64,000 nucleotides of DNA from Nocardioides thalensis (GTDB lineage Bacteria > Actinomycetota > Actinomycetes > Propionibacteriales > Nocardioidaceae): positions 3,371,501 to 3,435,500 of the forward strand of contig NZ_JACCFP010000001.1 of the NCBI RefSeq assembly GCF_013410655.1, read 5' to 3'. The notes under the pieces were generated by a model that had not been told where the DNA came from, ran no database searches, and saw only the letters and a program-made list of their open reading frames with translations. The position numbers and the translations under genes are program-made. Positions 1-64,000 of the stretch are shown here, piece by piece. Positions within the stretch are counted from its first letter, which is position 1, and each line of letters starts with the position of its first letter.

Positions 1-215
1 TCCCGTCGAACCCCGACGTCCCCGAGGGCAGCTACCGGATGAAGGGCTTCCTCGAGGACGGCAAGCTGCGGCTGCGCCGCCTGGAGTGGATCGACCGGCC
101 CGAGGGCTTCGTGATGGTCGGCCTCAACGCCCTGATCACCGAGCGCCAGCCGCAGACGATCGCCGGCACCGTGAGCAACGTGGGCTGCGGGGCGTTCGAG
201 ATCGACCGCCAGTAG
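1..215 (+). CDS. C-terminus of an unknown protein (cut by window edge)
   Basis: The frame is open from the first base and stops with TAG at 213-215, so only the last 70 or so residues are present. The readable part begins near PSNPDVPEGSY and ends GCGAFEIDRQ. It alternates charged and hydrophobic residues with many glycines, as in a small beta-sheet domain, and has no membrane segment. I do not recognise the family. It converges on the TIGR03032 gene, with only 10 bases between the two stop codons, so no separate terminator fits between them. Confidence 0.6.
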   Translation, partial: PSNPDVPEGSYRMKGFLEDGKLRLRRLEWIDRPEGFVMVGLNALITERQPQTIAGTVSNVGCGAFEIDRQ

Positions 216-225
216 CGGCGGCGGC

Positions 226-1311
226 TCAGGCCTGCTGCGGCACGACCCAGACGTCGTCGCCCTCCCCGGCGGACTCGCCGAAGGTCGGGCAGCGGGCGCC
301 GGGAGCCACCTGGACGTCGAAGATCTCCTCCACCCCGGAGGCGAACTCGAGCGTGCCGACCGTGGTGCCGGTGCTGAGCTGGATCACGCCGACCCCGCAC
401 TTGAGCTGGTCGTGGTAGGCCGCGATCGGCACGCCACCGAACGTCGACGTCTCCCGGATCCGGGAGAGGCCGACGAACGCGAGGTCTCCGTGGAGGGCGA
501 GTCCGCGCGCGTAGCCGGGGACGGCCGCGACGACGTCGCGCTGCCCGGTCGCGGGGTCGACCGTCTCGAGCCGGCCCAGGCCGGAGTTGAGCACGTAGAG
601 CCGCCCGTCGTGCCACCGCGGAGAGTGCGGCATGGCGAGACCGGTGGTGACCGGCGCGCCCGACGCCACGTCGAGCACGGCGCCGGTGTCGTTGCGCGAC
701 GCGCGCCACCCGCCCGGCTCGTCGGTGCGGGCCATGACGGTCACGTACGCCGGCGCGCCGTCACGCATCGCGAGGCCGTTGAGGTGGCACCGGTCCTGCG
801 GCGCCAGGCTCGAGATGAACGGCGGTCGCCAGCGGGGCACGAAGCTGTAGCGGTGGTCGAGGCCGGCCAGGCAGGAGAAGCGGGTGTTGACGATCCAGAG
901 GTCAGGACTGCCGTCCGGGGCGGTCCCCCACGCGATCTCGTGGCACGCGATCTCGCCGGTGACCGTCGAGGAGCGCGGCAGCCAGCACCGGTCGTGGCGG
1001 CCGGGCGGCGCCATCCGCGGTGCGAGGTCGGAGTGGTCGCGCAGCATCCAGACCTGTCCCTTGCCGGCGACGGCGAGGACGTCGGCACCGAGGGCCAGGC
1101 CCATCGCCTTGTCGAAGCGCCGGAACGAGAAGGTGAGCTGCTCCTCCGCGACGCCGACGGCGACGACCTGGCCCGCCTGGTAGGTGGAGACGAGGAGCGA
1201 GCAGCCCGCTTCCGACAGGAGCGCCGGGAGCCCGGTGCTGTGGTGGAACCGGACCTCGGTCGGCCCGCGGGTTCCCGTGGGAGGAAGGGGCGCGGCGTCC
1301 GGCGCCGTCAC
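226..1311 (-). CDS. TIGR03032 family protein
   Basis: A 361-residue soluble protein resembling the TIGR03032 family (beta-propeller-like proteins of unknown role). Supporting segments are LLVSTYQAGQV near the N-terminus, LWIVNTRFSCLA and a central HLNGLAMRDG, then MPHSPRWHDGRLYVLNSG and a C-terminal VEEIFDVQV. There is no signal peptide. The GTG start at 1311 overlaps the TGA stop of the upstream ELWxxDGT gene by four bases (GTGA), so the two are almost certainly translationally coupled. The in-frame extension beyond this GTG runs back through the neighbour's coding sequence and was discarded. Family assignment comes from recalled sequence pattern; the biochemical function is unknown. Confidence 0.8.
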   Translation of the reverse strand: MTAPDAAPLPPTGTRGPTEVRFHHSTGLPALLSEAGCSLLVSTYQAGQVVAVGVAEEQLTFSFRRFDKAMGLALGADVLAVAGKGQVWMLRDHSDLAPRMAPPGRHDRCWLPRSSTVTGEIACHEIAWGTAPDGSPDLWIVNTRFSCLAGLDHRYSFVPRWRPPFISSLAPQDRCHLNGLAMRDGAPAYVTVMARTDEPGGWRASRNDTGAVLDVASGAPVTTGLAMPHSPRWHDGRLYVLNSGLGRLETVDPATGQRDVVAAVPGYARGLALHGDLAFVGLSRIRETSTFGGVPIAAYHDQLKCGVGVIQLSTGTTVGTLEFASGVEEIFDVQVAPGARCPTFGESAGEGDDVWVVPQQA

Positions 1312-3179
1312 CGCATGCTCAGGGTGTACCGCTTGGTCACGCTGCTCTTGCCCCCGCCGCACGAGGTGAAGGTGAACTTGGCGCGCACCTCGACCTCGCC
1401 GGTACGGCGCAGCTGCCGCTTGGCCTTCCGGGTCGGCTCGAGCGTCAGGTAGAGCTCGTCGCCACCCGGACCGGTGACCTCCCGCTCCACGTGCTTGAAG
1501 AGGGTCGAGTCGACCGGGTCGGCGGTGACCAGCCCGGCGCTGTCGACGTACACCCGGACCCGCACCGCGCCCGTCTCCCGGTCGGCCCGCGCCCGCGAGG
1601 AGACGTAGAGCTCGCCGCCGCGGTTGATGTCCGCCACCATCTCGGTGCCGTCGGCCGTGCCGTCGGAGCGCCACAGCTCCTCGCCGTGGGCGCGGTCGTC
1701 GGCGGCGAAGTAGAGCACGTCACCGGACTCGGTCAGCTCGTTGGGGCTCCGCTCCTTGGTGCCGGGCCCGATGTCCTCGACCATGGTGGTCCCCGCGTCG
1801 GTGCCGTCGGAGCGCCAGAGCTCGCGCCCGTGGGCGCCGTCCCTCGCGGTGAAGAACAGCGTGCCGGCGACCTCGGTCAGCCCGCTCGGGTAGCCGGCGT
1901 ACTCACCCGGGCGGATGTCCTTGACCAGCACCGTCCCCGCCTCGGAGCCGTCGGAGGACCACAGCTCGAGCCCGTGGCTCTCGTCCGGGGCCGCGAAGAA
2001 CAGCCGGTCGCCGACGACCTCGAGGCCGTCCACCCCGTAGTACTCGTCGTCCCCGCCGTTGAAGTCCTCGACCAGGACGGTGCCCGCGTCGGTGCCGTCG
2101 GAGGTCCACAGGTCGCGACCCTCGCTGCCGTCGTCGTCGTTGGCGGTGAAGAAGACCGAGTCGCCCATGGCGGCGAACCCGGTCGGCCGCCCCGACTTGG
2201 TGCCGGGAAGGATGTTCTTCACCATGGCGGTGCCGCCGGGCGTGCCGTCCGACCGCCACAGCTCCTGGCCGTGCTGCCCGTCCCTGGCCCGGAAGAAGAG
2301 GTGATCGCCCGCGGCGGTCAGCTCGGTCGGCTCGCTGTCGTAGGCGCCGGGGTGGACGTCCTTGACCATCACCGTGCCGACGCGGGTGCCGTCCGACGTC
2401 CACAGCTCCTTGCCGTCCTCGCCGTTGTCGGCGCTGAAGAACAGCGAGTCGCCGACGGCGGCCAGGTCCGACGGTCCGCCGTAGTACTCGCTGTACTCGT
2501 CCTCGTTGTCGGCGGGAAGGATGTCCTTGACCAGGACGGTGCCGGCCTTGGTGCCGTCGGACTTCCACAGCTCCTCGCCGTGGGTGCCGTCGTCGGCGGT
2601 GAAGAACAGCGTGTCGCCGGCGGCCGTCAGGTTGGAGATGCCGTTGTAGTAGCTCTCCTCGTCCGTGCTGAAGTGCTTGACCAGGACGGTGCCGGAGCGG
2701 GTGCCGTCGGAGCGCCAGAGCTCGTCGCCGTCCTCGCCGTCGGCGGTGAAGAAGAGCGCGCCGCCGGCCGCGACCAGGCTGCTGCGGCCGTAGTCGTGGT
2801 CGTAGTCGCCCTCACCGTCGGAGCCGAGCCTCTTGAGCCGGACCGTTCCGTTCGCGGTGCCGTCGGTGCGCCACAGGGCACTGCCGGCCCCGTCGGAGGC
2901 GGTGAAGAACATCGTGCCGTCGACGTCGGTCAGGTTGTCGGGCGAGCTGCCGGGCGTGGTGGCGCCTTCGCACGACAGCAGGGCGGTCGCCCGCTGGTCC
3001 GCGCCGGCCGCCGCTGCGGACGGGGCGGTCAGGGCGGCGGCACCGGTGCCGGCCAGCGTCACCGCGGCCGTGGCGGCCGTCGCGGCCCGACGAGCGCGGG
3101 CGCGGCGCCGCAGCTCCTTGGCCCGGGCGACCTGCGCCCGGTGTGCCCGATCCCGTGCGGTGCGCTGTCGTCGGCTCAT
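1308..3179 (-). CDS. Exported ELWxxDGT-repeat protein
   Basis: A 623-residue protein with about nine copies of an ELW(R/K/T)SDGT motif spaced 45-55 residues apart (first copy degenerate, ALWRTDGT), each preceded by an LFFTADD-type strand. This is the hallmark of ELWxxDGT-repeat proteins, predicted beta-propeller-like surface proteins. The N-terminus is unusual: about 33 residues rich in Arg and Ala precede a hydrophobic segment (about 34-58) ending in APSAAAA, a long Sec-type signal. The last 110 residues form a different domain without repeats (VRVRVYVDSAGLV, TFTSCGGGKSS). The start ATG at 3179 has GGGGAGG upstream. The TIGR03032 gene follows with a 4-base overlap, suggesting a joint role. 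Substrate and function are unknown. Confidence 0.85.
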   Translation of the reverse strand: MSRRQRTARDRAHRAQVARAKELRRRARARRAATAATAAVTLAGTGAAALTAPSAAAAGADQRATALLSCEGATTPGSSPDNLTDVDGTMFFTASDGAGSALWRTDGTANGTVRLKRLGSDGEGDYDHDYGRSSLVAAGGALFFTADGEDGDELWRSDGTRSGTVLVKHFSTDEESYYNGISNLTAAGDTLFFTADDGTHGEELWKSDGTKAGTVLVKDILPADNEDEYSEYYGGPSDLAAVGDSLFFSADNGEDGKELWTSDGTRVGTVMVKDVHPGAYDSEPTELTAAGDHLFFRARDGQHGQELWRSDGTPGGTAMVKNILPGTKSGRPTGFAAMGDSVFFTANDDDGSEGRDLWTSDGTDAGTVLVEDFNGGDDEYYGVDGLEVVGDRLFFAAPDESHGLELWSSDGSEAGTVLVKDIRPGEYAGYPSGLTEVAGTLFFTARDGAHGRELWRSDGTDAGTTMVEDIGPGTKERSPNELTESGDVLYFAADDRAHGEELWRSDGTADGTEMVADINRGGELYVSSRARADRETGAVRVRVYVDSAGLVTADPVDSTLFKHVEREVTGPGGDELYLTLEPTRKAKRQLRRTGEVEVRAKFTFTSCGGGKSSVTKRYTLSMR

Positions 3180-3263
3180 CGGCCTCCCCGTTCGTCCTCG
3201 CGAGAAAGCCTCGCGCGCTGAGTATGCATCCAGACGACGCGGGACGGGGCCGGTTTGGTTCCG

Positions 3264-3503
3264 TTACGGTCGCTTGCTTGCGCGCAGCGCCTTGAGCCCG
3301 AGCGAGCCGAGGGCGGCGGCGATCGCGAAGTTCACGACGATCAGCACGGTGTGGGCGATCCAGTAGCCGGCCGCGCGGTCCTCGCCGGACTCGTAGGCCG
3401 AGTAGAGGTTCTTCGCGAAGTTGCCGAACGTCAGGACGTTCCACTCGGCCACGGCCAACAGCAGGATCGCGTGCTTGCGCTCGAACGACATCTCGGTGCT
3501 CAT
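3264..3503 (-). CDS. SCO4848-like small membrane protein
   Basis: A 79-residue protein with two membrane segments (about 11-32 and 49-72) and a conserved-looking middle part, WNVLTFGNFAKNLYSAY. The pattern fits the small actinobacterial family named after Streptomyces SCO4848 (from memory; these often lie beside cell-wall genes). Its ATG overlaps the stop of the upstream YihY gene as ATGA, so the two are coupled. The role is unknown. A D-Ala-D-Ala carboxypeptidase, a frequent neighbour in other genomes, is not present here. Confidence 0.75.
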   Translation of the reverse strand: MSTEMSFERKHAILLLAVAEWNVLTFGNFAKNLYSAYESGEDRAAGYWIAHTVLIVVNFAIAAALGSLGLKALRASKRP

Positions 3504-4561
3504 CCAGCTCCTCGTCTCTTCCTCAGTACGGCGGCCGCGGCGACCACCGTGGCGACCCCGGCGGCGAATGGGGCGGCCGACCGCGCGACGAGCCCTCGCG
3601 GGGGCCCGTGCTCGGCCTCGATCCTCTCGCGCCACGCCAGCGGCGGGGACTGCGGCCCCTGCACGCTCGCCGGGCCGGTGTCGCGCTGGGCGCGCGCGGC
3701 GGGGCTGGTGTGCGCCCACGCGGCGGCGTACAGCACGACCTGCGAGAAGTAGTTGATCCAGACCAGGAGGATCAGCGCGATCCCGAACGCCTGGAACGCC
3801 GGCTGCCCCCTGGTGGTCGAGAGCAGCACGCCGGAGAGCTGCTTGAGCAGCTCGAACCCGATGCCGCCCAGCAGCGCGCCCGCCCACAGCGAGCGCCGTG
3901 GGGTCGGCGGCTGGGCGAGCAGCCGGAACATCAGGAAGAACAGCAGCGTGCTGGCCGCGACGCCCAGCAGGATGCCGAGCACCCAGAGCAGCCAGCCGAG
4001 CTCGGAGCCGAGCCCGAGCTCCTCGAGGATCCAGCCGGAGATCCGCGTCGCCACCCCCGAGACGCCGACGCTGGTCAGGAGCACCACCCCGAGGAGGACG
4101 AGCGACACCAGGTCGCGCACCTTCCCGGACACGAAGCCCGGCAGCATCCGGGCGGGCTCCTCGAACACCGCCACCAGCGCGCTGCGGAGCGCGGACAGCC
4201 AGCCCAGCCCGGCGTACAGCACGCCGACGAGACCGATCGGGCCGACGATGCGCCCGGCCTCCTCGATCTCCGTCAGGGAGATCTCGTTGTCCCGGCTGCC
4301 GATGATGCCCGGCAGCACGTCCTCGATGGCCTTGACCAGGGCGTCGTTGGCGTCGGGGTAGACCCGGGCGATCCAACCGACCGCGAAGAACGCCAACGCC
4401 AGGACCGGGAACACCGACAGGAACGCGAAGTAGGTGACCCCCCCGGCATGCTGGCTGCCGTTCACGCCGCTGTAGTGGCCCACCGTGCGGAGGGCGTGGT
4501 CGAGCACCGGCCAGCGCTCGCGCGCGGCCTCGAGCCGTCGCTTCACCCCGTCGAAGACCAT
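3500..4561 (-). CDS. YihY/BrkB-family inner membrane protein
   Basis: A 353-residue polytopic membrane protein of the YihY/virulence factor BrkB family (formerly called ribonuclease BN-like; YhjD relatives). The N-terminal cytoplasmic part (to about 35) leads into GGVTYFAFLSVFPVLALAFF, the family's first membrane helix. About six helices follow, including LVSLVLLGVVLLTSVGVS and FGIALILLVWINYFSQVVLYAAAW, the conserved last helices with the family W-x-N-Y motif. The C-terminus ends in a short hydrophobic stretch and an RKRRGAG tail. It is likely the first gene of a pair with the small membrane protein downstream (ATGA overlap). Transport or lipid-related roles have been proposed for relatives; none is established here. 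Confidence 0.88.
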   Translation of the reverse strand: MVFDGVKRRLEAARERWPVLDHALRTVGHYSGVNGSQHAGGVTYFAFLSVFPVLALAFFAVGWIARVYPDANDALVKAIEDVLPGIIGSRDNEISLTEIEEAGRIVGPIGLVGVLYAGLGWLSALRSALVAVFEEPARMLPGFVSGKVRDLVSLVLLGVVLLTSVGVSGVATRISGWILEELGLGSELGWLLWVLGILLGVAASTLLFFLMFRLLAQPPTPRRSLWAGALLGGIGFELLKQLSGVLLSTTRGQPAFQAFGIALILLVWINYFSQVVLYAAAWAHTSPAARAQRDTGPASVQGPQSPPLAWRERIEAEHGPPRGLVARSAAPFAAGVATVVAAAAVLRKRRGAG

Positions 4562-4595
4562 CGGTTCCCCCGTTCCATGAGCGACAGGCGTTGGG

Positions 4596-5140
4596 TCAGA
4601 GCGGGAAGCTGCGGGTCGCCTTCCAGCCGGCCGGGCCGTGGTGCACGTAGAGCTGGAACTCGGTCACGTCGAAGACGCACTCGAAGCCGGCGAGCTCCTC
4701 GAACGCCCGGTCCAGCGCGGCGTCGCCGACGTGATGGGCGACGGTCACGTGCGGGTGGTAGGGGAAGTCGAGGTCGACGGCCAGCGGTCCACGCCGTACG
4801 GCGTCCGCGAGCAGCTCGCACTCGGAGATCCCTTCGACCAGGCCGACGAAGACGACCGGGGAGACGGGCCGGAACGTGCCCGTTCCGCGCAGGTGGACGC
4901 GGAACGGTGCCCGGCCGGCGGCCGCCTCGGCGAGGTGCTGCTCGATGCCGGCGAGGTCGCCGTCGATCGCCATCGGCGGGATGAGCGTGATGTGCGTGGG
5001 CACGCCGGCGGCGGTGGGGTCGCCGACCGACAGGCGGAACTCGTGGAGCTCGGTGGCCCACGGCTCGGGCACCTCGATCGCGACGCCGATGGTCGTCATC
5101 CCGTCGGAGCCCCCGGGCGGCTCGGTGCGGAACGTCGACA

Positions 5141-5141
<1 letters not shown>
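4596..5141 (-). CDS. 2'-5' RNA ligase-like 2H phosphoesterase
   Basis: A 181-residue cytosolic protein of the 2H phosphoesterase superfamily, which cleaves or forms 2'-5' or cyclic phosphodiester bonds in RNA or nucleotides. Two catalytic HxT motifs are visible, THITLIPP (about residues 53-60) and HPHVTVAHHV in the second half, as the fold requires. The chosen ATG at 5141 overlaps the last base of the trpS stop (TGATG), so it is probably translated from the trpS message. A second in-frame ATG at 5099 (MTTIGVAIEVPE) is closer to where homology normally begins and could be the true start, giving 167 residues. The substrate is not predictable. Confidence 0.85.
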
Positions 5142-6274
<1,133 letters not shown>

Positions 6275-6275
6275 T

Positions 6276-6281
6276 TACACT
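6276..6281 (+). promoter_or_regulatory. Leaderless promoter -10 (DUF4328 gene)
   Basis: TACACT fits TAnnnT and ends 6 nt before the GTG at 6288, so transcription would begin at or next to the start codon. No ribosome binding site precedes the GTG, which agrees. No convincing -35 was found. Confidence 0.5.
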
Positions 6282-6287
6282 TCGCCG

Positions 6288-6971
6288 GTGACCAACCCCA
6301 ATGCACCAGAGCCGGCCGGCACTACCCAAGGCGCCTGGCCGTATGGCCCGATGGCGACACGTCCGCGAGCGCCGTTCGGCCTAGCCGTCGCCACGACGGT
6401 GCTCGCGATCGCGTGGACTGCGGCCGAGCTGGTGACGGTCCTCACCTCGTTCCCGGCCGCTGACGAGTTCGCGGCCGTCGTCGAGCGCGGCGGTTCGTCG
6501 TACGACGTCTTCACCGCTTACGACGCGTTCGAGCTGCTGCTGTTCCCGGTGATGATCGCCACCTACATCGTCGCCTGCGTGTGGCTCCAGTCGGCGCGGA
6601 AGACGGCCCAGATCATCTCGCCCCGGTTCTCGCACACCCGCCGCCCGGTGTGGGTGTGGCTCGGCTGGTGGGTGCCGATCGTCTCGTTCTGGTTCCCCTA
6701 CCAGGTCGTCCGGGACGTCCGGGACAACAGCTCCACCTCCGCCGTGCCAACGGTCGGCCTCGGGCTCTGGTGGACGGCGTGGCTGGTGTACATCATCGAC
6801 AGTCGGGTGACCGCGCGGCTGATGTCGTCCACCGACGCCGACATCGTCGCTGCCCTGCCCGTGTTCGAGAGCATCGGCGGCGTGGCGGTCGCGGTCGCCT
6901 GTGTTCAGTGGTGCCGGCTGGTCCGCTCGATCACCGCGGCACAAGAGGCGCGGATCGCCGCCGCCGTCTGA
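6288..6971 (+). CDS. DUF4328 membrane protein
   Basis: A 227-residue integral membrane protein. After a Pro/Ala-rich cytoplasmic N-terminus it has about five hydrophobic helices (about 32-52, 78-98, 122-140, 153-172 and 190-212). The central RPVWVWLGWWVPIVSFWFPYQ and the following VRDVRDNSS are the hallmark of DUF4328. The frame stays open upstream inside trpS on the opposite strand, but the -10 at 6276 and the lack of sense upstream favour GTG 6288; an ATG at 6351 is a shorter alternative. Function is unknown. It converges with the MFS gene nine bases downstream. Confidence 0.8.
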   Translation: MTNPNAPEPAGTTQGAWPYGPMATRPRAPFGLAVATTVLAIAWTAAELVTVLTSFPAADEFAAVVERGGSSYDVFTAYDAFELLLFPVMIATYIVACVWLQSARKTAQIISPRFSHTRRPVWVWLGWWVPIVSFWFPYQVVRDVRDNSSTSAVPTVGLGLWWTAWLVYIIDSRVTARLMSSTDADIVAALPVFESIGGVAVAVACVQWCRLVRSITAAQEARIAAAV

Positions 6972-6980
6972 ACCGCGCGC

Positions 6981-8210
6981 TCAGCGCGCGGCCGCAGCCC
7001 CGTCTCGACGGTGCACGGCGGCGGACCACAGCAGCAGGCCCAGGCCGAGCACCGACAGCCCGGCGCCGACGAGCGCGGGTGCCCGGTATCCGTGGCCGGC
7101 GGCGATCACCAGGCCGCCGAGCCAGGCGCCGAGCGCGTTGGCGATGTTGAGGGCGGCGTGGTTCATGGCCGCCCCCAGCGTGACCGCGTCGCCCGCGACG
7201 TCCATCAGCCGCAACTGCAGGTTGATGACCAGGACCGAGGCGATCGCCGTGGTCAGGAACGCGACAGGGAGCAGCACCCAGCCGCCGGGCGCGGCGGCGA
7301 AGTAGACGAGCATGATCACGACCCCGCCGACCGACGACAGCAGCAGGCTGCGGAACACCGACCAGGCTGCGAGCTCGCCCGCGAGCCAGGTGCCGACGAC
7401 CATGCCGAGACCCAGCGCGAGCACGAAGAGCGGCACGGCCCCGCGCTCCAGCCCGCCCACGTCGGTGACGGTCTTCGCGACGTACGAGTAGATCGCGAAC
7501 ATCCCGCCGAAGCCGATCGCACCGGCGGCCATCGTCAGCCAGACCTGGCCGTTGGTGAAGAACGAGCCGGCCTCGCGGCGGCCGCTCGCCTCGCTGTCGC
7601 CGGGCACCGACGGCACCACGGCGAGGATCAGCGCGACCGTCAGCGCGGCGAGCACCGCGCAGACGAGGTACGTCGCCCGCCAGCCCACCTGCTGGCCGAG
7701 CCAGGTCGCGGTCGGCACGCCGAGCACGTTGGCGACCGACAGGCCCAGCATCACGCTCGCCACCGCGCGGCCACGGCGTGCGGGCACGACGAGGCTGGCC
7801 GCGACCAGGCTCGCGACACCGAAGTAGGCGCCGTGCGGCAGGCCGTCGAGGAAGCGCGCGGCCGTCAGCACCTCGAAGCTCGGCGCGGCGGCGCTCACGA
7901 GGTTGCCGGCGGCGTACGCCGTCATCAGGCCGACCAGCATCGCGCGGCGCGGGAGCGCGGCCCCGAAGAACGCGAGGAACGGCACGCCGACCACGACGCC
8001 GAGCGCGTAGGCCGAGATCACGTGGCCCGCCGTCGGCACCGAGACGTCGACGCCGCGCGCGACCTCGGGGAGCACGCCCATGGTGACGAACTCGGTCGTG
8101 CCGATCGTGAACCCGCCGAACGCCAGGGCGAGGATCGCGAGAGCCGGCCGCGACGTGCGTACGTCGGGGGTCGGGTCGGCGGTCTCGGTGGTCGCGGCGG
8201 GAGAGGTCAC
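6981..8210 (-). CDS. MFS drug/sugar efflux transporter
   Basis: A 409-residue major facilitator with 12 predicted helices, closest in pattern to the AraJ/Cmx group of drug and sugar exporters. The first helix reads ALAFGGFTIGTTEFVTMGVLPEVA, typical of this group, and helix 2-3 has RRAMLVGLMTAYAAGNL. GLPHGAYFGVA in helix 4-5 and the loop after helix 6 (PGDSEASGRREAG) are also visible. GTG 8210 (VTSPAATTE) is the chosen start; a GTG four codons upstream is possible. The gene lies 77 bases after the tandem ABC exporter on the same strand, so both may form an export operon. The substrate is unknown. Confidence 0.85.
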   Translation of the reverse strand: MTSPAATTETADPTPDVRTSRPALAILALAFGGFTIGTTEFVTMGVLPEVARGVDVSVPTAGHVISAYALGVVVGVPFLAFFGAALPRRAMLVGLMTAYAAGNLVSAAAPSFEVLTAARFLDGLPHGAYFGVASLVAASLVVPARRGRAVASVMLGLSVANVLGVPTATWLGQQVGWRATYLVCAVLAALTVALILAVVPSVPGDSEASGRREAGSFFTNGQVWLTMAAGAIGFGGMFAIYSYVAKTVTDVGGLERGAVPLFVLALGLGMVVGTWLAGELAAWSVFRSLLLSSVGGVVIMLVYFAAAPGGWVLLPVAFLTTAIASVLVINLQLRLMDVAGDAVTLGAAMNHAALNIANALGAWLGGLVIAAGHGYRAPALVGAGLSVLGLGLLLWSAAVHRRDGAAAAR

Positions 8211-8287
8211 GTGTGGCTGCAACACCGCCGGAAGGTCGGGGCATTCCGCCGGCGGCCCGGAACCGCCCGTCGGCGGTGTGTGACCGC

Positions 8288-11200
8288 TCACCCCGCGAGG
8301 TGTCCCCAGTCGGGCGCCAGCTCGGTCCACCGGCCCACCGCGGCGACGGCCCCGTCGACGAGCACGACGACGCGGTCTGCGCGGGCGAGCGCGGCCCGCT
8401 TGGACGTGGCGCCGATGACCGTCTGGCCGCGGGCGCGGAGCGCCGTCCAGAGCTCGATCTCGGTGGTGGCGTCGAGGGCGCTGGACACGTCGTCGGCGAG
8501 CAGCAGCTCGGCGTCGGTCGCGAGCGCGCGGGCGAGCGCGAGCCGCTGCACCTGGCCGCCGGAGAGCCGCACGCCGCGGTGACCGACGAGCGCCTCCTTG
8601 CCACCCGCCTCGTCGACGTCGGGAGCGAGCATCGCGTCGGTCACGGGGCCCTCGAACGCCCGGTGGTGACCGAGGCGCACGTTGTCGGCGAAGGTGCCGG
8701 AGAGGACCCGCGGCACCTGGGCGACGTGGGCCACCTGCCCGGGCCGGAGGAAGGTCTGCGGGTCGGTGACCGGGGCGCCGTTCCACCGGATCTCGCCGCG
8801 GTGCTCGATCAGCCCGGCCAGGGCCGCGAGCAGGCTCGACTTCCCGGACCCGACCTGCCCGACCAGCAGCACCAGCTCGCCGGCCTCGACGGCGAGATCG
8901 ACGCCGCTCACCCCGATCGTGCCGTCGTCGTGGACGGCCTCGAGGCCGACCAGGTCGAGGCGCTCCAGCGGCAGTCGCTCGACAGGCGCGGGCTCGGGGG
9001 CCCGGCCCGTCACCAGGTCGACGCCGGGAGGCAGGTCCATGAGGTCGGCGCCCCCGGCGAACCGGCTGGTCTCCTGCTGCCAGGCGCGCGTGCCCGGGGC
9101 CTCGGTCACGACCATGCCGGCGACGCGCCCGAACCAGTCGAACCCGGCGACCGCGTTGGCGACGAGCAGCGTCGTGGCGAGGCCCCAGCCGCCCCACACG
9201 TGGATCGCCCACGCGGTGACCACGCCGCACTGCACCATCACCATCGGGACGCCGTCGAGCACGGACTGCACCCGGTGCTCGCGCACCGCGGCGGCGACGC
9301 GACCCGAGTCGACGGAGCGCAGGTGGGCGTGCACGTCGGGCGTCGCGGCCGCGAGCTTGATCGTGCGGGCCGCCTCCAAGGCCGAGACGAGCGCGCGGCC
9401 GAACCGGGCGCGCGCGGCCGAGGCCGCGGCGGCCGACCGGCCCGCGATGGGCCGGCCCACGGCGGAGGCGACCGCCGAGGTGACGAGCACCGCGAGCAGC
9501 ACCGCTCCCGCCACCCAGGTGCCGGCGACGATCGCCGTCACCGCCGCGATGATCATGCCGTTGACGAAGTCGACCCAGCGGTCGGCGTAGCGCGCGTAGC
9601 GGTCGGCGTCCATCGACCTGGCGACCACCTCGCCCGGCGGCGTGCGGGGCAGCCGGCGCTGGCCGGTCTGGCCGTGCAGCACCGACATCCGGGTGCGCAG
9701 CATGACCTCGATCCACCACCGCGGGTAGCGGAAGAACGCGTCGGCGAGCAGCAGCGGCGCGGCCAGCAGCGACACGACGAGCGCGACCACGAGCGGCCCG
9801 GGGGCGTCGCCGCGCTGGAGGTCCTCGACCACGTGCCCCCACAGGAGTCCGGTGATCGCGCCCTGGGCGCCGGCCAGCGACGCCAGCAGGAACCACAGCG
9901 CGCCGAGCGCGCCCCAGGCGGGGCGCACCGAGAGCACGTGGGCGATGCCGCGGGCGAGCGACGGCCCGGTGCCGACCTCCGGCAGGTCGGGCGCGGGACC
10001 CGAGCGGCGCTGCCCACCCACGGCGCCCGCGACCGGCTCGTCGGCGGGTCCGGCGTGCGACGCGGACTCCTCGCGGCTCGCGCGGAGCAGGTCGGCGTAG
10101 GGGCCGGCGACGACCGCCAGCTCTGCGCGCGGGCCGACCTGGGCGACCCGTCCGTGGTCGAGCACGGCGACCAGCGGGGCGCGCTCGATGGTCGACAGGC
10201 GGTGCGCCACCAGGATGCCGGTGCGGCCGGTGAGCAGCCGGTCGGCGGCGGCGACCACGCGCCGCTCGGTCAGCGGGTCCATCCGCGCCGTCGCCTCGTC
10301 GAGGACGACCACCTTGACGTGGCGGACGAGCAGCCGCGCGAACGCGACGAGCTGCTCCTCGCCGGCCGACAGCGTCGTACCGCCGGGTCCGAGGAGGGTG
10401 TCGAGTCCCTCGGGGAGGCCGGCGACCCACTCCCCCAGTCCGAGCTCCTGCACGGCCGCCTCGATCTCAGCGCGCGGGTGGGAGCCGAAGAGCGTGATGT
10501 TGTCGGCCAGGGTGCCGGCGAGGATCTCGGTGCGCTGCGTGACGACGCCGACGCCCGCGCGCAGGCGCTGAAGGTCGAGGTCGACCACGTCGGTGCCGCC
10601 GATGAAGACCGACCCGCGCGGCGGCTCGACCGCACGCGAGAGCAGCGACGCGAGCGTCGACTTGCCCGAGCCGGAGCGACCGACGAGCGCGAGGGTCTGG
10701 CCGGCGGGCACGCGCAGGTTGATCCCCTGAAGGGCGAATCCGCCCTCCGGGTAGGCGAAGTGGAGGTCGCGGACCTCGACGTCGGCGGTGTCCGGCACGG
10801 CGAGCCCGCCGACCGGCTCGGGCTCGACCGCGAGCATCTGGCGCAGCCGGATCACGGCACCGAAGCCCGCCTGCAGGTCGGGCAAGTGGTTGGCGAGCAT
10901 CGCGATCTGGCCGACGAACGTGGAGGTGACCAGGAACAGCGTCACCAGGCCGGCAACGGTCAGGTCGCCGTCGAGGGCGAGCGCGACGCCGGCGACCCCG
11001 ATGCCGGCGAGCAGGGCGTGCAGGAGCACGCCGGCCCGGCGGCCGAGTCGCGCCTCGACCGTGACGACGGCCAGGAACCGCTCGTGCACGGCCGCCGACA
11101 GCAGGGCGATCCGCTGCACGACGTGGGCCTGGCCCAGGCTCGTGCGCAGGTCGTCGCGTCCGGCGATCCCCTCCTCGAGGGCGGCCGCGTGGTCGGTCCA

Positions 11201-11836
11201 GGCCATCTCCTCGACGACCTTCAGCTGCGCGATCCGGCCGAGCAGCGGCCGCACGACCACCCAGGTGACGCCGGCGAGCAGCGGGAAGAGCAGCCAGGCG
11301 GGCCACCAGGTGGCGCCCGCGACGATCCACATCGGCACCGTGCTGAACACGGTGCGGAAGAGCATCCAGAGCTGCCAGCGCAGCAGGTTGCCCACCTCGT
11401 GGGTGTCGTCGTCGACGCGGTCGAGGATCTCGCCGACGGCCTGCTCGGTCAGCGCCGGCAGCGGCTGCCGCATCGCGGCGTCGAGCAGGTCGTCGCGGAG
11501 CCTGCCCTCGGCCCGGTCGGACGCGCCGACCCAGATGACCTTGCCGGTGGTGTCGATGATCGAGGCGCCGACGACGCAGAGGGCCAGCAGCCACACCAGC
11601 GACGTGCCGGGGTCCTGCGCGAGCCGGCCGGCGATGACGGTGCCGGCGGTGGTGCCGAGCGCGGCGATCGCCGAGCAGGCGAGCGCGACCGCTACCAGGG
11701 GCGAGCGCAGCCGCCGCCAGTCGATGCGCCGGGAGGGGTCGACCGGCGCGTGGTCACCGCCGCCGTGGGGGCCGCCGTCACCGCCCCGGGGCGGGTTCGG
11801 GGCGGGTTCGGTGGTGGCGGTCAGTGCTCCGGTCAT
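8288..11836 (-). CDS. Single-chain tandem ABC exporter (TMD-NBD-TMD-NBD)
   Basis: A 1182-residue exporter with both half-transporters in one chain, the layout and size of mycobacterial Rv0194-type multidrug exporters. First membrane domain about 43-310; NBD1 has Walker [10 protein letters not shown] (386-394), signature LSAGEEQ (489-495), Walker B VVVLDEAT with Glu514 and the switch His545. A linker of about 50 residues (585-635) leads to the second membrane domain (640-915). NBD2 has Walker [10 protein letters not shown] (993-1001), a perfect LSGGQ (1091-1095), but Walker B LLLADD (Asp1116 in place of the catalytic Glu) and ATSKR (1143-1147) instead of the switch His. One ATP site is therefore probably non-hydrolytic. 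It precedes an MFS exporter on the same strand. The substrate is unknown. Confidence 0.93.
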
Positions 11837-11902
11837 GGCTGCTCGACAGTACGTCGAAGCACCGACCCGCCACCTCCGATTTTCTGGTCTCCCCCGCGCC
11901 CG

Positions 11903-14161
<2,259 letters not shown>

Positions 14162-14285
14162 TCACGGGGTCCCGACCGGCCCAGCCTCGCACCGCGAGGG
14201 AGACGCGGCAAACGCCTCCGGATCGCTACAGTTCGGTTGAACCCGGCTGGTTTTCGGGAGCCCGTTCCGAGGAAGAGAGCTAGTC

Positions 14286-15311
14286 ATGACTGACGCGACA
14301 GCTGCCGTCACACCGGCAGTGACCCCACCCACCCTCGTCCAGAAGCTCGCCGCCGAGGCGATCGGCACCATGGTGCTCGTGGTCATCGGCTGCGGCGCCG
14401 CCGTGATGACCGGCGTCGACATCGCCGCGACCGGACTCGCGTTCGGCATCGCGATCGTGATGATGGCCTACGCCTTCGGCCGCATCTCGGGCGGTCACTT
14501 CAACCCGGCCGTCTCCGTGGGCGCCGCGCTCGCCGGACGCATCTCGTGGACCAACGCGGCCCTGTACGCCGCCGCGCAGGTCGTGGGCGGCCTCGTCGGC
14601 GCGCTGGTGCTGTGGGTGCTGCTCCACGGCTTCGACGGCTACGACTCCTCCCGCGACGGCATCGGCGCGAACCTGTTCGGCGACCAGGGCAGCGGCTACG
14701 AGTGGTGGGCCGCCCTGCTGCTCGAGATCGTGCTCACCGCGATCTTCGTGCTCGTGATCCTCGCGGTCACCGACGAGCGCAACGACACGGTGGCGTTCGC
14801 GCCGCTGGCGATCGGCCTCGCGCTGGCCGCGATCCACTTCGTCGGCATCCCCGCCACCGGCACGTCGGTCAACCCGGCGCGCTCGATCGGCCCCGGCATC
14901 TTCACGTTCGACGGCGACCAGATCCTGCAGCAGTGGGTCTTCATCGTCGCGCCGCTGGTCGGCGCTGCGGTGATGGGCTTCGCCTACCCGCTGCTGTTCG
15001 GCCGCGGGGCCGACCCGGTGCCGGGCTCGGGCCTCGGTGGCGGCGCCCGCGTCGCCGCGGGTGTGCCGGGCCTCGGCGCGCCCAACGCGTTCGAGCAGCA
15101 GTGGAACCAGCAGGACTACCCGCAGCAGGCCGGCCAGCAGCCCGCGCAGCAGGAGCAGCCGATCATCCAGGACGGCTGGCAGTGGGACCCCGCCGCCCAG
15201 CAGTGGATCCCGGCGCAGCAGCAGCAGCCCGCTCCGCAGCAGCCCGGCCAGCAGGGCGGCTGGGCGCCGCCGGCCGGCGGTGACCAGACGCAGGTCCGGC
15301 CGCCGCAGTAG
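14286..15311 (+). CDS. aqpZ: Aquaporin Z-type channel with Gln/Pro-rich tail
   Basis: A 341-residue MIP-family channel. The six-helix core occupies about 20-245, with both NPA boxes, HFNPAVS and SVNPARS. The segment AAIHFVGIPATGTSVNPAR places His, Thr and Arg where AqpZ has its water-selective filter, so a water channel is more likely than a glycerol facilitator. The remaining 90 residues are unusual: a Gln/Pro-rich tail (QQAGQQPAQQEQP, PAQQQQPAPQQ) with WQWDPAAQQWIP, similar in spacing to the short DUF2510 motif. The start ATG is preceded by GAGGAAGAGAG, and a possible -10 (TACAGT) lies about 55 bases upstream. A strong hairpin follows the stop. Confidence 0.92.
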   Translation: MTDATAAVTPAVTPPTLVQKLAAEAIGTMVLVVIGCGAAVMTGVDIAATGLAFGIAIVMMAYAFGRISGGHFNPAVSVGAALAGRISWTNAALYAAAQVVGGLVGALVLWVLLHGFDGYDSSRDGIGANLFGDQGSGYEWWAALLLEIVLTAIFVLVILAVTDERNDTVAFAPLAIGLALAAIHFVGIPATGTSVNPARSIGPGIFTFDGDQILQQWVFIVAPLVGAAVMGFAYPLLFGRGADPVPGSGLGGGARVAAGVPGLGAPNAFEQQWNQQDYPQQAGQQPAQQEQPIIQDGWQWDPAAQQWIPAQQQQPAPQQPGQQGGWAPPAGGDQTQVRPPQ

Positions 15312-15326
15312 CAGCGGCCTCCTCCC

Positions 15327-15962
15327 TCACGAAGGGGGTTCCTCCACGCGGAGGAGCCCCCTCGTGTCATTTCCGGTCTCGACCGCCACCAAGCCCACGC
15401 CCGCGGCGAAGTACTCGCGACGCTCCCCCTCGTCGTCGTGCACCTCCAGCACGACCACCTCGTCGTACTCCCCCGCCGGGACGGACACCGTCTCGTCGAC
15501 GCCGACGACCTCCGCGCGGACCTCGAGGCCGGGGGCGTCGGCCATCACGAAGCCGTCGCCGAGGCGCGGTTCGGCGGGCATCGCCAGGCCGGGCTCGGCG
15601 AACAGCGCGTCGTCGCGCCCCATCCACCACACGTTGCCGTCGTCGTCCTGGGCGTAGAGGTCGACGGCCCCGTCTGCCGGCTCGCCGGGCTCGGTGGTCG
15701 CGAGCTCGACGAGCGCGAACCCGTCCTGCGTCGCCGTGCCGAGCACGGACATCCGCGCGCGGTCGTCGTACTCCCAGGCCTCGACCCGCGCAAGCGGCAG
15801 CCACCGGTTGGTGACCTCCGCGGCGAAGTCGTCCGGGTCGGGCGACGGGGTCGGGATCGTGAGCTCGTCCACGCCGGTGGGGTCGTACGGCGCCGAGGCC
15901 GAGCCGCAGGCGGCCAGCGTGCTGACGGCCAGGCAGAGGACAGCGATCGTCGAGCGGCGCAC
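15327..15962 (-). CDS. Putative lipoprotein of unknown function
   Basis: A 211-residue secreted protein with a lipoprotein signal: VRRSTIAVLCLAVSTLAAC gives a positive n-region, a hydrophobic core and a lipobox ending in Cys at residue 19. The mature part is acidic and contains NRWLPLARVEAWEYDD, DLYAQDDDGNVWWMGRD and PAGEYDEVVVLEV, a pattern seen in a group of uncharacterised actinobacterial lipoproteins. GTG 15962 is chosen because it places the signal peptide at the N-terminus; the longer frame to 16076 would run past the mdh start. Its 3' end contains the hairpin shared with the convergent aquaporin gene. No family name can be given. Confidence 0.75.
   Translation of the reverse strand: MRRSTIAVLCLAVSTLAACGSASAPYDPTGVDELTIPTPSPDPDDFAAEVTNRWLPLARVEAWEYDDRARMSVLGTATQDGFALVELATTEPGEPADGAVDLYAQDDDGNVWWMGRDDALFAEPGLAMPAEPRLGDGFVMADAPGLEVRAEVVGVDETVSVPAGEYDEVVVLEVHDDEGERREYFAAGVGLVAVETGNDTRGLLRVEEPPS
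15328..15366. terminator. Bidirectional hairpin between aqpZ and lipoprotein gene
   Basis: A stem of about 17 bp with one bulged A and one G-U pair closes a 4-base loop (ACGC). It starts 17 bases after the aqpZ stop. It lies inside the last codons of the opposing lipoprotein gene, so it can end transcription from the plus strand while being part of a coding sequence on the other. No U-tract follows, as is common in actinobacteria. Confidence 0.8.
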
Positions 15963-16065
15963 GGAGGCATCGTTCCAGCAGCGGTGCCCGCGTGCGACCA
16001 CGGGTCGTCCCGCTGCTAGCGTCCAGAGCACTCCCCGCCTCGTCTGATCCAATGAAGGAGTTCTC

Positions 16066-17052
16066 GTGAGCGACACGCCCCTGAAGGTGGCCGTGACCGG
16101 CGCCGCCGGTCAGATCGGCTACAGCCTGCTGTTCCGCATCGCCAGCGGAGCGATCGCCGGCGACCGCCCCGTCGAGCTGCGCCTGCTCGAGATCGAGCCG
16201 GCCCTCAAGGCCCTCGAGGGTGTCGTCATGGAGCTCGACGACTGCGCCTTCCCGAACCTCGCCGGCATCGAGATCGGCGCCGACCCGGAGAAGATCTTCG
16301 ACGGCGTCAACCTCGCGCTGCTCGTCGGCGCCCGCCCCCGCGGCCCGGGCATGGAGCGCGGCGACCTGCTGTCCGCCAACGGCGCGATCTTCACCGCGCA
16401 GGGCAAGGCGCTCAACGCCGTCGCCGCCGACGACGTCCGGGTGGGCGTGACCGGCAACCCGGCCAACACCAACGCGCTGATCGCGGCCAGCAACGCGCCC
16501 GACATCCCCAAGGAGCGGTTCTCGGCGCTCACCCGCCTCGACCACAACCGCGCGATCTCGCAGCTCGCCGCCAAGACCGGCGCCAAGGTCACCGACATCA
16601 AGAAGATGACGATCTGGGGCAACCACTCGGCGACGCAGTACCCCGACCTCTTCCACGCCGAGATCGGCGGCCGCAACGCCGCCGAGGTCGTCGGCGACCA
16701 GGACTGGCTCGAGAACACCTTCATCCCGACCGTCGCCAAGCGCGGCGCGGCGATCATCGACGCGCGCGGCGCCTCGTCCGCCGCGTCGGCCGCCTCCGCC
16801 ACGTGCGACGCCGCTCGCGACTGGCTGCACGGCACCCCCGAGGGCGACTGGGTCTCGATGGCCGTCGTCTCCGACGGCTCCTACGGCGTGCCGGAGGGCC
16901 TGGTCTCCTCGTTCCCGGTCACCACCGCGAACGGCGACTGGAGCATCGTCCAGGGCCTCGACATCGACGACTTCTCCCGCGCGAAGATCGACGCCTCGGT
17001 CGCCGAGCTCGCCGACGAGAAGAACGCCGTCACGGAGCTGGGCCTCATCTGA
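16066..17052 (+). CDS. mdh: Malate dehydrogenase
   Basis: A 328-residue NAD-dependent malate dehydrogenase (malate to oxaloacetate, TCA cycle), of the type resembling cytosolic enzymes. The Rossmann motif is [21 protein letters not shown], followed by the substrate loop [15 protein letters not shown], the TRLDHNRA segment with the Asp of the catalytic dyad, and [12 protein letters not shown] with the catalytic His. Length is typical (327-330). The start is GTG 16066 with AAGGAG about 9 nt upstream. It is transcribed divergently from the lipoprotein gene and ends at a cluster of inverted repeats shared with the opposing DUF3017-folD-purH operon. Confidence 0.97.
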
Positions 17053-17059
17053 CCGACGC

Positions 17060-17180
17060 CGAGTCGGCTCGTCTTCACGCTTGAGAAGGGCCGAGTCGGC
17101 GCGTGATCACGCGCCGACTCGGCATCCTGGTGAAGATGGGCCGACTCGCGCTATTTCAGGCGTGAAGATGAGCCGACTCG
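17060..17180. repeat. CGAGTCGG repeat array at convergent junction
   Basis: Two forward cores CGAGTCGG (17060-17067, 17092-17099) are 32 bp apart. Three inverted cores CCGACTCG start at 17114, 17141 and 17173; the last two are also 32 bp apart. Tails flanking the cores are related to TCATCTTCACGC. The array fills the gap between the mdh stop and the DUF3017 stop. Confidence 0.85.
17090..17123. terminator. 34-bp perfect palindrome, likely bidirectional terminator
   Basis: The second forward core and first inverted core of the array, with GCGTGATCACGC between them, form a perfect 34-bp palindrome. In RNA either strand gives a strong hairpin. It ends mdh on the plus strand and the purine/folate operon on the minus strand. 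Confidence 0.65.
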
Positions 17181-17183
17181 GCG

Positions 17184-17534
17184 CTAGAGGCCGGGCTGGT
17201 CGGGGATGCTCGAGGCGAGGAAGAACAGGACGGCGCTGACGCTGCCCACGACCACGACGTCGACCCAGCGGCGCCGTACGGCGAGCATGCCGGCGTCCTT
17301 CTGGGGCAGCACCAGCCGGAAGACCGCGGCGGCGGCGAGGGCGCCGGCGATGACCCGGATGCCGACCCGCCAGTCGGCGAAGGCGACGAGCACCAGGCCC
17401 GCACCCATCGCCAGGAGCACGCAGAGGTAGAGCGCGCCGCCGATCGTCGACGGGTAGCGGCGCGGCTCCTCCGCGTCGGCCTCCGGAGCGACGCCGGCGT
17501 CGTGCTCCTCGTTCTGGTCCTCGATGAGGGTCAC
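17184..17534 (-). CDS. DUF3017 membrane protein
   Basis: A 116-residue membrane protein with an acidic cytoplasmic N-terminus (EDQNEEHDAGVAPEADAEE) and three hydrophobic helices (about 31-50, 54-75 and 91-110). RVGIRVIAGALAAAAVFRLVLPQKDAGMLAVRRR between helices 2 and 3 is the DUF3017 signature. The GTG at 17534 starts five bases after the folD stop, and folD-DUF3017 adjacency is common in actinobacteria. No function is known. Confidence 0.85.
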   Translation of the reverse strand: MTLIEDQNEEHDAGVAPEADAEEPRRYPSTIGGALYLCVLLAMGAGLVLVAFADWRVGIRVIAGALAAAAVFRLVLPQKDAGMLAVRRRWVDVVVVGSVSAVLFFLASSIPDQPGL

Positions 17535-17539
17535 GTCCC

Positions 17540-18400
17540 TCAGTGTGCTCGTCCGGCGGCCTTCTCGGCCATCGACACGACGTTGGCGAGCAGCATGGCG
17601 CGGGTCATCGGGCCGACGCCGCCCGGGTTGGGCGACACCCAGCCCGCGGTCTCCCACACGTCGGGGGCGACGTCGCCCGCGAGCTTGCCCTCGACCCGCG
17701 AGACGCCGACGTCGAGCACGGCGGCGCCGGGCTTGACCATCTCGCCGGTGACGATGCCGGGGACGCCGGCCGCGGCGACGACGATGTCGGCCTCGCGCAC
17801 GTGCGCGGCGAGGTCGACGGTGCCGGTGTGGCAGAGCGTCACCGTGGCGTTCTCGGAGCGGCGGGTCAGGAGCAGGCCGAGCGGGCGGCCGACGGTGATG
17901 CCGCGGCCGACGACGACCACCTTGGCGCCCGCGATCGGGACGTCGTGGCGGCGCAGCAGCTCGACGATGCCGTACGGCGTGCAGGGCAGCGGCGCCTCGT
18001 GCCCCAGGACCAGCCAGCCCAGGTTGGTCGGGTGGAGGCCGTCGGCGTCCTTGGCGGGGTCGATCATGCCGAGCACGCGCAGCTCGTCACGGCCGCGCGG
18101 GAGCGGGAGCTGGACGATGTAGCCGGTGCAGGCGGGGTCGGCGTTGAGGTCGAGCACCGCCTGCTCGATCTCCTCCTGGCTCGCGGTCTCGGGCAGGTCG
18201 ACGCGGATCGACGCGATGCCGACCTCGGCGCAGTCCTTGTGCTTGCCGTTGACGTACCAGCGCGAGCCCGGGTCGTCGCCGACCAGGACGGTGCCGAGGC
18301 CGGGCGTGATGCCCTGCTCCTTCAGCATGGCCACGCGCTCGCGCAGCTCGTCCTTGATCGCCGCCGCGGTGGCGGACCCGTCGAGCTTCTGTGCGGTCAC
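17540..18400 (-). CDS. folD: Methylenetetrahydrofolate dehydrogenase/cyclohydrolase
   Basis: A 286-residue bifunctional enzyme converting 5,10-methylene-THF to 10-formyl-THF, the one-carbon donor that purN and purH just upstream consume. The catalytic [14 protein letters not shown] holds the Tyr and Lys of the active site; QLPLPRG and the C-terminal [17 protein letters not shown] are the other two family signatures. The nucleotide-binding part has [22 protein letters not shown] 18400 is the start, 16 bases after the purH stop, so folD is probably in the same transcript and indirectly under the ZTP riboswitch. Confidence 0.97.
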
Positions 18401-18416
18401 GGTGTGTTCGTCCCTC

Positions 18417-19997
18417 TCAGTGCGCGAAGTGCCGGGTGCCGGTGAAGTACATGGTGACGCCCGCAGCCTTGCAGGCCTCGATCGTCTCCTCGTCGCGCAC
18501 CGAGCCGCCCGGCTGCACGATCGCCTTCACGCCGGCGTCGAGCAGGATCTGGGGGCCGTCGGCGAACGGGAAGAAGGCGTCGGACGCGGCGACGGCGCCT
18601 CGCGCGCGCTCCGCCCCCTCGACGAGGGAGTTGGCGCGCTCGACGGCGAGCCGGCACGAGTCCACACGGTTGACCTGGCCCATGCCGATGCCGACCGACG
18701 CACCGCCGCTCGCGAGCAGGATCGCGTTGGACTTGGCGGCCCGGACGGCGCGCCACGCGAACGCCAGGTCGGCGAGGGTCTGCTCGTCCGCGGCGTCGCC
18801 GGTCGCCAGCGTCCAGGCGGCCGGGTCGTCGCCGTCGGCCTGGAAGCGGTCGGCGTGCTGCATCAGCAGGCCGCCGCTGATCGGGCGGGTCTCGACGCCC
18901 CCGGGCGCGAGGTCCTCGGCGACGAGGATGCGGATGTTCTTCTTCCGCTGCAGCACCTCGACAGCACCGTCGTCGTAGCCAGGGGCGACGATGACCTCGG
19001 TGAAGATCTCGGCGACCTGCTCGGCCATCGCGACCGAGACCGGGCGGTTGGCCGCGATCACGCCGCCGAACGCGGAGACCGGGTCGCACTCGTGCGCGCG
19101 CCGGTGGGCCTCGGCCACGTCGCCGCCCACGGCGATGCCGCAGGGGTTGGCGTGCTTGATGATCGCCACGGCCGGCTCGTCGAGGTCGTACGCCGCCCGC
19201 CGGGCCGCGTCGGTGTCGACGTAGTTGTTGTAGGACATCTCCTTGCCGTGCAGCTGCTCGGCGGCCGCGAGGCCGCCGGGGCCGAAGCCGTGGCGGTAGA
19301 GCGCGGCGGGCTGGTGCGGGTTCTCGCCGTAGCGCAGGACGGCCGCCTTGTCCCAGGTCGCGCCGGCCCAGGCCGGGAAGCCGGTGCCCTCGGAGGTGTC
19401 GGTCACGACGTTGCCCATCCACGAGGCGACGTGCACGTCGTAGGTCGCGGTGTGGACGAACGCCTTGGCGGCGAGCGCCTCCCGCTCGGCGAGGGTGAAG
19501 CCGCCGGCGCGCGCGGCCTCCAGCGCCCGGACGTAGTCGGCGCCGTCGGTCACGATCGCGACCGAGGCGTGGTTCTTCGCCGCGGCGCGCACCATCGACG
19601 GGCCGCCGATGTCGATCTTCTCGATGCACTCCTGCGGGGTGGCGCCCGACATCACGGTCTCGGTGAACGGATAGAGGTTCACCACGACCAGGTCGAACGG
19701 CGCGACGCCGAGCTCCTCGAGCTGCTGGACGTGCTCGGGCAGGCGGCGGTCGGCGAGGATGCCGGCGTGCACCTTCGGGTGCAGGGTCTTCACGCGGCCG
19801 TCGAGGCACTCGGGGAACCCGGTGAGGTCCTCGACCTTGGTGACCGGCAGACCGAGCGACTCGATGAGGGCGGCCGAGCCGCCGGTCGACACCAGCTCCA
19901 CGCCGGCGTCGGCCAGCCCGCGGACCAGGTCGTCGAGACCGGTCTTGTCGAAGACGGAGACGAGTGCTCGCTTGATCGGGATCCGGGCGTCGCTCAC
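18417..19997 (-). CDS. purH: AICAR transformylase/IMP cyclohydrolase
   Basis: A 526-residue bifunctional enzyme for the last two steps of IMP synthesis. The N-terminal IMP cyclohydrolase domain (to about 190) has [46 protein letters not shown] and [10 protein letters not shown]. The AICAR transformylase domain contains [12 protein letters not shown] and the catalytic [10 protein letters not shown], and ends with [12 protein letters not shown] 19997 is preferred to the more upstream ATG because AGGAGA lies about 9 nt before it and because this site is part of a predicted SD-sequestering hairpin under the riboswitch. Confidence 0.97.
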
Positions 19998-20010
19998 GTC
20001 AGTGGTTCTC

Positions 20011-20037
20011 CTCATCGGGTCGGTGCTTCACGATGAG
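20011..20037 (-). promoter_or_regulatory. SD-sequestering hairpin before purH
   Basis: On the minus strand CTCATCG (20037-20031) pairs perfectly with CGATGAG (20017-20011). The second arm overlaps the purH Shine-Dalgarno AGGAGA (20012-20007). It lies directly 3' of the ZTP aptamer, so ligand binding could decide whether the ribosome site is free. The pairing is seen; the switching is inferred. Confidence 0.6.
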
Positions 20038-20112
20038 AGGCACCCAGGCGGTCGATGCCGGCTCTTCACTCCCCGGTGGTCCCCCACCTGCGCCAGTCGT
20101 GTGCTGCGCACT
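20036..20112 (-). ncRNA. ZTP riboswitch (pfl motif)
   Basis: The minus-strand leader of purH contains the conserved pieces of the pfl/ZTP aptamer in the right order: CGACTGGCG, a GTGGGGGACCACCGGGGAG hairpin segment, then after a short variable linker the 3' half CCGCCTGGGTGCC. These aptamers sense ZMP/ZTP, which accumulates when 10-formyl-THF is short, and switch on purH and folate genes. Here purH and folD lie immediately downstream, exactly the expected targets. Ends are approximate. Confidence 0.88.
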
Positions 20113-20123
20113 CTAGCGACGGG

Positions 20124-20741
20124 TCACGCCCCGAAGCGAACCCGGCGGCCGTCCACGCGCAGGCCCTCGCGGGCGATCCGGCCGACGCTGTCGACCAGCA
20201 TGGCGCGCTCGGCGACCTTGATCCGCTCGTGCAGCGACTCGACGGTGTCGTCGTCCTCGACCGGCACCGTGGTCTGCGCCACGATTGCGCCCGTGTCGAC
20301 GCCGGCGTCGACGACGAACAGCGTCGCTCCGGTCACCTTGACGCCGTAGGCCAGGGCGTCCGCCGGCCCCTGCATGCCCGGGAACGACGGGGACAGCGCC
20401 GGGTGGGTGTTGAGCGTGCGGCCGCCGTACGCGTCGAGGAACGCGGGCCCGACCAGCTTCATGAACCCGGCCAGCACGACGAGGTCGGGCGCGAAGGCGG
20501 CGACCTCGTCGGCGAGCGCCCGGTCCCAGGCGTCGCGCGACGGGAAGTCCTTCACCCGTGCGGTGAACGTGGGTACGCCGGCGCGCTCCGCGCGCGCCAG
20601 CCCCTCGATGCCGTCTCGATCCGCCCCGACGGCCACCACCTGCGCGCCGTACGACGGATCGGCACACGCGTCGAGCAGCGCCTGGAGGTTGGTCCCGCTG
20701 CCGGAGACGAGGACGACGAGACGCGCGGGAGTGGCAGGCAC
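20124..20741 (-). CDS. purN: Phosphoribosylglycinamide formyltransferase
   Basis: A 205-residue GAR transformylase that uses 10-formyl-THF in the third step of purine synthesis. VLVSGSGTNLQALLD is the phosphate-binding start; VLAGFMKLVGPAFLD leads to the catalytic NTHPALSPSFPG (Asn and His), and FVVDAGVDTGAIVAQ carries the catalytic Asp. The start is GTG 20741, 7 nt after a minus-strand TAGACT, so the message may be leaderless. It is followed by the ZTP riboswitch and purH on the same strand. Confidence 0.96.
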   Translation of the reverse strand: MPATPARLVVLVSGSGTNLQALLDACADPSYGAQVVAVGADRDGIEGLARAERAGVPTFTARVKDFPSRDAWDRALADEVAAFAPDLVVLAGFMKLVGPAFLDAYGGRTLNTHPALSPSFPGMQGPADALAYGVKVTGATLFVVDAGVDTGAIVAQTTVPVEDDDTVESLHERIKVAERAMLVDSVGRIAREGLRVDGRRVRFGA

Positions 20742-20748
20742 GGCGGGG

Positions 20749-20754
20749 AGTCTA
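20749..20754 (-). promoter_or_regulatory. Leaderless promoter -10 (purN)
   Basis: TAGACT on the minus strand, 7 nt before the GTG of purN, with no ribosome binding site in between. No clear -35 is visible. Confidence 0.5.
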
Positions 20755-20788
20755 GTGACGACACGGGTGGGTACTCCCCCCGAAGGTC

Positions 20789-20854
20789 AGACGTAGACGT
20801 CATGGCCGTGTGGGTGGTCGGTCTGTGGGGCCCGGCCACCCACACCCTACGTCT
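20789..20854. repeat. Two-step inverted repeat between DUF6350 gene and purN
   Basis: Outer arms AGACGTAG (20789-20796) and CTACGTCT (20847-20854) enclose perfect 10-bp inner arms GTGTGGGTGG (20808-20817) and CCACCCACAC (20836-20845). It could be a terminator for the DUF6350 gene or a regulatory structure before purN. Confidence 0.55.
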
Positions 20855-20900
20855 CTCCGCGCTCCGCGACCTGCGCTTTCGGCGAAGTGGCCGACGTCAC

Positions 20901-22187
20901 TCAGGCGCGGCCGAGGCGGGCGCGCAGCCGGGCGACCAGGAGCGTACGGCGCTGCCAGCCCACCATCGCCAGCGCGCCGAGCAGCCCGCCGATGCCGAAG
21001 CCGGTGACGGCGTGGAGGAGGACGTCGATCGTGTCGGGGCCGACCTCGCGGAGGCGGCCGGGACCGACGGCGCCCCCGGCGACGAGGGTCAGCGCGCCCA
21101 GCACCACGCCCGCGGCGAGGCCGCCGCCGCAGCCGCGGATGGCGGCCTGGTCCCAGGGCAGCCGCTGCGACCGCTGGGTCCACGCGGAGACGACGGCCGC
21201 AAGCACGACCGGCGTGGCGAGGAGGGCCATGGTCCAGCCAGGTGTCGGCCCGTTGTCGGGGAGCGCCGCGAGCAGGGGGAACATCGGCAGAGGCCCGAGC
21301 ACCACCTCGGCGGGCGAGACGACCGTGCCGGTGCCGACCGAGAATCCGGGGCCGAGCAGGTAGGCGCCGGAGAACAGCAGGGCGTTGGGCACCACCAGCA
21401 GCGTCAGCAGGGTCAGCAGCGCGGTGTCGCCGGCGTCGGCGTGCAGCTGCTCGACGATGTTGGCCGCGGTCGAGAAGTCGAGGACGAACGCCACCAGCAG
21501 CGCGACCGCCGACAGCGCCCACCACGCGAGCAGGATCGATCGGGTCAGCGAGGCGCCCGAGCGCAGAGCGGGCGAGAGCGTGGGCAGCCACACCGCCGCT
21601 CGACCGCTGCCGCGCGCGATGGCGAGCCCGCCGACGCCGACAGTGAGCAGGAGCGACCAGAGGACCACGCGCGGCGTCGCGGGCTGGGTGGACTGCGTCG
21701 CGGTCAGCGCGGCGACCACGACGGCGACGACGACGTAGCCGGTCGTGAACAGAGCGATCGTCAGCGGGACGGTCCAGTCGCGCTCTCCGTCGGCGATCCG
21801 GTCGGCGTCGGGGCCGTGCCCGGACACCGACTCGCCGACCCGGTGACCGAGCCGCCAGATCGACCAGGCGCAGATCAGCGTCAGGCCCAGGGGTACGGCG
21901 GTGAGCCGCACGCCCTCGACCGTCACCCCCGATCCGTGCGCGCTCAGCCAGAACAGGGAGCCGACGCGCAGCGAGCCGCTCGGGCTGCCCGCGCCGCCGG
22001 CGTCGGTCAGGAACCAGCCGACGACCGCGACGGCGAGCGCCACCAGGAGCGGGCCGCCCGCAGCGACCGCGCCGCCGATCACGGAGGTCGGGACGATCGG
22101 GCGCCGCGTGCTCAGCTCCCGGCTGACCTCGGCGGCACTGCGCTCCCGGGCGCTGGCGCGGGCCGGCGAGGACTGCAGGGAGGTCAT
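20901..22187 (-). CDS. DUF6350 (PerM-like) polytopic membrane protein
   Basis: A 428-residue membrane protein with about nine to ten hydrophobic helices, beginning with IGGAVAAGGPLLVALAVAVVGW. The pattern and position match DUF6350, the family of mycobacterial PerM (Rv0955), which supports divisome stability and persistence. As in Mycobacterium and Streptomyces it lies directly upstream of purN-purH. The ATG at 22187 (MTSLQSSPARA) is chosen; the much longer open frame upstream is antisense to the sigma-factor genes. In other genomes this gene lies near sucCD; here the two sigma modules intervene. The exact role in this organism is inferred from family only. Confidence 0.85.
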   Translation of the reverse strand: MTSLQSSPARASARERSAAEVSRELSTRRPIVPTSVIGGAVAAGGPLLVALAVAVVGWFLTDAGGAGSPSGSLRVGSLFWLSAHGSGVTVEGVRLTAVPLGLTLICAWSIWRLGHRVGESVSGHGPDADRIADGERDWTVPLTIALFTTGYVVVAVVVAALTATQSTQPATPRVVLWSLLLTVGVGGLAIARGSGRAAVWLPTLSPALRSGASLTRSILLAWWALSAVALLVAFVLDFSTAANIVEQLHADAGDTALLTLLTLLVVPNALLFSGAYLLGPGFSVGTGTVVSPAEVVLGPLPMFPLLAALPDNGPTPGWTMALLATPVVLAAVVSAWTQRSQRLPWDQAAIRGCGGGLAAGVVLGALTLVAGGAVGPGRLREVGPDTIDVLLHAVTGFGIGGLLGALAMVGWQRRTLLVARLRARLGRA

Positions 22188-22238
22188 GGCCCCAGCATCG
22201 CCCGCGGAGGCGAACGTTCTGATGAGGCACGCCGCATA

Positions 22239-22244
22239 TACAGT
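22239..22244 (+). promoter_or_regulatory. Possible near-leaderless -10 (fused sigma gene)
   Basis: TACAGT lies nine bases before the ATG at 22254, with no ribosome binding site between. The 66-base gap is also the promoter region of the divergent DUF6350 gene. Confidence 0.35.
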
Positions 22245-22253
22245 GGACCGGCC

Positions 22254-24128
22254 ATGAACGACCGCGAAGCCTCCTTCGACGCGTTCTACCGCGACTCCCG
22301 CGACCGGCTGCTCCTCCAGGCCTACGCGATGACGGGCGACCTGGGCGCGTCGCGCAGCGCGGTCCGCGACGCGTTCGTGGTCGCGTGGCACCACTGGCGC
22401 AAGCTGGCCCGCCTCGACGACGCCGAGTCCGCCGTACGACCGCAGACATGGCGCAACGCGAGCCGCCGGGCGACCGCGCGGCCGTGGCACAAGGAGAAGG
22501 GCCTCGACCCCGAGGCGAAGGCCACCCTCGACGCGCTGGCGACGCTGCCCGTCGTGCAGCGGAAGGCGCTGGTGCTGACCCAGCTCGCCGCCGTGTCGAT
22601 GACCGAGATGGCGCGTGAGCTGGGGCTGCCGCTGGAGGCGGCCGAGCGTGAGCTGCAGCTCGGCGCGTCGGCGTTCTCCACCCGACGCGGGATCCCGGCC
22701 GCCGGGATCCCGATGCTGTTCGCCGAGCTCGGGAATGCCACCGCGAAGGTCACCTGGCCCCGGGTGACGATCATCCGGCGCGCCGGAGCGGCCCGACGCC
22801 GCGCCCACACCGTCGTCGGCGCCGTGGCGGCCGCCGCGGTGCTGGTCGGCGCCGGCGTCGCCGTGACTGACTCCGCCGGCGTCCGTCCCACCCTCGCCCG
22901 CGAGCCGCTCCCGTCGCCGTCGTCGACCCCGATGGCCCCGGGCGCCGAGCTGAGCCTGCCCGACACCAGCCTGCTCCCGGCCGACGTGGTGCGTGGCGGC
23001 CTCGCCGGCGGCGGCTGGCGCGAGACCCGCACCGACGACAACTCGACCGGCAGCCCCGTCGTGCACTTCTGCCAGGACGCCGAGGAGCGGTACGCCGACC
23101 GCAACGGCGTGGCGGCGTGGGTGCGCGTGTTCCGCGACGGCCCGCAGGGCGAGGCGACGCGCACCCTGACCCAGAGCGCCGAGGCGTCGGCGTCCCCGAC
23201 GGCGGCGCGGCGGGCCTACCTCAACGCACGCCGGTGGTTCGCCGGTTGCACGGTGCCGCAGACCCAGCTCTTCAGCACGTCCACCAGCCCGGGCACCGGC
23301 GACGACTCGGCGCTGTTCCTCTTCCGCGAGGTGCCGACCGACACCACCTACCTCATCGGCCTCGCCCGCACCGGGCTGTTCACCACTGCCCTGACCCTGG
23401 AGACCGAGGTGGCACCCGGCACGGCCGACCTGGAGGGCATGGCCGAGCTGCTCGGGACCGCCGTCAGCCGGCTCTGCGCGCTGCCCGACGGGGGCGGCTG
23501 CGCCGCGAGCCCCGCCCGGGTCGAGCCGGCGGCGCCGTACCCCACCGGCTCGGTCCCGGCGATGCTGTCCGAGATCGACCTGCCGCCGGTCGGCGCCGAC
23601 CCGGCCCGTTGGGTGGCGCCGGAGGCGCGCCAGATCACGCCCGGCAACGCCACCACCGGGGTGATCGGGTGCAGCTCGGTCGCCTTCGCCGGGGCGTTCC
23701 GCGGCAAGGAGTTCCGCAACAACCTGATCCGCGACTGGGTGCTGCCGGAGAGCGACCTGCCCGACGAGGTGGGCCTCACCCAGATGGTCGCCTCGCTCCC
23801 GCCGGCAGCCGCAGAGGAGCTGGTCGCCCTGGTGCGCGACCAGGTCACCAGCTGCCCGGACGAGGACACCGGCGCCGGCACCGACGTACGCCCGATCGCC
23901 GGCTGGGACGAGAAGGACCAGAACGTCTCCGCGTGGCACCTGACCACGCGGCTCCCCGACGACCAGGTCGTCGAGTACGACGTCGCGATCATCCGCCAGG
24001 GCGGCTCGCTGTCGCTCCTCTCGTACGTCGCCGCGCCCGAGGCGGAGATGCCGGCGGCGTCGTTCGAGGCGCTCGTGCGGCGCGCCCTGGAGCGGCTGCC
24101 GGAGCTGCCGGCCTACAAGCGGGGCTGA
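22254..24128 (+). CDS. Sigma-like domain fused to membrane anchor and exported sensor domains
   Basis: A 624-residue chain with three parts. Residues 1-150 resemble a SigE-family sigma factor: region 2 (FDAFYRDSRDRLLLQAYAMT, then FVVAWHHWRKL) and region 4 (LATLPVVQRKALVLTQLAAVSMTEMARELGL). A single membrane helix follows (about 185-205, after RRR), putting the remaining 415 residues outside. The outer part has at least two similar Cys-pair units (Cys in VVHFCQDAEER with Cys in WFAGCTVPQ; Cys in GVIGCSSVA with Cys in VTSCPDED). In region 4 the recognition helix reads LEAAERELQLGASAF and lacks the Lys/Arg of the neighbour's EGTIKARLSRGR, so DNA binding is doubtful. A fused decoy or membrane-held sigma-like regulator is possible. 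Confidence 0.82.
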   Translation: MNDREASFDAFYRDSRDRLLLQAYAMTGDLGASRSAVRDAFVVAWHHWRKLARLDDAESAVRPQTWRNASRRATARPWHKEKGLDPEAKATLDALATLPVVQRKALVLTQLAAVSMTEMARELGLPLEAAERELQLGASAFSTRRGIPAAGIPMLFAELGNATAKVTWPRVTIIRRAGAARRRAHTVVGAVAAAAVLVGAGVAVTDSAGVRPTLAREPLPSPSSTPMAPGAELSLPDTSLLPADVVRGGLAGGGWRETRTDDNSTGSPVVHFCQDAEERYADRNGVAAWVRVFRDGPQGEATRTLTQSAEASASPTAARRAYLNARRWFAGCTVPQTQLFSTSTSPGTGDDSALFLFREVPTDTTYLIGLARTGLFTTALTLETEVAPGTADLEGMAELLGTAVSRLCALPDGGGCAASPARVEPAAPYPTGSVPAMLSEIDLPPVGADPARWVAPEARQITPGNATTGVIGCSSVAFAGAFRGKEFRNNLIRDWVLPESDLPDEVGLTQMVASLPPAAAEELVALVRDQVTSCPDEDTGAGTDVRPIAGWDEKDQNVSAWHLTTRLPDDQVVEYDVAIIRQGGSLSLLSYVAAPEAEMPAASFEALVRRALERLPELPAYKRG

Positions 24129-24177
24129 CCCGCCCGGCGGATCCGCCCCTCCCCGGCGTTTCTCTGCCACTGTCGAC

Positions 24178-24205
24178 GCAACCGAAGGGCGTGCTGCCGC
24201 GTATC
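24178..24205 (+). promoter_or_regulatory. ECF-type promoter before sigE-like gene
   Basis: GCAACC (24178-24183), 16 bases, then CGTATC (24200-24205). This resembles the AAC / CGTnnn promoters of actinobacterial ECF sigma factors and suggests autoregulation of the sigma gene starting at 24277. Resemblance is by eye only. Confidence 0.45.
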
Positions 24206-24276
24206 CCTCCCGACAGCACCCACGACGGGTGCGGTGCACGGGGTCCCGGGTCTCGGGCAGGGGAAGGAGGCGGGCC

Positions 24277-24789
24277 ATGGAAGCCGACGAGTTCGACCAT
24301 CTCTACACAGCGTCGTTCCGCCGGGTGACGGGTCAGGTCTACGCCATGATCGGCGACTACGACGAGGCCACCGAGTGCGTGCAGGAGGCCTTCGCCCGCG
24401 CCTGGGCCCACCGCCGCAAACTCGAGAAGACCGAGTATCCCGAGGCGTGGGTCCGCACCACCGCCTACCGGCTGGCCGTGAGCCGCTGGCGGCGCCGCAA
24501 GACCGCGTCCCGCCCGGGTGACCGGGCCGTGGGCGCCGCGACCGAGATGCCCGCTGTCGACGAGTCGCACGTCGCCCTCGTGGCCGCGCTCAAGAAGCTC
24601 CCGGAGGCACAGCGCCAGGCGCTGGTGCTCCACCACATCGCCGACCTCCCGGTCCACCAGGTGGCCGCCGAGGTCGGCGTCCCCGAAGGAACCATCAAGG
24701 CCCGGCTCAGCCGCGGCCGCACCGCCCTCGCCGCGTTGCTGAGCGACGAGCCCGGCGGTCTGCAGGACGGAGGGCTCTCCCATGTCTGA
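24277..24789 (+). CDS. SigE-family ECF RNA polymerase sigma factor
   Basis: A 170-residue sigma factor with only regions 2 and 4. Region 2 is FDHLYTASFRRVTGQVYAMIGDYDEATECVQEAFARAWAHRRKL, then EAWVRTTAYRLAVSRWRRRK. Region 4 is LKKLPEAQRQALVLHHIADLPVHQVAAEVGVPEGTIKARLSRGRTAL with an intact recognition helix. The ATG at 24277 has a strong AAGGAGG about 7 nt upstream. Its 3' end overlaps the next gene by eight bases, so sigma factor and membrane sensor are made together; the sensor is the likely regulator or anti-sigma partner. The upstream neighbour is a fused version of the same idea. Confidence 0.93.
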   Translation: MEADEFDHLYTASFRRVTGQVYAMIGDYDEATECVQEAFARAWAHRRKLEKTEYPEAWVRTTAYRLAVSRWRRRKTASRPGDRAVGAATEMPAVDESHVALVAALKKLPEAQRQALVLHHIADLPVHQVAAEVGVPEGTIKARLSRGRTALAALLSDEPGGLQDGGLSHV

Positions 24790-27427
24790 CCCGCTCGACC
24801 GACTCACCGAGTTCGGGTCCTCCTTCGAAGGAGGCACCATGCCGAAGTCCGCGGCCGAGGTCCGCGCGCGCGGCGACCAGATCCGCCGGCGCCGGCAGGG
24901 GCTCATCGCCGGTGCCGCCACGGCAGCGGTCGTCGCGGTCGCCGTACCCGTCGTCGCCGTCATCGGCTCGCCCGGTGGTGAACCGCCGGAGCCCGCCCCG
25001 AACCCGACCGTGAGCGACACCGCCTCGGTGACGCCGTCGGACCCGATCACCGAGGCCAACCTGATGGTCCCCACCGACATCCCGGCGCCCGAGGGCATCG
25101 TGGTCGGCTACGGCTCTGCCCGGCGCGGCGACGGCCAGCCCTTGGCGAGCCCGTGCCAGCCCTCGTCGCTCGAGGACCTCGGCGCGACCACGGTGTTCCA
25201 GCGCGACTACTTCTTCTCTGCGAGCGAGGGCGGCGACGGGGCCGCCGATCACCACCTGAACGAGACGATCGCCCAGTTCCCGAGCGCCGCCGCGGCGCGC
25301 GAGGCTGCCGGCGTCATCCGGGACTGGCACGAGGAGTGCGACGCCGACTCCCTCGGTGCCGACGACATCGACGACAAGGGCGTGCGGCAGGTCGAGATCC
25401 CCGGCGTCGAGGCGAGCATCTGGCAGGGCCAGTACGGTCCTCCGTCTGCGTCGCCGGGCTCGGCGTACGACGCCCGCGACGACCAGAGGTGGCACCTCGA
25501 GAGCGGCACCGTCGTCGCGGGCGACCGGCTGGCGATGGTGACCGACCTCGACCTGGGCGGTCGGACGGCCGCGGAGCCGTGGGTGCTCGAGGGGATCCTC
25601 CCCGTCGCGGCCGAGCGGCTCCTCGTCACGATGGACCCGGACGCCGGGCTGTCCGAAGCGAACCTGCTGTCCGACGACCAGACGACCTACGACGAGTTCG
25701 GCTCGTGGCACACCGCCGACACCTACTCCGGGGATGGCCAGGACGCGTTCCACCCGTGCGCGGAACGGTCGCTGACCGAGCAGGGCGCTGCTGGCGTCAT
25801 CAACCGGACCTGGTCGTTCGAGAGCACGACCTCGGACGACGAGACCTACCTCGCCGAGCGCTGGCTCCGGCAGACGGCCGCCGAGTTCAGCGACGAGGAG
25901 GCGGCCAACAACGCCGCCACCAGGATCTTCGAGAGCCTTGCCGACTGCGCACCGGCAGCGGAGACCTACCCCGACTACCAGTACCTGGAGGAGGTTCCGC
26001 TCGAGAGCGGGCCGCCCGAGCTCGACTACTTCGCGCTCTACACGTCCCAGCTCGGGAACGTGCAGGACCCGGACGGCGGCGGCTACGCCCTCGTCATGCA
26101 CACCGGCGTCGTGCAGATCGGCACCCGGATCGCCGTCCTGACGATGGGGATCGGCGCGCAGGACTTCTTCCCCCAGCCCATGCAGGAGATGCTGCCGACG
26201 GTGGCCGAGCTGCTGGTCGCGGGCCTGGTGGTGCCTGAAGGCGACAACGCCGAGATGGGCGTCATCCCGGACGGGTTCCCGCTCGCGGCGGGCTGGCCGG
26301 ACAGCGCCGAGGCGGAGGGCCGCGGGCTGATCGGTCCCAGCCGCGACCTCGAGACGCTGGTGTTCGACACGCCGTGCGGCGTCAACGTGACCGACCTCGA
26401 CCACATCGACCGGCTCCGCGCGACCTGGGAGAGCGTCGAGGACTTCCGCCAGCGCCAGCTGACCGTCTACGCCGACGGCGATGTCGCCGGCGCCGCGGTC
26501 GAGGAGCTGATCGGCCCGTTCCAGGACTGCCCCCTGGGCCCCGAGGACGAGAGCGGCAGCCGCACGGAGACGGAGGTGCTCCCGGTCGACGCGGGCGACG
26601 AGGCCTGGGCGATCCTGGAGCGCGACGGCGGCGTCGCCGGTTCGATGGGCGAGACCACAGTGGTGGTCCGGGACGCCACGTCGGTCCTGGTCCTCAACCA
26701 CGGCGGCCACGCCGGCCGCCCCGACGGCGACAGCCAGGCGACGATCGACCGGCTGCTCGACGAGGCGAGCGAGGTGATCGCCGCGCTCCCGAGCATCCAG
26801 GAGAACATGGACGACGGTGCGGTCGACCCGGACGCGTCCGAGGGACCGGACCTGGGCGCACCGGCGGGTACGACGGAGGTGCCGGCGAGCTTCCGGCTCG
26901 CTGCTGGATCCGGTGCGACCGGTTCAGTGGAGGTCTACGGGCCCGACCGCTCGGAGGTCGGTGTCTTCTCGACCACTGTCTGCGGCGAGGACATCGCAGC
27001 GATCCCGCGGGTGATCGAGCTCAGCCACCTCGGCTACCGCGAGGTCTACGAGGGGGAGGGCTCGCACCAGCGCCGGATCACCGCCTATCCGACCGTGCAG
27101 GACGCGATCGACGAGATGAATGCGCTGCGGGCTCAGCTGGACGGCTGCGAGCGCGACACCGCCTACGAGAGCAATGACGAGCGGGTCTGGGACGTCTACC
27201 GGCCGCGGACCGGCTACGACGAGATCACGTTCTCCTACCTGGGCGGCCTGGACGGCCCGCCGTACGGCACCGCGTACTCGGTGGTCCGGGTCGGCAACGC
27301 GATCCTCGCGGTCGCGGAGAGCGGGGAGTACTCGCCCGAGACCATCACCGGCGCCCTGCCGAACCTCGCCAGAGCTGTCGGGGCGGTCGCACCGGAGATG
27401 TGCATCTTCACCGCCGACGGCTGCTGA
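24782..27427 (+). CDS. Membrane-anchored protein with four tandem Cys-pair sensor domains
   Basis: An 881-residue protein overlapping the sigma-factor gene by eight bases. A short cytoplasmic N-terminus (1-38, ending RRRRQG) is followed by one membrane helix (about 40-60) and a Pro/Thr linker. The outer part is made of four related units, about 90-290, 290-485, 485-680 and 700-880, each with one Cys early (ASPCQPSS, FHPCAERS, DTPCGVN, TTVCGED) and one about 55-75 residues later (HEECDAD, LADCAPA, FQDCPLG, LDGCERD), suggesting one disulfide per unit. No anti-sigma zinc motif is seen in the cytoplasmic part. Role as sensor or anti-sigma factor is inferred from coupling to the sigma gene. The family name is not recognised. 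Confidence 0.8.
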   Translation: MSDPLDRLTEFGSSFEGGTMPKSAAEVRARGDQIRRRRQGLIAGAATAAVVAVAVPVVAVIGSPGGEPPEPAPNPTVSDTASVTPSDPITEANLMVPTDIPAPEGIVVGYGSARRGDGQPLASPCQPSSLEDLGATTVFQRDYFFSASEGGDGAADHHLNETIAQFPSAAAAREAAGVIRDWHEECDADSLGADDIDDKGVRQVEIPGVEASIWQGQYGPPSASPGSAYDARDDQRWHLESGTVVAGDRLAMVTDLDLGGRTAAEPWVLEGILPVAAERLLVTMDPDAGLSEANLLSDDQTTYDEFGSWHTADTYSGDGQDAFHPCAERSLTEQGAAGVINRTWSFESTTSDDETYLAERWLRQTAAEFSDEEAANNAATRIFESLADCAPAAETYPDYQYLEEVPLESGPPELDYFALYTSQLGNVQDPDGGGYALVMHTGVVQIGTRIAVLTMGIGAQDFFPQPMQEMLPTVAELLVAGLVVPEGDNAEMGVIPDGFPLAAGWPDSAEAEGRGLIGPSRDLETLVFDTPCGVNVTDLDHIDRLRATWESVEDFRQRQLTVYADGDVAGAAVEELIGPFQDCPLGPEDESGSRTETEVLPVDAGDEAWAILERDGGVAGSMGETTVVVRDATSVLVLNHGGHAGRPDGDSQATIDRLLDEASEVIAALPSIQENMDDGAVDPDASEGPDLGAPAGTTEVPASFRLAAGSGATGSVEVYGPDRSEVGVFSTTVCGEDIAAIPRVIELSHLGYREVYEGEGSHQRRITAYPTVQDAIDEMNALRAQLDGCERDTAYESNDERVWDVYRPRTGYDEITFSYLGGLDGPPYGTAYSVVRVGNAILAVAESGEYSPETITGALPNLARAVGAVAPEMCIFTADGC

Positions 27428-27440
27428 GCCGACGTACGAG

Positions 27441-27482
27441 ATGACGAAGGCCGCCACCCTCGCGGGTGGCGGCCGTCGTCGT
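27441..27482. terminator. Bidirectional hairpin between sensor gene and sucD
   Basis: An 11-bp perfect stem (27449-27459 with 27464-27474, loop TCGC) extends to about 18 bp with one mismatch. It lies between the stops of two convergent genes, 13 bases after the sensor stop and 12 bases before the sucD stop. Confidence 0.85.
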
Positions 27483-27494
27483 ACAGCCTGAACC

Positions 27495-28391
27495 TCAGAG
27501 GCTCTGGAGGATCTCCCGCGCCAGGGCGGCGGTGGCTGAGGGGGTCTTGCCGACCTTGACGCCGACGGCTTCGAGGGCTTCCTGCTTGGCGGCGGCGGTG
27601 CCGGCGGAGCCGGAGACGATGGCGCCGGCGTGGCCCATGGTCTTGCCCTCGGGGGCGGTGAACCCGGCGACGTAGCCGACGACGGGCTTGGTGATGTTGG
27701 CCTTGATGTACTCCGCGGCGCGTTCCTCGGCGTCCCCGCCGATCTCACCGATCATCACGATGACCTTGGTCTCCGGGTCGTCCTCGAAGGCCTGGAGGGC
27801 GTCGATGTGGGTGGTGCCCACGATCGGGTCACCGCCGATGCCGATGGCGGTGGAGAACCCGAAGTCCTTCAGCTCATACATCATCTGATACGTCAGGGTC
27901 CCGGACTTCGACACCAGCCCGACCGGGCCGGAGCCGGTGATCGTGTGCGGCGTGATGCCGGCCAGCGACTCACCGGGGGTGATGATCCCGGGGCAGTTGG
28001 GGCCGATCATCCGGGTGGACTTGCCCTGGAGGTAGGACCACACCTCGGCGGTGTCTTGGACCGGGACGCCCTCGGTGATCACCACGATCAGCGGCATCTG
28101 CGCGTCGATGGCCTCGATGGCCGCGTCCTTGGTGAACGCCGGCGGCACGAACAGCACCGACACGTCCGCGCCGGTCTCCTTCATGGCCTCGGCCACGGTG
28201 CCGAACACCGGCAGCTCCACATCCGCACCGTCGGCGTTCTTGTGGGACACGGTCGTGCCGGCCTTGCGGGCGTTGACACCACCGACGATCTGCGCTCCGG
28301 AGTCGAGCATCAGGGCGGTGTGCTTGGCACCCATCCCGCCGGTGATGCCCTGGACGATGATCTTGCTGTCCTTGTTCAAGTAGATAGACAT
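27495..28391 (-). CDS. sucD: Succinate-CoA ligase, alpha subunit
   Basis: A 298-residue alpha subunit of succinyl-CoA synthetase, which couples succinyl-CoA cleavage to ATP or GTP formation in the TCA cycle. The CoA-binding start is [28 protein letters not shown] and [13 protein letters not shown] are conserved, and [16 protein letters not shown] contains the His that is phosphorylated. The ATG at 28391 lies 13 bases after the sucC stop, so both subunits come from one message. Length is typical (about 290-300). Confidence 0.97.
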
Positions 28392-28404
28392 TCTCGTCCC
28401 CTTC

Positions 28405-29574
28405 TCAGGCGTTCGCGTGGGCGAGCTCGGCGGCCTTGTCGGCCGCGCCGTCCATGGTGTCGACCTGCGTGACGAGCGGGTGGTTCAGCTCATCGAGGAT
28501 CGCCCGGCCCTGCTCGACGTTGTTGCCGTCCAGGCGCACCACCAGCGGCTTGGTCGCGGCGTCGCCGAGGATCTCCAGGGCACCCTTGATGCCGTTGGCG
28601 ACCTCATCACACGCGGTGATGCCACCGAAGACGTTGACGAACACGCTCTTCACGGCCGGGTCGTTCAGGATCACATCCAGGCCGTTGGCCATCACCGTGG
28701 CGTTCGCGCCGCCGCCGATGTCGAGGAAGTTCGCGGGCTTCACCCCGCCATGCGCCTCGCCGGCGTAGGCGACCACGTCCAGGGTGCTCATCACCAGGCC
28801 CGCGCCGTTGCCGATGATCCCGACCTGCCCGTCGAGCTTGACGTAGTTGAGGTTCAGGTCCTTCGCCTTCGCCTCCAGCGGGTCGGCCTCCTCCCGGATC
28901 ACGAACTCCTCATGATCGGGGTGCCGCACCTCCGAGGCGTTGTCATCGAGCGAGACCTTGCCGTCCAGCGCCTCCAGCTTGTCGCCCTCCAGCCGCGCCA
29001 GCGGGTTGACCTCCACCAGCGTGGCGTCCTCCTCGACGAACACGGTGTAGAGCTTCTCGATCATCTCCACCGCCTGCTCGAAGACCGGCTCGGGGAACCT
29101 CGCCTCAGCAGCGATCTCACGGGCCTTCGCGGCATCCACACCCTGGCCGGGGTCGATCGCGATCTTCTTCACCGCATCCGGGTTGGTCTTGGCGACCTCC
29201 TCGATCTCCACACCACCCTCCACCGAGGCGATGCACAGGTACTGGCGGTTCGACCGGTCCAGCAGGAACGAGAAGTAGTACTCCTCGACCGGCGGGGTCG
29301 CCGGGGTGACCAGGACCCGGTTGACCGTGAGGCCCTTGATCTCCATCCCCAAGATGTTGCTGGCGTGCTCAAACGCCTCGTCGGGCGTCTTGGCCAGCTT
29401 CACACCGCCGGCCTTGCCGCGGCCACCGGCCTTCACCTGCGCCTTGACGACACAGAAGCCGTACTCCTCCGCAGCCGCACGCGCCTCCTCGGCGGTCTCC
29501 ACAACCGTGCCGAGGGTGGTGGTCACACCATGCTTGGCGAAGAGCTGCTTCGCTTGGTACTCCATCAGGTCCAC
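28405..29574 (-). CDS. sucC: Succinate-CoA ligase, beta subunit
   Basis: A 389-residue ATP-grasp beta subunit. It begins [14 protein letters not shown] after a three-residue lead (VDL), has [23 protein letters not shown], the Mg2+/nucleotide region [21 protein letters not shown], and [15 protein letters not shown] and [18 protein letters not shown] near the CoA site. GTG 29574 is chosen because AGAGGAC lies about 7 nt upstream; an ATG three codons later is possible, and the longer frame to 29637 lacks homology. First gene of the sucC-sucD operon. Confidence 0.97.
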
Positions 29575-29889
29575 TGATACGTCCTCTTCATCGAGAGTGG
29601 GGCGCCGGCAGGGTGGCGGGCGCACATCCTCGGGCACCCTAGTCCGCTACCGCCGCGTACGACGAGGGCCCCCGACCCGACATGACAGGGGTCACACGCG
29701 TCGCTGGACCGTCCCGCACCGTGGAACTCGCCTGTGCAGGAACGGGACAACCTTGAGTTCATACCCCTAAGATTTCGGCTCGTGTGCCCGATCATCTAAG
29801 GTCGGCACGCACGATTCACCGGGACGCCACCTCGCGTCCACCGAACCGGACCGCCGAACCTGACCAGGGACAACAGGGAGCTTTGAGGG
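29575..29889. other. Divergent intergenic region, sucC / M23 peptidase
   Basis: 315 bases without a gene. On the minus side TAGGGT (29641-29636) is a possible sucC -10. On the plus side two TAAGrT elements, TAAGAT (29768-29773) and TAAGGT (29797-29802), could be -10 boxes for the peptidase gene, giving leaders of about 85-115 bases. I looked for a c-di-AMP (ydaO) riboswitch, common before such peptidases, and did not see its conserved segments. Confidence 0.4.
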
Positions 29890-30921
29890 ATGGGTAGCCA
29901 CCGCGCAGAGCGTCCATCGACGCGACGCCGGTCGAGCACCTCCGAAGCAACCTCCTCCTCGAGCTACGTCGGCCGTCGCATCGCTCGACCCGAGCCGGTC
30001 GCCGCGCCGCCGGTCGTGGCCGGGGAGTCCGTCGCCTCGGTCGAGGCGACCGCACCTACCGTCACCGAGCTCCCGGCCGTGACGGTCGAGCTGACCGCGA
30101 TCACCGAGTCGAGCGGCTCGCTGAGCCCCGCCGTCCCGGGCAAGCGCCGTGCGGTCAAGAAGACGTCGACCAAGCCCAAGGGTCCGCTGCGGCTGCTGCC
30201 GTCGGTGCCGGTCGTCGCGGGGGTCGCGACGCTCGCCATCGCCGCCACCGGCGCTGTCACGACCTCGGTGGGGCCCGACCTCGTCGGCAACGACACGCCC
30301 CGGATGGCGGTCCCCAACGCGCAGACCGGCGCCTTCGGATCCGGCACCTATGACGCGCTCGGTCGCACGGTCCTGAGCCGCGACTCCGACCGCGACGCTC
30401 TCGACGACGCGAACGACTCCGAGCTCGTCGAGGAGGCCGCGGCCCAGGCCGAGCAGCGCAACGACCGGCTCGGCGAGCTCGCCGAGGCCGCCGAGGCGGA
30501 GGCCAAGGAGATCACCCTCAACCGCTGGGTGCTGCCGCTCGGCGGCTACAGCCTGAGCGCCGAGTTCGGCCAGGCCGGCAGCTACTGGTCCAGCGGCTAT
30601 CACACCGGTCTCGACTTCAGCGCCTCCAGCGGGACGCCCCTCGTCGCCATCGCGAACGGCGTCATCACCTCCACCGGCTACGACGGCGCCTACGGCAACA
30701 AGACCGTCCTGACGCTCGAGGACGGCACCGAGATCTGGTACTGCCACCAGACCTCGATCGGCGTCTCCGTCGGCGACAACGTCGTCGGCGGCCAGCCCAT
30801 CGGCACCGTCGGCTCGACCGGCAACACCACCGGCCCGCACCTGCACCTCGAGGTGCGGCCCGGCGGCGGCGACCCGGTGGACCCGTACGCGGCACTCGTC
30901 GCCCACGGCGTCACGCCGTAG
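29890..30921 (+). CDS. M23-family (LytM) peptidoglycan endopeptidase
   Basis: A 343-residue cell-wall hydrolase. The N-terminal 100 residues are Ser/Ala-rich with a basic stretch (GKRRAVKKTSTKPKG) before one membrane segment (about 105-122). A predicted coiled coil (SELVEEAAAQAEQRNDRLGELAEAAEAEAKE split over about 176-207) links to the LytM domain (about 215-335). Zinc ligands are visible: YHTGLDF (His and Asp) and GPHLHLEV (HxH), with WYCHQ supplying the second His. The ATG has GGGAG about 9 nt upstream. It is divergent from sucC and convergent with pcrA, as in the Mycobacterium Rv0949-Rv0952 block. Confidence 0.93.
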   Translation: MGSHRAERPSTRRRSSTSEATSSSSYVGRRIARPEPVAAPPVVAGESVASVEATAPTVTELPAVTVELTAITESSGSLSPAVPGKRRAVKKTSTKPKGPLRLLPSVPVVAGVATLAIAATGAVTTSVGPDLVGNDTPRMAVPNAQTGAFGSGTYDALGRTVLSRDSDRDALDDANDSELVEEAAAQAEQRNDRLGELAEAAEAEAKEITLNRWVLPLGGYSLSAEFGQAGSYWSSGYHTGLDFSASSGTPLVAIANGVITSTGYDGAYGNKTVLTLEDGTEIWYCHQTSIGVSVGDNVVGGQPIGTVGSTGNTTGPHLHLEVRPGGGDPVDPYAALVAHGVTP

Positions 30922-30972
30922 CGCCTGACGCCGACGGCGGGCGCTACGGCACCCGCTCGCTCCCGCAAACGC

Positions 30973-33483
30973 TCAGAGCTTCTCCACCGGCGCATACCGC
31001 AGCAGCAGCCGCTTGACGCCCTCGGTGCCGAAGTCGATCGAGGCGACCGACTTCTCGGCCTGGCCCTCGACGGAGACCACCGTGCCGAGGCCGAACGTGT
31101 CGTGGGTGACCCGGTCGCCGGGCTCGAGCACGGGGATCGGGCGAGCCTTCTTGGCCTTCGAGGCCGCGTCGGCGCGGGCCGCGGCGCTGGAGAAGTTGCG
31201 GCGGCCGGCGGCGGTCGGGGCACCGAGGCGGTTGCCGCCCTCGCCGTACCCGTCGCCGCCGTAGGCCTCGGACGCGAACGTCGGCCGCGACCACCGGGCC
31301 TGGTCCGCCTCGGTGCGGCGCCAGTCGACGAGGTCGATGGGCAGCTCCGCGAGGAAGCGGGACGCGGGGTTGTGGGCCGGCGCACCCCACGCCGAGCGCA
31401 CCACGGCGCGCGAGACGTAGAGCCGCTGCCGCGCGCGGGTGATGCCGACGTAGGCGAGGCGGCGCTCCTCCTCCAGCTCGGGGCGGTCGCCGAGCGAGCG
31501 GGAGTGCGGGAAGACGCCGTCCTCTAGACCGGTGAGGAAGACGACCGGGAACTCCAGGCCCTTGGCGGTGTGGAGCGTCATCAGGGTGACCACGCCCTGG
31601 TCGGGCGGGGCGTCGGGGTCGTCCTCCGGCGCGTCGGGGATCTGGTCGGAGTCGGCCACCAGCGCGACCCGCTCGAGGAAGTCGGCGAGCCCGGGCTCGA
31701 CCAGGCCCGCGTCGACGTCGGCGGGGTCGGCCGACGGCGCGGCGACGGGGTCCTCGGCGAACTCGCGGGCGACGGCGACGAGCTCTCCCAGGTTCTCGAC
31801 CCGGGTCTCGTCCTGCGGGTCGTCGGACTCCTCGAGCGACTTCAAGTAGCCGGACCGGTCGAGCACGGTCTCGAGCACGACGTCGGGCCGCTCCCCCGCC
31901 TCGACCATCGACTGCAGCTCGGCGACCATCGCGACGAAGCCCTCGATGTTGGTCTGGCTCCGGGTGGCGAGCCCGGGCGCTTCGTCGGCGCGCTGGAGCG
32001 CCTCCCAGAACGTGATGCCCTCCCGGGTGGCGAGGTCGTTGACGCACTCGACGGCGCGGTCGCCGATGCCGCGCTTGGGGGTGTTGAGGATGCGGCGCAG
32101 CGAGACCTGGTCGTCGGGGTTGACCAGCATCCGCAGGTAGGCGAGCGCGTCGCGAACCTCGCGCCGCTCGTAGAACCGCACGCCGCCTACGACCTTGTAG
32201 GGCATGCCGGTGCGGATGAAGATCTCCTCGAACACGCGGGACTGCGCGTTGGTGCGGTAGAAGACCGCGACGTCGCCGGCCTTCAGCCCGCTGTCGGTGA
32301 GCTTGTCGATCTCCTCGGAGACGAACCGCGCCTCGTCGTGCTCGGTGTCGGCGACGTAGCCGACGATCTTCTCCCCGTCGCCGGCGTCGGACCACAGCCG
32401 CTTGGGCTTGCGGCCCTGGTTGCGCTCGATCACGGCGTTGGCGGCGGTGAGGATCGTCTGCGTGGAGCGGTAGTTCTGCTCGAGCAGGATCGTGCGTGCG
32501 TCGGGGAAGTCGTTCTCGAAGTCGAGGATGTTGCGGATGTCGGCGCCGCGGAACGCGTAGATCGACTGGTCGGCGTCGCCGACGACCATCAGCTCGGCGG
32601 GGGGTACGGCGTCGCCGGGGCGCGCGTCGTCGTACGGGCTGTCGTCGAGCGAGGTGTCCTCGAGCGACTGGCCGCACAGCTGGTGGATCAGGGAGTACTG
32701 CGCGTGGTTGGTGTCCTGGTACTCATCGACGAGGACGTGGCGGAAGCGGCGCCGGTACGTCTCGCGGATGTCGGGCTTGGCCTGGAACAGCCGCACCGTC
32801 TCCATGATCAGGTCGTCGAAGTCGAGCGCGTTGGCCTCGCGCAGCCGCCGCTGGTAGAGCGTGTAGGCGGCCGCGTAGCTGCGCTCGATGCTGTTGTGGA
32901 CGTCGGCGGCGACCTCGTCGGGGTCGCGCAGCTCGTTCTTGTGGTTGCTGATCCAGTGCAGCACCGGGCCGGGCTGGAACCGCCGCGGGTCGAGCTCGAG
33001 ATCGTTGCAGACCAGGGTGATCAGCCGCTTCTGGTCCTGCGCGTCGTAGATCGAGAAGTTCGACTTCAGCCGCTCGTAGCCGAGGTGCTCCGCCTCCTTG
33101 CGCAGGATGCGCACGCACGCGGAGTGGAACGTGGAGACCCACATGATGCGGGCGCGGTTGCCGACCAGGTCGGTGACCCGCTCCTTCATCTCGGCGGCGG
33201 CCTTGTTGGTGAACGTGATCGCCAGGATCGAGCCCGGGTGGGCCTTCCGCTCGGAGATCAGCCACGCGATCCGGCGGGTGAGCACCCGGGTCTTGCCGGA
33301 GCCCGCGCCCGCGACGACGAGCAGCGGCGGGCCGGCGTGCACGACCGCGTCGCGCTGGGGTCCGTTGAGGCCCTCGAGCAGCTCCTCGGCGGAGGGTCCG
33401 CGCCGCGTGGTGCGGGGCTCCTCGGCGGGGGTGAGGTGCTCGAACCCGGGCAGCTGCGGCGGGGTCGTCTCAGAGGCACTCAT
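30973..33483 (-). CDS. pcrA: ATP-dependent DNA helicase PcrA/UvrD
   Basis: An 836-residue superfamily 1A 3'-5' helicase for nucleotide-excision repair and replication-fork clearing. LNGPQRDAVVHAG is the Q-motif region and VVAGAGSGKTRVL the Walker A (about 57-68). FRHVLVDEYQDTNHAQY is motif II, VGDADQSIYAFRGAD motif III, ILLEQNYRSTQTIL motif IV, VTLMTLHTAKGLEFPVVFLTGLEDG motif V and RRLAYVGITRARQRLYV motif VI. The last 60 residues (PGDRVTHDTFGLGTVVSVEG) form the Tudor-like domain that binds RNA polymerase. A 27-residue Pro/Glu-rich extension precedes the core. Confidence 0.97.
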   Translation of the reverse strand: MSASETTPPQLPGFEHLTPAEEPRTTRRGPSAEELLEGLNGPQRDAVVHAGPPLLVVAGAGSGKTRVLTRRIAWLISERKAHPGSILAITFTNKAAAEMKERVTDLVGNRARIMWVSTFHSACVRILRKEAEHLGYERLKSNFSIYDAQDQKRLITLVCNDLELDPRRFQPGPVLHWISNHKNELRDPDEVAADVHNSIERSYAAAYTLYQRRLREANALDFDDLIMETVRLFQAKPDIRETYRRRFRHVLVDEYQDTNHAQYSLIHQLCGQSLEDTSLDDSPYDDARPGDAVPPAELMVVGDADQSIYAFRGADIRNILDFENDFPDARTILLEQNYRSTQTILTAANAVIERNQGRKPKRLWSDAGDGEKIVGYVADTEHDEARFVSEEIDKLTDSGLKAGDVAVFYRTNAQSRVFEEIFIRTGMPYKVVGGVRFYERREVRDALAYLRMLVNPDDQVSLRRILNTPKRGIGDRAVECVNDLATREGITFWEALQRADEAPGLATRSQTNIEGFVAMVAELQSMVEAGERPDVVLETVLDRSGYLKSLEESDDPQDETRVENLGELVAVAREFAEDPVAAPSADPADVDAGLVEPGLADFLERVALVADSDQIPDAPEDDPDAPPDQGVVTLMTLHTAKGLEFPVVFLTGLEDGVFPHSRSLGDRPELEEERRLAYVGITRARQRLYVSRAVVRSAWGAPAHNPASRFLAELPIDLVDWRRTEADQARWSRPTFASEAYGGDGYGEGGNRLGAPTAAGRRNFSSAAARADAASKAKKARPIPVLEPGDRVTHDTFGLGTVVSVEGQAEKSVASIDFGTEGVKRLLLRYAPVEKL

Positions 33484-33566
33484 GTTCGTCCCAGCGTACG
33501 GCGCCGCGCCGACGGATCCGTCGGCGCGGTGGTGGTGCGGACTCGGTCAGGCCCGGTCCAGCCCGG

Positions 33567-33929
33567 TCAGGAATGGACGGGCGACCAGGCGACCGCGATG
33601 CAGACCTCGGCGACCGCGAGCACCAGCAGGCCGACCCAGAGCCCGAACGGGATCCGCTCCTTGCGGGTGTTGGCCATGACCAGCACCAGCAGGACCAGGC
33701 CGATGGCGAACTTCACGCCGATCTTGGCGTGGTTGACGTCGCCGTCGCCCGCCTCGAGGACACCCACCAGCCCGATGCCGGCGAGGAACGCGGTGCCGAC
33801 GCCGTCGCGCATGGCGCCGTTGACGACCTTCTCGTCGCGCCCCGCGCCGGCCTGCGCAAGCAGCCCGCCGATCAACGCCGCGAAGCCGAGGATGTGGAGG
33901 ATCAGCAGGATCAGCCGAAGGGTGTCCAT
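33567..33929 (-). CDS. Four-helix membrane protein, unknown function
   Basis: A 120-residue membrane protein with four predicted helices (about 4-25, 42-60, 69-88 and 95-114). The first helix reads LRLILLILHILGFAALIGGLL, with a His inside the membrane, and the loop after helix 2 is DGDVNHAKIGVK. The single His in helix 1 and the one before helix 3 could bind a haem or metal, but this is speculation. It lies upstream of pcrA on the same strand with an 83-base gap. I do not recognise the family. Confidence 0.75.
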   Translation of the reverse strand: MDTLRLILLILHILGFAALIGGLLAQAGAGRDEKVVNGAMRDGVGTAFLAGIGLVGVLEAGDGDVNHAKIGVKFAIGLVLLVLVMANTRKERIPFGLWVGLLVLAVAEVCIAVAWSPVHS

Positions 33930-33945
33930 GGCTGAACTCTAGGGG

Positions 33946-34013
33946 GGTTTCGAGGCTCGGCCGCGAGCGGCCTCGGCGCTTCGCGCCGTGCTCCCTCGCA
34001 CCTCAACCACCGG
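33946..34013. repeat. Interrupted REP-like element
   Basis: The left end TTTCGAGGCTCG and right end CTCGCACCTCA match the two ends of the 37-bp units at 56317-56427 (read on the minus strand), but about 35 bases with their own hairpins (GCGCTTCGCGCC) lie between. It fills the gap between the four-helix protein and the M15 gene. Confidence 0.65.
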
Positions 34014-34019
34014 AGGGCT

Positions 34020-35000
34020 TCATCTGCCAGTGGCACTGAAGTGCTGGTAGTCCTTGAGCGAGCTCCACGCCCCGCCCCACGACCAGCCGATCCGGGCGAA
34101 CTCGCGCACCACGACCGAGCCGGCCAGCACCATCCCGGGCCGCACCCAGGAGCGGTCGAGATAGGCCGACGCGAGCTCAGGAAGCACGACATCGCCGTTC
34201 TCGTAGGGGTTCTGGAACGGGTTGACGTCGATCGCCAGCCCGTAGGCGTGGGCCGACCAGCTCGTCGTGCCCCTGGCGGCCCGGCACACGAGGCCCGCGG
34301 TGTTGTTGCCGTCTCCCGTCGGGTGCGCCTCGAGGTCGTCGGTCGTGGGCAACCGCATCTCCTCGATCGGGAAGTCGGCCTCGAACAGCGCGCGGAACAC
34401 CGACACCACGTCCCTCGCCTCGGTCGCCGCGACCACCAACTCCCCCGTGTGCGCCTCCCCGTCGAACCCCCGGAAGCTCATCGTCAGGTAGCGCAGCCCA
34501 CCCAGCGCGACCGGGCACTCCGGCGACCAGGTCTCCCCCATTCGCCGCCGGATCGCCTGCGTCACCACCCCGACCGTCGCCCGGAACCGCCCATCGCGAG
34601 GCGGCGGCAGCACATCCACCGTGGGGAACCGCCGGTCCCGCAACGCCTTCGGCGTCGGCCGCATGACCCCGAACCCGTCCGCCCGCAGCGGCAACGGCGT
34701 CGCCCCAAGCTCCCACCCAGGCTCCTCCGGCTCCGCACTGGGCGCCGGCTCCGACCGCCGCGTCGGCGACGAGGAGTCACCGCCCTCGGCCGACGTCTCG
34801 GTCGCCGTCGCGCCCAGACCCCCCGCGGAGTCGCTCGCAGGCTCCCCCGAACAACCAGCAAGCGTCACCGAGGCAGCAGCAACCGCAACCACGAGCCCCG
34901 CCGTACGCCGCCGCCAACCCAGGTGGGTCGGAACGGACTTCCCGGCCCTCCGGGCGATTTCGCGACGACGCGCCGGCGCCCAGACCCGAGCGGCGAGCAA
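34020..35000 (-). CDS. M15-family (D-Ala-D-Ala carboxypeptidase-like) lipoprotein
   Basis: A secreted zinc peptidase. The C-terminal catalytic part has TSWSAHAYGLAIDVNPFQNPY, where His and Asp are M15 zinc ligands, and WGGAWSSLKDYQHF with the third His; the arrangement fits the M15C (CwlK/VanY-like) group that cuts peptidoglycan stem peptides. Upstream is a lipobox (VAVAAASVTLAGC) and an acidic Ser/Thr-rich linker. The start is uncertain: TTG 35000 is given here (326 residues), a TTG at 35132 and a GTG at 34892 are alternatives, and the region before the signal peptide is inside a repeat-like inverted element (34941-35048). It is followed by a REP-like element. Confidence 0.72.
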   Translation of the reverse strand: MLAARVWAPARRREIARRAGKSVPTHLGWRRRTAGLVVAVAAASVTLAGCSGEPASDSAGGLGATATETSAEGGDSSSPTRRSEPAPSAEPEEPGWELGATPLPLRADGFGVMRPTPKALRDRRFPTVDVLPPPRDGRFRATVGVVTQAIRRRMGETWSPECPVALGGLRYLTMSFRGFDGEAHTGELVVAATEARDVVSVFRALFEADFPIEEMRLPTTDDLEAHPTGDGNNTAGLVCRAARGTTSWSAHAYGLAIDVNPFQNPYENGDVVLPELASAYLDRSWVRPGMVLAGSVVVREFARIGWSWGGAWSSLKDYQHFSATGR

Positions 35001-35048
35001 CCCAAGAGCGCCGCAGCGCGGCGGAGCGAGCAAGCCCGGAGGGCCGGG
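34941..35048. repeat. 15-bp perfect inverted repeat
   Basis: CCCGGCCCTCCGGGC (34941-34955) and its reverse complement (35034-35048) flank 78 bases of low-complexity GC-rich sequence in the 5' region of the M15 gene. The arms are themselves near-palindromic. It looks like a small intergenic mobile or REP-type element. Confidence 0.55.
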
Positions 35049-35104
35049 GAGGCCGGGCCGACCCGCCGGAGACGCAGACGACGTACGGCGAGACTCAAAC
35101 AAGA

Positions 35105-35752
35105 TCAGAGCAACCGGCGATCCGAGGCCCAACGCGTCAGTTCATGCCGCGACGAAAGCTGCAGCTTCCTCAAAACAGAGGACATGTGCGTCTCCACCGT
35201 CTTGATCGAGATGAACAGCTCCTTGGCGACCTCCTTATAGGAGTAGCCGCGCGCGATCAGCCGCATCACCTCGCGCTCCCGCTCGGTGAGCCGGTCGAGG
35301 TCCTCGTCGACGTCGGCCACGTCGATGGACCCGGCGAACGCGTCGAGCACGAAACCCGCCAGGCGCGGCGAGAACACCGCGTCGCCCTCGGACACCCGGG
35401 TGATCGCGTCGACCAGCTCGGGGCCGGTGATCGTCTTGGTGACGTAGCCGCGGGCACCGCCCCGGATCGTCCCGATGACGTCCTCGGCGGCGTCGGACAC
35501 CGAGAGCGCGAGGTAGCGGGTGTCGGCGCCGGGCGCACCGCGTCGCATGACCTCGACGCCGCCACCACCGGGCAGGTGGACGTCGAGCAGCACGACGTCG
35601 GGAGCGGCGGAAGCGATCGTTGACACCGCCGTGTCGACGTCCTCGGCCTCGCCGACCACGTCGACCACGCCCGCGCCGGAGGCCGCGAGCTCGGCCATCA
35701 CGCCGCGCCGGAACATCCCGTGGTCGTCGACGACCACCACCTTCACACTCAC
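35105..35752 (-). CDS. NarL/LuxR-type response regulator (LiaR-like)
   Basis: A 215-residue two-component regulator. The receiver domain (about 1-120) has the acidic pair VVDDH at its start, the phosphorylation site Asp57 in LLDVHLPGGGG and the conserved Lys in YVTKTITG. The DNA-binding domain (about 148-208) is a LuxR helix-turn-helix, LTEREREVMRLIARGYSYKEVAKELFISIKTVETH (quoted from two adjoining parts). GTG 35752 overlaps the kinase stop as GTGA, so kinase and regulator are coupled. It probably binds the 11-bp direct repeats at 37161 and 41340 (inference). Confidence 0.95.
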   Translation of the reverse strand: MSVKVVVVDDHGMFRRGVMAELAASGAGVVDVVGEAEDVDTAVSTIASAAPDVVLLDVHLPGGGGVEVMRRGAPGADTRYLALSVSDAAEDVIGTIRGGARGYVTKTITGPELVDAITRVSEGDAVFSPRLAGFVLDAFAGSIDVADVDEDLDRLTEREREVMRLIARGYSYKEVAKELFISIKTVETHMSSVLRKLQLSSRHELTRWASDRRLL

Positions 35753-37113
35753 GCTTCCTCCTTGTCGCGGGCCAGGTGCAGCCTGACCTCGGTGCCGTCA
35801 CCCGGCGCGGACCGGATCTCGGCGGTGCCGCCGTGCCGTTGCATGCGGTCGATGATGCTGCCCCGGACGCCCATCCGGTCCTCCGGGGTCGCGTCGGGAT
35901 CGAACCCCGCGCCGCGGTCGCGCACGAAGACGTCGACCGCGCCCGCCGTGACCTCGGCGTAGACGTCGACGCGCGGCACGCCTGCGTGCTTCGCGGCGTT
36001 GGTGACGGCCTCGCGCGCGGCGGCGACGGCCGGGCGCAGGGTCTCGGTGAGGTCGCAGTCGCCGACGGCGACGACGTCGACCATCACGCCCCAGTGGTCC
36101 TCGACCTCGGCGGCCATCGCCCGAAGCGCCCCGGCGATCGTCGTGTCGTTGGTGGTGTCGCCGTCGAAGAGCCACGACCGCAGGTCGCGCTCTTGCGCTC
36201 GCGCGAGGCGGACGGCGTCGGCCGGGCTCTTCTGGATCAGCGCGAGCGTCTGCAGCACGGAGTCGTGCAGGTGGGCGGCCACGTCGGCGCGCTCCTGGGT
36301 GCGCACCCGCTCGGACCGCTCGTCGGCGAGCTCGGTGGTCAGCCGGTAGATCCAGGGACCCACCACGATGGCGATGCCGCCGATGCCGAGGATCACGGCG
36401 ATGGTGACGTCGCGCGCCAGCGACCACGAGCCGCCGCGGAGCGCGAGCAGCACGAGCGCCGTCACCATCAGCCCGAGGCCGGCGGCGATCCGGCAGTACG
36501 ACGCCCAGCCGCCGTCGCCGAGCACCACCCGGGCCGGATCGACCCGGCCGGTCGCGTCGAGCCAGCGCTCGCGCTGGGCCTCGTCGGCCTGCCGCCACAG
36601 GAGGGCGACGCCCGCGACGCCGATGGCGATCGGCCAGATCAGCGCGCCCTGGCCGAAGACCGACTCGGCCGCGAAGACGAGTCCGATGCCGAGGGCGCCG
36701 AGCGCCATCACCGGCCCGATGTCGCCGAGCCGGCGGATCCGGCCGGGGCGTCGGCCACCTCGGGTCGCGCTCTCGATGCCGGGCGCGGCCGACTCGAACT
36801 GCGATCCGGCGGGGAGGAACACCCACAGTCCCGCGTAGAAGGCGATGCCGGCGCCGCCGAGGACGGCCGACACGATGAACGCGATCCGCACCCAGAGCAC
36901 GGGGACGGCAAGGTGGGCGGCGAGCCCGGAGGCCACGCCGCCGACGATCTGGCCGTCGAGGTCGCGGTAGGCGCGCCGGGGTCCGGGGGCGGCGCCGGCC
37001 GTCGGCGCGGCGGCGGGGGCCCCCGGCTGGGCAGCGCCCGGCTGGGCAGCACCCGTCGGGGCAGCGGCCGGAGGTGCCGGCGTGCCCGCAGGCGCGGTGG
37101 GAGTGCTCCTCAT
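35749..37113 (-). CDS. PspC-domain sensor histidine kinase
   Basis: A 454-residue membrane histidine kinase of the HisKA_3 class. A Pro/Ala-rich N-terminus (to 45) precedes a PspC domain (about 46-103: RRAYRDLDGQIVGGVASGLA, then LWVFLPAGS). Further helices follow at about 134-172 and 205-256. The dimerisation segment ERADVAAHLHDSVLQTLALIQ holds the probable phosphoacceptor His283; the ATPase domain has EAVTNAAKHAG (N box) and DRGAGFDPD (G box). The ATG at 37113 has GGAGGTG just upstream. PspC in a kinase suggests sensing of envelope stress. It is divergent from a second PspC protein, together forming a LiaFSR-like set. Confidence 0.94.
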   Translation of the reverse strand: MRSTPTAPAGTPAPPAAAPTGAAQPGAAQPGAPAAAPTAGAAPGPRRAYRDLDGQIVGGVASGLAAHLAVPVLWVRIAFIVSAVLGGAGIAFYAGLWVFLPAGSQFESAAPGIESATRGGRRPGRIRRLGDIGPVMALGALGIGLVFAAESVFGQGALIWPIAIGVAGVALLWRQADEAQRERWLDATGRVDPARVVLGDGGWASYCRIAAGLGLMVTALVLLALRGGSWSLARDVTIAVILGIGGIAIVVGPWIYRLTTELADERSERVRTQERADVAAHLHDSVLQTLALIQKSPADAVRLARAQERDLRSWLFDGDTTNDTTIAGALRAMAAEVEDHWGVMVDVVAVGDCDLTETLRPAVAAAREAVTNAAKHAGVPRVDVYAEVTAGAVDVFVRDRGAGFDPDATPEDRMGVRGSIIDRMQRHGGTAEIRSAPGDGTEVRLHLARDKEEA

Positions 37114-37160
37114 GACACCTCCATCGTCACACAGCACGCCCGCGCGGAGCAGGGGGAACG

Positions 37161-37178
37161 ACCCTGGCCCGACCCTGA
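37161..37178 (-). promoter_or_regulatory. Direct-repeat operator before the kinase operon
   Basis: Read on the minus strand, TCAGGGT and CCAGGGT lie exactly 11 bp apart, 48-65 bases upstream of the kinase start. The same arrangement occurs before the MMPL gene at 41340. Head-to-tail 11-bp repeats are typical for NarL/OmpR-type dimers. Confidence 0.55.
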
Positions 37179-37205
37179 GCCCGTCCGCGTGCGGGGCGGG
37201 TAGTT

Positions 37206-37212
37206 TCAGGGT
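37206..37212 (+). promoter_or_regulatory. Single TCAGGGT half-site before PspC/LiaF gene
   Basis: TCAGGGTCGTC on the plus strand follows a possible -10 (TAGTTT, 37201-37206) and shares 11 bases with the MMPL operator, but its second half is degenerate. Confidence 0.35.
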
Positions 37213-37257
37213 CGTCACCGATGGTGAACGGTCCCGACGGCGAGCAGGCTGGAGCAC

Positions 37258-38523
37258 ATGAACGACACCCCGCCGCCGGGCGGCACCTCCGACACCGGGT
37301 CCACGGGCACGCAGGCGCCCCCTCCGCCGTACACCGGCGAGGGCCCCCGCCCCTCCCGTGACGAGCTCCGCGACCTGGCGCGCCTGCGCCGCAGCACGAC
37401 CGACCGCAAGATCGCGGGCGTCGCGGGCGGCATCGCCCGCCACCTCGACATCGACCCCATCGTCGTGCGCATCGCGCTCGTCGTGCTGGTGTTCTTCGGC
37501 GGCGGCGGGATCCTGCTGTACGGCGCCGCGTGGCTCCTCGTGCCCGACGACACCGGCGACTCGGTGGTCCGGCTCGACGACCGCAGCCGGACCGTCGCCC
37601 TCGCGATCGTCGGTGTGCTGACGGCGCTCTCGCTGGTCGGTGACGCGTTCGGCGGCTGGGAGTTCCCGTGGCCGCTCGCCGTCGCTGGCATCGTCCTGGT
37701 GGTGCTGCTCTCCACCGGCAAGGGACAGAAGATCCACCAGCACGCGATGAAGTACTCCGGTCACGGCCATTGGCACGGCCCGCACCGGATGCACGGCTGG
37801 CACGGCACCCCGCAGAACGCGCCGCTCGTCGGCGAGGACGGCGAGCCGCTCCCGTACGACGCGACGGGCGCGCCCTACACGGGGCCGCAGCAGCCGCCGT
37901 GGCAGCGGTCACCGCGCAAGAAGGGGCCGATCCTGTTCGGCTTCGCGTTCGCCCTCGCGGCTCTCGCCGTGGCCGTCGTCGGCACCGTCGACCTGGCCGG
38001 CGCCGACGTACTGCCCTCGACCTACCCGGCGGTGGTGCTGGCGTCGATCGGCCTGATGCTCGTCGTCGGCGCGTTCTACGGCCGAGCAGGCGGACTGATC
38101 TTCTTCGGCCTCGTGGCAGCGGTCGCGACCGCCGCGACGTCGGTCGCGAGTTCCTACGACGCCGGAGAGATCCGCTCGACGCCGGACACGGCGGCGGAGG
38201 TCTCCGACAGCTATCACCTCGACCTGGGCGAGATCGAGCTCGACCTCACCGAGATCGAGGACCTCGAGAACCTCGACGGCCGCACGATCGACATCGACCT
38301 CAATGTCGGCCGGCTCGCGGTCGTCGTGCCCGAGGACGGACTCACGGTGAACGTCGATGCCAACCTCGAGGGCGTGGGCGAGGCGAAGGTGTTCGGCGAC
38401 AAGTCGGGCAACTCGCTGACCGGCGTCCACGACGGCGGGCCCGGCACCGACCTCCCCGAGCTGACCATCGACGCCACCAACTACGTCGGCGAGATCGACA
38501 TCCAGACCGCAGGGAGCAACTGA
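37258..38523 (+). CDS. PspC-domain / LiaF-like membrane protein
   Basis: A 421-residue membrane protein. After a Pro-rich start the PspC domain (about 45-100) reads DRKIAGVAGGIARHLDIDPI and LLYGAAWLLVPDD. A second helix pair follows, then a cytoplasmic loop with a striking His cluster (HQHAMKYSGHGHWHGPHRMHG at about 160-181, nine His). Two or three more helices (about 223-300) lead to a C-terminal beta-rich part with repeated acidic strands (LGEIELDLTEIEDLENLDGR, then IDLNVGRLAVVVPEDGL), like the C-terminal domain of LiaF. LiaF proteins restrain their kinase, and a kinase-regulator pair is divergent here. Metal binding by the His loop is speculation. Confidence 0.88.
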   Translation: MNDTPPPGGTSDTGSTGTQAPPPPYTGEGPRPSRDELRDLARLRRSTTDRKIAGVAGGIARHLDIDPIVVRIALVVLVFFGGGGILLYGAAWLLVPDDTGDSVVRLDDRSRTVALAIVGVLTALSLVGDAFGGWEFPWPLAVAGIVLVVLLSTGKGQKIHQHAMKYSGHGHWHGPHRMHGWHGTPQNAPLVGEDGEPLPYDATGAPYTGPQQPPWQRSPRKKGPILFGFAFALAALAVAVVGTVDLAGADVLPSTYPAVVLASIGLMLVVGAFYGRAGGLIFFGLVAAVATAATSVASSYDAGEIRSTPDTAAEVSDSYHLDLGEIELDLTEIEDLENLDGRTIDIDLNVGRLAVVVPEDGLTVNVDANLEGVGEAKVFGDKSGNSLTGVHDGGPGTDLPELTIDATNYVGEIDIQTAGSN

Positions 38524-38783
38524 TGAGCACCACGGACACCGCGACCTCCGAGACCACCGAGGCACGCCCCGAGTCGGGCTTCCACTCCGTCAACGTCGGC
38601 CACCTGGTGATGGGCGTCGCGTTCCTCGGGCTGACGGTCGTGTGGATCCTCGTCGTCGCCGCCGACGTCGTCGACCTCGATGACAAGGGTTGGGTGATGG
38701 GCGTCCCGTGGATCTTCGCCGGCGCGGTCGGGCTCGCCGCGACCGCCCTGCGCAACCTCACGCGGCGCGGGTCGGCACACTGA
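38523..38783 (+). CDS. Small two-helix membrane protein
   Basis: An 86-residue protein with a Thr-rich start and two membrane helices (about 27-48 and 60-78); VGHLVMGVAFLGLTVVWILV and WIFAGAVGLAATALRN. Its ATG overlaps the last base of the PspC/LiaF stop (TGATG), so it is made together with it and may be part of the same envelope-stress complex. No family is recognised. Confidence 0.8.
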   Translation: MSTTDTATSETTEARPESGFHSVNVGHLVMGVAFLGLTVVWILVVAADVVDLDDKGWVMGVPWIFAGAVGLAATALRNLTRRGSAH

Positions 38784-38787
38784 CGTC

Positions 38788-39330
38788 GTGACCCTCGTCA
38801 GTCTCCCCGGACTCACCTCCCTGCCCGTGCTCGACCACCCCGACCTGGTCGCGCCGCCCGTCCTCGCCGGACTGAAGGCGTGGCCGGACGCCGACCGGGT
38901 GGCGGTCGTCGAGATCGACCCCGACCTCGCCGACACCGCGGCGATGAGCGAGGCCTACGACGTACCGATGGCCGCCGGCGCCAACTGCGTCGTCGTCGCC
39001 GGCAAGCGGGAGGGCGAGGAGCGGGTCGCCGCCTGCCTGGTGCGCGCCGACACCCGCGCCGACGTCAACCACACGGTCAAGCGGCTGCTCGACGTGCGCA
39101 AGCCGTCGTTCCTCCCGATGGACCGCGCGGTCGAGGAGTCGGGCATGGAGTACGGCGGCATCACCCCCGCCGGGCTGCCCGCCGGGTGGCGCCTCCTCGT
39201 CGACGCCCGGGTGCCGGACATCGACGTCGCCGTCATCGGCTCGGGCCTGCGCCGCTCCAAGCTCCTCGTCCCCGGCGACGCCTTCCTGACCCTGCCCGGC
39301 GCCGAGATCGTCGACGGCCTCGCCAGTTAG
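38788..39330 (+). CDS. YbaK/EbsC-family aminoacyl-tRNA deacylase
   Basis: A 180-residue protein with a YbaK-type editing domain, which removes wrong amino acids from tRNA in trans. Seen are GANCVVVAGKREGEERVAACLVRADTRADVN (quoted as one region, about 64-94), VRKPSFLPMDRAVEESGMEYGGITPAGLP and a C-terminal VIGSGLRRSKLLVPG. The GGITP segment matches the conserved G-x-x-x-P loop of YbaK/ProX. GTG 38788 lies four bases after the preceding stop. The amino acid specificity cannot be told from sequence. Confidence 0.85.
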   Translation: MTLVSLPGLTSLPVLDHPDLVAPPVLAGLKAWPDADRVAVVEIDPDLADTAAMSEAYDVPMAAGANCVVVAGKREGEERVAACLVRADTRADVNHTVKRLLDVRKPSFLPMDRAVEESGMEYGGITPAGLPAGWRLLVDARVPDIDVAVIGSGLRRSKLLVPGDAFLTLPGAEIVDGLAS

Positions 39331-39332
39331 CG

Positions 39333-39467
39333 CGAGTCGGCAGAAGTTCGCGTCCGTACGACGCCGAGTCGGCAGAAGTTGTCACACCTGCAGGCCCGAG
39401 TCGGCAGAAGTTTCCGGCAAACTTTTGCCGACTCGCCGCCCTCGCGGCGCCACTTTCTGCCGACTCG
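39333..39467. repeat. CGAGTCGGCAGAAGTT repeat array at convergent junction
   Basis: Three identical forward copies of CGAGTCGGCAGAAGTT begin at 39333, 39365 and 39397, exactly 32 bp apart. Two inverted copies with small changes occupy 39420-39435 and 39452-39467, again 32 bp apart. The 16 bases between forward copies are not conserved. The array spans the whole gap between the YbaK and F420-reductase stops. Confidence 0.9.
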
Positions 39468-39476
39468 GCGCTGCTG

Positions 39477-40175
39477 TCAGTGAGGCGCGTCGAGCCCGGT
39501 GATCCGGAGGCCCGCGTGGGTCTTGTACTTCCGGTTGATCGAGATCAGCACGGCGGTGAACGGCTCCAGCTGACGCGCCAGGCGCAGCTTGCCGCCGTCG
39601 ATGCCGACCCGGCCGGTGACCGAGGCGGCGAGGTCCATGGCGACCTGCTTGGCCTCCACCACGTCGCCGACGACGAGGACGTCCTCGTCGAGGAACTCGT
39701 CGTCGCCCCACAGCAGCACCGCCGAGACGTTGTGGAACGCGCCGACGACGGTCGCATCCGGCGCCAGCTCCTGGGCCGACTCGGCCGCCGAGCCCTCGCC
39801 GCCGTTGACGACGCGGCCGTGGGCGCCGCGCTTGTCGAACGCGAGCGGGTTCACGCACGAGATGACGGTCTTGCCGGCCAGCGGCAGGGAGGCGACGAGC
39901 TCGTCGTGGCCGTCGTAGGGCACCGCCAGCAGCACCACGTCACACGCCTCGACGGCGTCGGCGTTGGCCAGTCCCGTCACGCTGCCCGCGGCCGCCGTAC
40001 CGTCCAGGCGCTCGCGCACCTCCGCAGCGACGGCCTCGGCCTTCTCAGCGGCCCGCGACCCCAGGACGACGTCGTGGCCGCCCTTCGCGAACCGGTAGCC
40101 CAGGCCCTTGCCCTGCGGACCGGTGCCGCCGATCACCGCCACGCGATACCGCGTCTGCCCCGTCTGGTCCGTCAC
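39477..40175 (-). CDS. npdG: NADPH-dependent F420 reductase
   Basis: A 232-residue enzyme that passes hydride between NADPH and coenzyme F420. The N-terminal Rossmann motif is VAVIGGTGPQGKGLGYRFAKGGHDVVLGSR, where the Thr and Ser/Arg contact the NADP phosphate. DVVLLAVPYDGH, VISCVNPLAF, VVGAFHNVSAVLL and DVLVVGD are further family features. GTG 40175 is preceded by AGGAGG. It is divergent from an F420-dependent oxidoreductase with a shared 21-bp operator between, and fbiC 5 kb away makes the F420 chromophore, so this is an F420 neighbourhood. Confidence 0.93.
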   Translation of the reverse strand: MTDQTGQTRYRVAVIGGTGPQGKGLGYRFAKGGHDVVLGSRAAEKAEAVAAEVRERLDGTAAAGSVTGLANADAVEACDVVLLAVPYDGHDELVASLPLAGKTVISCVNPLAFDKRGAHGRVVNGGEGSAAESAQELAPDATVVGAFHNVSAVLLWGDDEFLDEDVLVVGDVVEAKQVAMDLAASVTGRVGIDGGKLRLARQLEPFTAVLISINRKYKTHAGLRITGLDAPH

Positions 40176-40198
40176 ACGTCCTCCTCGACCGTTGCGAT

Positions 40199-40219
40199 TG
40201 TGACAGCGATACTGTCACA
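40199..40219. promoter_or_regulatory. 21-bp inverted-repeat operator (TetR-like)
   Basis: TGTGACAG and CTGTCACA, perfect 8-bp arms with a 5-base spacer, lie in the 53-base gap between the F420 reductase and the LLM oxidoreductase. A plus-strand TACTGT overlaps it as a possible -10 for the oxidoreductase, so binding would block both promoters. No TetR gene is adjacent. Confidence 0.75.
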
Positions 40220-40228
40220 GTTGGCCCC

Positions 40229-41266
40229 ATGAAGCTCTCGATGCCCCTCGTCTATGCAGGCAACCCGCGCGAGTCCGCCGACCAGGTAGTGGCCCTGGAG
40301 AAGGCCGGACTCGACACGATCTGGGTAGCCGAACCCTACGGTTTCGACGCCCCCTCCCTCATGGGCTATCTCGCCGCCAAGACCGAGACGGTCGAGATCG
40401 GCGCGGGCATCCTCAACGTCTACTCCCGTACGCCGGGCGCGCTGCTGCAGACCGCGGCGGGCCTCGACAACGTGAGCGGCGGCCGCGCGGTGCTCGGCCT
40501 CGGTGCGTCCGGGCCGCAGGTGATCGAGGGCTTCCACGGCATGCCCTACGAGCGTCCGCTCGGACGCACCCGCGAGGTCATCGAGATCCTCCGCATGGGC
40601 CTGCGCCGCGAGCCGCTGGAGTACGCCGGCCGCGACTTCACGCTGCCGCTGCCCGCCGACCAGGGCCTCGGCCTTGGCAAGCCGCTCAAGCTCCTCAACA
40701 AGCCCGAGCGGGCCGACCTGCCCATCTGGGTCGCCGCGCTCGGCGACAAGAACGTCGCCATGACCGCCGAGGTGGCCGACGGCTGGCTTCCGTTCCTCTT
40801 CATGCCCGAGAAGGCGCGCCAGGTCTGGGGCGCGGCGCTCGACAAGGGCCTCGCCAAGCGGTCGGCGGACCTCGGGCCGCTGCAGATCAGCGCCGGCGGC
40901 ATGGTCGCGATCGGCGAGGGTCCGGAGACGAAGGCGTTCCTCGACTTCATGCGGCCGATCTACGCGCTCTACGTCGGTGGCATGGGCGCGAAGGGCAAGA
41001 ACTTCTACAACCAGCTCGCCTGCGAGTACGGCTTCGAGAAGGAGGCTGCGGAGATCCAGGATCTGTACCTCGCCGGCAAGAAGAAGGAGGCCGAGGCGCT
41101 GGTCCCGCTGGAGTGGCTCGAGGCCGGCAACCTGGTCGGTCCGGCGTCGTACGTGCAGGAGCGGATCGCCGCCTTCAAGGAGGCCGGAGTGACGAACCTG
41201 CAGGTCACGCCCGCCTCCGACGACCCGGCCGCGACGATCGCGCAGCTCAAGGAGTGGGTCGCCTGA
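40229..41266 (+). CDS. LLM-class F420-dependent oxidoreductase
   Basis: A 345-residue luciferase-like monooxygenase-fold enzyme that uses F420. The start MKLSMPLVYAGNPRESADQV, the TIM-barrel strands LDTIWVAEPYGFDAPSLMGYLA and VEIGAGILNVYSRTP, GRAVLGLGASGPQVIEGFHG and LPIWVAALGDKNVAMTAEVADGWLP are typical. The bulge segment GILNVYSR fits F420 binding rather than FMN. Rv0953c, in the matching part of the Mycobacterium genome, is of the same class. The substrate is unknown. The short distance from the putative -10 suggests a nearly leaderless message. Confidence 0.9.
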   Translation: MKLSMPLVYAGNPRESADQVVALEKAGLDTIWVAEPYGFDAPSLMGYLAAKTETVEIGAGILNVYSRTPGALLQTAAGLDNVSGGRAVLGLGASGPQVIEGFHGMPYERPLGRTREVIEILRMGLRREPLEYAGRDFTLPLPADQGLGLGKPLKLLNKPERADLPIWVAALGDKNVAMTAEVADGWLPFLFMPEKARQVWGAALDKGLAKRSADLGPLQISAGGMVAIGEGPETKAFLDFMRPIYALYVGGMGAKGKNFYNQLACEYGFEKEAAEIQDLYLAGKKKEAEALVPLEWLEAGNLVGPASYVQERIAAFKEAGVTNLQVTPASDDPAATIAQLKEWVA

Positions 41267-41284
41267 CCCTCTGTCACAAACCCT

Positions 41285-41322
41285 CGGTGCCGGTCGTCGA
41301 ATGCCTCGGACGACCGGCACCG
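41285..41322. terminator. Hairpin after the LLM oxidoreductase gene
   Basis: Perfect 14-bp arms CGGTGCCGGTCGTC and GACGACCGGCACCG enclose a 10-base loop, 18 bases after the stop codon, followed by a short T-containing stretch. It separates this gene from the MMPL promoter. Confidence 0.85.
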
Positions 41323-41339
41323 ATGATTTCGATGCTTTC

Positions 41340-41357
41340 TCAGGGTCGTCTCAGGGT
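41340..41357 (+). promoter_or_regulatory. Direct-repeat operator before MMPL gene
   Basis: Two TCAGGGT half-sites start at 41340 and 41351, exactly 11 bp apart, 46-63 bases before the MMPL start. They match the element before the PspC-kinase operon at 37161, suggesting control by the same regulator. Confidence 0.6.
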
Positions 41358-41402
41358 GAAAACCCGATGCCTCTGTCCACGGTCCCTGGAAGGCTGCCCC
41401 AC

Positions 41403-43574
41403 ATGCACCGTCAGATAGCCGGAAAACTCACCGGCCCCATCACGAAGTGGATCGTCCTCGTGGCGGTCCTGTTGATCGCCGGCGGCCTCAGCTCGTTCGC
41501 CGGCAAGCTCATCGACGTACAGAACAACGAGACCGAGTCGTGGCTTCCCGAGAGCGCCGAGTCGACCAAGGCGTTCGAGAAGCTCAACCAGTTCCAGGAC
41601 GAGTACGACGTCGGCACGATCGTCGTCTACTACAAGGAGTCCGGCCTCTCCGACTCCGACCTCGCCGCGATCGAGGAGCACGCCGCCGAGATCCAGGCGA
41701 TCGATCCCGAGGCCATCTCGGAGGTGCTGACGCCCGCCACGGCCGCCGAGGCCGGCGTACCGACCCCGTTCGTCTCCGACGACGGCCAGGTCGCGATGCT
41801 CCAGTTCACGGTCAACTACGGCGACAAGCTCTGGGAGGAGCTGCCCGACCTGAAGAAGGAGATCGACGACATCACGGAGATCGACGGGGTCGACAACTAC
41901 CTCGCCGGCGCCGGCGGCCAGAGCGCCGACGCCGCGACCGTCTTCTCGAGCGGTGACGCCAACCTCCTGATGATCACGCTCGGCGTGGTGATCCTGATCC
42001 TGCTCGTCAGCTACCGCAGCCCGGTGCTGTGGCTGCTGCCGATCATCAGCGCCGTGGTCGGCCTGGGCGCGTCGATGGGCGTGCTCTACCTCCTGGCCAA
42101 GAACACCGACCTCACCGTCAACGGTCAGACCCAGTTCATCCTGACCGTGCTGGTGATCGGCGCCGGCACCGACTACGCCCTGCTGCTCGTGGCCCGCTAC
42201 CGCGAGGAGCTGAGGCGGCACGAAGACCGGCACGAGGCGATGGCGTTCGCGCTGCACCGCGCTGCGCCGGCGATCCTCGCCAGCGCGGCGACCGTCGTGG
42301 TCGGCCTGCTGTGCCTGCTGTTCGCCGACCTCAACTCGACCGCCGGCATGGGCCCGGCCAACGCCATCGGCATCGCCGTGACGTTCGTGGTCATGGTGAC
42401 GCTGCTGCCCGCGCTGCTGGTGATCTGCGGTCGCTGGGTTTTCTGGCCCTACGTCCCACGCTTCGGCAGCGAGGAGCCCACCGCCTCCGGCCTGTGGGCC
42501 AAGGTCGGCAACGGCATCGCGCCGCGGCCGCGGATCGTCTGGGTCGGTACGGCGGCCGTGCTCGCCGTGCTCTGCCTGGGCTTCCTGCGGGTCGACACCA
42601 GCGGCATCCCGAGCGACGAGATGTACACGACCGACCAGGACTCGGTGATCGGCCAGGGCATCCTGACCGACCACGGGCTGGTCGACTCGAGCACGCCGGT
42701 GCAGGTCGTCGCCAACGAGGACAAGGCCGAGGACGTCGTCGCCGCGATGCAGGACGTCGAGGGCATCGCCGAGCCGGTGCTGGTGCCGGGCCCCGACGGT
42801 CAGCCGCTGACGATCGACGGCAGCGTGCTCATCGCCGCCGAGCTCACCAACAGCGACCCCTACTCCGATGACGCCCTCGACGCCGTGGAGAACGTCCGCG
42901 ACGCCGTGCACGACGTCCCCGGGGCCGACGCGCTCACGACCGGCATGTCCGCCGTGACGCTCGACATCATGGATGCCTCGGCACGCGACAACAAGGTGAT
43001 CATCCCGATCGTCCTGGTCGCCGTGCTGCTCATCCTGATGGGGCTGCTGCGGTCGGTGCTGTCGCCGGTGCTGCTGGTCGGGACGGTGATCCTGTCGTTC
43101 GGCGCGGCACTGGGCCTCTCCAGCCTCGTGTTCGACTTCATCTACGGCAGGGAGCACACCGACCCAGGGTTCCCGTTGTTCGCCTTCGTGTTCCTGGTGG
43201 CACTGGGCATCGACTACAACATCTTCCTGATGACCCGGGTGCGGGAGGAGACTGCCGAGCACGGCACGAGGAAGGGCTCGTTGATCGCACTGTCGTCGAC
43301 GGGCGGCGTGATCACCTCGGCCGGACTCGTCCTCGCGGCGACGTTCGCCACGCTCGCCACGATGCCGATGACGTTCACCTTGCAGCTCGGGACGACGGTG
43401 GCACTCGGGGTCCTGCTCGACACGATGATCGTGAGGTCGGTCCTGGTGACCGCGCTCAACCTCGACATCGGCGGGAAGATCTGGTGGCCGAGCAAGCTCG
43501 ACAGCGGCGGTCCGGGCCGGTCGGCCGATCCGGACGCCGATCCCGACGAGCGGAAGGTCCCGGTGTCCGTCTGA
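41403..43574 (+). CDS. MMPL-family RND transporter
   Basis: A 723-residue RND-type transporter of the MMPL family. Helix 1 (about 13-33) is followed by an outer domain (QNNETESWLPESAESTKAF), then helices 2-6 (VVILILLVSYRSPVLWLLP, FILTVLVIGAGTDYALLLVARYREEL with the conserved GxxxDY). A second outer domain and helices 7-12 repeat the plan; FLVALGIDYNIFLMTRVREE is the second proton-relay motif. ATG 41403 is chosen because GGAAGG lies 9 nt upstream and the operator at 41340-41357 lies before it; ATG 41367 is an alternative. Cargo is probably a lipid or lipophilic compound, unknown here. Confidence 0.93.
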   Translation: MHRQIAGKLTGPITKWIVLVAVLLIAGGLSSFAGKLIDVQNNETESWLPESAESTKAFEKLNQFQDEYDVGTIVVYYKESGLSDSDLAAIEEHAAEIQAIDPEAISEVLTPATAAEAGVPTPFVSDDGQVAMLQFTVNYGDKLWEELPDLKKEIDDITEIDGVDNYLAGAGGQSADAATVFSSGDANLLMITLGVVILILLVSYRSPVLWLLPIISAVVGLGASMGVLYLLAKNTDLTVNGQTQFILTVLVIGAGTDYALLLVARYREELRRHEDRHEAMAFALHRAAPAILASAATVVVGLLCLLFADLNSTAGMGPANAIGIAVTFVVMVTLLPALLVICGRWVFWPYVPRFGSEEPTASGLWAKVGNGIAPRPRIVWVGTAAVLAVLCLGFLRVDTSGIPSDEMYTTDQDSVIGQGILTDHGLVDSSTPVQVVANEDKAEDVVAAMQDVEGIAEPVLVPGPDGQPLTIDGSVLIAAELTNSDPYSDDALDAVENVRDAVHDVPGADALTTGMSAVTLDIMDASARDNKVIIPIVLVAVLLILMGLLRSVLSPVLLVGTVILSFGAALGLSSLVFDFIYGREHTDPGFPLFAFVFLVALGIDYNIFLMTRVREETAEHGTRKGSLIALSSTGGVITSAGLVLAATFATLATMPMTFTLQLGTTVALGVLLDTMIVRSVLVTALNLDIGGKIWWPSKLDSGGPGRSADPDADPDERKVPVSV

Positions 43575-43593
43575 GGCTCGGATGACCCCATAA

Positions 43594-43654
43594 GGTGCGG
43601 CCCGGGCAGGGGCGCCAGCAGGTGAACTAACCTGCTGCCTGCTCGGGCCGCACC
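43594..43654. terminator. Large compound hairpin after MMPL gene
   Basis: Outer arms of 17 bases (43594-43610 with 43638-43654, one mismatch) and inner perfect 7-bp arms CAGCAGG (43616-43622) and CCTGCTG (43631-43637), loop of 8. It lies 20 bases after the MMPL stop and 29 before the next start, so it may end the MMPL transcript or attenuate the next gene. Confidence 0.8.
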
Positions 43655-43682
43655 GGCGGCCCCTCCCCTCAGGAGAGCCGTC

Positions 43683-44924
43683 GTGGAGGAACCTCGGGAC
43701 CGGCCGGCGCCGTACGGCGGCCCGCCTCCCCCGCCTCCCCCGCCTCCCCCGCCTCCCCCGCCGAGCGGCCCGCCTCCGAGCGGCCCGCCTCCGCTCGGCC
43801 CGCCGCCGGGCTGGACGCCCGGCGGCCCACCTCTCCCGCCGCCGCCTCCGGCGCGTCGCCGCCCGCGGACGCGCACCGTCGTTCTTGCCGGGCTGGCGCT
43901 CGTCCTCGTCGGCGGCCTCGCCGTCGGCGGCTGGGCGTACGGCACCGGCCGGCTCGGCATCGGCCCCTTGAGCGCGACCGACAAGGACGCGGCGGCGACG
44001 ATCGCCGGCAGCGTCGAGGGTCCGCAGTGGGCCGACGACGAGCAGCGGTCCTGCGCGGCCGAGCGGCTTCTCCGCGACCGCCGGGCCGACGACCTGGAGC
44101 AGGCCGGCGTGATCGAGCGCGACGGCAGCGGGTGGAGCTACACCGGCACCTGGCCGGCCGCCGACGCGACCGCCTACGCCGGTGCGCTGCTCGACTGCTC
44201 CGACGACTGGCGTGCCCAGCTCGGTGAGGTGTGGGTCCTCGACGACACCGAGTGCCTGGCCGGCCTCGAGCGCACCGCCGTCGCGGAGCTCGTCGCCGGC
44301 ACCATCCTGACGCTCGCCGACGCCGACGACGCGGCCGCTCTCACCAGCGCCCGCGACGGGCTCGACGACTGCTACGCCAGCGACGCGCCACGGCCCGAGG
44401 CCGAGGCGAGGCCGGGCTACCGCTCGGTGGTGTTCCGCTTCGTCCGGCCGGAGGTCCCGGGCGCCGAGGTCGCACTCCACGTCGGCCCGGCGGGGTCGGA
44501 GCACGCTCGCGAGCTCCGGCGGACGGCGTACCGCCTCGACACCGGGCGGGGCGGCCGCAAGGGCTGCGTGCGGGCGACGGTCGTCGCGACGTACCCGTGG
44601 GGAAGCACCCGGACCGCAGCGAGGCGGTTCTGCGGGAGGTCGGAGCCGCAACGGGTGTGGTGGGAACCGCGGGACGACTGCGCCGGCAGCCCGCCCTGCC
44701 GCAGCTGGAACCTGCGCTACGAGGGCTGGCCGGGCCGGTCCTGGATCACCGCCCGGCTGGTCGAGGACGGCGGCCGCTGCACGTCGGTCAGCGGCAGCTG
44801 CCGGGTCAAGCTGGTCACGCCGCGGAGCGGGCGCGGCGTGATCATCATCTGGTCGGCGTTTCCCGGGTGGGACGCGGAGTTCGTCGCGGAGGTCGGGGGC
44901 CTCGAGGCCCGGTTGCCCAACTGA
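43683..44924 (+). CDS. Proline-rich single-pass membrane protein
   Basis: A 413-residue protein. The first 60 residues are almost entirely Pro/Gly (a run of 14 Pro, then three PSGPP/PLGPP-like units), followed by RRRPRTR and one membrane helix (about 68-88). The outer part of about 320 residues has eleven or more Cys (SCAAERL, LLDCSDDW, DDTECLAG, DDCYASD, KGCVRA, RRFCGRS, DDCAGSPPCRSW, GGRCTSVSGSCRV), suggesting disulfides. GTG 43683 has AGGAG 8 nt upstream. A DUF4190-like or septum-formation-like Cys domain is possible, but I do not recognise the family. The Pro tract is encoded by 9-bp tandem repeats. Confidence 0.8.
   Translation: MEEPRDRPAPYGGPPPPPPPPPPPPPPSGPPPSGPPPLGPPPGWTPGGPPLPPPPPARRRPRTRTVVLAGLALVLVGGLAVGGWAYGTGRLGIGPLSATDKDAAATIAGSVEGPQWADDEQRSCAAERLLRDRRADDLEQAGVIERDGSGWSYTGTWPAADATAYAGALLDCSDDWRAQLGEVWVLDDTECLAGLERTAVAELVAGTILTLADADDAAALTSARDGLDDCYASDAPRPEAEARPGYRSVVFRFVRPEVPGAEVALHVGPAGSEHARELRRTAYRLDTGRGGRKGCVRATVVATYPWGSTRTAARRFCGRSEPQRVWWEPRDDCAGSPPCRSWNLRYEGWPGRSWITARLVEDGGRCTSVSGSCRVKLVTPRSGRGVIIIWSAFPGWDAEFVAEVGGLEARLPN
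43721..43765 (+). repeat. In-frame 9-bp tandem repeat (poly-Pro)
   Basis: Four perfect CCCGCCTCC units plus a partial fifth encode the Pro run; three 15-base units (cggcccgcctccgag-like) follow to about 43810. Slippage would change protein length without breaking the frame. Confidence 0.85.
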
Positions 44925-44978
44925 GGTGGGACTAGATCCAGGGGTGGAACACGTTCTCCGCAGCATGACCCCCACCTC

Positions 44979-44984
44979 TAGGCT
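44979..44984 (+). promoter_or_regulatory. Leaderless promoter -10 (fbiC)
   Basis: TAGGCT ends 6 nt before the GTG start at 44991 and there is no ribosome binding site, a typical leaderless arrangement. Confidence 0.6.
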
Positions 44985-44990
44985 GACCCG

Positions 44991-47543
44991 GTGAGTGACG
45001 TGCCGACCCCCCAGCAGGTACGACGCGCGCTGGCCCGTGTCGAGCGCGGCGCCGCGATCGACGTCGCCGAGGCGACCGCGCTCCTCGCGGCGCGCGGCGA
45101 GGACCTCGACCGGCTGACCGCCGCGGCCGCGAAGGTCCGCGACGCGGGCCTGCTCGCCGCCGGCCGGCCGGGGGTGGTGACGTACTCCCCGAAGGTGTTC
45201 ATCCCGATCACCCGGCTGTGCCGCGACCGGTGCCACTACTGCACGTTCGTCGAGACGCCGGCCCAGGCGGCGCGCGAGGGGCGGTCGCCGTACCTCTCCC
45301 CCGACGAGATCCTCGAGATCGCCCGCGGCGGCGCCGAGCTCGGCTGTCTCGAGGCACTGTTCACCCTCGGTGACCGCCCCGAGGACCGCTGGCCCGAGGC
45401 GCGGGCGTGGCTGGACGAGCAGGGCTACGACTCGACGCTGGCCTACATCCGGGCGATGGCGGTGCGGGTGCTGGAGGAGACCGGCCTGCTGCCGCACCTC
45501 AACCCGGGCGTCATGTCCTGGGAGGAGCTCAACCGGCTCAAGCCCGTCTCCCCGTCGATGGGGATGATGCTCGAGACCACCTCGCGGCGGCTGTTCGAGA
45601 CCAAGGGCGAGGCCCACTACGGGTCGCCGGACAAGGATCCCGAGGTCCGGCTGCGGGTGCTGGAGGACGCCGGGCGGCTGTCCGTCCCGTTCACGACCGG
45701 GCTGCTGGTCGGCATCGGCGAGACGCTGCAGGAGCGGGCCGAGACGATCTTCGCGCTGCGCCGTACGACCCGCGCCTACGGCGCCGTGCAGGAGGTGATC
45801 GTCCAGAACTTCCGCGCCAAGCCCGACACCGCGATGCGGCACGCCGACGACCTCGGGCTGGACGAGTACCGCGCGGCGATCGCCGTCACCCGGATCGTGC
45901 TCGGCCCCAAGGCGCGGGTGCAGGCGCCGCCCAACCTGGTCGACAGCTCGGAAGGATCGGCGGAGTGCCGCCTGTTGCTCGAGGCCGGTGTCGACGACTG
46001 GGGCGGCGTCTCGCCGCTGACGCCGGACCACGTCAACCCCGAGCGGCCGTGGCCCTCCCTCGACCGGTTGCGCGCGATCTCGGCGGAGTGCGGCTTCGAC
46101 CTGCGGGCGCGGCTGACCGTGCACCCCGAGTACGTCGTCGGCAGCCTACGTGACGGCGAGCCGTGGATCGACCCGCGCGTCGCCGGTCACGTCGCCGCCC
46201 TCGCGGGGGAAGACGGGCTCGCGATCCCCGGTGTCAAACCGGTCGGCCTGCCCTGGCAGGAGCCCGACGGCGGCTTCGAGAGCGCGGGCCGCACCGACCT
46301 GCACGCCGCGGTCGACGCCGAGGGCCGCACCGACGACCGCCGGTCCGACTTCGACAACGTCTACGGCGACTGGGACGAGGTCCGCGACCAGGCCGGCAGG
46401 GTTGCCGCCGGCGGTCGAGGAGGCCGGTCGCGGCCGTCACGAGACCAGGCGGCCGCTCTCCGTGCAGCCGAGGCCGACCCCGGCAACCTCTCCGACGAGC
46501 ACGCGCTCACCCTGATGACGGCCGAGGGCGAGCTCCTCGAGCAGGTCGTCCGGCTTGCCGACGACCTGCGCAGGGACACGGTCGGCGACACCGTCACCTA
46601 CGTCGTCAACCGCAACATCAACTTCACCAACGTCTGCTACGTCGGCTGCCGCTTCTGTGCGTTCGCGCAGCGCCGCACCGACGCCGACGCCTACTCGCTG
46701 TCCTACGACGAGGTGGCCGACCGCGCCCAGGAGGCGTGGGACCTCGGTGCCACCGAGGTGTGCATGCAGGGCGGGATCGACCCGCAGCTGCCCGCGACGG
46801 CGTACTTCGACCTCGTGCAGGCCGTGAAGAAGCGGGTGCCCGACATGCACGTGCACGCGTTCTCGCCGATGGAGGTCGTCAACGGCACCGCCCGCACCGG
46901 CCTGTCGATCGAGGACTTCCTGATCAAGGCCCGCGAAGCGGGCCTGGGCTCACTGCCGGGAACGGCGGCCGAGATCCTCGACGACGAGGTCCGGTGGGTG
47001 CTCACCAAGGGCAAGCTCCCGGCCAGCACCTGGATCGAGATCGTCTCCACCGCGCACCGCCTCGGCATCCCGACGACCTCGACGATGATGTACGGCCACG
47101 TCGACAACCCGCGCCACTGGGTGGCCCACCTCAACGTGCTGAGGAAGGTGCAGGACGCCGCGCGCGAGCACGGCAGCGCCGGCTTCACCGAGTTCGTCCC
47201 GCTCCCGTTCGTGCACACCTCCGCACCGATCTACCTCGCCGGCGTGGCCCGGCCCGGCCCGACCCTGCGCGACAACCTCGCCGTGCACGCGATGGCGCGG
47301 ATCCTGCTGCACGGCCGGATCTCCAACATCCAGACCAGCTGGGTCAAGCTCGGCGTCGACGGCACCCGCGCCATGCTCCGCGCCGGCGCCAACGACCTCG
47401 GCGGCACCCTGATGGAGGAGACCATCTCCCGGATGGCCGGCTCCGAGCACGGATCGGCCAAGACCGTCGCCGAGCTGGTCGAGATCGGGGCCGGCATCGA
47501 CCGCCCGGTGCGCGAGCGCACGACGCTGTACGACGCCCGCTAG
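44991..47543 (+). CDS. fbiC: Bifunctional FO synthase (CofG-CofH fusion)
   Basis: An 850-residue enzyme with two radical-SAM domains that together make FO, the deazaflavin chromophore of F420, from tyrosine and a ribityl-pyrimidine. The CofG half (to about 420) has [11 protein letters not shown] with the 4Fe-4S cysteines at 77, 81 and 84; the CofH half (about 480-850) has [13 protein letters not shown] with Cys 549, 553 and 556. A low-complexity Gly/Arg linker ([15 protein letters not shown]) lies between. The fusion is the actinobacterial form. F420 reductase and an F420-dependent oxidoreductase lie 4-5 kb upstream. Confidence 0.97.
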
Positions 47544-47638
47544 GTCCCTGCGGAGCGCCCGGCGGGCCTTTGGATCGTGCAAGAGGTCACGGTTCGAAAT
47601 ACTTTCGCCTTGCCTCTAGACGTGACCGGCGCCACTCA

Positions 47639-47661
47639 ATATGTTGTGCCGAACAACATAT
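47639..47661. promoter_or_regulatory. 23-bp operator before xylF
   Basis: ATATGTTGT-N5-ACAACATAT, a perfect inverted repeat 62 bases upstream of xylF. A weaker copy occurs before xylG. The ROK regulator encoded at the end of this operon is the likely ligand. Confidence 0.8.
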
Positions 47662-47722
47662 CGGCCGCGTGGAGGTGCGCCACCCCGGACGCGCCGGGCC
47701 GAGGATCGCAAGGAGGCGGTTG

Positions 47723-48823
47723 ATGGTGAAGGGCAAGCGCAGCGCGCTCGTCGCGGTGGGGCTCGGGCTCGCGCTCTCGCTCGCGGCATGCGGCGAGGAC
47801 GACAGCAACGGCAGTGGCAGCGACACAGGCGGTGACGGCGGCGACGTCCAGGGCAAGATCGGCGTCATCCTCCCGGACACCGAGTCGTCGGTCCGCTGGG
47901 AGAGCGCGGACCGGCCGGCGATCCAGGCGGCCTGTGACGAGGCCGGCGTCGAGTGCGACATCCAGAACGCCGAGGGCGACGCAGAGCGGATGACGCAGAT
48001 CGCCGACACGATGATCGGTGACGGCGTGACCGTGCTCGCGATCGTCAACCTCGACTCCGCGTCCGGCGCGGCGATCCAGGAGAAGGCCGCGTCCGCGGGT
48101 GTCGCGACCATCGACTACGACCGGCTCACGCTGGGCGGCTCGGCCGAGTACTACGTCTCGTTCGACAACGTGAAGGTCGGCGAGCTGCAGGGCCAGGGCC
48201 TGGCCGACTGCCTCGGCGACAAGCCGGCGAACATCGTCTACCTGAACGGCTCGCCGACCGACAACAACGCGACCCTCTTCGCCGAGGGCGCGCACAGCGT
48301 GCTCGACCCGATGACGCAGTACAAGGTCGTCGGCGAGCAGGCCGTCCCTGACTGGGACAACGAGGAGGCTGCAGTCATCTTCGAGCAGCTCTACACCGCC
48401 GCCGGCGGCAAGGTCGACGGCGTGCTGGCGGCCAACGACGGCCTCGGCGGCGCGGCGATCAGCATCCTCGAGGGCAAGGGCCAGGCCGGCAAGGTCCCGG
48501 TCACCGGCCAGGACGCGACCGTCGAGGGCCTGCAGAACATCCTCGCCGGCACCCAGTGCATGACCGTCTACAAGTCGGCCACGCAGGAGGCGAACGCTCT
48601 CGCCGAGGTCGCGATCGCGCTGGCCACCGGTGGCGAGGCGGAGACCACCGGCACCACGGCCGACAGCGAGTCGGGCCGCGAGGTGCCGTCGATCCTGCTC
48701 GAGCCCCAGTCGATCACGGCCGAGAACGTCGGCGACGTGATCGCCGACGGTGGCCAGACCTACGAGGACGTCTGCGCCGGCGAGTACGAGCAGATGTGTG
48801 CGGACGCGGGCATCACTCCGTGA
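47723..48823 (+). CDS. xylF: D-xylose-binding lipoprotein (XylF)
   Basis: A 366-residue periplasmic-type binding protein anchored as a lipoprotein (signal LALSLAAC, Cys near residue 23, then a Ser/Gly/Asp linker). It aligns by eye with E. coli XylF at YDRLTLGGSAEYYVSFDNVKVGELQ, LNGSPTDNNATLF, LAANDGLGGAAISIL, VTGQDATVEGLQNILAG and TQCMTVYKSA, which include sugar-contacting Asn/Asp residues. The ATG has AAGGAGG 6-7 nt upstream. It is the first gene of xylF-xylG-xylH-ROK, with an operator in the leader and a stem-loop after it, which usually keeps binding-protein mRNA in excess. Confidence 0.95.
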   Translation: MVKGKRSALVAVGLGLALSLAACGEDDSNGSGSDTGGDGGDVQGKIGVILPDTESSVRWESADRPAIQAACDEAGVECDIQNAEGDAERMTQIADTMIGDGVTVLAIVNLDSASGAAIQEKAASAGVATIDYDRLTLGGSAEYYVSFDNVKVGELQGQGLADCLGDKPANIVYLNGSPTDNNATLFAEGAHSVLDPMTQYKVVGEQAVPDWDNEEAAVIFEQLYTAAGGKVDGVLAANDGLGGAAISILEGKGQAGKVPVTGQDATVEGLQNILAGTQCMTVYKSATQEANALAEVAIALATGGEAETTGTTADSESGREVPSILLEPQSITAENVGDVIADGGQTYEDVCAGEYEQMCADAGITP

Positions 48824-48860
48824 CCCTGCACCACCTCTGAACAGCACCACCTGACGGCGT

Positions 48861-48887
48861 CCGCGCCCCGGCGATCCCGGGGCGCGG
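48861..48887 (+). terminator. Intercistronic hairpin after xylF
   Basis: Perfect 11-bp GC stem (48861-48871 with 48877-48887, loop CGATC), 38 bases after the xylF stop. Likely a partial terminator or mRNA stabiliser giving more XylF than XylGH. Confidence 0.75.
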
Positions 48888-48920
48888 GCACCCGTCGGGC
48901 GCGCACCAGTCGCACCCGGC

Positions 48921-48943
48921 ATATGTAGATCCGCCCAACAAAT
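48921..48943. promoter_or_regulatory. Second, degenerate xyl operator before xylG
   Basis: ATATGTAGA-N5-CCAACAAAT matches the xylF operator at 14 of 18 arm positions with the same 5-base spacer, 27 bases upstream of xylG. It may be an auxiliary binding site. Confidence 0.6.
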
Positions 48944-48969
48944 CCCGAGCACATCGGAGCCCGTTCCAC

Positions 48970-49779
48970 ATGACTTCCTCGATGCCCCTCGAGTACGGCG
49001 AGCAGCCCGCCGTACCGATCCTCCAACTGCGTGGCGTCAACAAGAGCTTCGGCGTCGTCCACGTCCTGCACGACGTCGACTTCGCCGTCTACCCCGGCCA
49101 GGTCACCGCGCTCGTCGGCGACAACGGCGCGGGCAAGTCCACCCTGGTGAAGGTCATCGCCGGCATCTACGGTCGCGACAGCGGCGACTACGTCTTCGAG
49201 GGTGCGCCCGTCCACGTGCACGGTCCGCGCGACGTCGCCGCGCTCGGGATCGAGGTCGTCTACCAGGACCTCGCGCTGTGCGACAACCTCGACATCGTCG
49301 ACAACATGTTCCTCGGGCGTGAGCTCCGCAAGGGCGGTGTCCTCGACGACAACGCCATGGAGGAGAAGGCGCGCGAGACGCTCGCCTCGCTCTCGGTGCG
49401 CACCGTCAAGTCGGTGCGCCAGAGCGTGGCCAGCCTGTCCGGCGGCCAGAGGCAGACCGTCGCGATCGCGAAGGCGGTCCTCTGGAACTCCAAGATCGTG
49501 CTCCTCGACGAGCCGACCGCGGCCCTGGGCGTCGCCCAGACGCGGCAGGTGCTCGACCTGGTCCGCCGCCTTGCCGACCGCGGCCTGGGTGTCGTGCTCA
49601 TCTCGCACAACATGAACGACGTGTTCGAGGTCGCCGACCGGATCACCGCCCTCTACCTCGGCCGGGTCGCGGCCGACGTCCCCGCGCGGGACCTCACCCA
49701 CAGCCAGGTCGTCGAGCTGATCACCGCGGGCCGCTCCGGCGACCTCGGCATCCGCGAAGCCGCCACGGCGACGATCTGA
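48970..49779 (+). CDS. xylG: Xylose ABC transporter ATPase (single NBD)
   Basis: A 269-residue ATPase with one nucleotide-binding domain: Walker A VGDNGAGKSTLVKVI, Q-loop EVVYQDLALCDNL, signature SLSGGQRQTVAIAKA, Walker B KIVLLDEPTAAL and switch His in LISHNM. Enteric XylG has two fused NBDs (about 510 residues), so this one must pair as a homodimer, like FrcA-type sugar ATPases. It lies between xylF and xylH (10 bases before xylH), which makes xylose the likely cargo. The symbol follows operon position. Confidence 0.9.
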   Translation: MTSSMPLEYGEQPAVPILQLRGVNKSFGVVHVLHDVDFAVYPGQVTALVGDNGAGKSTLVKVIAGIYGRDSGDYVFEGAPVHVHGPRDVAALGIEVVYQDLALCDNLDIVDNMFLGRELRKGGVLDDNAMEEKARETLASLSVRTVKSVRQSVASLSGGQRQTVAIAKAVLWNSKIVLLDEPTAALGVAQTRQVLDLVRRLADRGLGVVLISHNMNDVFEVADRITALYLGRVAADVPARDLTHSQVVELITAGRSGDLGIREAATATI

Positions 49780-49789
49780 GGAGGCCGCG

Positions 49790-51070
49790 ATGACTCTGCA
49801 GTCCGACAACGCGACCACCGAGCCCGCCGCCCAGCGCGCCGGCTTCGACTCCGACGCGCACCACGCGGCCACCGTCCGCGACGCCGTCACCGACTACCTC
49901 AACCGGCTCCGCGGCGGCGACATGGGATCGCTCCCCGCCATCCTCGGCCTCGTCGTCCTGTTCGCGGTGTTCACCGGTCTCCACGACCGCTTCCTGACCA
50001 CCTACAACATGGCCAACCTCGTGGTGCAGGCCGGCTCGATCATCGTGCTCGCAATGGGCCTGGTGTTCGTGCTCCTCCTCGGCGAGATCGACCTGTCGGC
50101 GGGTGTCGCGGGCGGCGCCTCGGCGACGATCACGACCCTGGTGATGATCGACTACAGCTGGGAGTGGTGGCTCGCCACGCTGGCAGGACTCGCCGCCGGT
50201 GCCGTCATCGGTCTCGTGATCGGCGTCCTGGTGGCCACCCTGGGCATCCCGTCCTTCGTCGTCACGCTCGCGTTCTTCCTCGCCCTCCAGGCGGTCCCGC
50301 TCAAGCTCATCGGCTCGGGCGGCTCGCTCCGGGTCACCGGCGTGCTCCGCGATCTCTCGATCAAGAACGTGCCGGTCACGGCCGGCTGGATCGCAGCGAT
50401 CGCGATCGTGGTCGGCTTCGCCGGCCTGTCGCTGTGGAAGTACCGCACGCGGTCGGCGAAGGGACTGGTCCACAAGCCGCTCGGACTGATCCTGCTGCAG
50501 ATCGGCGTGCTCGCCGCGGTCGTCCTGGGCGTCACCGCCCTCCTGAGCGACAACCGCGCCCCGAACCCGCTGCTGTTCAACATCAGCGGCATCCCGTGGG
50601 CGGCTCCGGTCGTCATCGCACTGCTGCTGTTCTGGACGTTCGTGCTGACCCGCACCCGGTTCGGCCGGCACCTCTACGCCGTCGGCGGCAACGCCGAGGC
50701 CGCGCGCCGCGCGGGCATCAACGTGACCGGCATCAAGATCGCGGCGTTCATGATCTGTACCTCGATGGCGGCCATCAGCGGCCTGCTCGCGGCGTCGTAC
50801 ACCGGCAAGGTCTCCCCGGGCTCCGGCGGCGGCAACGAGCTGCTGTACGCGGTCGCCGCGGCAGTCATCGGCGGCACCAGCCTCTTCGGCGGCCGCGGCC
50901 GCGCGATCGACGCCGTCATCGGCGGTCTGGTGATCGCGACCATCCCCAACGGGCTGGGCCTGCTCAACCAGGCGAGCTACATCAACTTCCTGGTCACCGG
51001 CGGCGTGCTGCTGCTCGCGGCCAGCGTGGACGCGATCTCCCGCCGCCGACGTTCCTCCGCAGGCGTCTAG
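49790..51070 (+). CDS. xylH: Xylose ABC transporter permease
   Basis: A 426-residue permease of the ribose/xylose type with about 10-12 helices. The segment VLAMGLVFVLLLGEIDLSAGVAGGASATI is the conserved helix 2-3 region of this class, FVVTLAFFLALQAVPL follows, and GRHLYAVGGNAEAARRAGINV is the cytoplasmic loop that meets the ATPase. VIGGTSLFGGRGRAIDAVIGGLVI lies near the end. The length and the large insert (SIKNVPVTAGW to SDNRAPNPLLF) match XylH rather than RbsC. The ATG has GAGGAGG upstream. Confidence 0.93.
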   Translation: MTLQSDNATTEPAAQRAGFDSDAHHAATVRDAVTDYLNRLRGGDMGSLPAILGLVVLFAVFTGLHDRFLTTYNMANLVVQAGSIIVLAMGLVFVLLLGEIDLSAGVAGGASATITTLVMIDYSWEWWLATLAGLAAGAVIGLVIGVLVATLGIPSFVVTLAFFLALQAVPLKLIGSGGSLRVTGVLRDLSIKNVPVTAGWIAAIAIVVGFAGLSLWKYRTRSAKGLVHKPLGLILLQIGVLAAVVLGVTALLSDNRAPNPLLFNISGIPWAAPVVIALLLFWTFVLTRTRFGRHLYAVGGNAEAARRAGINVTGIKIAAFMICTSMAAISGLLAASYTGKVSPGSGGGNELLYAVAAAVIGGTSLFGGRGRAIDAVIGGLVIATIPNGLGLLNQASYINFLVTGGVLLLAASVDAISRRRRSSAGV

Positions 51071-51078
51071 CAGGACCG

Positions 51079-52317
51079 ATGACGACCAGGCAGCGCGGCG
51101 CCGGCACCAACCAGGAGGGGGTGCGCCGCCACAATCTCGGGACCCTGCTCCGCCACGTGCACCGGACCGGGGAGATCTCCCGTGCCGAGCTGACCAGCCT
51201 GATGGGGCTCAACCGCAGCACCATCGCGGGGCTGGTCGGCGAGCTGGCGGAGCTCGGGCTCACCGAGCACGCCGACCCGGCCACCGGGTCGGCGGGCGCG
51301 GGGCGGCGTACCGCCGGGCGGCCGTCGGCGGGCGTGCGCGTGGTCGATGCGGGACCGTACGTCGTCGCCGTGGACCTCGGCGTCGACCGCGCGGTCGTGG
51401 CGCGGGTCGGGCTGGGCGGCCGGATCGCCGAGCGCGCCGAGGCCGCGATCAACGAGGACACCGAGGCCTGGCAGGTCGGCGCGGCCGTGGCCGCGCTGGT
51501 GCGACACGTCGTGTCGTGGGCGCCGGAGCACGCGCCCCTGCTGGGCATCGGCATCAGCGTGCCGGGTCTGGTCCGCCGTACGGACGGACTGGTGCGGCAG
51601 GCGCCCAACCTCGGCTGGCGCGACGTGTCGTTCGGGTCGATCGTGCTCGCCGCGCTCGACCTGGACGTGCCGGTCCGGCTCGGCAACGACGCCGACCTCG
51701 GCGCGCTCGCCGAGCACCATCGCGGTGCCGGCGTAGGAATAGACGACCTGATCTACATCTCCGGCAACGTCGGCGTCGGTGCCGGCGTCATCACCGGCGG
51801 GGTGCGGCTGCAGGGCGCCGGCGGCTACGCCGGCGAGGTCGGCCACATGAACTTCGACCCGCGCGGGCCGTTGTGCCATTGCGGCAGTCGCGGCTGCTGG
51901 GAGACGGCCGTCGGCGCGCACGCGATCGCGGCCGCGGTGAAGTCGCCGGCCGACCAGGTGGTGCGGCTCGGCGAGGTGCTCGACGAGATCACCGCTCCCC
52001 CGCGCGAGCTGCGCCCGATCGCCGCCAGCATCGGCCGCGGCCTCGCCGACGTGGTGAACTCCTACAACCCGAGCCTGGTGATCCTGGGCGGCTACTTCCA
52101 GCCGCTGTTCCGGCTGATGCGGTCCGAGGTCACCGCCGGTCTCGCCGAGCGCACGATGGCCCCCGCGCTGGAGTCGGTGCGGCTCGCGGTCCCCGGCCTC
52201 GGCGCCGACTCGGTCCTCCTCGGCGCGGCCGAGATCGCCCTCGAGCCCGTGTTCGCCGACCCCGTCGCCAGCCTCGCCACCGCCATCACCGACGCCCGTT
52301 CCCGCCTCGCCGGCTAG
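51079..52317 (+). CDS. ROK-family transcriptional regulator (xylFGH operon)
   Basis: A 412-residue ROK repressor. The N-terminal winged helix (about 20-65) has SRAELTSLMGLNRSTIAGLVGELAELGL. The sugar-kinase-like domain has VVAVDLGVDRAVV, ISVPGLV, GNDADLGALAEH and the ROK signature GGYAGEVGHMNFDPRGPLCHCGSRGCWET, whose CHC-x5-C residues bind zinc. The ATG at 51079 lies eight bases after xylH. As last gene of the operon it probably controls the operators at 47639 and 48921, with xylose as inducer (inference). It differs clearly from the ROK protein of the opposing operon. Confidence 0.92.
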   Translation: MTTRQRGAGTNQEGVRRHNLGTLLRHVHRTGEISRAELTSLMGLNRSTIAGLVGELAELGLTEHADPATGSAGAGRRTAGRPSAGVRVVDAGPYVVAVDLGVDRAVVARVGLGGRIAERAEAAINEDTEAWQVGAAVAALVRHVVSWAPEHAPLLGIGISVPGLVRRTDGLVRQAPNLGWRDVSFGSIVLAALDLDVPVRLGNDADLGALAEHHRGAGVGIDDLIYISGNVGVGAGVITGGVRLQGAGGYAGEVGHMNFDPRGPLCHCGSRGCWETAVGAHAIAAAVKSPADQVVRLGEVLDEITAPPRELRPIAASIGRGLADVVNSYNPSLVILGGYFQPLFRLMRSEVTAGLAERTMAPALESVRLAVPGLGADSVLLGAAEIALEPVFADPVASLATAITDARSRLAG

Positions 52318-52541
52318 CCGAGTTGTAGGTCATGGTCGGCCGAGTTGTGGGTGATGGTCGGCCGAGTTGTGGGTGATGGTCGGCCGAGTTGTGGGTGCTG
52401 GTCGGCCGAGTTGTACCTGATCACGCGGGTGGTCCACGGCGTACAACTCGACGTGCCACGAGGTCCAACTCGACGTGCCACGAGGTCCAACTCGGCCCGC
52501 CACGAGGTACAACTCGGCCCGCCACGAGGTAGGACTCGGCC
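52318..52541. repeat. Five-forward / five-inverted 22-bp repeat array
   Basis: Five forward units with core CCGAGTTGT start at 52318, 52340, 52362, 52384 and 52406; five inverted units start at 52442, 52464, 52486, 52508 and 52530. All steps are exactly 22 bp. Forward tails read like GGGTGATGGTCGG; inverted units, read on the minus strand, have the same core and a different tail, ACCTCGTGGCGGG. The array fills the gap between the two convergent ROK genes without touching either stop codon. Confidence 0.95.
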
Positions 52542-53702
52542 TTAACCCAGGTCGACAAGGCCGTCGAAGAGGGCGGTGAGGGAGCGCTCGGCGGCGCCGA
52601 GGGCGGCGGCCTCGGTGCCGAGCGCGCCGAGGCGGAGGTCGGGGACCTGCTGAACGGGGGCGGCGAGGGTGGCGGCGAGGACGTCGCGGGCGGGGGCGAG
52701 CACCAGGTCGCCGAGTGGCTCGAAGTAGCCGCCGAGGACGATCACCGAGGGGTCGAGGATGCCGGTGACGATGGCCAGGCCCTGGCCGAGGCGGGCGCCG
52801 ATCCTCTCGACGGCGGCTCGTACGGCGGGCGCGGCCTGCGCCCTCTCGGCCACCACCCGCGCCGTCTCCTCCGGCGTGGCGAGCTCGGGCAGGCCGACCG
52901 CGGCGAGCATCGCGTGCAGGCCGACGGAGGCCTCCCAGCAGCCCGTGCGACCGCAGCCGCAGCGCGCGCCCGGCTCGCCGATCGGCAGGTGGCCGACCTC
53001 GCCGGCGAAGCCGCGGGCGCCGCGCACCAGGCGGCCGCCCTCGACCAGGCCGGCGCCGATGCCGACGGTTCCGGTGAGGTAGAGCAGGTGGCGGCTGCCC
53101 CGGCCGGCGCCGTGGTGGAGCTCGGCGACCGCGGCGCAGTCGGCGTCGTTGTTGACCCGCACCCGGTCGGTCCACCCGAACGCGGCGTCGATGCGCTCGG
53201 CGACGCCGGTGCCGGCCAGGCGCAGGTTGGGCGTCCACGCGATGGTGCGGTCGTCCTCGGTGATCAGCCCGGGCACCGCGGCGGTGGCGCCGACCGGGGT
53301 CTGCCCCGCCACCCGGACCGTGTCGGCGACACCGTCGGCGATGTCGGCGAGCGTCCCCTCGATGTCCCGCACGTCGAGCACGGGGCGGGTCACCCGGTGG
53401 CGGACCTGGCCGGACAGGTCGACGACCACCGCGGCGACGTACTCGACGTTGGCCTCGAACCCGATGCCGACCGGCCGCCCCCCGGCGAGCGTGAGCCGGA
53501 GGCCGGGCCGGCCGCGGTCGCCCGAGCGCACCTGCTCGAGCTCGCGGACGGCGCCGGCGTCCTCCAGGTCACCGACGATCGCGCCGACGGTCGCCTTCGC
53601 CAGCCCGGTGCGCCCGGACAGCTCCGCGCGGCTCGCCGGGCCGTCGACGCGCAGGGAGCGCAGGACCGCTCCCGCGTTGCGGCGCCGTACGGTGTCGGAC
53701 AT
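52542..53702 (-). CDS. ROK-family regulator (XylR-like, xylBA operon)
   Basis: A 386-residue ROK repressor. The DNA-binding part (about 8-50) reads NAGAVLRSLRVDGPASRAELSGRTGLAKATVGAIV (two adjoining pieces). The effector domain has VGIGFEANVEYVAAVVVDL, NNDADCAAVAELHHGAG, GTVGIGAGLVEGG and the zinc signature GEVGHLPIGEPGARCGCGRTGCWEA. ATG 53702 lies 12 bases after the xylA stop, making it the third gene of xylB-xylA-ROK. It most likely represses at the TTTAGT/ACTAAA operator before xylB. With the other ROK protein, the locus has two repressors for one sugar. Confidence 0.92.
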   Translation of the reverse strand: MSDTVRRRNAGAVLRSLRVDGPASRAELSGRTGLAKATVGAIVGDLEDAGAVRELEQVRSGDRGRPGLRLTLAGGRPVGIGFEANVEYVAAVVVDLSGQVRHRVTRPVLDVRDIEGTLADIADGVADTVRVAGQTPVGATAAVPGLITEDDRTIAWTPNLRLAGTGVAERIDAAFGWTDRVRVNNDADCAAVAELHHGAGRGSRHLLYLTGTVGIGAGLVEGGRLVRGARGFAGEVGHLPIGEPGARCGCGRTGCWEASVGLHAMLAAVGLPELATPEETARVVAERAQAAPAVRAAVERIGARLGQGLAIVTGILDPSVIVLGGYFEPLGDLVLAPARDVLAATLAAPVQQVPDLRLGALGTEAAALGAAERSLTALFDGLVDLG

Positions 53703-53714
53703 CGATGCGGCCGC

Positions 53715-54881
53715 TCAGCGCACGCCGTAGAGGTGCTCGAGCGCCAGCTGGTCCAGCCGCTCGAACGCGGCACCGCGGGCGGCGAGCGCCTCGACGTCGG
53801 GCAGCGGCCACTCCAGAAGCTGCTGCCAGCCCTCGTCCTCACCGACCGTCGGCACGGACAGCTCGGGCACCCTCGCGGCCTCCAGCGCGGCGACCACCTC
53901 GGGGTCGGCGCGGAACGCCTTCGCCTTCTCGCGCAGGATCAGGTAGTTGTCGATGCAGGCCTTCGCGGTGACCCACACGCCCTCGTCGTCCTCGGTGCGG
54001 ACCGGCTTGTAGTCGAAGTGCACGGGACCGTCATAGCCGCCCGCGAGCAGCGTGTCCACGACCCAGAAGGCGCCGCGCACGTTGCCGGCGCCGAAGCGCA
54101 GGTCCTGGTCGTACTTCGGGCCGTTCTGCCCGTTGAGGTCGATGTGGAAGAGCTTGCCCTGCCAGAGCGCCTGCGCGTAGCCGGCGGCGGCGTTGAGCCC
54201 GGCCATCTCCTCGTGACCGATCTCCGGGTTGACGCCCACCAGCTCGGGACGGTCGAGGGTCTCGATGAACGCGAGCGCGTGGCCGACGGTCGGCAGCAGG
54301 ATGTCGCCGCGGGGCTCGTTGGGCTTGGGCTCGATCGCGAACTTGAGGTCGTAGCCCTTGTCGGTCACGTACTGGCCGAGGACGTTGAACGCCTCCTGGT
54401 AGCGGTCGAGCGCGGCCGCCACACCCTGCGAGGCGCCGTACTCCGCGCCCTCGCGGCCGCCCCAGCAGACGTAGACCTGGGCGCCGAGCTCGGCGGCGAG
54501 GTCGATGTTGCGCATCACCTTGCGCAGCGCGAACCGGCGCACGTCGCGGTCGTTGGCGGTGAACGCGCCGCCCTTGAACACCGGGTGCGTGAACAGGTTG
54601 GTGGTCGCGGTGGTCACGACCAGGCCGGTGTCGGCGAGGCCCTTCTTGAAGCGCTCGATGATGGCGTCGCGGGTGGCGTCGTCGCTGCCGAACGGGATCA
54701 GGTCGTCGTCGTGGAAGTTCACGCCGTAGGCGCCGACCCCCGCCAGGCGCTCGAGCGCGTAGACCGGATCCATCGGCTCGCGCGTCGCGTCGCCGAACGG
54801 GTCGCGGGCCTGCCAGCCGACGGTCCAGAGGCCGAAGGAGAACTTGTCGCTCGGCGACGGCGCCGGGATCTCGATGGTCAT
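53715..54881 (-). CDS. xylA: Xylose isomerase
   Basis: A 388-residue actinobacterial-type (class I) xylose isomerase, converting D-xylose to D-xylulose with two divalent metals. Conserved parts are [28 protein letters not shown] with the catalytic His-Asp, [41 protein letters not shown] (metal Glu), GVNPEIGHE and [17 protein letters not shown] (metal ligands). ATG 54881 has AGAGGAAG just upstream. It follows xylB by 25 bases in the same operon. Confidence 0.97.
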
Positions 54882-54906
54882 GTCTTCCTCTCGATGGGGT
54901 GGTGGG

Positions 54907-56280
54907 TCAGACTCGGTCGCGCAGCGCCGCATAGGCCGTTCGTACGGCGGGCGCGGGCGTCGCGTCGAGGGTCTCGGTGTCGGCGAGCGGCCAGTCGGGC
55001 GGCTCCGCCGCGCCGCTGAGGGCCCAGGCGGCCTGGCGGGCGGCGCCGCGGGCGACGTACTCCCCCGCCGGCGGGAGCAGCACCGAGCGCCCGAGCACGG
55101 CGGGCGCGAGCGTCCGCACGGCGGGCGAGCGGGTCGCGCCACCGACGAGCATGACCCGCTGTGGCTCGTCGCCGGTCGCCGAGAGCAGGGCGTCGACGCC
55201 GTCGGCCAGCGAGCACAGCAGGGCCTCGAACGCGGCCCGCGCGAGGTCGGCCCGCGTCGTCCGGGGCGTCAGCCCCGCCCAGGTGCCGGTCGCGCCGGGC
55301 CGGTTGGGGGTGCGCTCGCCGCCGTAGTAGGGCAGCAGGGTCACGCCGTGCGCTCCGGCAGGCGCCTGGAGGGCGAGCATGGCCAGCTCGTCGTGGTCGA
55401 CGCCCAGCCAGCGGGCCTGGAGGTCGAGGATGCCGGCGGCGTTCATGGTGGTGACCATCGGCAGGAAGCCGCCGGTCGCGTCGGCGAACCCGGTCACGGT
55501 GCCGGTGCCGTCGGCGATCGGGCTGCGGCTCACGGTCGAGGCGACGCCGGAGGTGCCGATGGACACGAGCACGTCGCCGGGTCGCAGGTCGAGCCCGAGC
55601 GCCGCGCCCATGTTGTCGCCGGTGCCGGCGGCGACCACCTGGCCCGTGGGCGTCTGCGCCGCGACGGCGCCGGGGGCGACGACCGCGGGCAGCGCCGGCT
55701 CGTGCCCCAGGGCGGCCTTGGCCAGGTCGGGGCGCCACTCCCCCGCGGCGGTTGCGAAGTAGCCGGTGCCGGAGGCGTCGCCGCGGTCGGTGAACGCGGC
55801 GGTGCCGGGCGCGGCGAGGTGGCGCGAGACGTAGTCGTGCGGCAGCAGCACCTCGGCGACGCGGGCGGCGTTGTCGGGCTCGTGGTCGCGCAGCCAGCGC
55901 AGCTTGCTCGAGGTGAACGATGCCACCAGCACCGAGCCGATCGCGTCCGCGCACGCCTGCGGGCCACCCATCTCGGCGATCAGGGCCTCCGCCGCCGCGG
56001 CGGACCGGGTGTCGTTCCACAGCAGCGCGTCGCGCACCGGCTCGCCGGCCGCGTCGAGGGCCACCATCCCGTGCTGCTGGCCGCCCACGGCGACCGCTGC
56101 CGCCCGGTCGAGCAGGCCTGCCGTCGCGGCGTCGAAGGCCTCCAGCCAGGCGCGCGGGTCGACCTCCGTGCCCGCGGGGTGCGGGGCGCTGCGCTGCTCG
56201 ATGACGGTGCCGTCGTCGGCGTCGACGAGGACCGCCTTCGTGGACTGGGTCGAGGAGTCGACACCGAGGACGAGGGCCAT
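54907..56280 (-). CDS. xylB: Xylulokinase
   Basis: A 457-residue FGGY-family kinase that phosphorylates D-xylulose to feed the pentose phosphate pathway. The start [22 protein letters not shown] is the phosphate-1 loop; [33 protein letters not shown] and [11 protein letters not shown] match xylulokinases, and [10 protein letters not shown] and [15 protein letters not shown] are the ATP-site motifs. ATG 56280 is six bases after a TAAATA -10, so the message is probably leaderless. First gene of xylB-xylA-ROK. Confidence 0.95.
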
Positions 56281-56286
56281 AGGGAG

Positions 56287-56316
56287 TATTTAGTACGACC
56301 CTTGAACTAAAGTCAA
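56287..56316 (-). promoter_or_regulatory. xylB promoter (-35 TTGACT, -10 TAAATA)
   Basis: On the minus strand TTGACT (56316-56311) and TAAATA (56292-56287) are 18 bp apart, and the -10 ends 6 nt before the ATG. It is the best consensus-like promoter in the window and implies a leaderless xylB message. Confidence 0.75.
56289..56311. promoter_or_regulatory. ROK operator in xylB promoter
   Basis: TTTAGT-N11-ACTAAA, 23 bp overall, lies almost wholly between the -35 and -10 elements, so a bound repressor would occlude RNA polymerase. The TTTAGT/ACTAAA arms resemble known xylose-ROK (XylR) sites. Confidence 0.75.
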
Positions 56317-56427
56317 TGCTTGTGCTGAGGTGCGAGCGCAGCGAGCCTCGAAGTGCTTGTGCTGAGGTGCGAGCGGAGCGAGCCTCGAAGTGCTTGTGCT
56401 GAGGTGCGAGCGAAGCGAGCCTCGGAG
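56317..56427. repeat. Three tandem 37-bp REP-like units
   Basis: Units start at 56317, 56354 and 56391, each reading TGCTTGTGCTGAGGTGCGAG then CG-n-AGCGAGCCTCGAAG, differing mainly at n (C, G, A). Each can fold imperfectly (GAGG with CCTC). Located just behind the xylB promoter and before the DUF4126 stop. Confidence 0.9.
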
Positions 56428-56430
56428 CGC

Positions 56431-57042
56431 CTAGGTGAGCGCAGCCGGGCTCCGGGGCGTACGGCGCCGCTCCCGCCACGCCTTGAACCGGGCCCACCCG
56501 CGCCTGATCATCCGGATCGCCAGCCAGAGCACGACCAGCCCGACGAGCAGCAGCGCGCCCGCGATGCCCGCCGCGATGTACGGGTGCTCGATCGCGAACC
56601 AGACCAGCCCGAGCACGACCACGTCCTCGCCCACGCTCAGGCCGATGTTGGTGAAAGGCTCCGGCATCGTGTTCGCCGCCATCCGGGTGCCGGCCTTGAC
56701 CGCGTGGGAAGCGAACGCGCTCACCCCGCCGACGGCGCCGCCCGTGAGCCCGCTCAGGTCCGCGGAGTCACCGGCGATCAGGGTGCCGATGACGCCGCCG
56801 ACCACCGGCCGGATCACGGTCGAGATCACGTCCCAGGTCGAGTCGACGTACGGCACCTTGTCGGCGACGAACTCGAAGGCGTACATGACACCTGCGACCG
56901 CGAGCACCTCCCAGCGCCCCAGCACGTCGGGGATCTCCGTGGAGGGCGCGACCCGCTCGGCGATGCCGAGGACCAGCACGACCAGATAGGCGTTGACGCC
57001 GCTGGCCCAGCCGCTCGAGAAGGTGAGGGCGAGGGACTCCAC
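56431..57042 (-). CDS. DUF4126 membrane protein
   Basis: A 203-residue membrane protein with about five helices. It begins FSSGWASGVNAYLVVLVLGIAERV and has EVLAVAGVMYAFEFVADKVPYVDSTWD, both characteristic of DUF4126, then Gly-rich helices (VVGGVIGTLIAG, GGAVGGVSAFASHAVKAGTR). The C-terminus is strongly basic (RRGWARFKAWRERRRTPR). GTG 57042 is the start. The function of the family is unknown. Confidence 0.85.
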   Translation of the reverse strand: MESLALTFSSGWASGVNAYLVVLVLGIAERVAPSTEIPDVLGRWEVLAVAGVMYAFEFVADKVPYVDSTWDVISTVIRPVVGGVIGTLIAGDSADLSGLTGGAVGGVSAFASHAVKAGTRMAANTMPEPFTNIGLSVGEDVVVLGLVWFAIEHPYIAAGIAGALLLVGLVVLWLAIRMIRRGWARFKAWRERRRTPRSPAALT

Positions 57043-57086
57043 GAGCGCAGCGTATCCACGATCAGGCCGGGGGTAACGTCGACGGC

Positions 57087-57536
57087 ATGAGCAACATGGA
57101 TCCGGGCGATCGCGAGTCCTACGGCGACTACAGCGTCGACGACGAGACCCAGCTCAATCCCGAGGACACCCTCGGCGACCAGGACGTGGACGACGAGCTC
57201 GACCGCGGCTACACCGCGCCCGAGAAGTGGTCGGTGGCCCAGAAGTACGGCAACACGCCCTGGGAGGAGGAGCACGGCGAGCCGCTCGACGCCCGCCTCG
57301 CCCAGGAGGAGGCCGAGCCCGATCCCTACCTCGAGGCCGAAGAGCTCGACGAGCAGGAGTCGGACGGCGAGCACGAGGTCGGCGACCAGCGCGCCGGACG
57401 CCTGGTCGACCCCGACGAGGGGTTCGGCGAGGACGGCGAGAAGGACCTGGTCGGGCGCGACGTCGGCATCGACGGCGCGGCGGCCAGCGCCGAGGAGGCC
57501 GCCATGCACGTGGTTTCCGAGGAGGATGCCGGCTGA
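57087..57536 (+). CDS. DUF5709 acidic protein
   Basis: A 149-residue very acidic soluble protein without membrane segments. YSVDDETQLNPEDTLGDQDVDDELDRGYTAPEKWS near the N-terminus and GNTPWEEEHGEPLDARLAQEE are the DUF5709 hallmarks, followed by a Glu/Asp-rich tail (DEQESDGEHEVGDQRAGRLV). ATG 57087 is the start. Many actinobacteria have such proteins, several linked to stress regulons; the role is unknown. A very small membrane-protein gene follows in the same direction. Confidence 0.88.
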   Translation: MSNMDPGDRESYGDYSVDDETQLNPEDTLGDQDVDDELDRGYTAPEKWSVAQKYGNTPWEEEHGEPLDARLAQEEAEPDPYLEAEELDEQESDGEHEVGDQRAGRLVDPDEGFGEDGEKDLVGRDVGIDGAAASAEEAAMHVVSEEDAG

Positions 57537-57555
57537 GTCGCGGGGTACTTCAAGT

Positions 57556-57574
57556 CCGAGCCGCGAGGCTCAGA
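57556..57574 (+). terminator. Small hairpin after DUF5709 gene
   Basis: CCGAGCC and GGCTC-containing arms (GAGCC gcga GGCTC) about 20 bases after the stop; weak, and possibly only an intercistronic element before the next small gene. Confidence 0.35.
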
Positions 57575-57588
57575 CCTGAGGAGGAACC

Positions 57589-57732
57589 GTGGAACTCATC
57601 TTGTGGATCCTTGCCGTCATCCTGGTGGTGTCCGGCATCGTGAGCCTCTTTCGAGGCGAGGTCCTCTGGGGGGCCGTGCTGATCGTCGTCGGCCTGCTCG
57701 TGGGCCCCGGCGGAGTCAGCCTCTTCACCTAG
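57589..57732 (+). CDS. 47-residue GPGG-type membrane peptide
   Basis: A short gene with a strong ribosome site (GAGGAGG, then AACC) before GTG 57589 and a TAG at 57730. It encodes MELILWILAVILVVSGIVSL, a short charged turn (FRGE), then a second helix and the end LVGPGGVSLFT. The two-helix plan with a C-terminal GPGGxSLF motif recurs in many actinobacterial mini-proteins (recalled). The function is unknown. It is followed by the convergent EEP-family gene 60 bases away. Confidence 0.8.
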   Translation: MELILWILAVILVVSGIVSLFRGEVLWGAVLIVVGLLVGPGGVSLFT

Positions 57733-57792
57733 CACCGAGGGGCAACGCTCGACCGTCCAGCGGATGGTCGCCGTCGTCCTCGGACCTCAGCC

Positions 57793-59034
57793 TCAGGGTC
57801 GTACGTCGACCCAGACGAGGCGGTGGTCCGAGGTCGGCGGCGGGTAGCTGCCGGTGAGCCGGTAGAGCGGGTCGTCGGTCGTCGGCCAGAAGACGCCGGC
57901 GCCCTTCACCTTCAGTCGGCGCGCGGGGAGGACGTAGTCGGCGCGCAGGTTGCCCGGCGCCGGGTTGTCGTTGAAGTCCGCGGTGTCGTAGGCCGGGTCG
58001 CCGTCGTGCGTCGCGTTGGCGCCGCCCTGGAGCACGGCGGCCTCCGGCCCACCCTCCGACGTCGGCAGCGGGTCCTCGACCAGCGGGTGCTCGAGCAGCT
58101 GCTGGATCGCGGCGTCCACCGAGTCGCCGTCGAGCGGGTCGGCGTTCTGGTCACCCGCGATCACGAAGCTCTCGCCGCGGCGCAGCCCGCCGTACTCGCC
58201 CTCGTCGTCGTAGATGTACGACGCCGCGCGCCCGCCGCGCACGTAGTCGGCCCAGAACCGGATCTCGTCGTGGTTGCGGGTGCCGTTGCGGTCCTCGGCG
58301 CCGTCGAACGTCGGCGGCGTCGGGTGCGAGACGAGGAAGTGCACGGTGCGGCGACCGACGCGGATCGGCAGGTCCCAGTGGGACTTCGACGACAGCCGGA
58401 ACACCTCCTGCTCCTCGGGTGAGTACCAGTCGGCCGGCTCCGGCGTGGCCGGGTCGTCGGGCAGCAGCGCGCCCGGCATGTCCTTCCAGAGGAAGTGCTG
58501 GAACGTGCGCGCCCGGGCGGCGTCGATCGGGTGCTTGGAGTAGACGACCATGCCGTACTGGCCCGGGAAGAGCCCGAAGCCGAACGCGTCGTCGCCGCCG
58601 GAGACCTGCCCGTTGTTGTTGAGGTCGAAGCCGCTCGGCACGCCGGTGTTGGACGGCGCGATGAACGCGTAGGGGTACTCGACGGGGTCCGCGCCGTTCT
58701 GCGACACCTCGAGGTAGTTGTCGCGGAACAGGTCGACGGCCTCGGGTGCGTAGTCGAACTCGTTGATGAGCACCACGTCCGGGTCGACCCGCTGGATCGT
58801 CTCGGCGACGTTCTGCGCCTGCTCGTTGTCCGGCGTCGACAGGTCGGCGACGAGCTGGCCCTCCGCGTTGCGGTTGAGGGAGGCGTTGAACGTCGCGAAC
58901 CGCACCGGGTCCTGACGGTGGTGGCCGTCGTCGGGCCCGCGATGGGCGGTGGCGGGCGACGAGGTCGCGGCGAGCGCGCCACCGAGGGCGAGCGCGGCCG
59001 CGGTGGACAGGACGAGCGGCGTACGACGACGCAC
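57793..59034 (-). CDS. Secreted endonuclease/exonuclease/phosphatase-family protein
   Basis: A 413-residue exported protein. The signal peptide (RRRTPLVLSTAAALALGGALAATSSPATAH) ends near residue 31. The EEP fold is shown by RFATFNASLNRNAEG (catalytic Asn), DVVLINEFDY (metal Glu), YGMVVYSKHPI, HFLVSHPTPPTFDG (His), VIAGDQNADPLDGDS (Asp/Asn pair) and the C-terminal TSDHRLVWVDV (Asp-His). The SHPTPP version and length match secreted phosphatase/nuclease-like proteins often annotated as alkaline phosphatase-linked. GTG 59034 has GGGAGG upstream and a TAGGGT -10 further up. Substrate (DNA, lipid or phosphoester) is unclear. Confidence 0.9.
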   Translation of the reverse strand: MRRRTPLVLSTAAALALGGALAATSSPATAHRGPDDGHHRQDPVRFATFNASLNRNAEGQLVADLSTPDNEQAQNVAETIQRVDPDVVLINEFDYAPEAVDLFRDNYLEVSQNGADPVEYPYAFIAPSNTGVPSGFDLNNNGQVSGGDDAFGFGLFPGQYGMVVYSKHPIDAARARTFQHFLWKDMPGALLPDDPATPEPADWYSPEEQEVFRLSSKSHWDLPIRVGRRTVHFLVSHPTPPTFDGAEDRNGTRNHDEIRFWADYVRGGRAASYIYDDEGEYGGLRRGESFVIAGDQNADPLDGDSVDAAIQQLLEHPLVEDPLPTSEGGPEAAVLQGGANATHDGDPAYDTADFNDNPAPGNLRADYVLPARRLKVKGAGVFWPTTDDPLYRLTGSYPPPTSDHRLVWVDVRP

Positions 59035-59133
59035 GGCGACCTCCCGAGAGGGCGGGGACGGGGACTGCAGCCGACCCTAGGTCGCCGCGCCCGGGCGCGC
59101 CACTGTGGCGCCGGTGAAGGTTCGGTGAACCCG

Positions 59134-60249
59134 TCAGCGCTCGATGCGCACGCCGCCGTAGATCCCCCTCCGGACGATCCACGGCTGCAGGACGCGCGTG
59201 ACCGACCACGCGGGGAAGCGGAAGGGCCGCCCGGAGGGCGCGAAGACCTGGAGGCCGTCGGCCTGCGGGCCCACGACCGAGCCCCACCGCGAGCGGGGCG
59301 GCTGGAACTCGCGCAGCGGCCGGCCCGCGAGGAGGGCCCGGACGTTGGCGGCCAGCAGGCGGTCGGCGCGGTTGCGCGCCGAGGACCGGAGCGGGTCGGT
59401 GGCCGCCACGTCGCCGACCGCGAAGACCTCCGGGTGACCGGGCAGCTGGAGCGTCGGCAGGACGCGGACGAAGCCCTGCTCGTCGAGCAGGCTCCCCGGG
59501 ATCCAGCCGGTGTTGGGCCGCACCTTGCCGACGGCCCAGACCACGGCGTCGGCCGCCAGGGGCGGTTGCCCGGTCGACCACTCCACCGGCCCCTCGGTGA
59601 TCCGATCGCCCGCGAACCCGTCCGGCATCGCGGCGCGATGGCCCGGGCGCAGGCCGACGCCGGCAGTCACCAGGCGGCGCCGTACGTGACTCCACACGCG
59701 GGGGTGGTGCCGGGGCAGCGCTCGGTCGCCGGGGAAGCAGAGCTCCACCTGCTTGTCGGGCCATCGCACGGCCAGGTTGAGAGCGGTGCCGACCGCGGCG
59801 GCCCCGCCGCCCACGACCACGACCGTGGGCGCCTCGGCCAGCCGCTGGTGCGCGGCACGGAGGTCGGCGGCCACCTCGTCGCGGGTCTGTAGGTGGGGCC
59901 GGCGCCAGAACCCGTTGGTCACACCGGTGGCGATCACGAGCACGTCGTACGGCTCCGCGACACTGGTCCCGTCGGCGACCACCACGGTGACCGTGCGCGC
60001 TCGGACGTCGAGGCCGGTCAGCTCGCCGTGGACGGTACGGACCCCGTCGAGCCTGCGGTAGCGGCTGAACGACGTCCAGTAGTCCCGCACCCAGTCCTCC
60101 GGGCGCGCCAGCCGCATCCCGAGCTCCTGCCCGCTGACGAGACCGGGCTTCGTCGAGACCCCGACGACGTCGACGTGGCGCGCGAGGTGGATCGCCGTCA
60201 GCAGGCCGCTGTCCCCGAGCCCCGCCACGACGACACGGGGCCGGGTCAC
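59134..60249 (-). CDS. NAD(P)/FAD-dependent oxidoreductase
   Basis: A 371-residue flavoprotein of the pyridine nucleotide-disulfide oxidoreductase/NDH-2 fold. The FAD loop is VVVAGLGDSGLLTAIHLARHV; LVIATGVTNGFWR is the ATG motif; the NAD(P) loop is VVVVGGGAAAVGTALNLA; the second FAD contact is EVFAVGDVAATDPL. There is no redox Cys pair, so it is not a disulfide reductase. GTG 60249 overlaps the DUF1295 stop as GTGA, so both are translated together behind a KstR-like operator. A steroid-related redox role is only suggested by that context. Confidence 0.9.
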   Translation of the reverse strand: MTRPRVVVAGLGDSGLLTAIHLARHVDVVGVSTKPGLVSGQELGMRLARPEDWVRDYWTSFSRYRRLDGVRTVHGELTGLDVRARTVTVVVADGTSVAEPYDVLVIATGVTNGFWRRPHLQTRDEVAADLRAAHQRLAEAPTVVVVGGGAAAVGTALNLAVRWPDKQVELCFPGDRALPRHHPRVWSHVRRRLVTAGVGLRPGHRAAMPDGFAGDRITEGPVEWSTGQPPLAADAVVWAVGKVRPNTGWIPGSLLDEQGFVRVLPTLQLPGHPEVFAVGDVAATDPLRSSARNRADRLLAANVRALLAGRPLREFQPPRSRWGSVVGPQADGLQVFAPSGRPFRFPAWSVTRVLQPWIVRRGIYGGVRIER

Positions 60250-61127
60250 GAGACCGCCCGGCGCGGTGGACGCGGCACCAGCATCGGCACCCGGTCGATG
60301 ACGTCCTGGTACGACGGCCGCCGCTCGAGGCTGCGCTTCTCCATCATCGGGATGCTGGCGCCGAGGAACATCGCCACCATCGCGACGACCCCGACCGGGA
60401 GCCACCACCAGTCGCCCGGCGACGCGGCGATCCCGAACAACGCGAGCGAGCCCCAGAAGCTGATCTCACCGAAGTAGTTGGGGTGGCGCGACCAGGCCCA
60501 CAGGCCCTGGTCCATCACCCCGCCGGGCGGACGGGTCCGGATGAACCGCCGCATCTGCCCGTCGGCGACCAGCTCGATGGCGACGGCACCCACCCCGACC
60601 AGCAGGGCGATCCCGTCGAGCCAGCCGACGTCGCGGCCGGGTCGGGCGAGCGCGACGTAGGCCGGCACCAGCCCGAGGAACACCTGGAACGTCGGCACCA
60701 GGTGGATGCCGACCAGGTCGGCCGCCAGCTCCCACCGGCCGGCACCCTCCCGCACCATCGGGTAGCGCCAGTCCTCGTGGTGGAGGCCGGGGAACGTGAT
60801 CACCCAGTTGGCGGTGAGCCGCACGGCCCAGAGGAACACCACGAACAGCACCAGCGCCGTACGCGCGTCGTCGCCGGCTCCCCCGCTCGCGAGGACCCAG
60901 TAGCCGGCGAGGAACGGTGGCAGCACGCTCCAGTAGGCGTCGTAGAAGCTGGAGTTGCGGTGCCACCGGCTCGCAGCGAAGACGACCAGGGTCGCGAGGA
61001 CGTCGGCGACGAGCGCGTCGAGCCACAGCCACGCGGTGTCGGGCGCCCACGCGAGCCAGGCGGACGCCACGCCGAAGGCGAGGACGTACGCGGCCGCGAC
61101 GCGCAGCAGGGACTCGGTCCTGGTCAC
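60246..61127 (-). CDS. DUF1295 (steroid 5-alpha reductase-like) membrane protein
   Basis: A 293-residue membrane protein with about seven helices. NSSFYDAYWSVLPPFLAGYW, RLTANWVITFPGLHHEDWRY and the C-terminal GLWAWSRHPNYFGEISFWGSLALFGIA, with the cofactor-binding HPNYFGE, mark DUF1295, the family related to the steroid 5-alpha reductase C-terminal domain and using NADPH. GTG 61127 follows a TACGCT -10 by 7 nt. A 14-bp palindrome matching the KstR consensus lies directly upstream of this -10, hinting at control with sterol catabolism. The actual substrate is unknown. Confidence 0.9.
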   Translation of the reverse strand: MTRTESLLRVAAAYVLAFGVASAWLAWAPDTAWLWLDALVADVLATLVVFAASRWHRNSSFYDAYWSVLPPFLAGYWVLASGGAGDDARTALVLFVVFLWAVRLTANWVITFPGLHHEDWRYPMVREGAGRWELAADLVGIHLVPTFQVFLGLVPAYVALARPGRDVGWLDGIALLVGVGAVAIELVADGQMRRFIRTRPPGGVMDQGLWAWSRHPNYFGEISFWGSLALFGIAASPGDWWWLPVGVVAMVAMFLGASIPMMEKRSLERRPSYQDVIDRVPMLVPRPPRRAVS

Positions 61128-61134
61128 GGCCGCC

Positions 61135-61140
61135 AGCGTA
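61135..61140 (-). promoter_or_regulatory. Leaderless promoter -10 (DUF1295 gene)
   Basis: TACGCT on the minus strand, 7 nt before the GTG at 61127, directly next to the 61142 palindrome. Confidence 0.5.
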
Positions 61141-61141
61141 G

Positions 61142-61155
61142 TAGAACGCGTTCTA
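61142..61155. promoter_or_regulatory. KstR-like 14-bp palindrome
   Basis: TAGAACGCGTTCTA is a perfect palindrome and matches the TetR-family KstR consensus TNNAACNNGTTNNA (established for actinobacterial cholesterol genes). It abuts the -10 of the DUF1295 gene on the side of the -35. Confidence 0.7.
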
Positions 61156-61202
61156 GTGCGCCGAGGATCCTGAGTCGGGGCGTGACGGCACTCCGAAGGC
61201 GG

Positions 61203-61220
61203 CGGTTGAATGCTCAACCG
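61203..61220. promoter_or_regulatory. MarR-type inverted repeat
   Basis: CGGTTGA-N4-TCAACCG, perfect 7-bp arms, lies 31 bases before the MarR start and is the likely autoregulatory site. TTGA-N4-TCAA fits MarR-family operators. Confidence 0.65.
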
Positions 61221-61250
61221 GGCCCCGCAACGGCCGAAACATCCTCCGTG

Positions 61251-61775
61251 ATGACGGATCCCGGCCCGGCCGCGAGCAGCACGGCGTTCGCGTGGGGCGA
61301 CACCCACCTCCAGCAGGGCTGGCGAGGCATCGTCCTCGGCGCCGCGCTCCTCATCGACAAGCTCGACGAGGACCTGCGTCGCCTGCACAAGATCACGTTC
61401 GAGGAGTACGTCGCGCTCGTCGTCCTGAGCGAGAGCCCCGACGGCATGTGCGCCGGGAACCTCGCGGTGGGCAAGGCGGTCCACCCGAGCCGGCTGACCC
61501 GGCTGGTCACCCACATGCAGCTCGCGGGCTGGATCAGCCGCGACTCCCACGCCGGCCGGGGCACGGACGCCTGGGTGCGCATCACCCCGAAGGGCCGAGC
61601 CCTGGTCGAGCGGGCCGCTCCCGACCACGTCGCGAGCATCCACGCCAACGTCATCGACCTCGTCCACCGTGACGACTTCCTCGCCGTCGCGCGGTTGTTC
61701 AGCCACGTCACGGACGCGCTCGTCGCCCGGCACCCGGAGCTCGACGTGCGCGGCGGGCTCACGACCGCGGGCTGA
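61251..61775 (+). CDS. MarR-family transcriptional regulator
   Basis: A 174-residue regulator with the MarR winged-helix plan. Helix 1-2 carry GWRGIVLGAALLIDKLDEDL, then HKITFEEYVALVVLSESPDG; the recognition part is LAVGKAVHPSRLTRLVTHMQLAGWISRD, and the wing has RGTDAWVRITPKGRAL. The ending helices (HVASIHANVIDLV) form the dimer. ATG 61251 is preceded by a GTG at 61248 that could also start. It is divergent from the DUF1295/flavoprotein pair; either or both may be its targets. Confidence 0.9.
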   Translation: MTDPGPAASSTAFAWGDTHLQQGWRGIVLGAALLIDKLDEDLRRLHKITFEEYVALVVLSESPDGMCAGNLAVGKAVHPSRLTRLVTHMQLAGWISRDSHAGRGTDAWVRITPKGRALVERAAPDHVASIHANVIDLVHRDDFLAVARLFSHVTDALVARHPELDVRGGLTTAG

Positions 61776-61824
61776 CCCGGCGCTCGTCACGTAACGACGA
61801 CCGGCGACCGGGCGTTGGGCGGTC

Positions 61825-63369
61825 ATGTGTGACCACCATCTCCCCCGGCTCGACCGGCGCGCGCTCCTCGCCGCCGGCGCCGGCGCGACGGCCGCGGTCG
61901 TCGTACCCCCGACCCTGACGACGCCCGCCGCAGCGGGCGCCGTGCCGACGTCGTACCACTTCGCCGGCCGGTTCGGCGGCGTCCAGGCGCCGTGGCACTA
62001 CCTGCCCTTCGAGGTGCCGACGGGGGTGCAGGCCATCGACGTCTCCTACGACTTCCAGCCCCTCGAGACCGGGCTCGGGTTCACCGCGAACGTCGTCGAC
62101 ATCGGGATCTTCGACCAGGACGGCACGGCGCTCGGGAGCGCCGCCGGCTTCCGCGGCTGGTCGGGCGGCGCACGGCGCAGCTTCCGGGTCGCCACCGACA
62201 GCGCGACGCCCGGCTACCTCGCCGGACCGATCGAGCCGGGCGAGTGGCGGGTCGCGCTCGGGCCGTTCGCGGTGGTGCCGCCCGGGGTCGACTGGACCGT
62301 CGACGTCACCCTGACGTACGGCGCCGCGACGCCCGCGCCGGAGCCGACACCGCCGCCGCGGGCCGTCGTCGGCACCGGCGAGGGCTGGTACCGCGGCGAC
62401 CTCCATCTGCACACCGTCCACTCCGACGGCCGCCACACCCAGGCGTCGCTGGTCGCCCTCGCCCGCGAGGCAGGGCTCGACTTCATCGGCTCCTCCGAGC
62501 ACAACACGTCGTCGGCGCCGCTGACGTGGGGCGCCCACGTCAGCGACGCCGAGCCGCCTCTCGTCGTCTGCGGTGAGGAGGTCACGACGCGCAACGGGCA
62601 CTGGATCGCGGCCGGCGTACCCGCCGGCACCTGGATCGACTGGCGCTACACGGACCGCGCGACGCTCGCGCGGTTCACCCAACAGGTGCAGGGCCTGGGC
62701 GGGCTGGCGGTCGCGTGCCACCCGTGGGCGCCGACGCCCGGCAGCACCTGGGGCTTCGGCCTCGACCTCAAGGGCATGGACGCCGTCGAGCTCTGGAACG
62801 GCCCGTGGACCGCCGACGACCAGGTGGCCGTCGTGCAGTGGCACACGTGGCTGACGACGGGCCGCTTCGTGCCGGCGGTCGGCAGCTCCGACTCGCACCA
62901 CACCGGCCAGGTGGTGGGCAAGCCGCACACGGTGGTCAGGGCCTCGACGCTGTCGGTGCCCGCGATCGTCGACGGCTTGCGTGGCGGTCGTTCGTGGCTC
63001 GCCGAGTCGTCAGCGGTCGGCCTCACGTTCGAGGCGTCGGCCGACGGGCGCACGGCCACGTGCGGCGAGCGGCTCGGCGCGCGCGGCGGCCAGCTGGTGC
63101 CGGTGCGGCTCGAGGTGACGGGCGCGCCGCGGTGCGTCGCGCAGGTGCTCGGGCCGCTCGCCCCGCTCGGCGGCGCGCTGACCGACGACACCGGCCGCGC
63201 AATCGTGACGGTCACGGTGCCCACCGCGCTGGCGCCATGGGTCCGAGCGGAGGTACGGCGCCTCGACACCCCGTTCGAGGTCAACCCGCTCGAGGGCGTG
63301 CCCGCGCTGCAGATGGTCGCGCTGACCAACCCGATCCGGCTCACCGGCTCCTGGGCGGCGCGGGCCTGA
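61825..63369 (+). CDS. Exported CehA/McbA-family PHP-domain metallohydrolase
   Basis: A 514-residue hydrolase with a twin-arginine signal (LDRRALLAAGAGATAAVVV, ending near AAA). A beta domain (about 45-170) binds the family's N-terminal part, then a Pro-rich linker leads to the PHP domain: YRGDLHLHTVHSDG (HxH plus Asp), FIGSSEHNTSS (metal Glu/His), VVCGEEVTTRNGHW, AVACHPWAP (His) and GSSDSHHTGQ (Asp-x-His). This is the CehA/McbA type, which includes carbamate and phosphoester hydrolases. The last 100 residues are again beta-rich. The substrate is unknown. Confidence 0.9.
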   Translation: MCDHHLPRLDRRALLAAGAGATAAVVVPPTLTTPAAAGAVPTSYHFAGRFGGVQAPWHYLPFEVPTGVQAIDVSYDFQPLETGLGFTANVVDIGIFDQDGTALGSAAGFRGWSGGARRSFRVATDSATPGYLAGPIEPGEWRVALGPFAVVPPGVDWTVDVTLTYGAATPAPEPTPPPRAVVGTGEGWYRGDLHLHTVHSDGRHTQASLVALAREAGLDFIGSSEHNTSSAPLTWGAHVSDAEPPLVVCGEEVTTRNGHWIAAGVPAGTWIDWRYTDRATLARFTQQVQGLGGLAVACHPWAPTPGSTWGFGLDLKGMDAVELWNGPWTADDQVAVVQWHTWLTTGRFVPAVGSSDSHHTGQVVGKPHTVVRASTLSVPAIVDGLRGGRSWLAESSAVGLTFEASADGRTATCGERLGARGGQLVPVRLEVTGAPRCVAQVLGPLAPLGGALTDDTGRAIVTVTVPTALAPWVRAEVRRLDTPFEVNPLEGVPALQMVALTNPIRLTGSWAARA

Positions 63370-63386
63370 GGCCGGACGAGGCCCGC

Positions 63387-64000
63387 TCAGCGCGCCACGT
63401 CGGCCCAGACGACCTTGCCGGCGCCAGCGGGCTCGAACCCCCACCGGGCGGCCAGCCCTGCGACGAGCTTGAGCCCGCGCTGGACGTTGACCTTGCGCGG
63501 ACCCGGCTCACGTACGACGGGTGGGTGCGGGCTTCCGTCGCCGACGCGCACGCAGACGTGGGCGTCGTCGATGACCACCTCGAGCGACAGGGGGGTACGG
63601 GCGTGCTCGACCGCGTTGAGGACCAGCTCGGTGACGACGCTGAGCGTCTCGTAGAAGGCGGCCTCCTCGACGCCGCGGGAGCGCAGGGCGTTCGCCACCA
63701 GGCGCCGTGCCTCCGACCCGCTGGAGCGCTCGCCCTCGAGCTGCCACTGGCGCCGGAAGACGGCGTCGGCGACGACGCCGCCGTGCATGCCGCAGACCGA
63801 GCCGATGTGGACCGCGTGCTGCGGATCCTCCAGGAGCACGCCCGGGTAGGCGCAGAGCAGGTCGGCCCCGGTCTCCCGGAGCAGCTCGTTCCACGCGGAC
63901 TCGAGCTCGATCGCCTCCTGCGGCCGCCCGGCGTCGAAGAGGAGCGCCACCATCTCGCCGAACGCGAAGACCGGGCCGCGAGCCACCCGCTCCCGGACCA
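63387..64000 (-). CDS. MEDS-domain anti-sigma/histidine-kinase-like protein (5' end cut)
   Basis: The C-terminal 204 or so residues of a larger protein whose start lies beyond the window. The visible N-terminal part (FAFGEMVALLFDAGRPQEAIELESAWNELL, two adjoining pieces) is the end of a MEDS (DcmR-type sensory) domain, including LLCAYPG. The C-terminal part (about 90-199 of what is visible) is an HATPase fold with VVTELVLNAVEHA (N box) and VRVGDGS; it lacks a phosphoacceptor His. This matches RsbA-type anti-sigma regulators of actinobacteria. The partner sigma or anti-anti-sigma factor is not in the window. Confidence 0.85.
   Translation of the reverse strand, partial: VRERVARGPVFAFGEMVALLFDAGRPQEAIELESAWNELLRETGADLLCAYPGVLLEDPQHAVHIGSVCGMHGGVVADAVFRRQWQLEGERSSGSEARRLVANALRSRGVEEAAFYETLSVVTELVLNAVEHARTPLSLEVVIDDAHVCVRVGDGSPHPPVVREPGPRKVNVQRGLKLVAGLAARWGFEPAGAGKVVWADVAR

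Follow-up and report, generated by a model that had tools for sequence, protein, structure and literature searches.

Phased and oriented repeat arrays behind stop codons in Nocardioides thalensis and related actinobacteria: candidate protein-read boundaries at gene ends

The array between two convergent ROK genes and its families

The window, i.e. the whole 64,000-nucleotide stretch of DNA that was analysed, corresponds to positions 3371501–3435500 of the single-contig 4,569,810-bp genome of Nocardioides thalensis. It contains two convergent ROK-family genes whose stops, at 52317 and 52542, directly abut a repeat array, one on each side. The features discussed below are the following (window coordinates):

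51079–52317, plus strand: ROK-family gene (Pfam ROK match), ending one base ahead of the array
52318–52541, no strand: mirror-symmetric family-A array that occupies the whole 224-bp gap between the two convergent ROK-gene stops with 22-bp units, 5 forward and 5 inverted
52318–52427, plus strand: left arm of five 22-bp units (core CCGAGTTG) that read in the direction of the upstream ROK gene
52428–52443, no strand: array centre, separating the innermost units of the two arms at a core-to-core distance of 37
52430–52541, minus strand: right arm of five 22-bp units that read in the direction of the minus-strand ROK gene, the outermost one degenerate
52542–53702, minus strand: ROK-family gene with a winged HTH (Pfam ROK match), ending one base past the array
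17057–17185, no strand: family-C array between convergent stops, steps >32>23<27<32<, the centre being a perfect palindrome with GTGATCAC
39331–39475, no strand: family-B array between convergent stops, steps >32>32>32<32<

The forward cores (CCGAGTTG) start at 52318, 52340, 52362, 52384 and 52406, the inverted ones (CAACTCG) are found at 52444, 52466, 52488 and 52510, and the fifth inverted core is degenerate (GGACTCGG, at about 52532). All steps inside either arm are 22 bp. The five-plus-five architecture that the earlier note had recognized between the convergent ROK stops is therefore confirmed, with one degenerate unit. The tails of the two arms differ from each other, and the tail of the innermost right-arm unit overlaps the array centre. 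The near uniformity of tails claimed within each arm holds for three or four of the five units but not for the innermost units nor for the fifth inverted one. The arrays announced at 17060 and 39333 as relatives of this one are real and likewise occupy the space between convergent stops; they are, however, members of separate families (C and B, respectively) with a 32-bp step, so that the three arrays of the window represent three distinct families. A known RNA family can be ruled out for the array at 52318–52541: it has no Rfam match, and a ZMP/ZTP riboswitch located elsewhere (20035–20110, minus strand, score above the Rfam gathering threshold) is all that Rfam detects in the window.

Over the whole genome, the pattern CGAGTYG-N10-30-CGAGTYG has 46+51 matches versus 3+9 for the reversed pattern, and inward-facing cores occur at 44 places versus 8 for the control. 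The 69 places found by the direct and inward-facing searches were fetched with their flanks, together with 11 control stretches; genes were called by our own codon-usage caller and arrays were kept by a spacing rule. This excluded 26 of the 69 places, which lack the family spacing and 23 of which lie inside called genes, and led to the detection of 43 arrays in the 4.57-Mb genome, which include 170 core matches. Three families can be distinguished: family A has a 22-bp unit (CGAGTTGTACNNCGTGGTCCG), whereas the 32-bp units of families B and C consist of a motif (CGAGTCGGCAGAAGTTCGC and CGAGTCGGCNNRTCTTCACGC, respectively) followed by a spacer. The unit is a non-palindromic 22-mer (A) or a motif of about 20 nt plus a spacer (B/C), and palindromes occur only at the centres of two-arm arrays. 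Among the 51 non-innermost units of families B and C, most motif positions carry 1.5–2 bits, with a few per family at 0.3–1.2, versus mostly 0.1–0.9 bits for spacer positions.

Placement and orientation at gene 3' ends

The arrays are strongly associated with the ends of genes. Thirty-seven of the 43 adjoin a gene 3' end, versus 27.2% of 20,000 length-matched random intergenic segments (binomial 1e-15). Gene 3' ends point in from both sides for 17 arrays, from one side for 20 and from none for 6, the corresponding proportions being 2.4%, 24.8% and 72.8% for the random segments. In these counts, the left 3' end of the array at 3343916 was assigned by eye, its gene having been missed by our caller, and the array at 3116473 was scored without a 3' end solely since in-gene core matches stretched its span. 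The enrichment at convergent junctions expected by the earlier note is therefore found, but the view of a convergent-junction element is too narrow: with 20 arrays flanked by a single 3' end, the element is a feature of gene 3' ends generally, beyond convergent junctions.

The same placement is found in relatives. In G290 (a coding cluster in L178 left out), 17 of 18 arrays adjoin a 3' end, as do 39 of 40 in G228, G099, G055 and G075, i.e. 56 of 58 for these five genomes, the rest being divergent (counts read from printed tables). In G058, G053 and G081, 18 of 20 places lie at convergent or co-directional junctions and 2 at divergent ones (table reading). In Pseudonocardiaceae, where CGAGTYG arrays behind stop codons occur too, 39 of the 51 placeable arms are no more than 60 bp away from a 3' end. 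Arrays mostly start within a few tens of bases of the stop codon, and the first unit can even include this codon, as judged by eye in G053 and G081. Arrays at divergent junctions exist, both in N. thalensis (195839) and in relatives (L187, L223, L241, L249).

The arms are also oriented relative to the genes that they follow. Single arms, defined in the survey of relatives by the lack of an opposite arm of at least 3 units within 400 bp, have their core in sense at 23 of 29 co-directional junctions (one-sided P 0.001, arms within one genome being non-independent and the arm order being reversed in two Pseudonocardia genomes, CNS-139 and CNS-004): 3/3 in N. thalensis, 2/3 in G058, 2/3 in other Nocardioides and 16/20 in Pseudonocardiaceae. 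The arms that received no sense call were, in Pseudonocardiaceae, 18 at contig edges, 4 in called genes and 1 divergent (of 73) and, in Nocardioides, 1 at an edge (of 12); the survey covered the 80 listed loci with three cores at 22-bp steps (see below) except for ten (distant phyla, Terrabacter, one Pseudonocardiales MAG and L312). At convergent junctions, 15 of 19 single arms are nearer the gene with which they read in sense. Convergent pairs carry two arms that both face inwards. For two-arm arrays at co-directional junctions, no orientation preference was seen by eye, extra units being found on either side.

Phasing, growth and folding of the arms

In nine genomes, a total of 266 steps between units of equal orientation were counted, and 227 of the 249 that fall within 17–37 bp, the range allowed by the searches, are exactly 22 or 32 bp. 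The recurrence of these steps in relatives, on which the earlier note had staked its proposal, is thereby borne out. Arm-to-arm distances are mostly 21–23, 30–32 or 39–41 bp, with exceptions of 27–29 (G081) and 37 (the array at 52318). Steps of 22 and 32 bp fit about two or three helical turns; a helix test on 20 values gave vector lengths of 0.92, 0.92 and 0.90 for periods of 10.0, 10.5 and 11.0 bp, the three periods being alike.

Such phasing could be expected from chromosome-organising sites, bound by a nucleoid or loop-anchoring protein, for which gene ends would only be safe places, and the arrays are indeed scattered over the chromosome, their clustering not being significant (P 0.105). 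The sense polarity of single arms (23/29) and the proximity to stop codons would be unexpected for such sites, and only 43 arrays were detected, which makes this explanation quite improbable.

The comparison of units indicates how arms grow. In family A, neighbours of the same arm are near copies (211 identical cells out of 261 versus 141.3). In families B and C, the innermost units were left out, since their 'spacer' is the array centre; neighbouring units (13 pairs) share 0.90 of their motif and 0.69 of their spacer, versus 0.89 and only 0.38, respectively, for units at different loci (611 pairs). As in minisatellites, neighbours are therefore more alike over their full length than units of unlinked loci. 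The copying of units arm by arm suggested by the earlier note is supported by both comparisons. As spacers are alike between neighbours and unlike between loci, the arms lengthen via local tandem duplication, which passes on the step as well, and the motif is kept in trans. Among the described families that we considered, local tandem duplication is the only one whose defining traits were all found; it accounts for growth but not for the motif common to loci. As neighbouring B/C spacers are alike (0.69, 13 pairs), the exact step could be inherited, and it may partly come from tandem duplication rather than selection.

REP/BIME elements of enterobacteria and pseudomonads are dispersed repeats found at 3' ends and in convergent gaps as inverted units with species-specific sequence. 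The arrays resemble them in being dispersed, located at 3' ends (37 of 43) and between convergent genes, built with inverted units and specific to species. They might thus be REP/BIME-like repeats, disseminated by a transposase or through copying and tolerated where genes end, with incidental or topological roles involving gyrase or nucleoid proteins. However, their unit is not an imperfect palindrome of 20–40 nt; unlike single REP palindromes, the units are direct repeats whose phasing is fixed at exactly 22 or 32 bp, an array having as many as a dozen of them, and single arms are mostly in sense. Furthermore, a common motif without a common spacer at unlinked loci (0.38) indicates that no recent copying of entire elements from locus to locus took place. 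REP-like spread also implies a cognate RAYT transposase, and no match to PF01797 (Y1_Tnp) was found in the N. thalensis genome, although 5 of 14 control genomes have one. RAYT-driven spread is rejected on this ground, and the recombinase-spread repeat evoked in the earlier note is unsupported for this type of enzyme. Overall, a REP/BIME-like nature seems unlikely.

Intrinsic terminators consist of a hairpin followed by a U-tract. The arrays resemble them by their position behind the stop codon and by their strong predicted stems: for the two two-arm arrays that were folded, RNA stability relative to shuffled sequences corresponds to z values of -4.2 on one strand and -6.6 on the other for the array at 52318–52541, and of -10.6 for 17053–17183. 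They differ from intrinsic terminators by the existence of single arms, by their exact phasing and by the lack of any U-tract terminator in a scan of 51000–54000, which includes the array at 52318–52541. The arrays could nevertheless be protein-independent bidirectional hairpin terminators, whose arms would pair in RNA, the stem halting the polymerase without a U-tract and the tandem units being by-products of duplication. Besides the strong folds and the local duplication of arms, the centres of the arrays speak for this possibility: central inverted pairs covary in family C (49/66 identical at three variable positions versus 39.1 with shuffled partners, P 0.003) and in family B (P 0.015), and the two partners come from the same family in each of the 32 central pairs of B/C units. 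In addition, two-arm arrays occur at co-directional junctions too. The central covariation favours a hairpin or dimer site in the middle of the array; either a hairpin or an origin through inverted duplication would explain it directly.

Other data argue against the hairpin as the functional entity. No covariation was detected for outer mirrored pairs (18/40 versus 19.2 for the 8 pairs of family B; 5 pairs in family A), and mismatches in co-directional arrays show no strand bias, sense RNA having 9 G.U versus 7 A.C, with 25 others. Single-arm arrays reach 7 units without any opposite arm of at least 3 units, the two arms of the array at 52318–52541 differ in their tails, and a hairpin would not need equal 22- or 32-bp steps at unrelated loci. 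Hairpin termination on its own is thus somewhat doubtful. The combination of single arms and of steps common to unlinked loci rather favours a DNA-bound protein.

Dialects, taxonomic range and a model of gene-end boundaries

The words that constitute the arrays vary between closely related genomes. In the genus, a search of 147 genomes for pairs of CGAGTYG revealed a strong excess in some of them (152+116 versus 12+14 in G018, 83+110 versus 15+12 in G115), many others being at or below the control. The earlier claim of a core shared beyond chance is thus correct for N. thalensis and many relatives but not for all of them; chance in GC-rich DNA is rejected by the reversed-pattern controls in both. 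Among the units listed in this search, tails differ from species to species, and steps of, for example, 19, 22, 31 or 32 occur. The sister genome G676, the closest relative by ROK-gene identity (81%), harbours a 32-bp array in place of the 22-bp one at its ROK junction. It has 151+159 pairs of CGACCCG (versus 6+17 for the control) and, by eye, 41 of the 100 pairs listed out of these 310 belong to a CGACCCGGC dialect found at 12 loci, with steps of 31–33, mostly 32. Its CGAGTYG pairs are at control level overall (12+4 versus 11+5), 9 of these 16 matches, located at 5 loci, forming a 22-bp family with units such as CGAGTCGGGTGTCGTGGTGCG. In N. thalensis, CGACCCG pairs are also in excess (60+58 versus 9+12), and none of the 50 listed has a 32-bp step.

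The ROK junction is convergent at 26 of 29 loci in relatives (L150 being taken from the gene list), and the array is often missing from it. Mirror arrays in other words were found at three of these junctions (L142, L145, L165), some inverted or direct repeat at six (L148, L151, L160, L167, L168, L169) and a long stretch with another dispersed repeat at L144; L154 has a 51-bp gap without clear repeat, and the gap does not exceed 20 bp at 15 junctions. The arrays of L145 (G042) and L165 (G033) have the same mirror architecture with unrelated words (CGAAGTGTTAG... and CGAAGTGCGTGGTTT...), indicating that dialects extend past CGAGTYG. Another 22-bp word, present as three inverted units GCCGAACCGGCAGGGTTGGCGTG at a convergent junction of N. 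thalensis (L109, about 2905–3020; C1, about 4052905), is a further dialect inside this genome.

In the family, the pattern of two forward cores plus one inverted core matches 62 of 197 genomes, few of which exceed the control outside the genus (most clearly G197 and G200), and in the rest of the class sample (394 genomes, 52 with a match) it is at control level. Three cores in the same orientation match 135 of the 394 genomes, many listed matches having other steps and many genomes being at control level. Named genomes contain at least 120 stretches with three cores at 22-bp steps; among the 80 loci listed, Pseudonocardia is foremost, together with Amycolatopsis, Actinophytocola, Umezawaea and Nocardioides. 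Of 14 genomes picked for having matches, 11 have 89–230 triples versus 0–10 in controls, the other three being G706 (236 versus 57), G708 (29 versus 48) and G710 (Terrabacter, one match).

The DUS of Neisseriaceae also differ in dialect between species and form inverted pairs at gene ends, which are found at terminators; according to PMC3630211, each genome contains thousands of them, intragenic copies being common. This likeness raises the possibility of DUS/USS-like uptake signals doubling as terminators. However, the arrays, unlike DUS, are intergenic, tandem and phased, and the genome has only 170 core matches in 43 arrays. In 284 kb (88% coding), there are almost no coding matches at up to 2 mismatches (1 coding and 6 intergenic for family A, 0 and 4 for B, 1 and 6 for C); at 3 mismatches, the counts are 23 and 8 for family A and 12 and 11 for C. 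As the word is not over-represented in coding DNA at up to 2 mismatches, the uptake-signal explanation is rejected as extremely improbable.

Bacterial transcription is taught to end either at a hairpin followed by a U-tract or through Rho. In eukaryotic rDNA, Sal boxes are tandem oriented sites behind the transcription unit to which TTF-I binds, forming a polar roadblock. With a probability of about 0.4, we propose from the sequence patterns that the arrays are polar, helically phased DNA–protein arrays that would end transcription, one arm per gene. Their putative functioning can be described as follows. One or several sequence-specific DNA-binding proteins, co-evolving with the dialect, would occupy the units side by side. 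The bound protein would act as a polar roadblock that halts RNA polymerase leaving the gene end, so that antisense read-through into the neighbouring gene would be prevented. A hairpin or a dimer site for the protein may be added by the inverted pair at the centre. As arms lengthen through local tandem duplication, more units would give a stronger or more redundant block. That DNA-bound proteins can block RNA polymerase is stated in a review (PMC10310618). The coexistence of several families in one genome requires several words or several proteins, and 3' UTR RNA, instead of DNA, could be what is read.

A wider formulation, proposed more tentatively, is that Nocardioidaceae and Pseudonocardiaceae possess oriented phased arrays at gene ends that are read as DNA by a predicted fast-evolving terminating protein, i.e. 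a bacterial counterpart of the TTF-I/Sal-box system, the dialects recording the co-evolution of protein and site. The likeness would lie in tandem, oriented protein sites acting as a polar roadblock behind the transcription unit, with a binding protein that is only predicted here; the arrays differ from Sal boxes in being bacterial, genome-wide and of other sequence. The nearest systems in behaviour are BIMEs and, by analogy, Sal-box arrays. To these can be added the DUS terminator pairs described in PMC3630211. No prior description of such phased gene-end arrays was found in the literature under open licence. Phased, oriented arrays found genome-wide behind stop codons, with dialects in sister species, point to a gene-end boundary read by a protein. 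If true, this would give direct entry to how high-GC actinobacteria terminate without U-tracts, and would provide a natural example of a DNA word that changes in step with its reader.

Two minor observations concern other sequences. A second class of dispersed palindromic repeats (GAGGTTTCGAGGCTCG...CTCGCACCTCAACCACC) is found at convergent junctions of N. thalensis (L102, about 3010; L103, about 11259), and stretches resembling it occur at the ROK junction of G146 (L144). Lastly, three stretches on two viral contigs (IMG/VR, L171–L173) carry three CGAGTYG cores at 22-bp steps.
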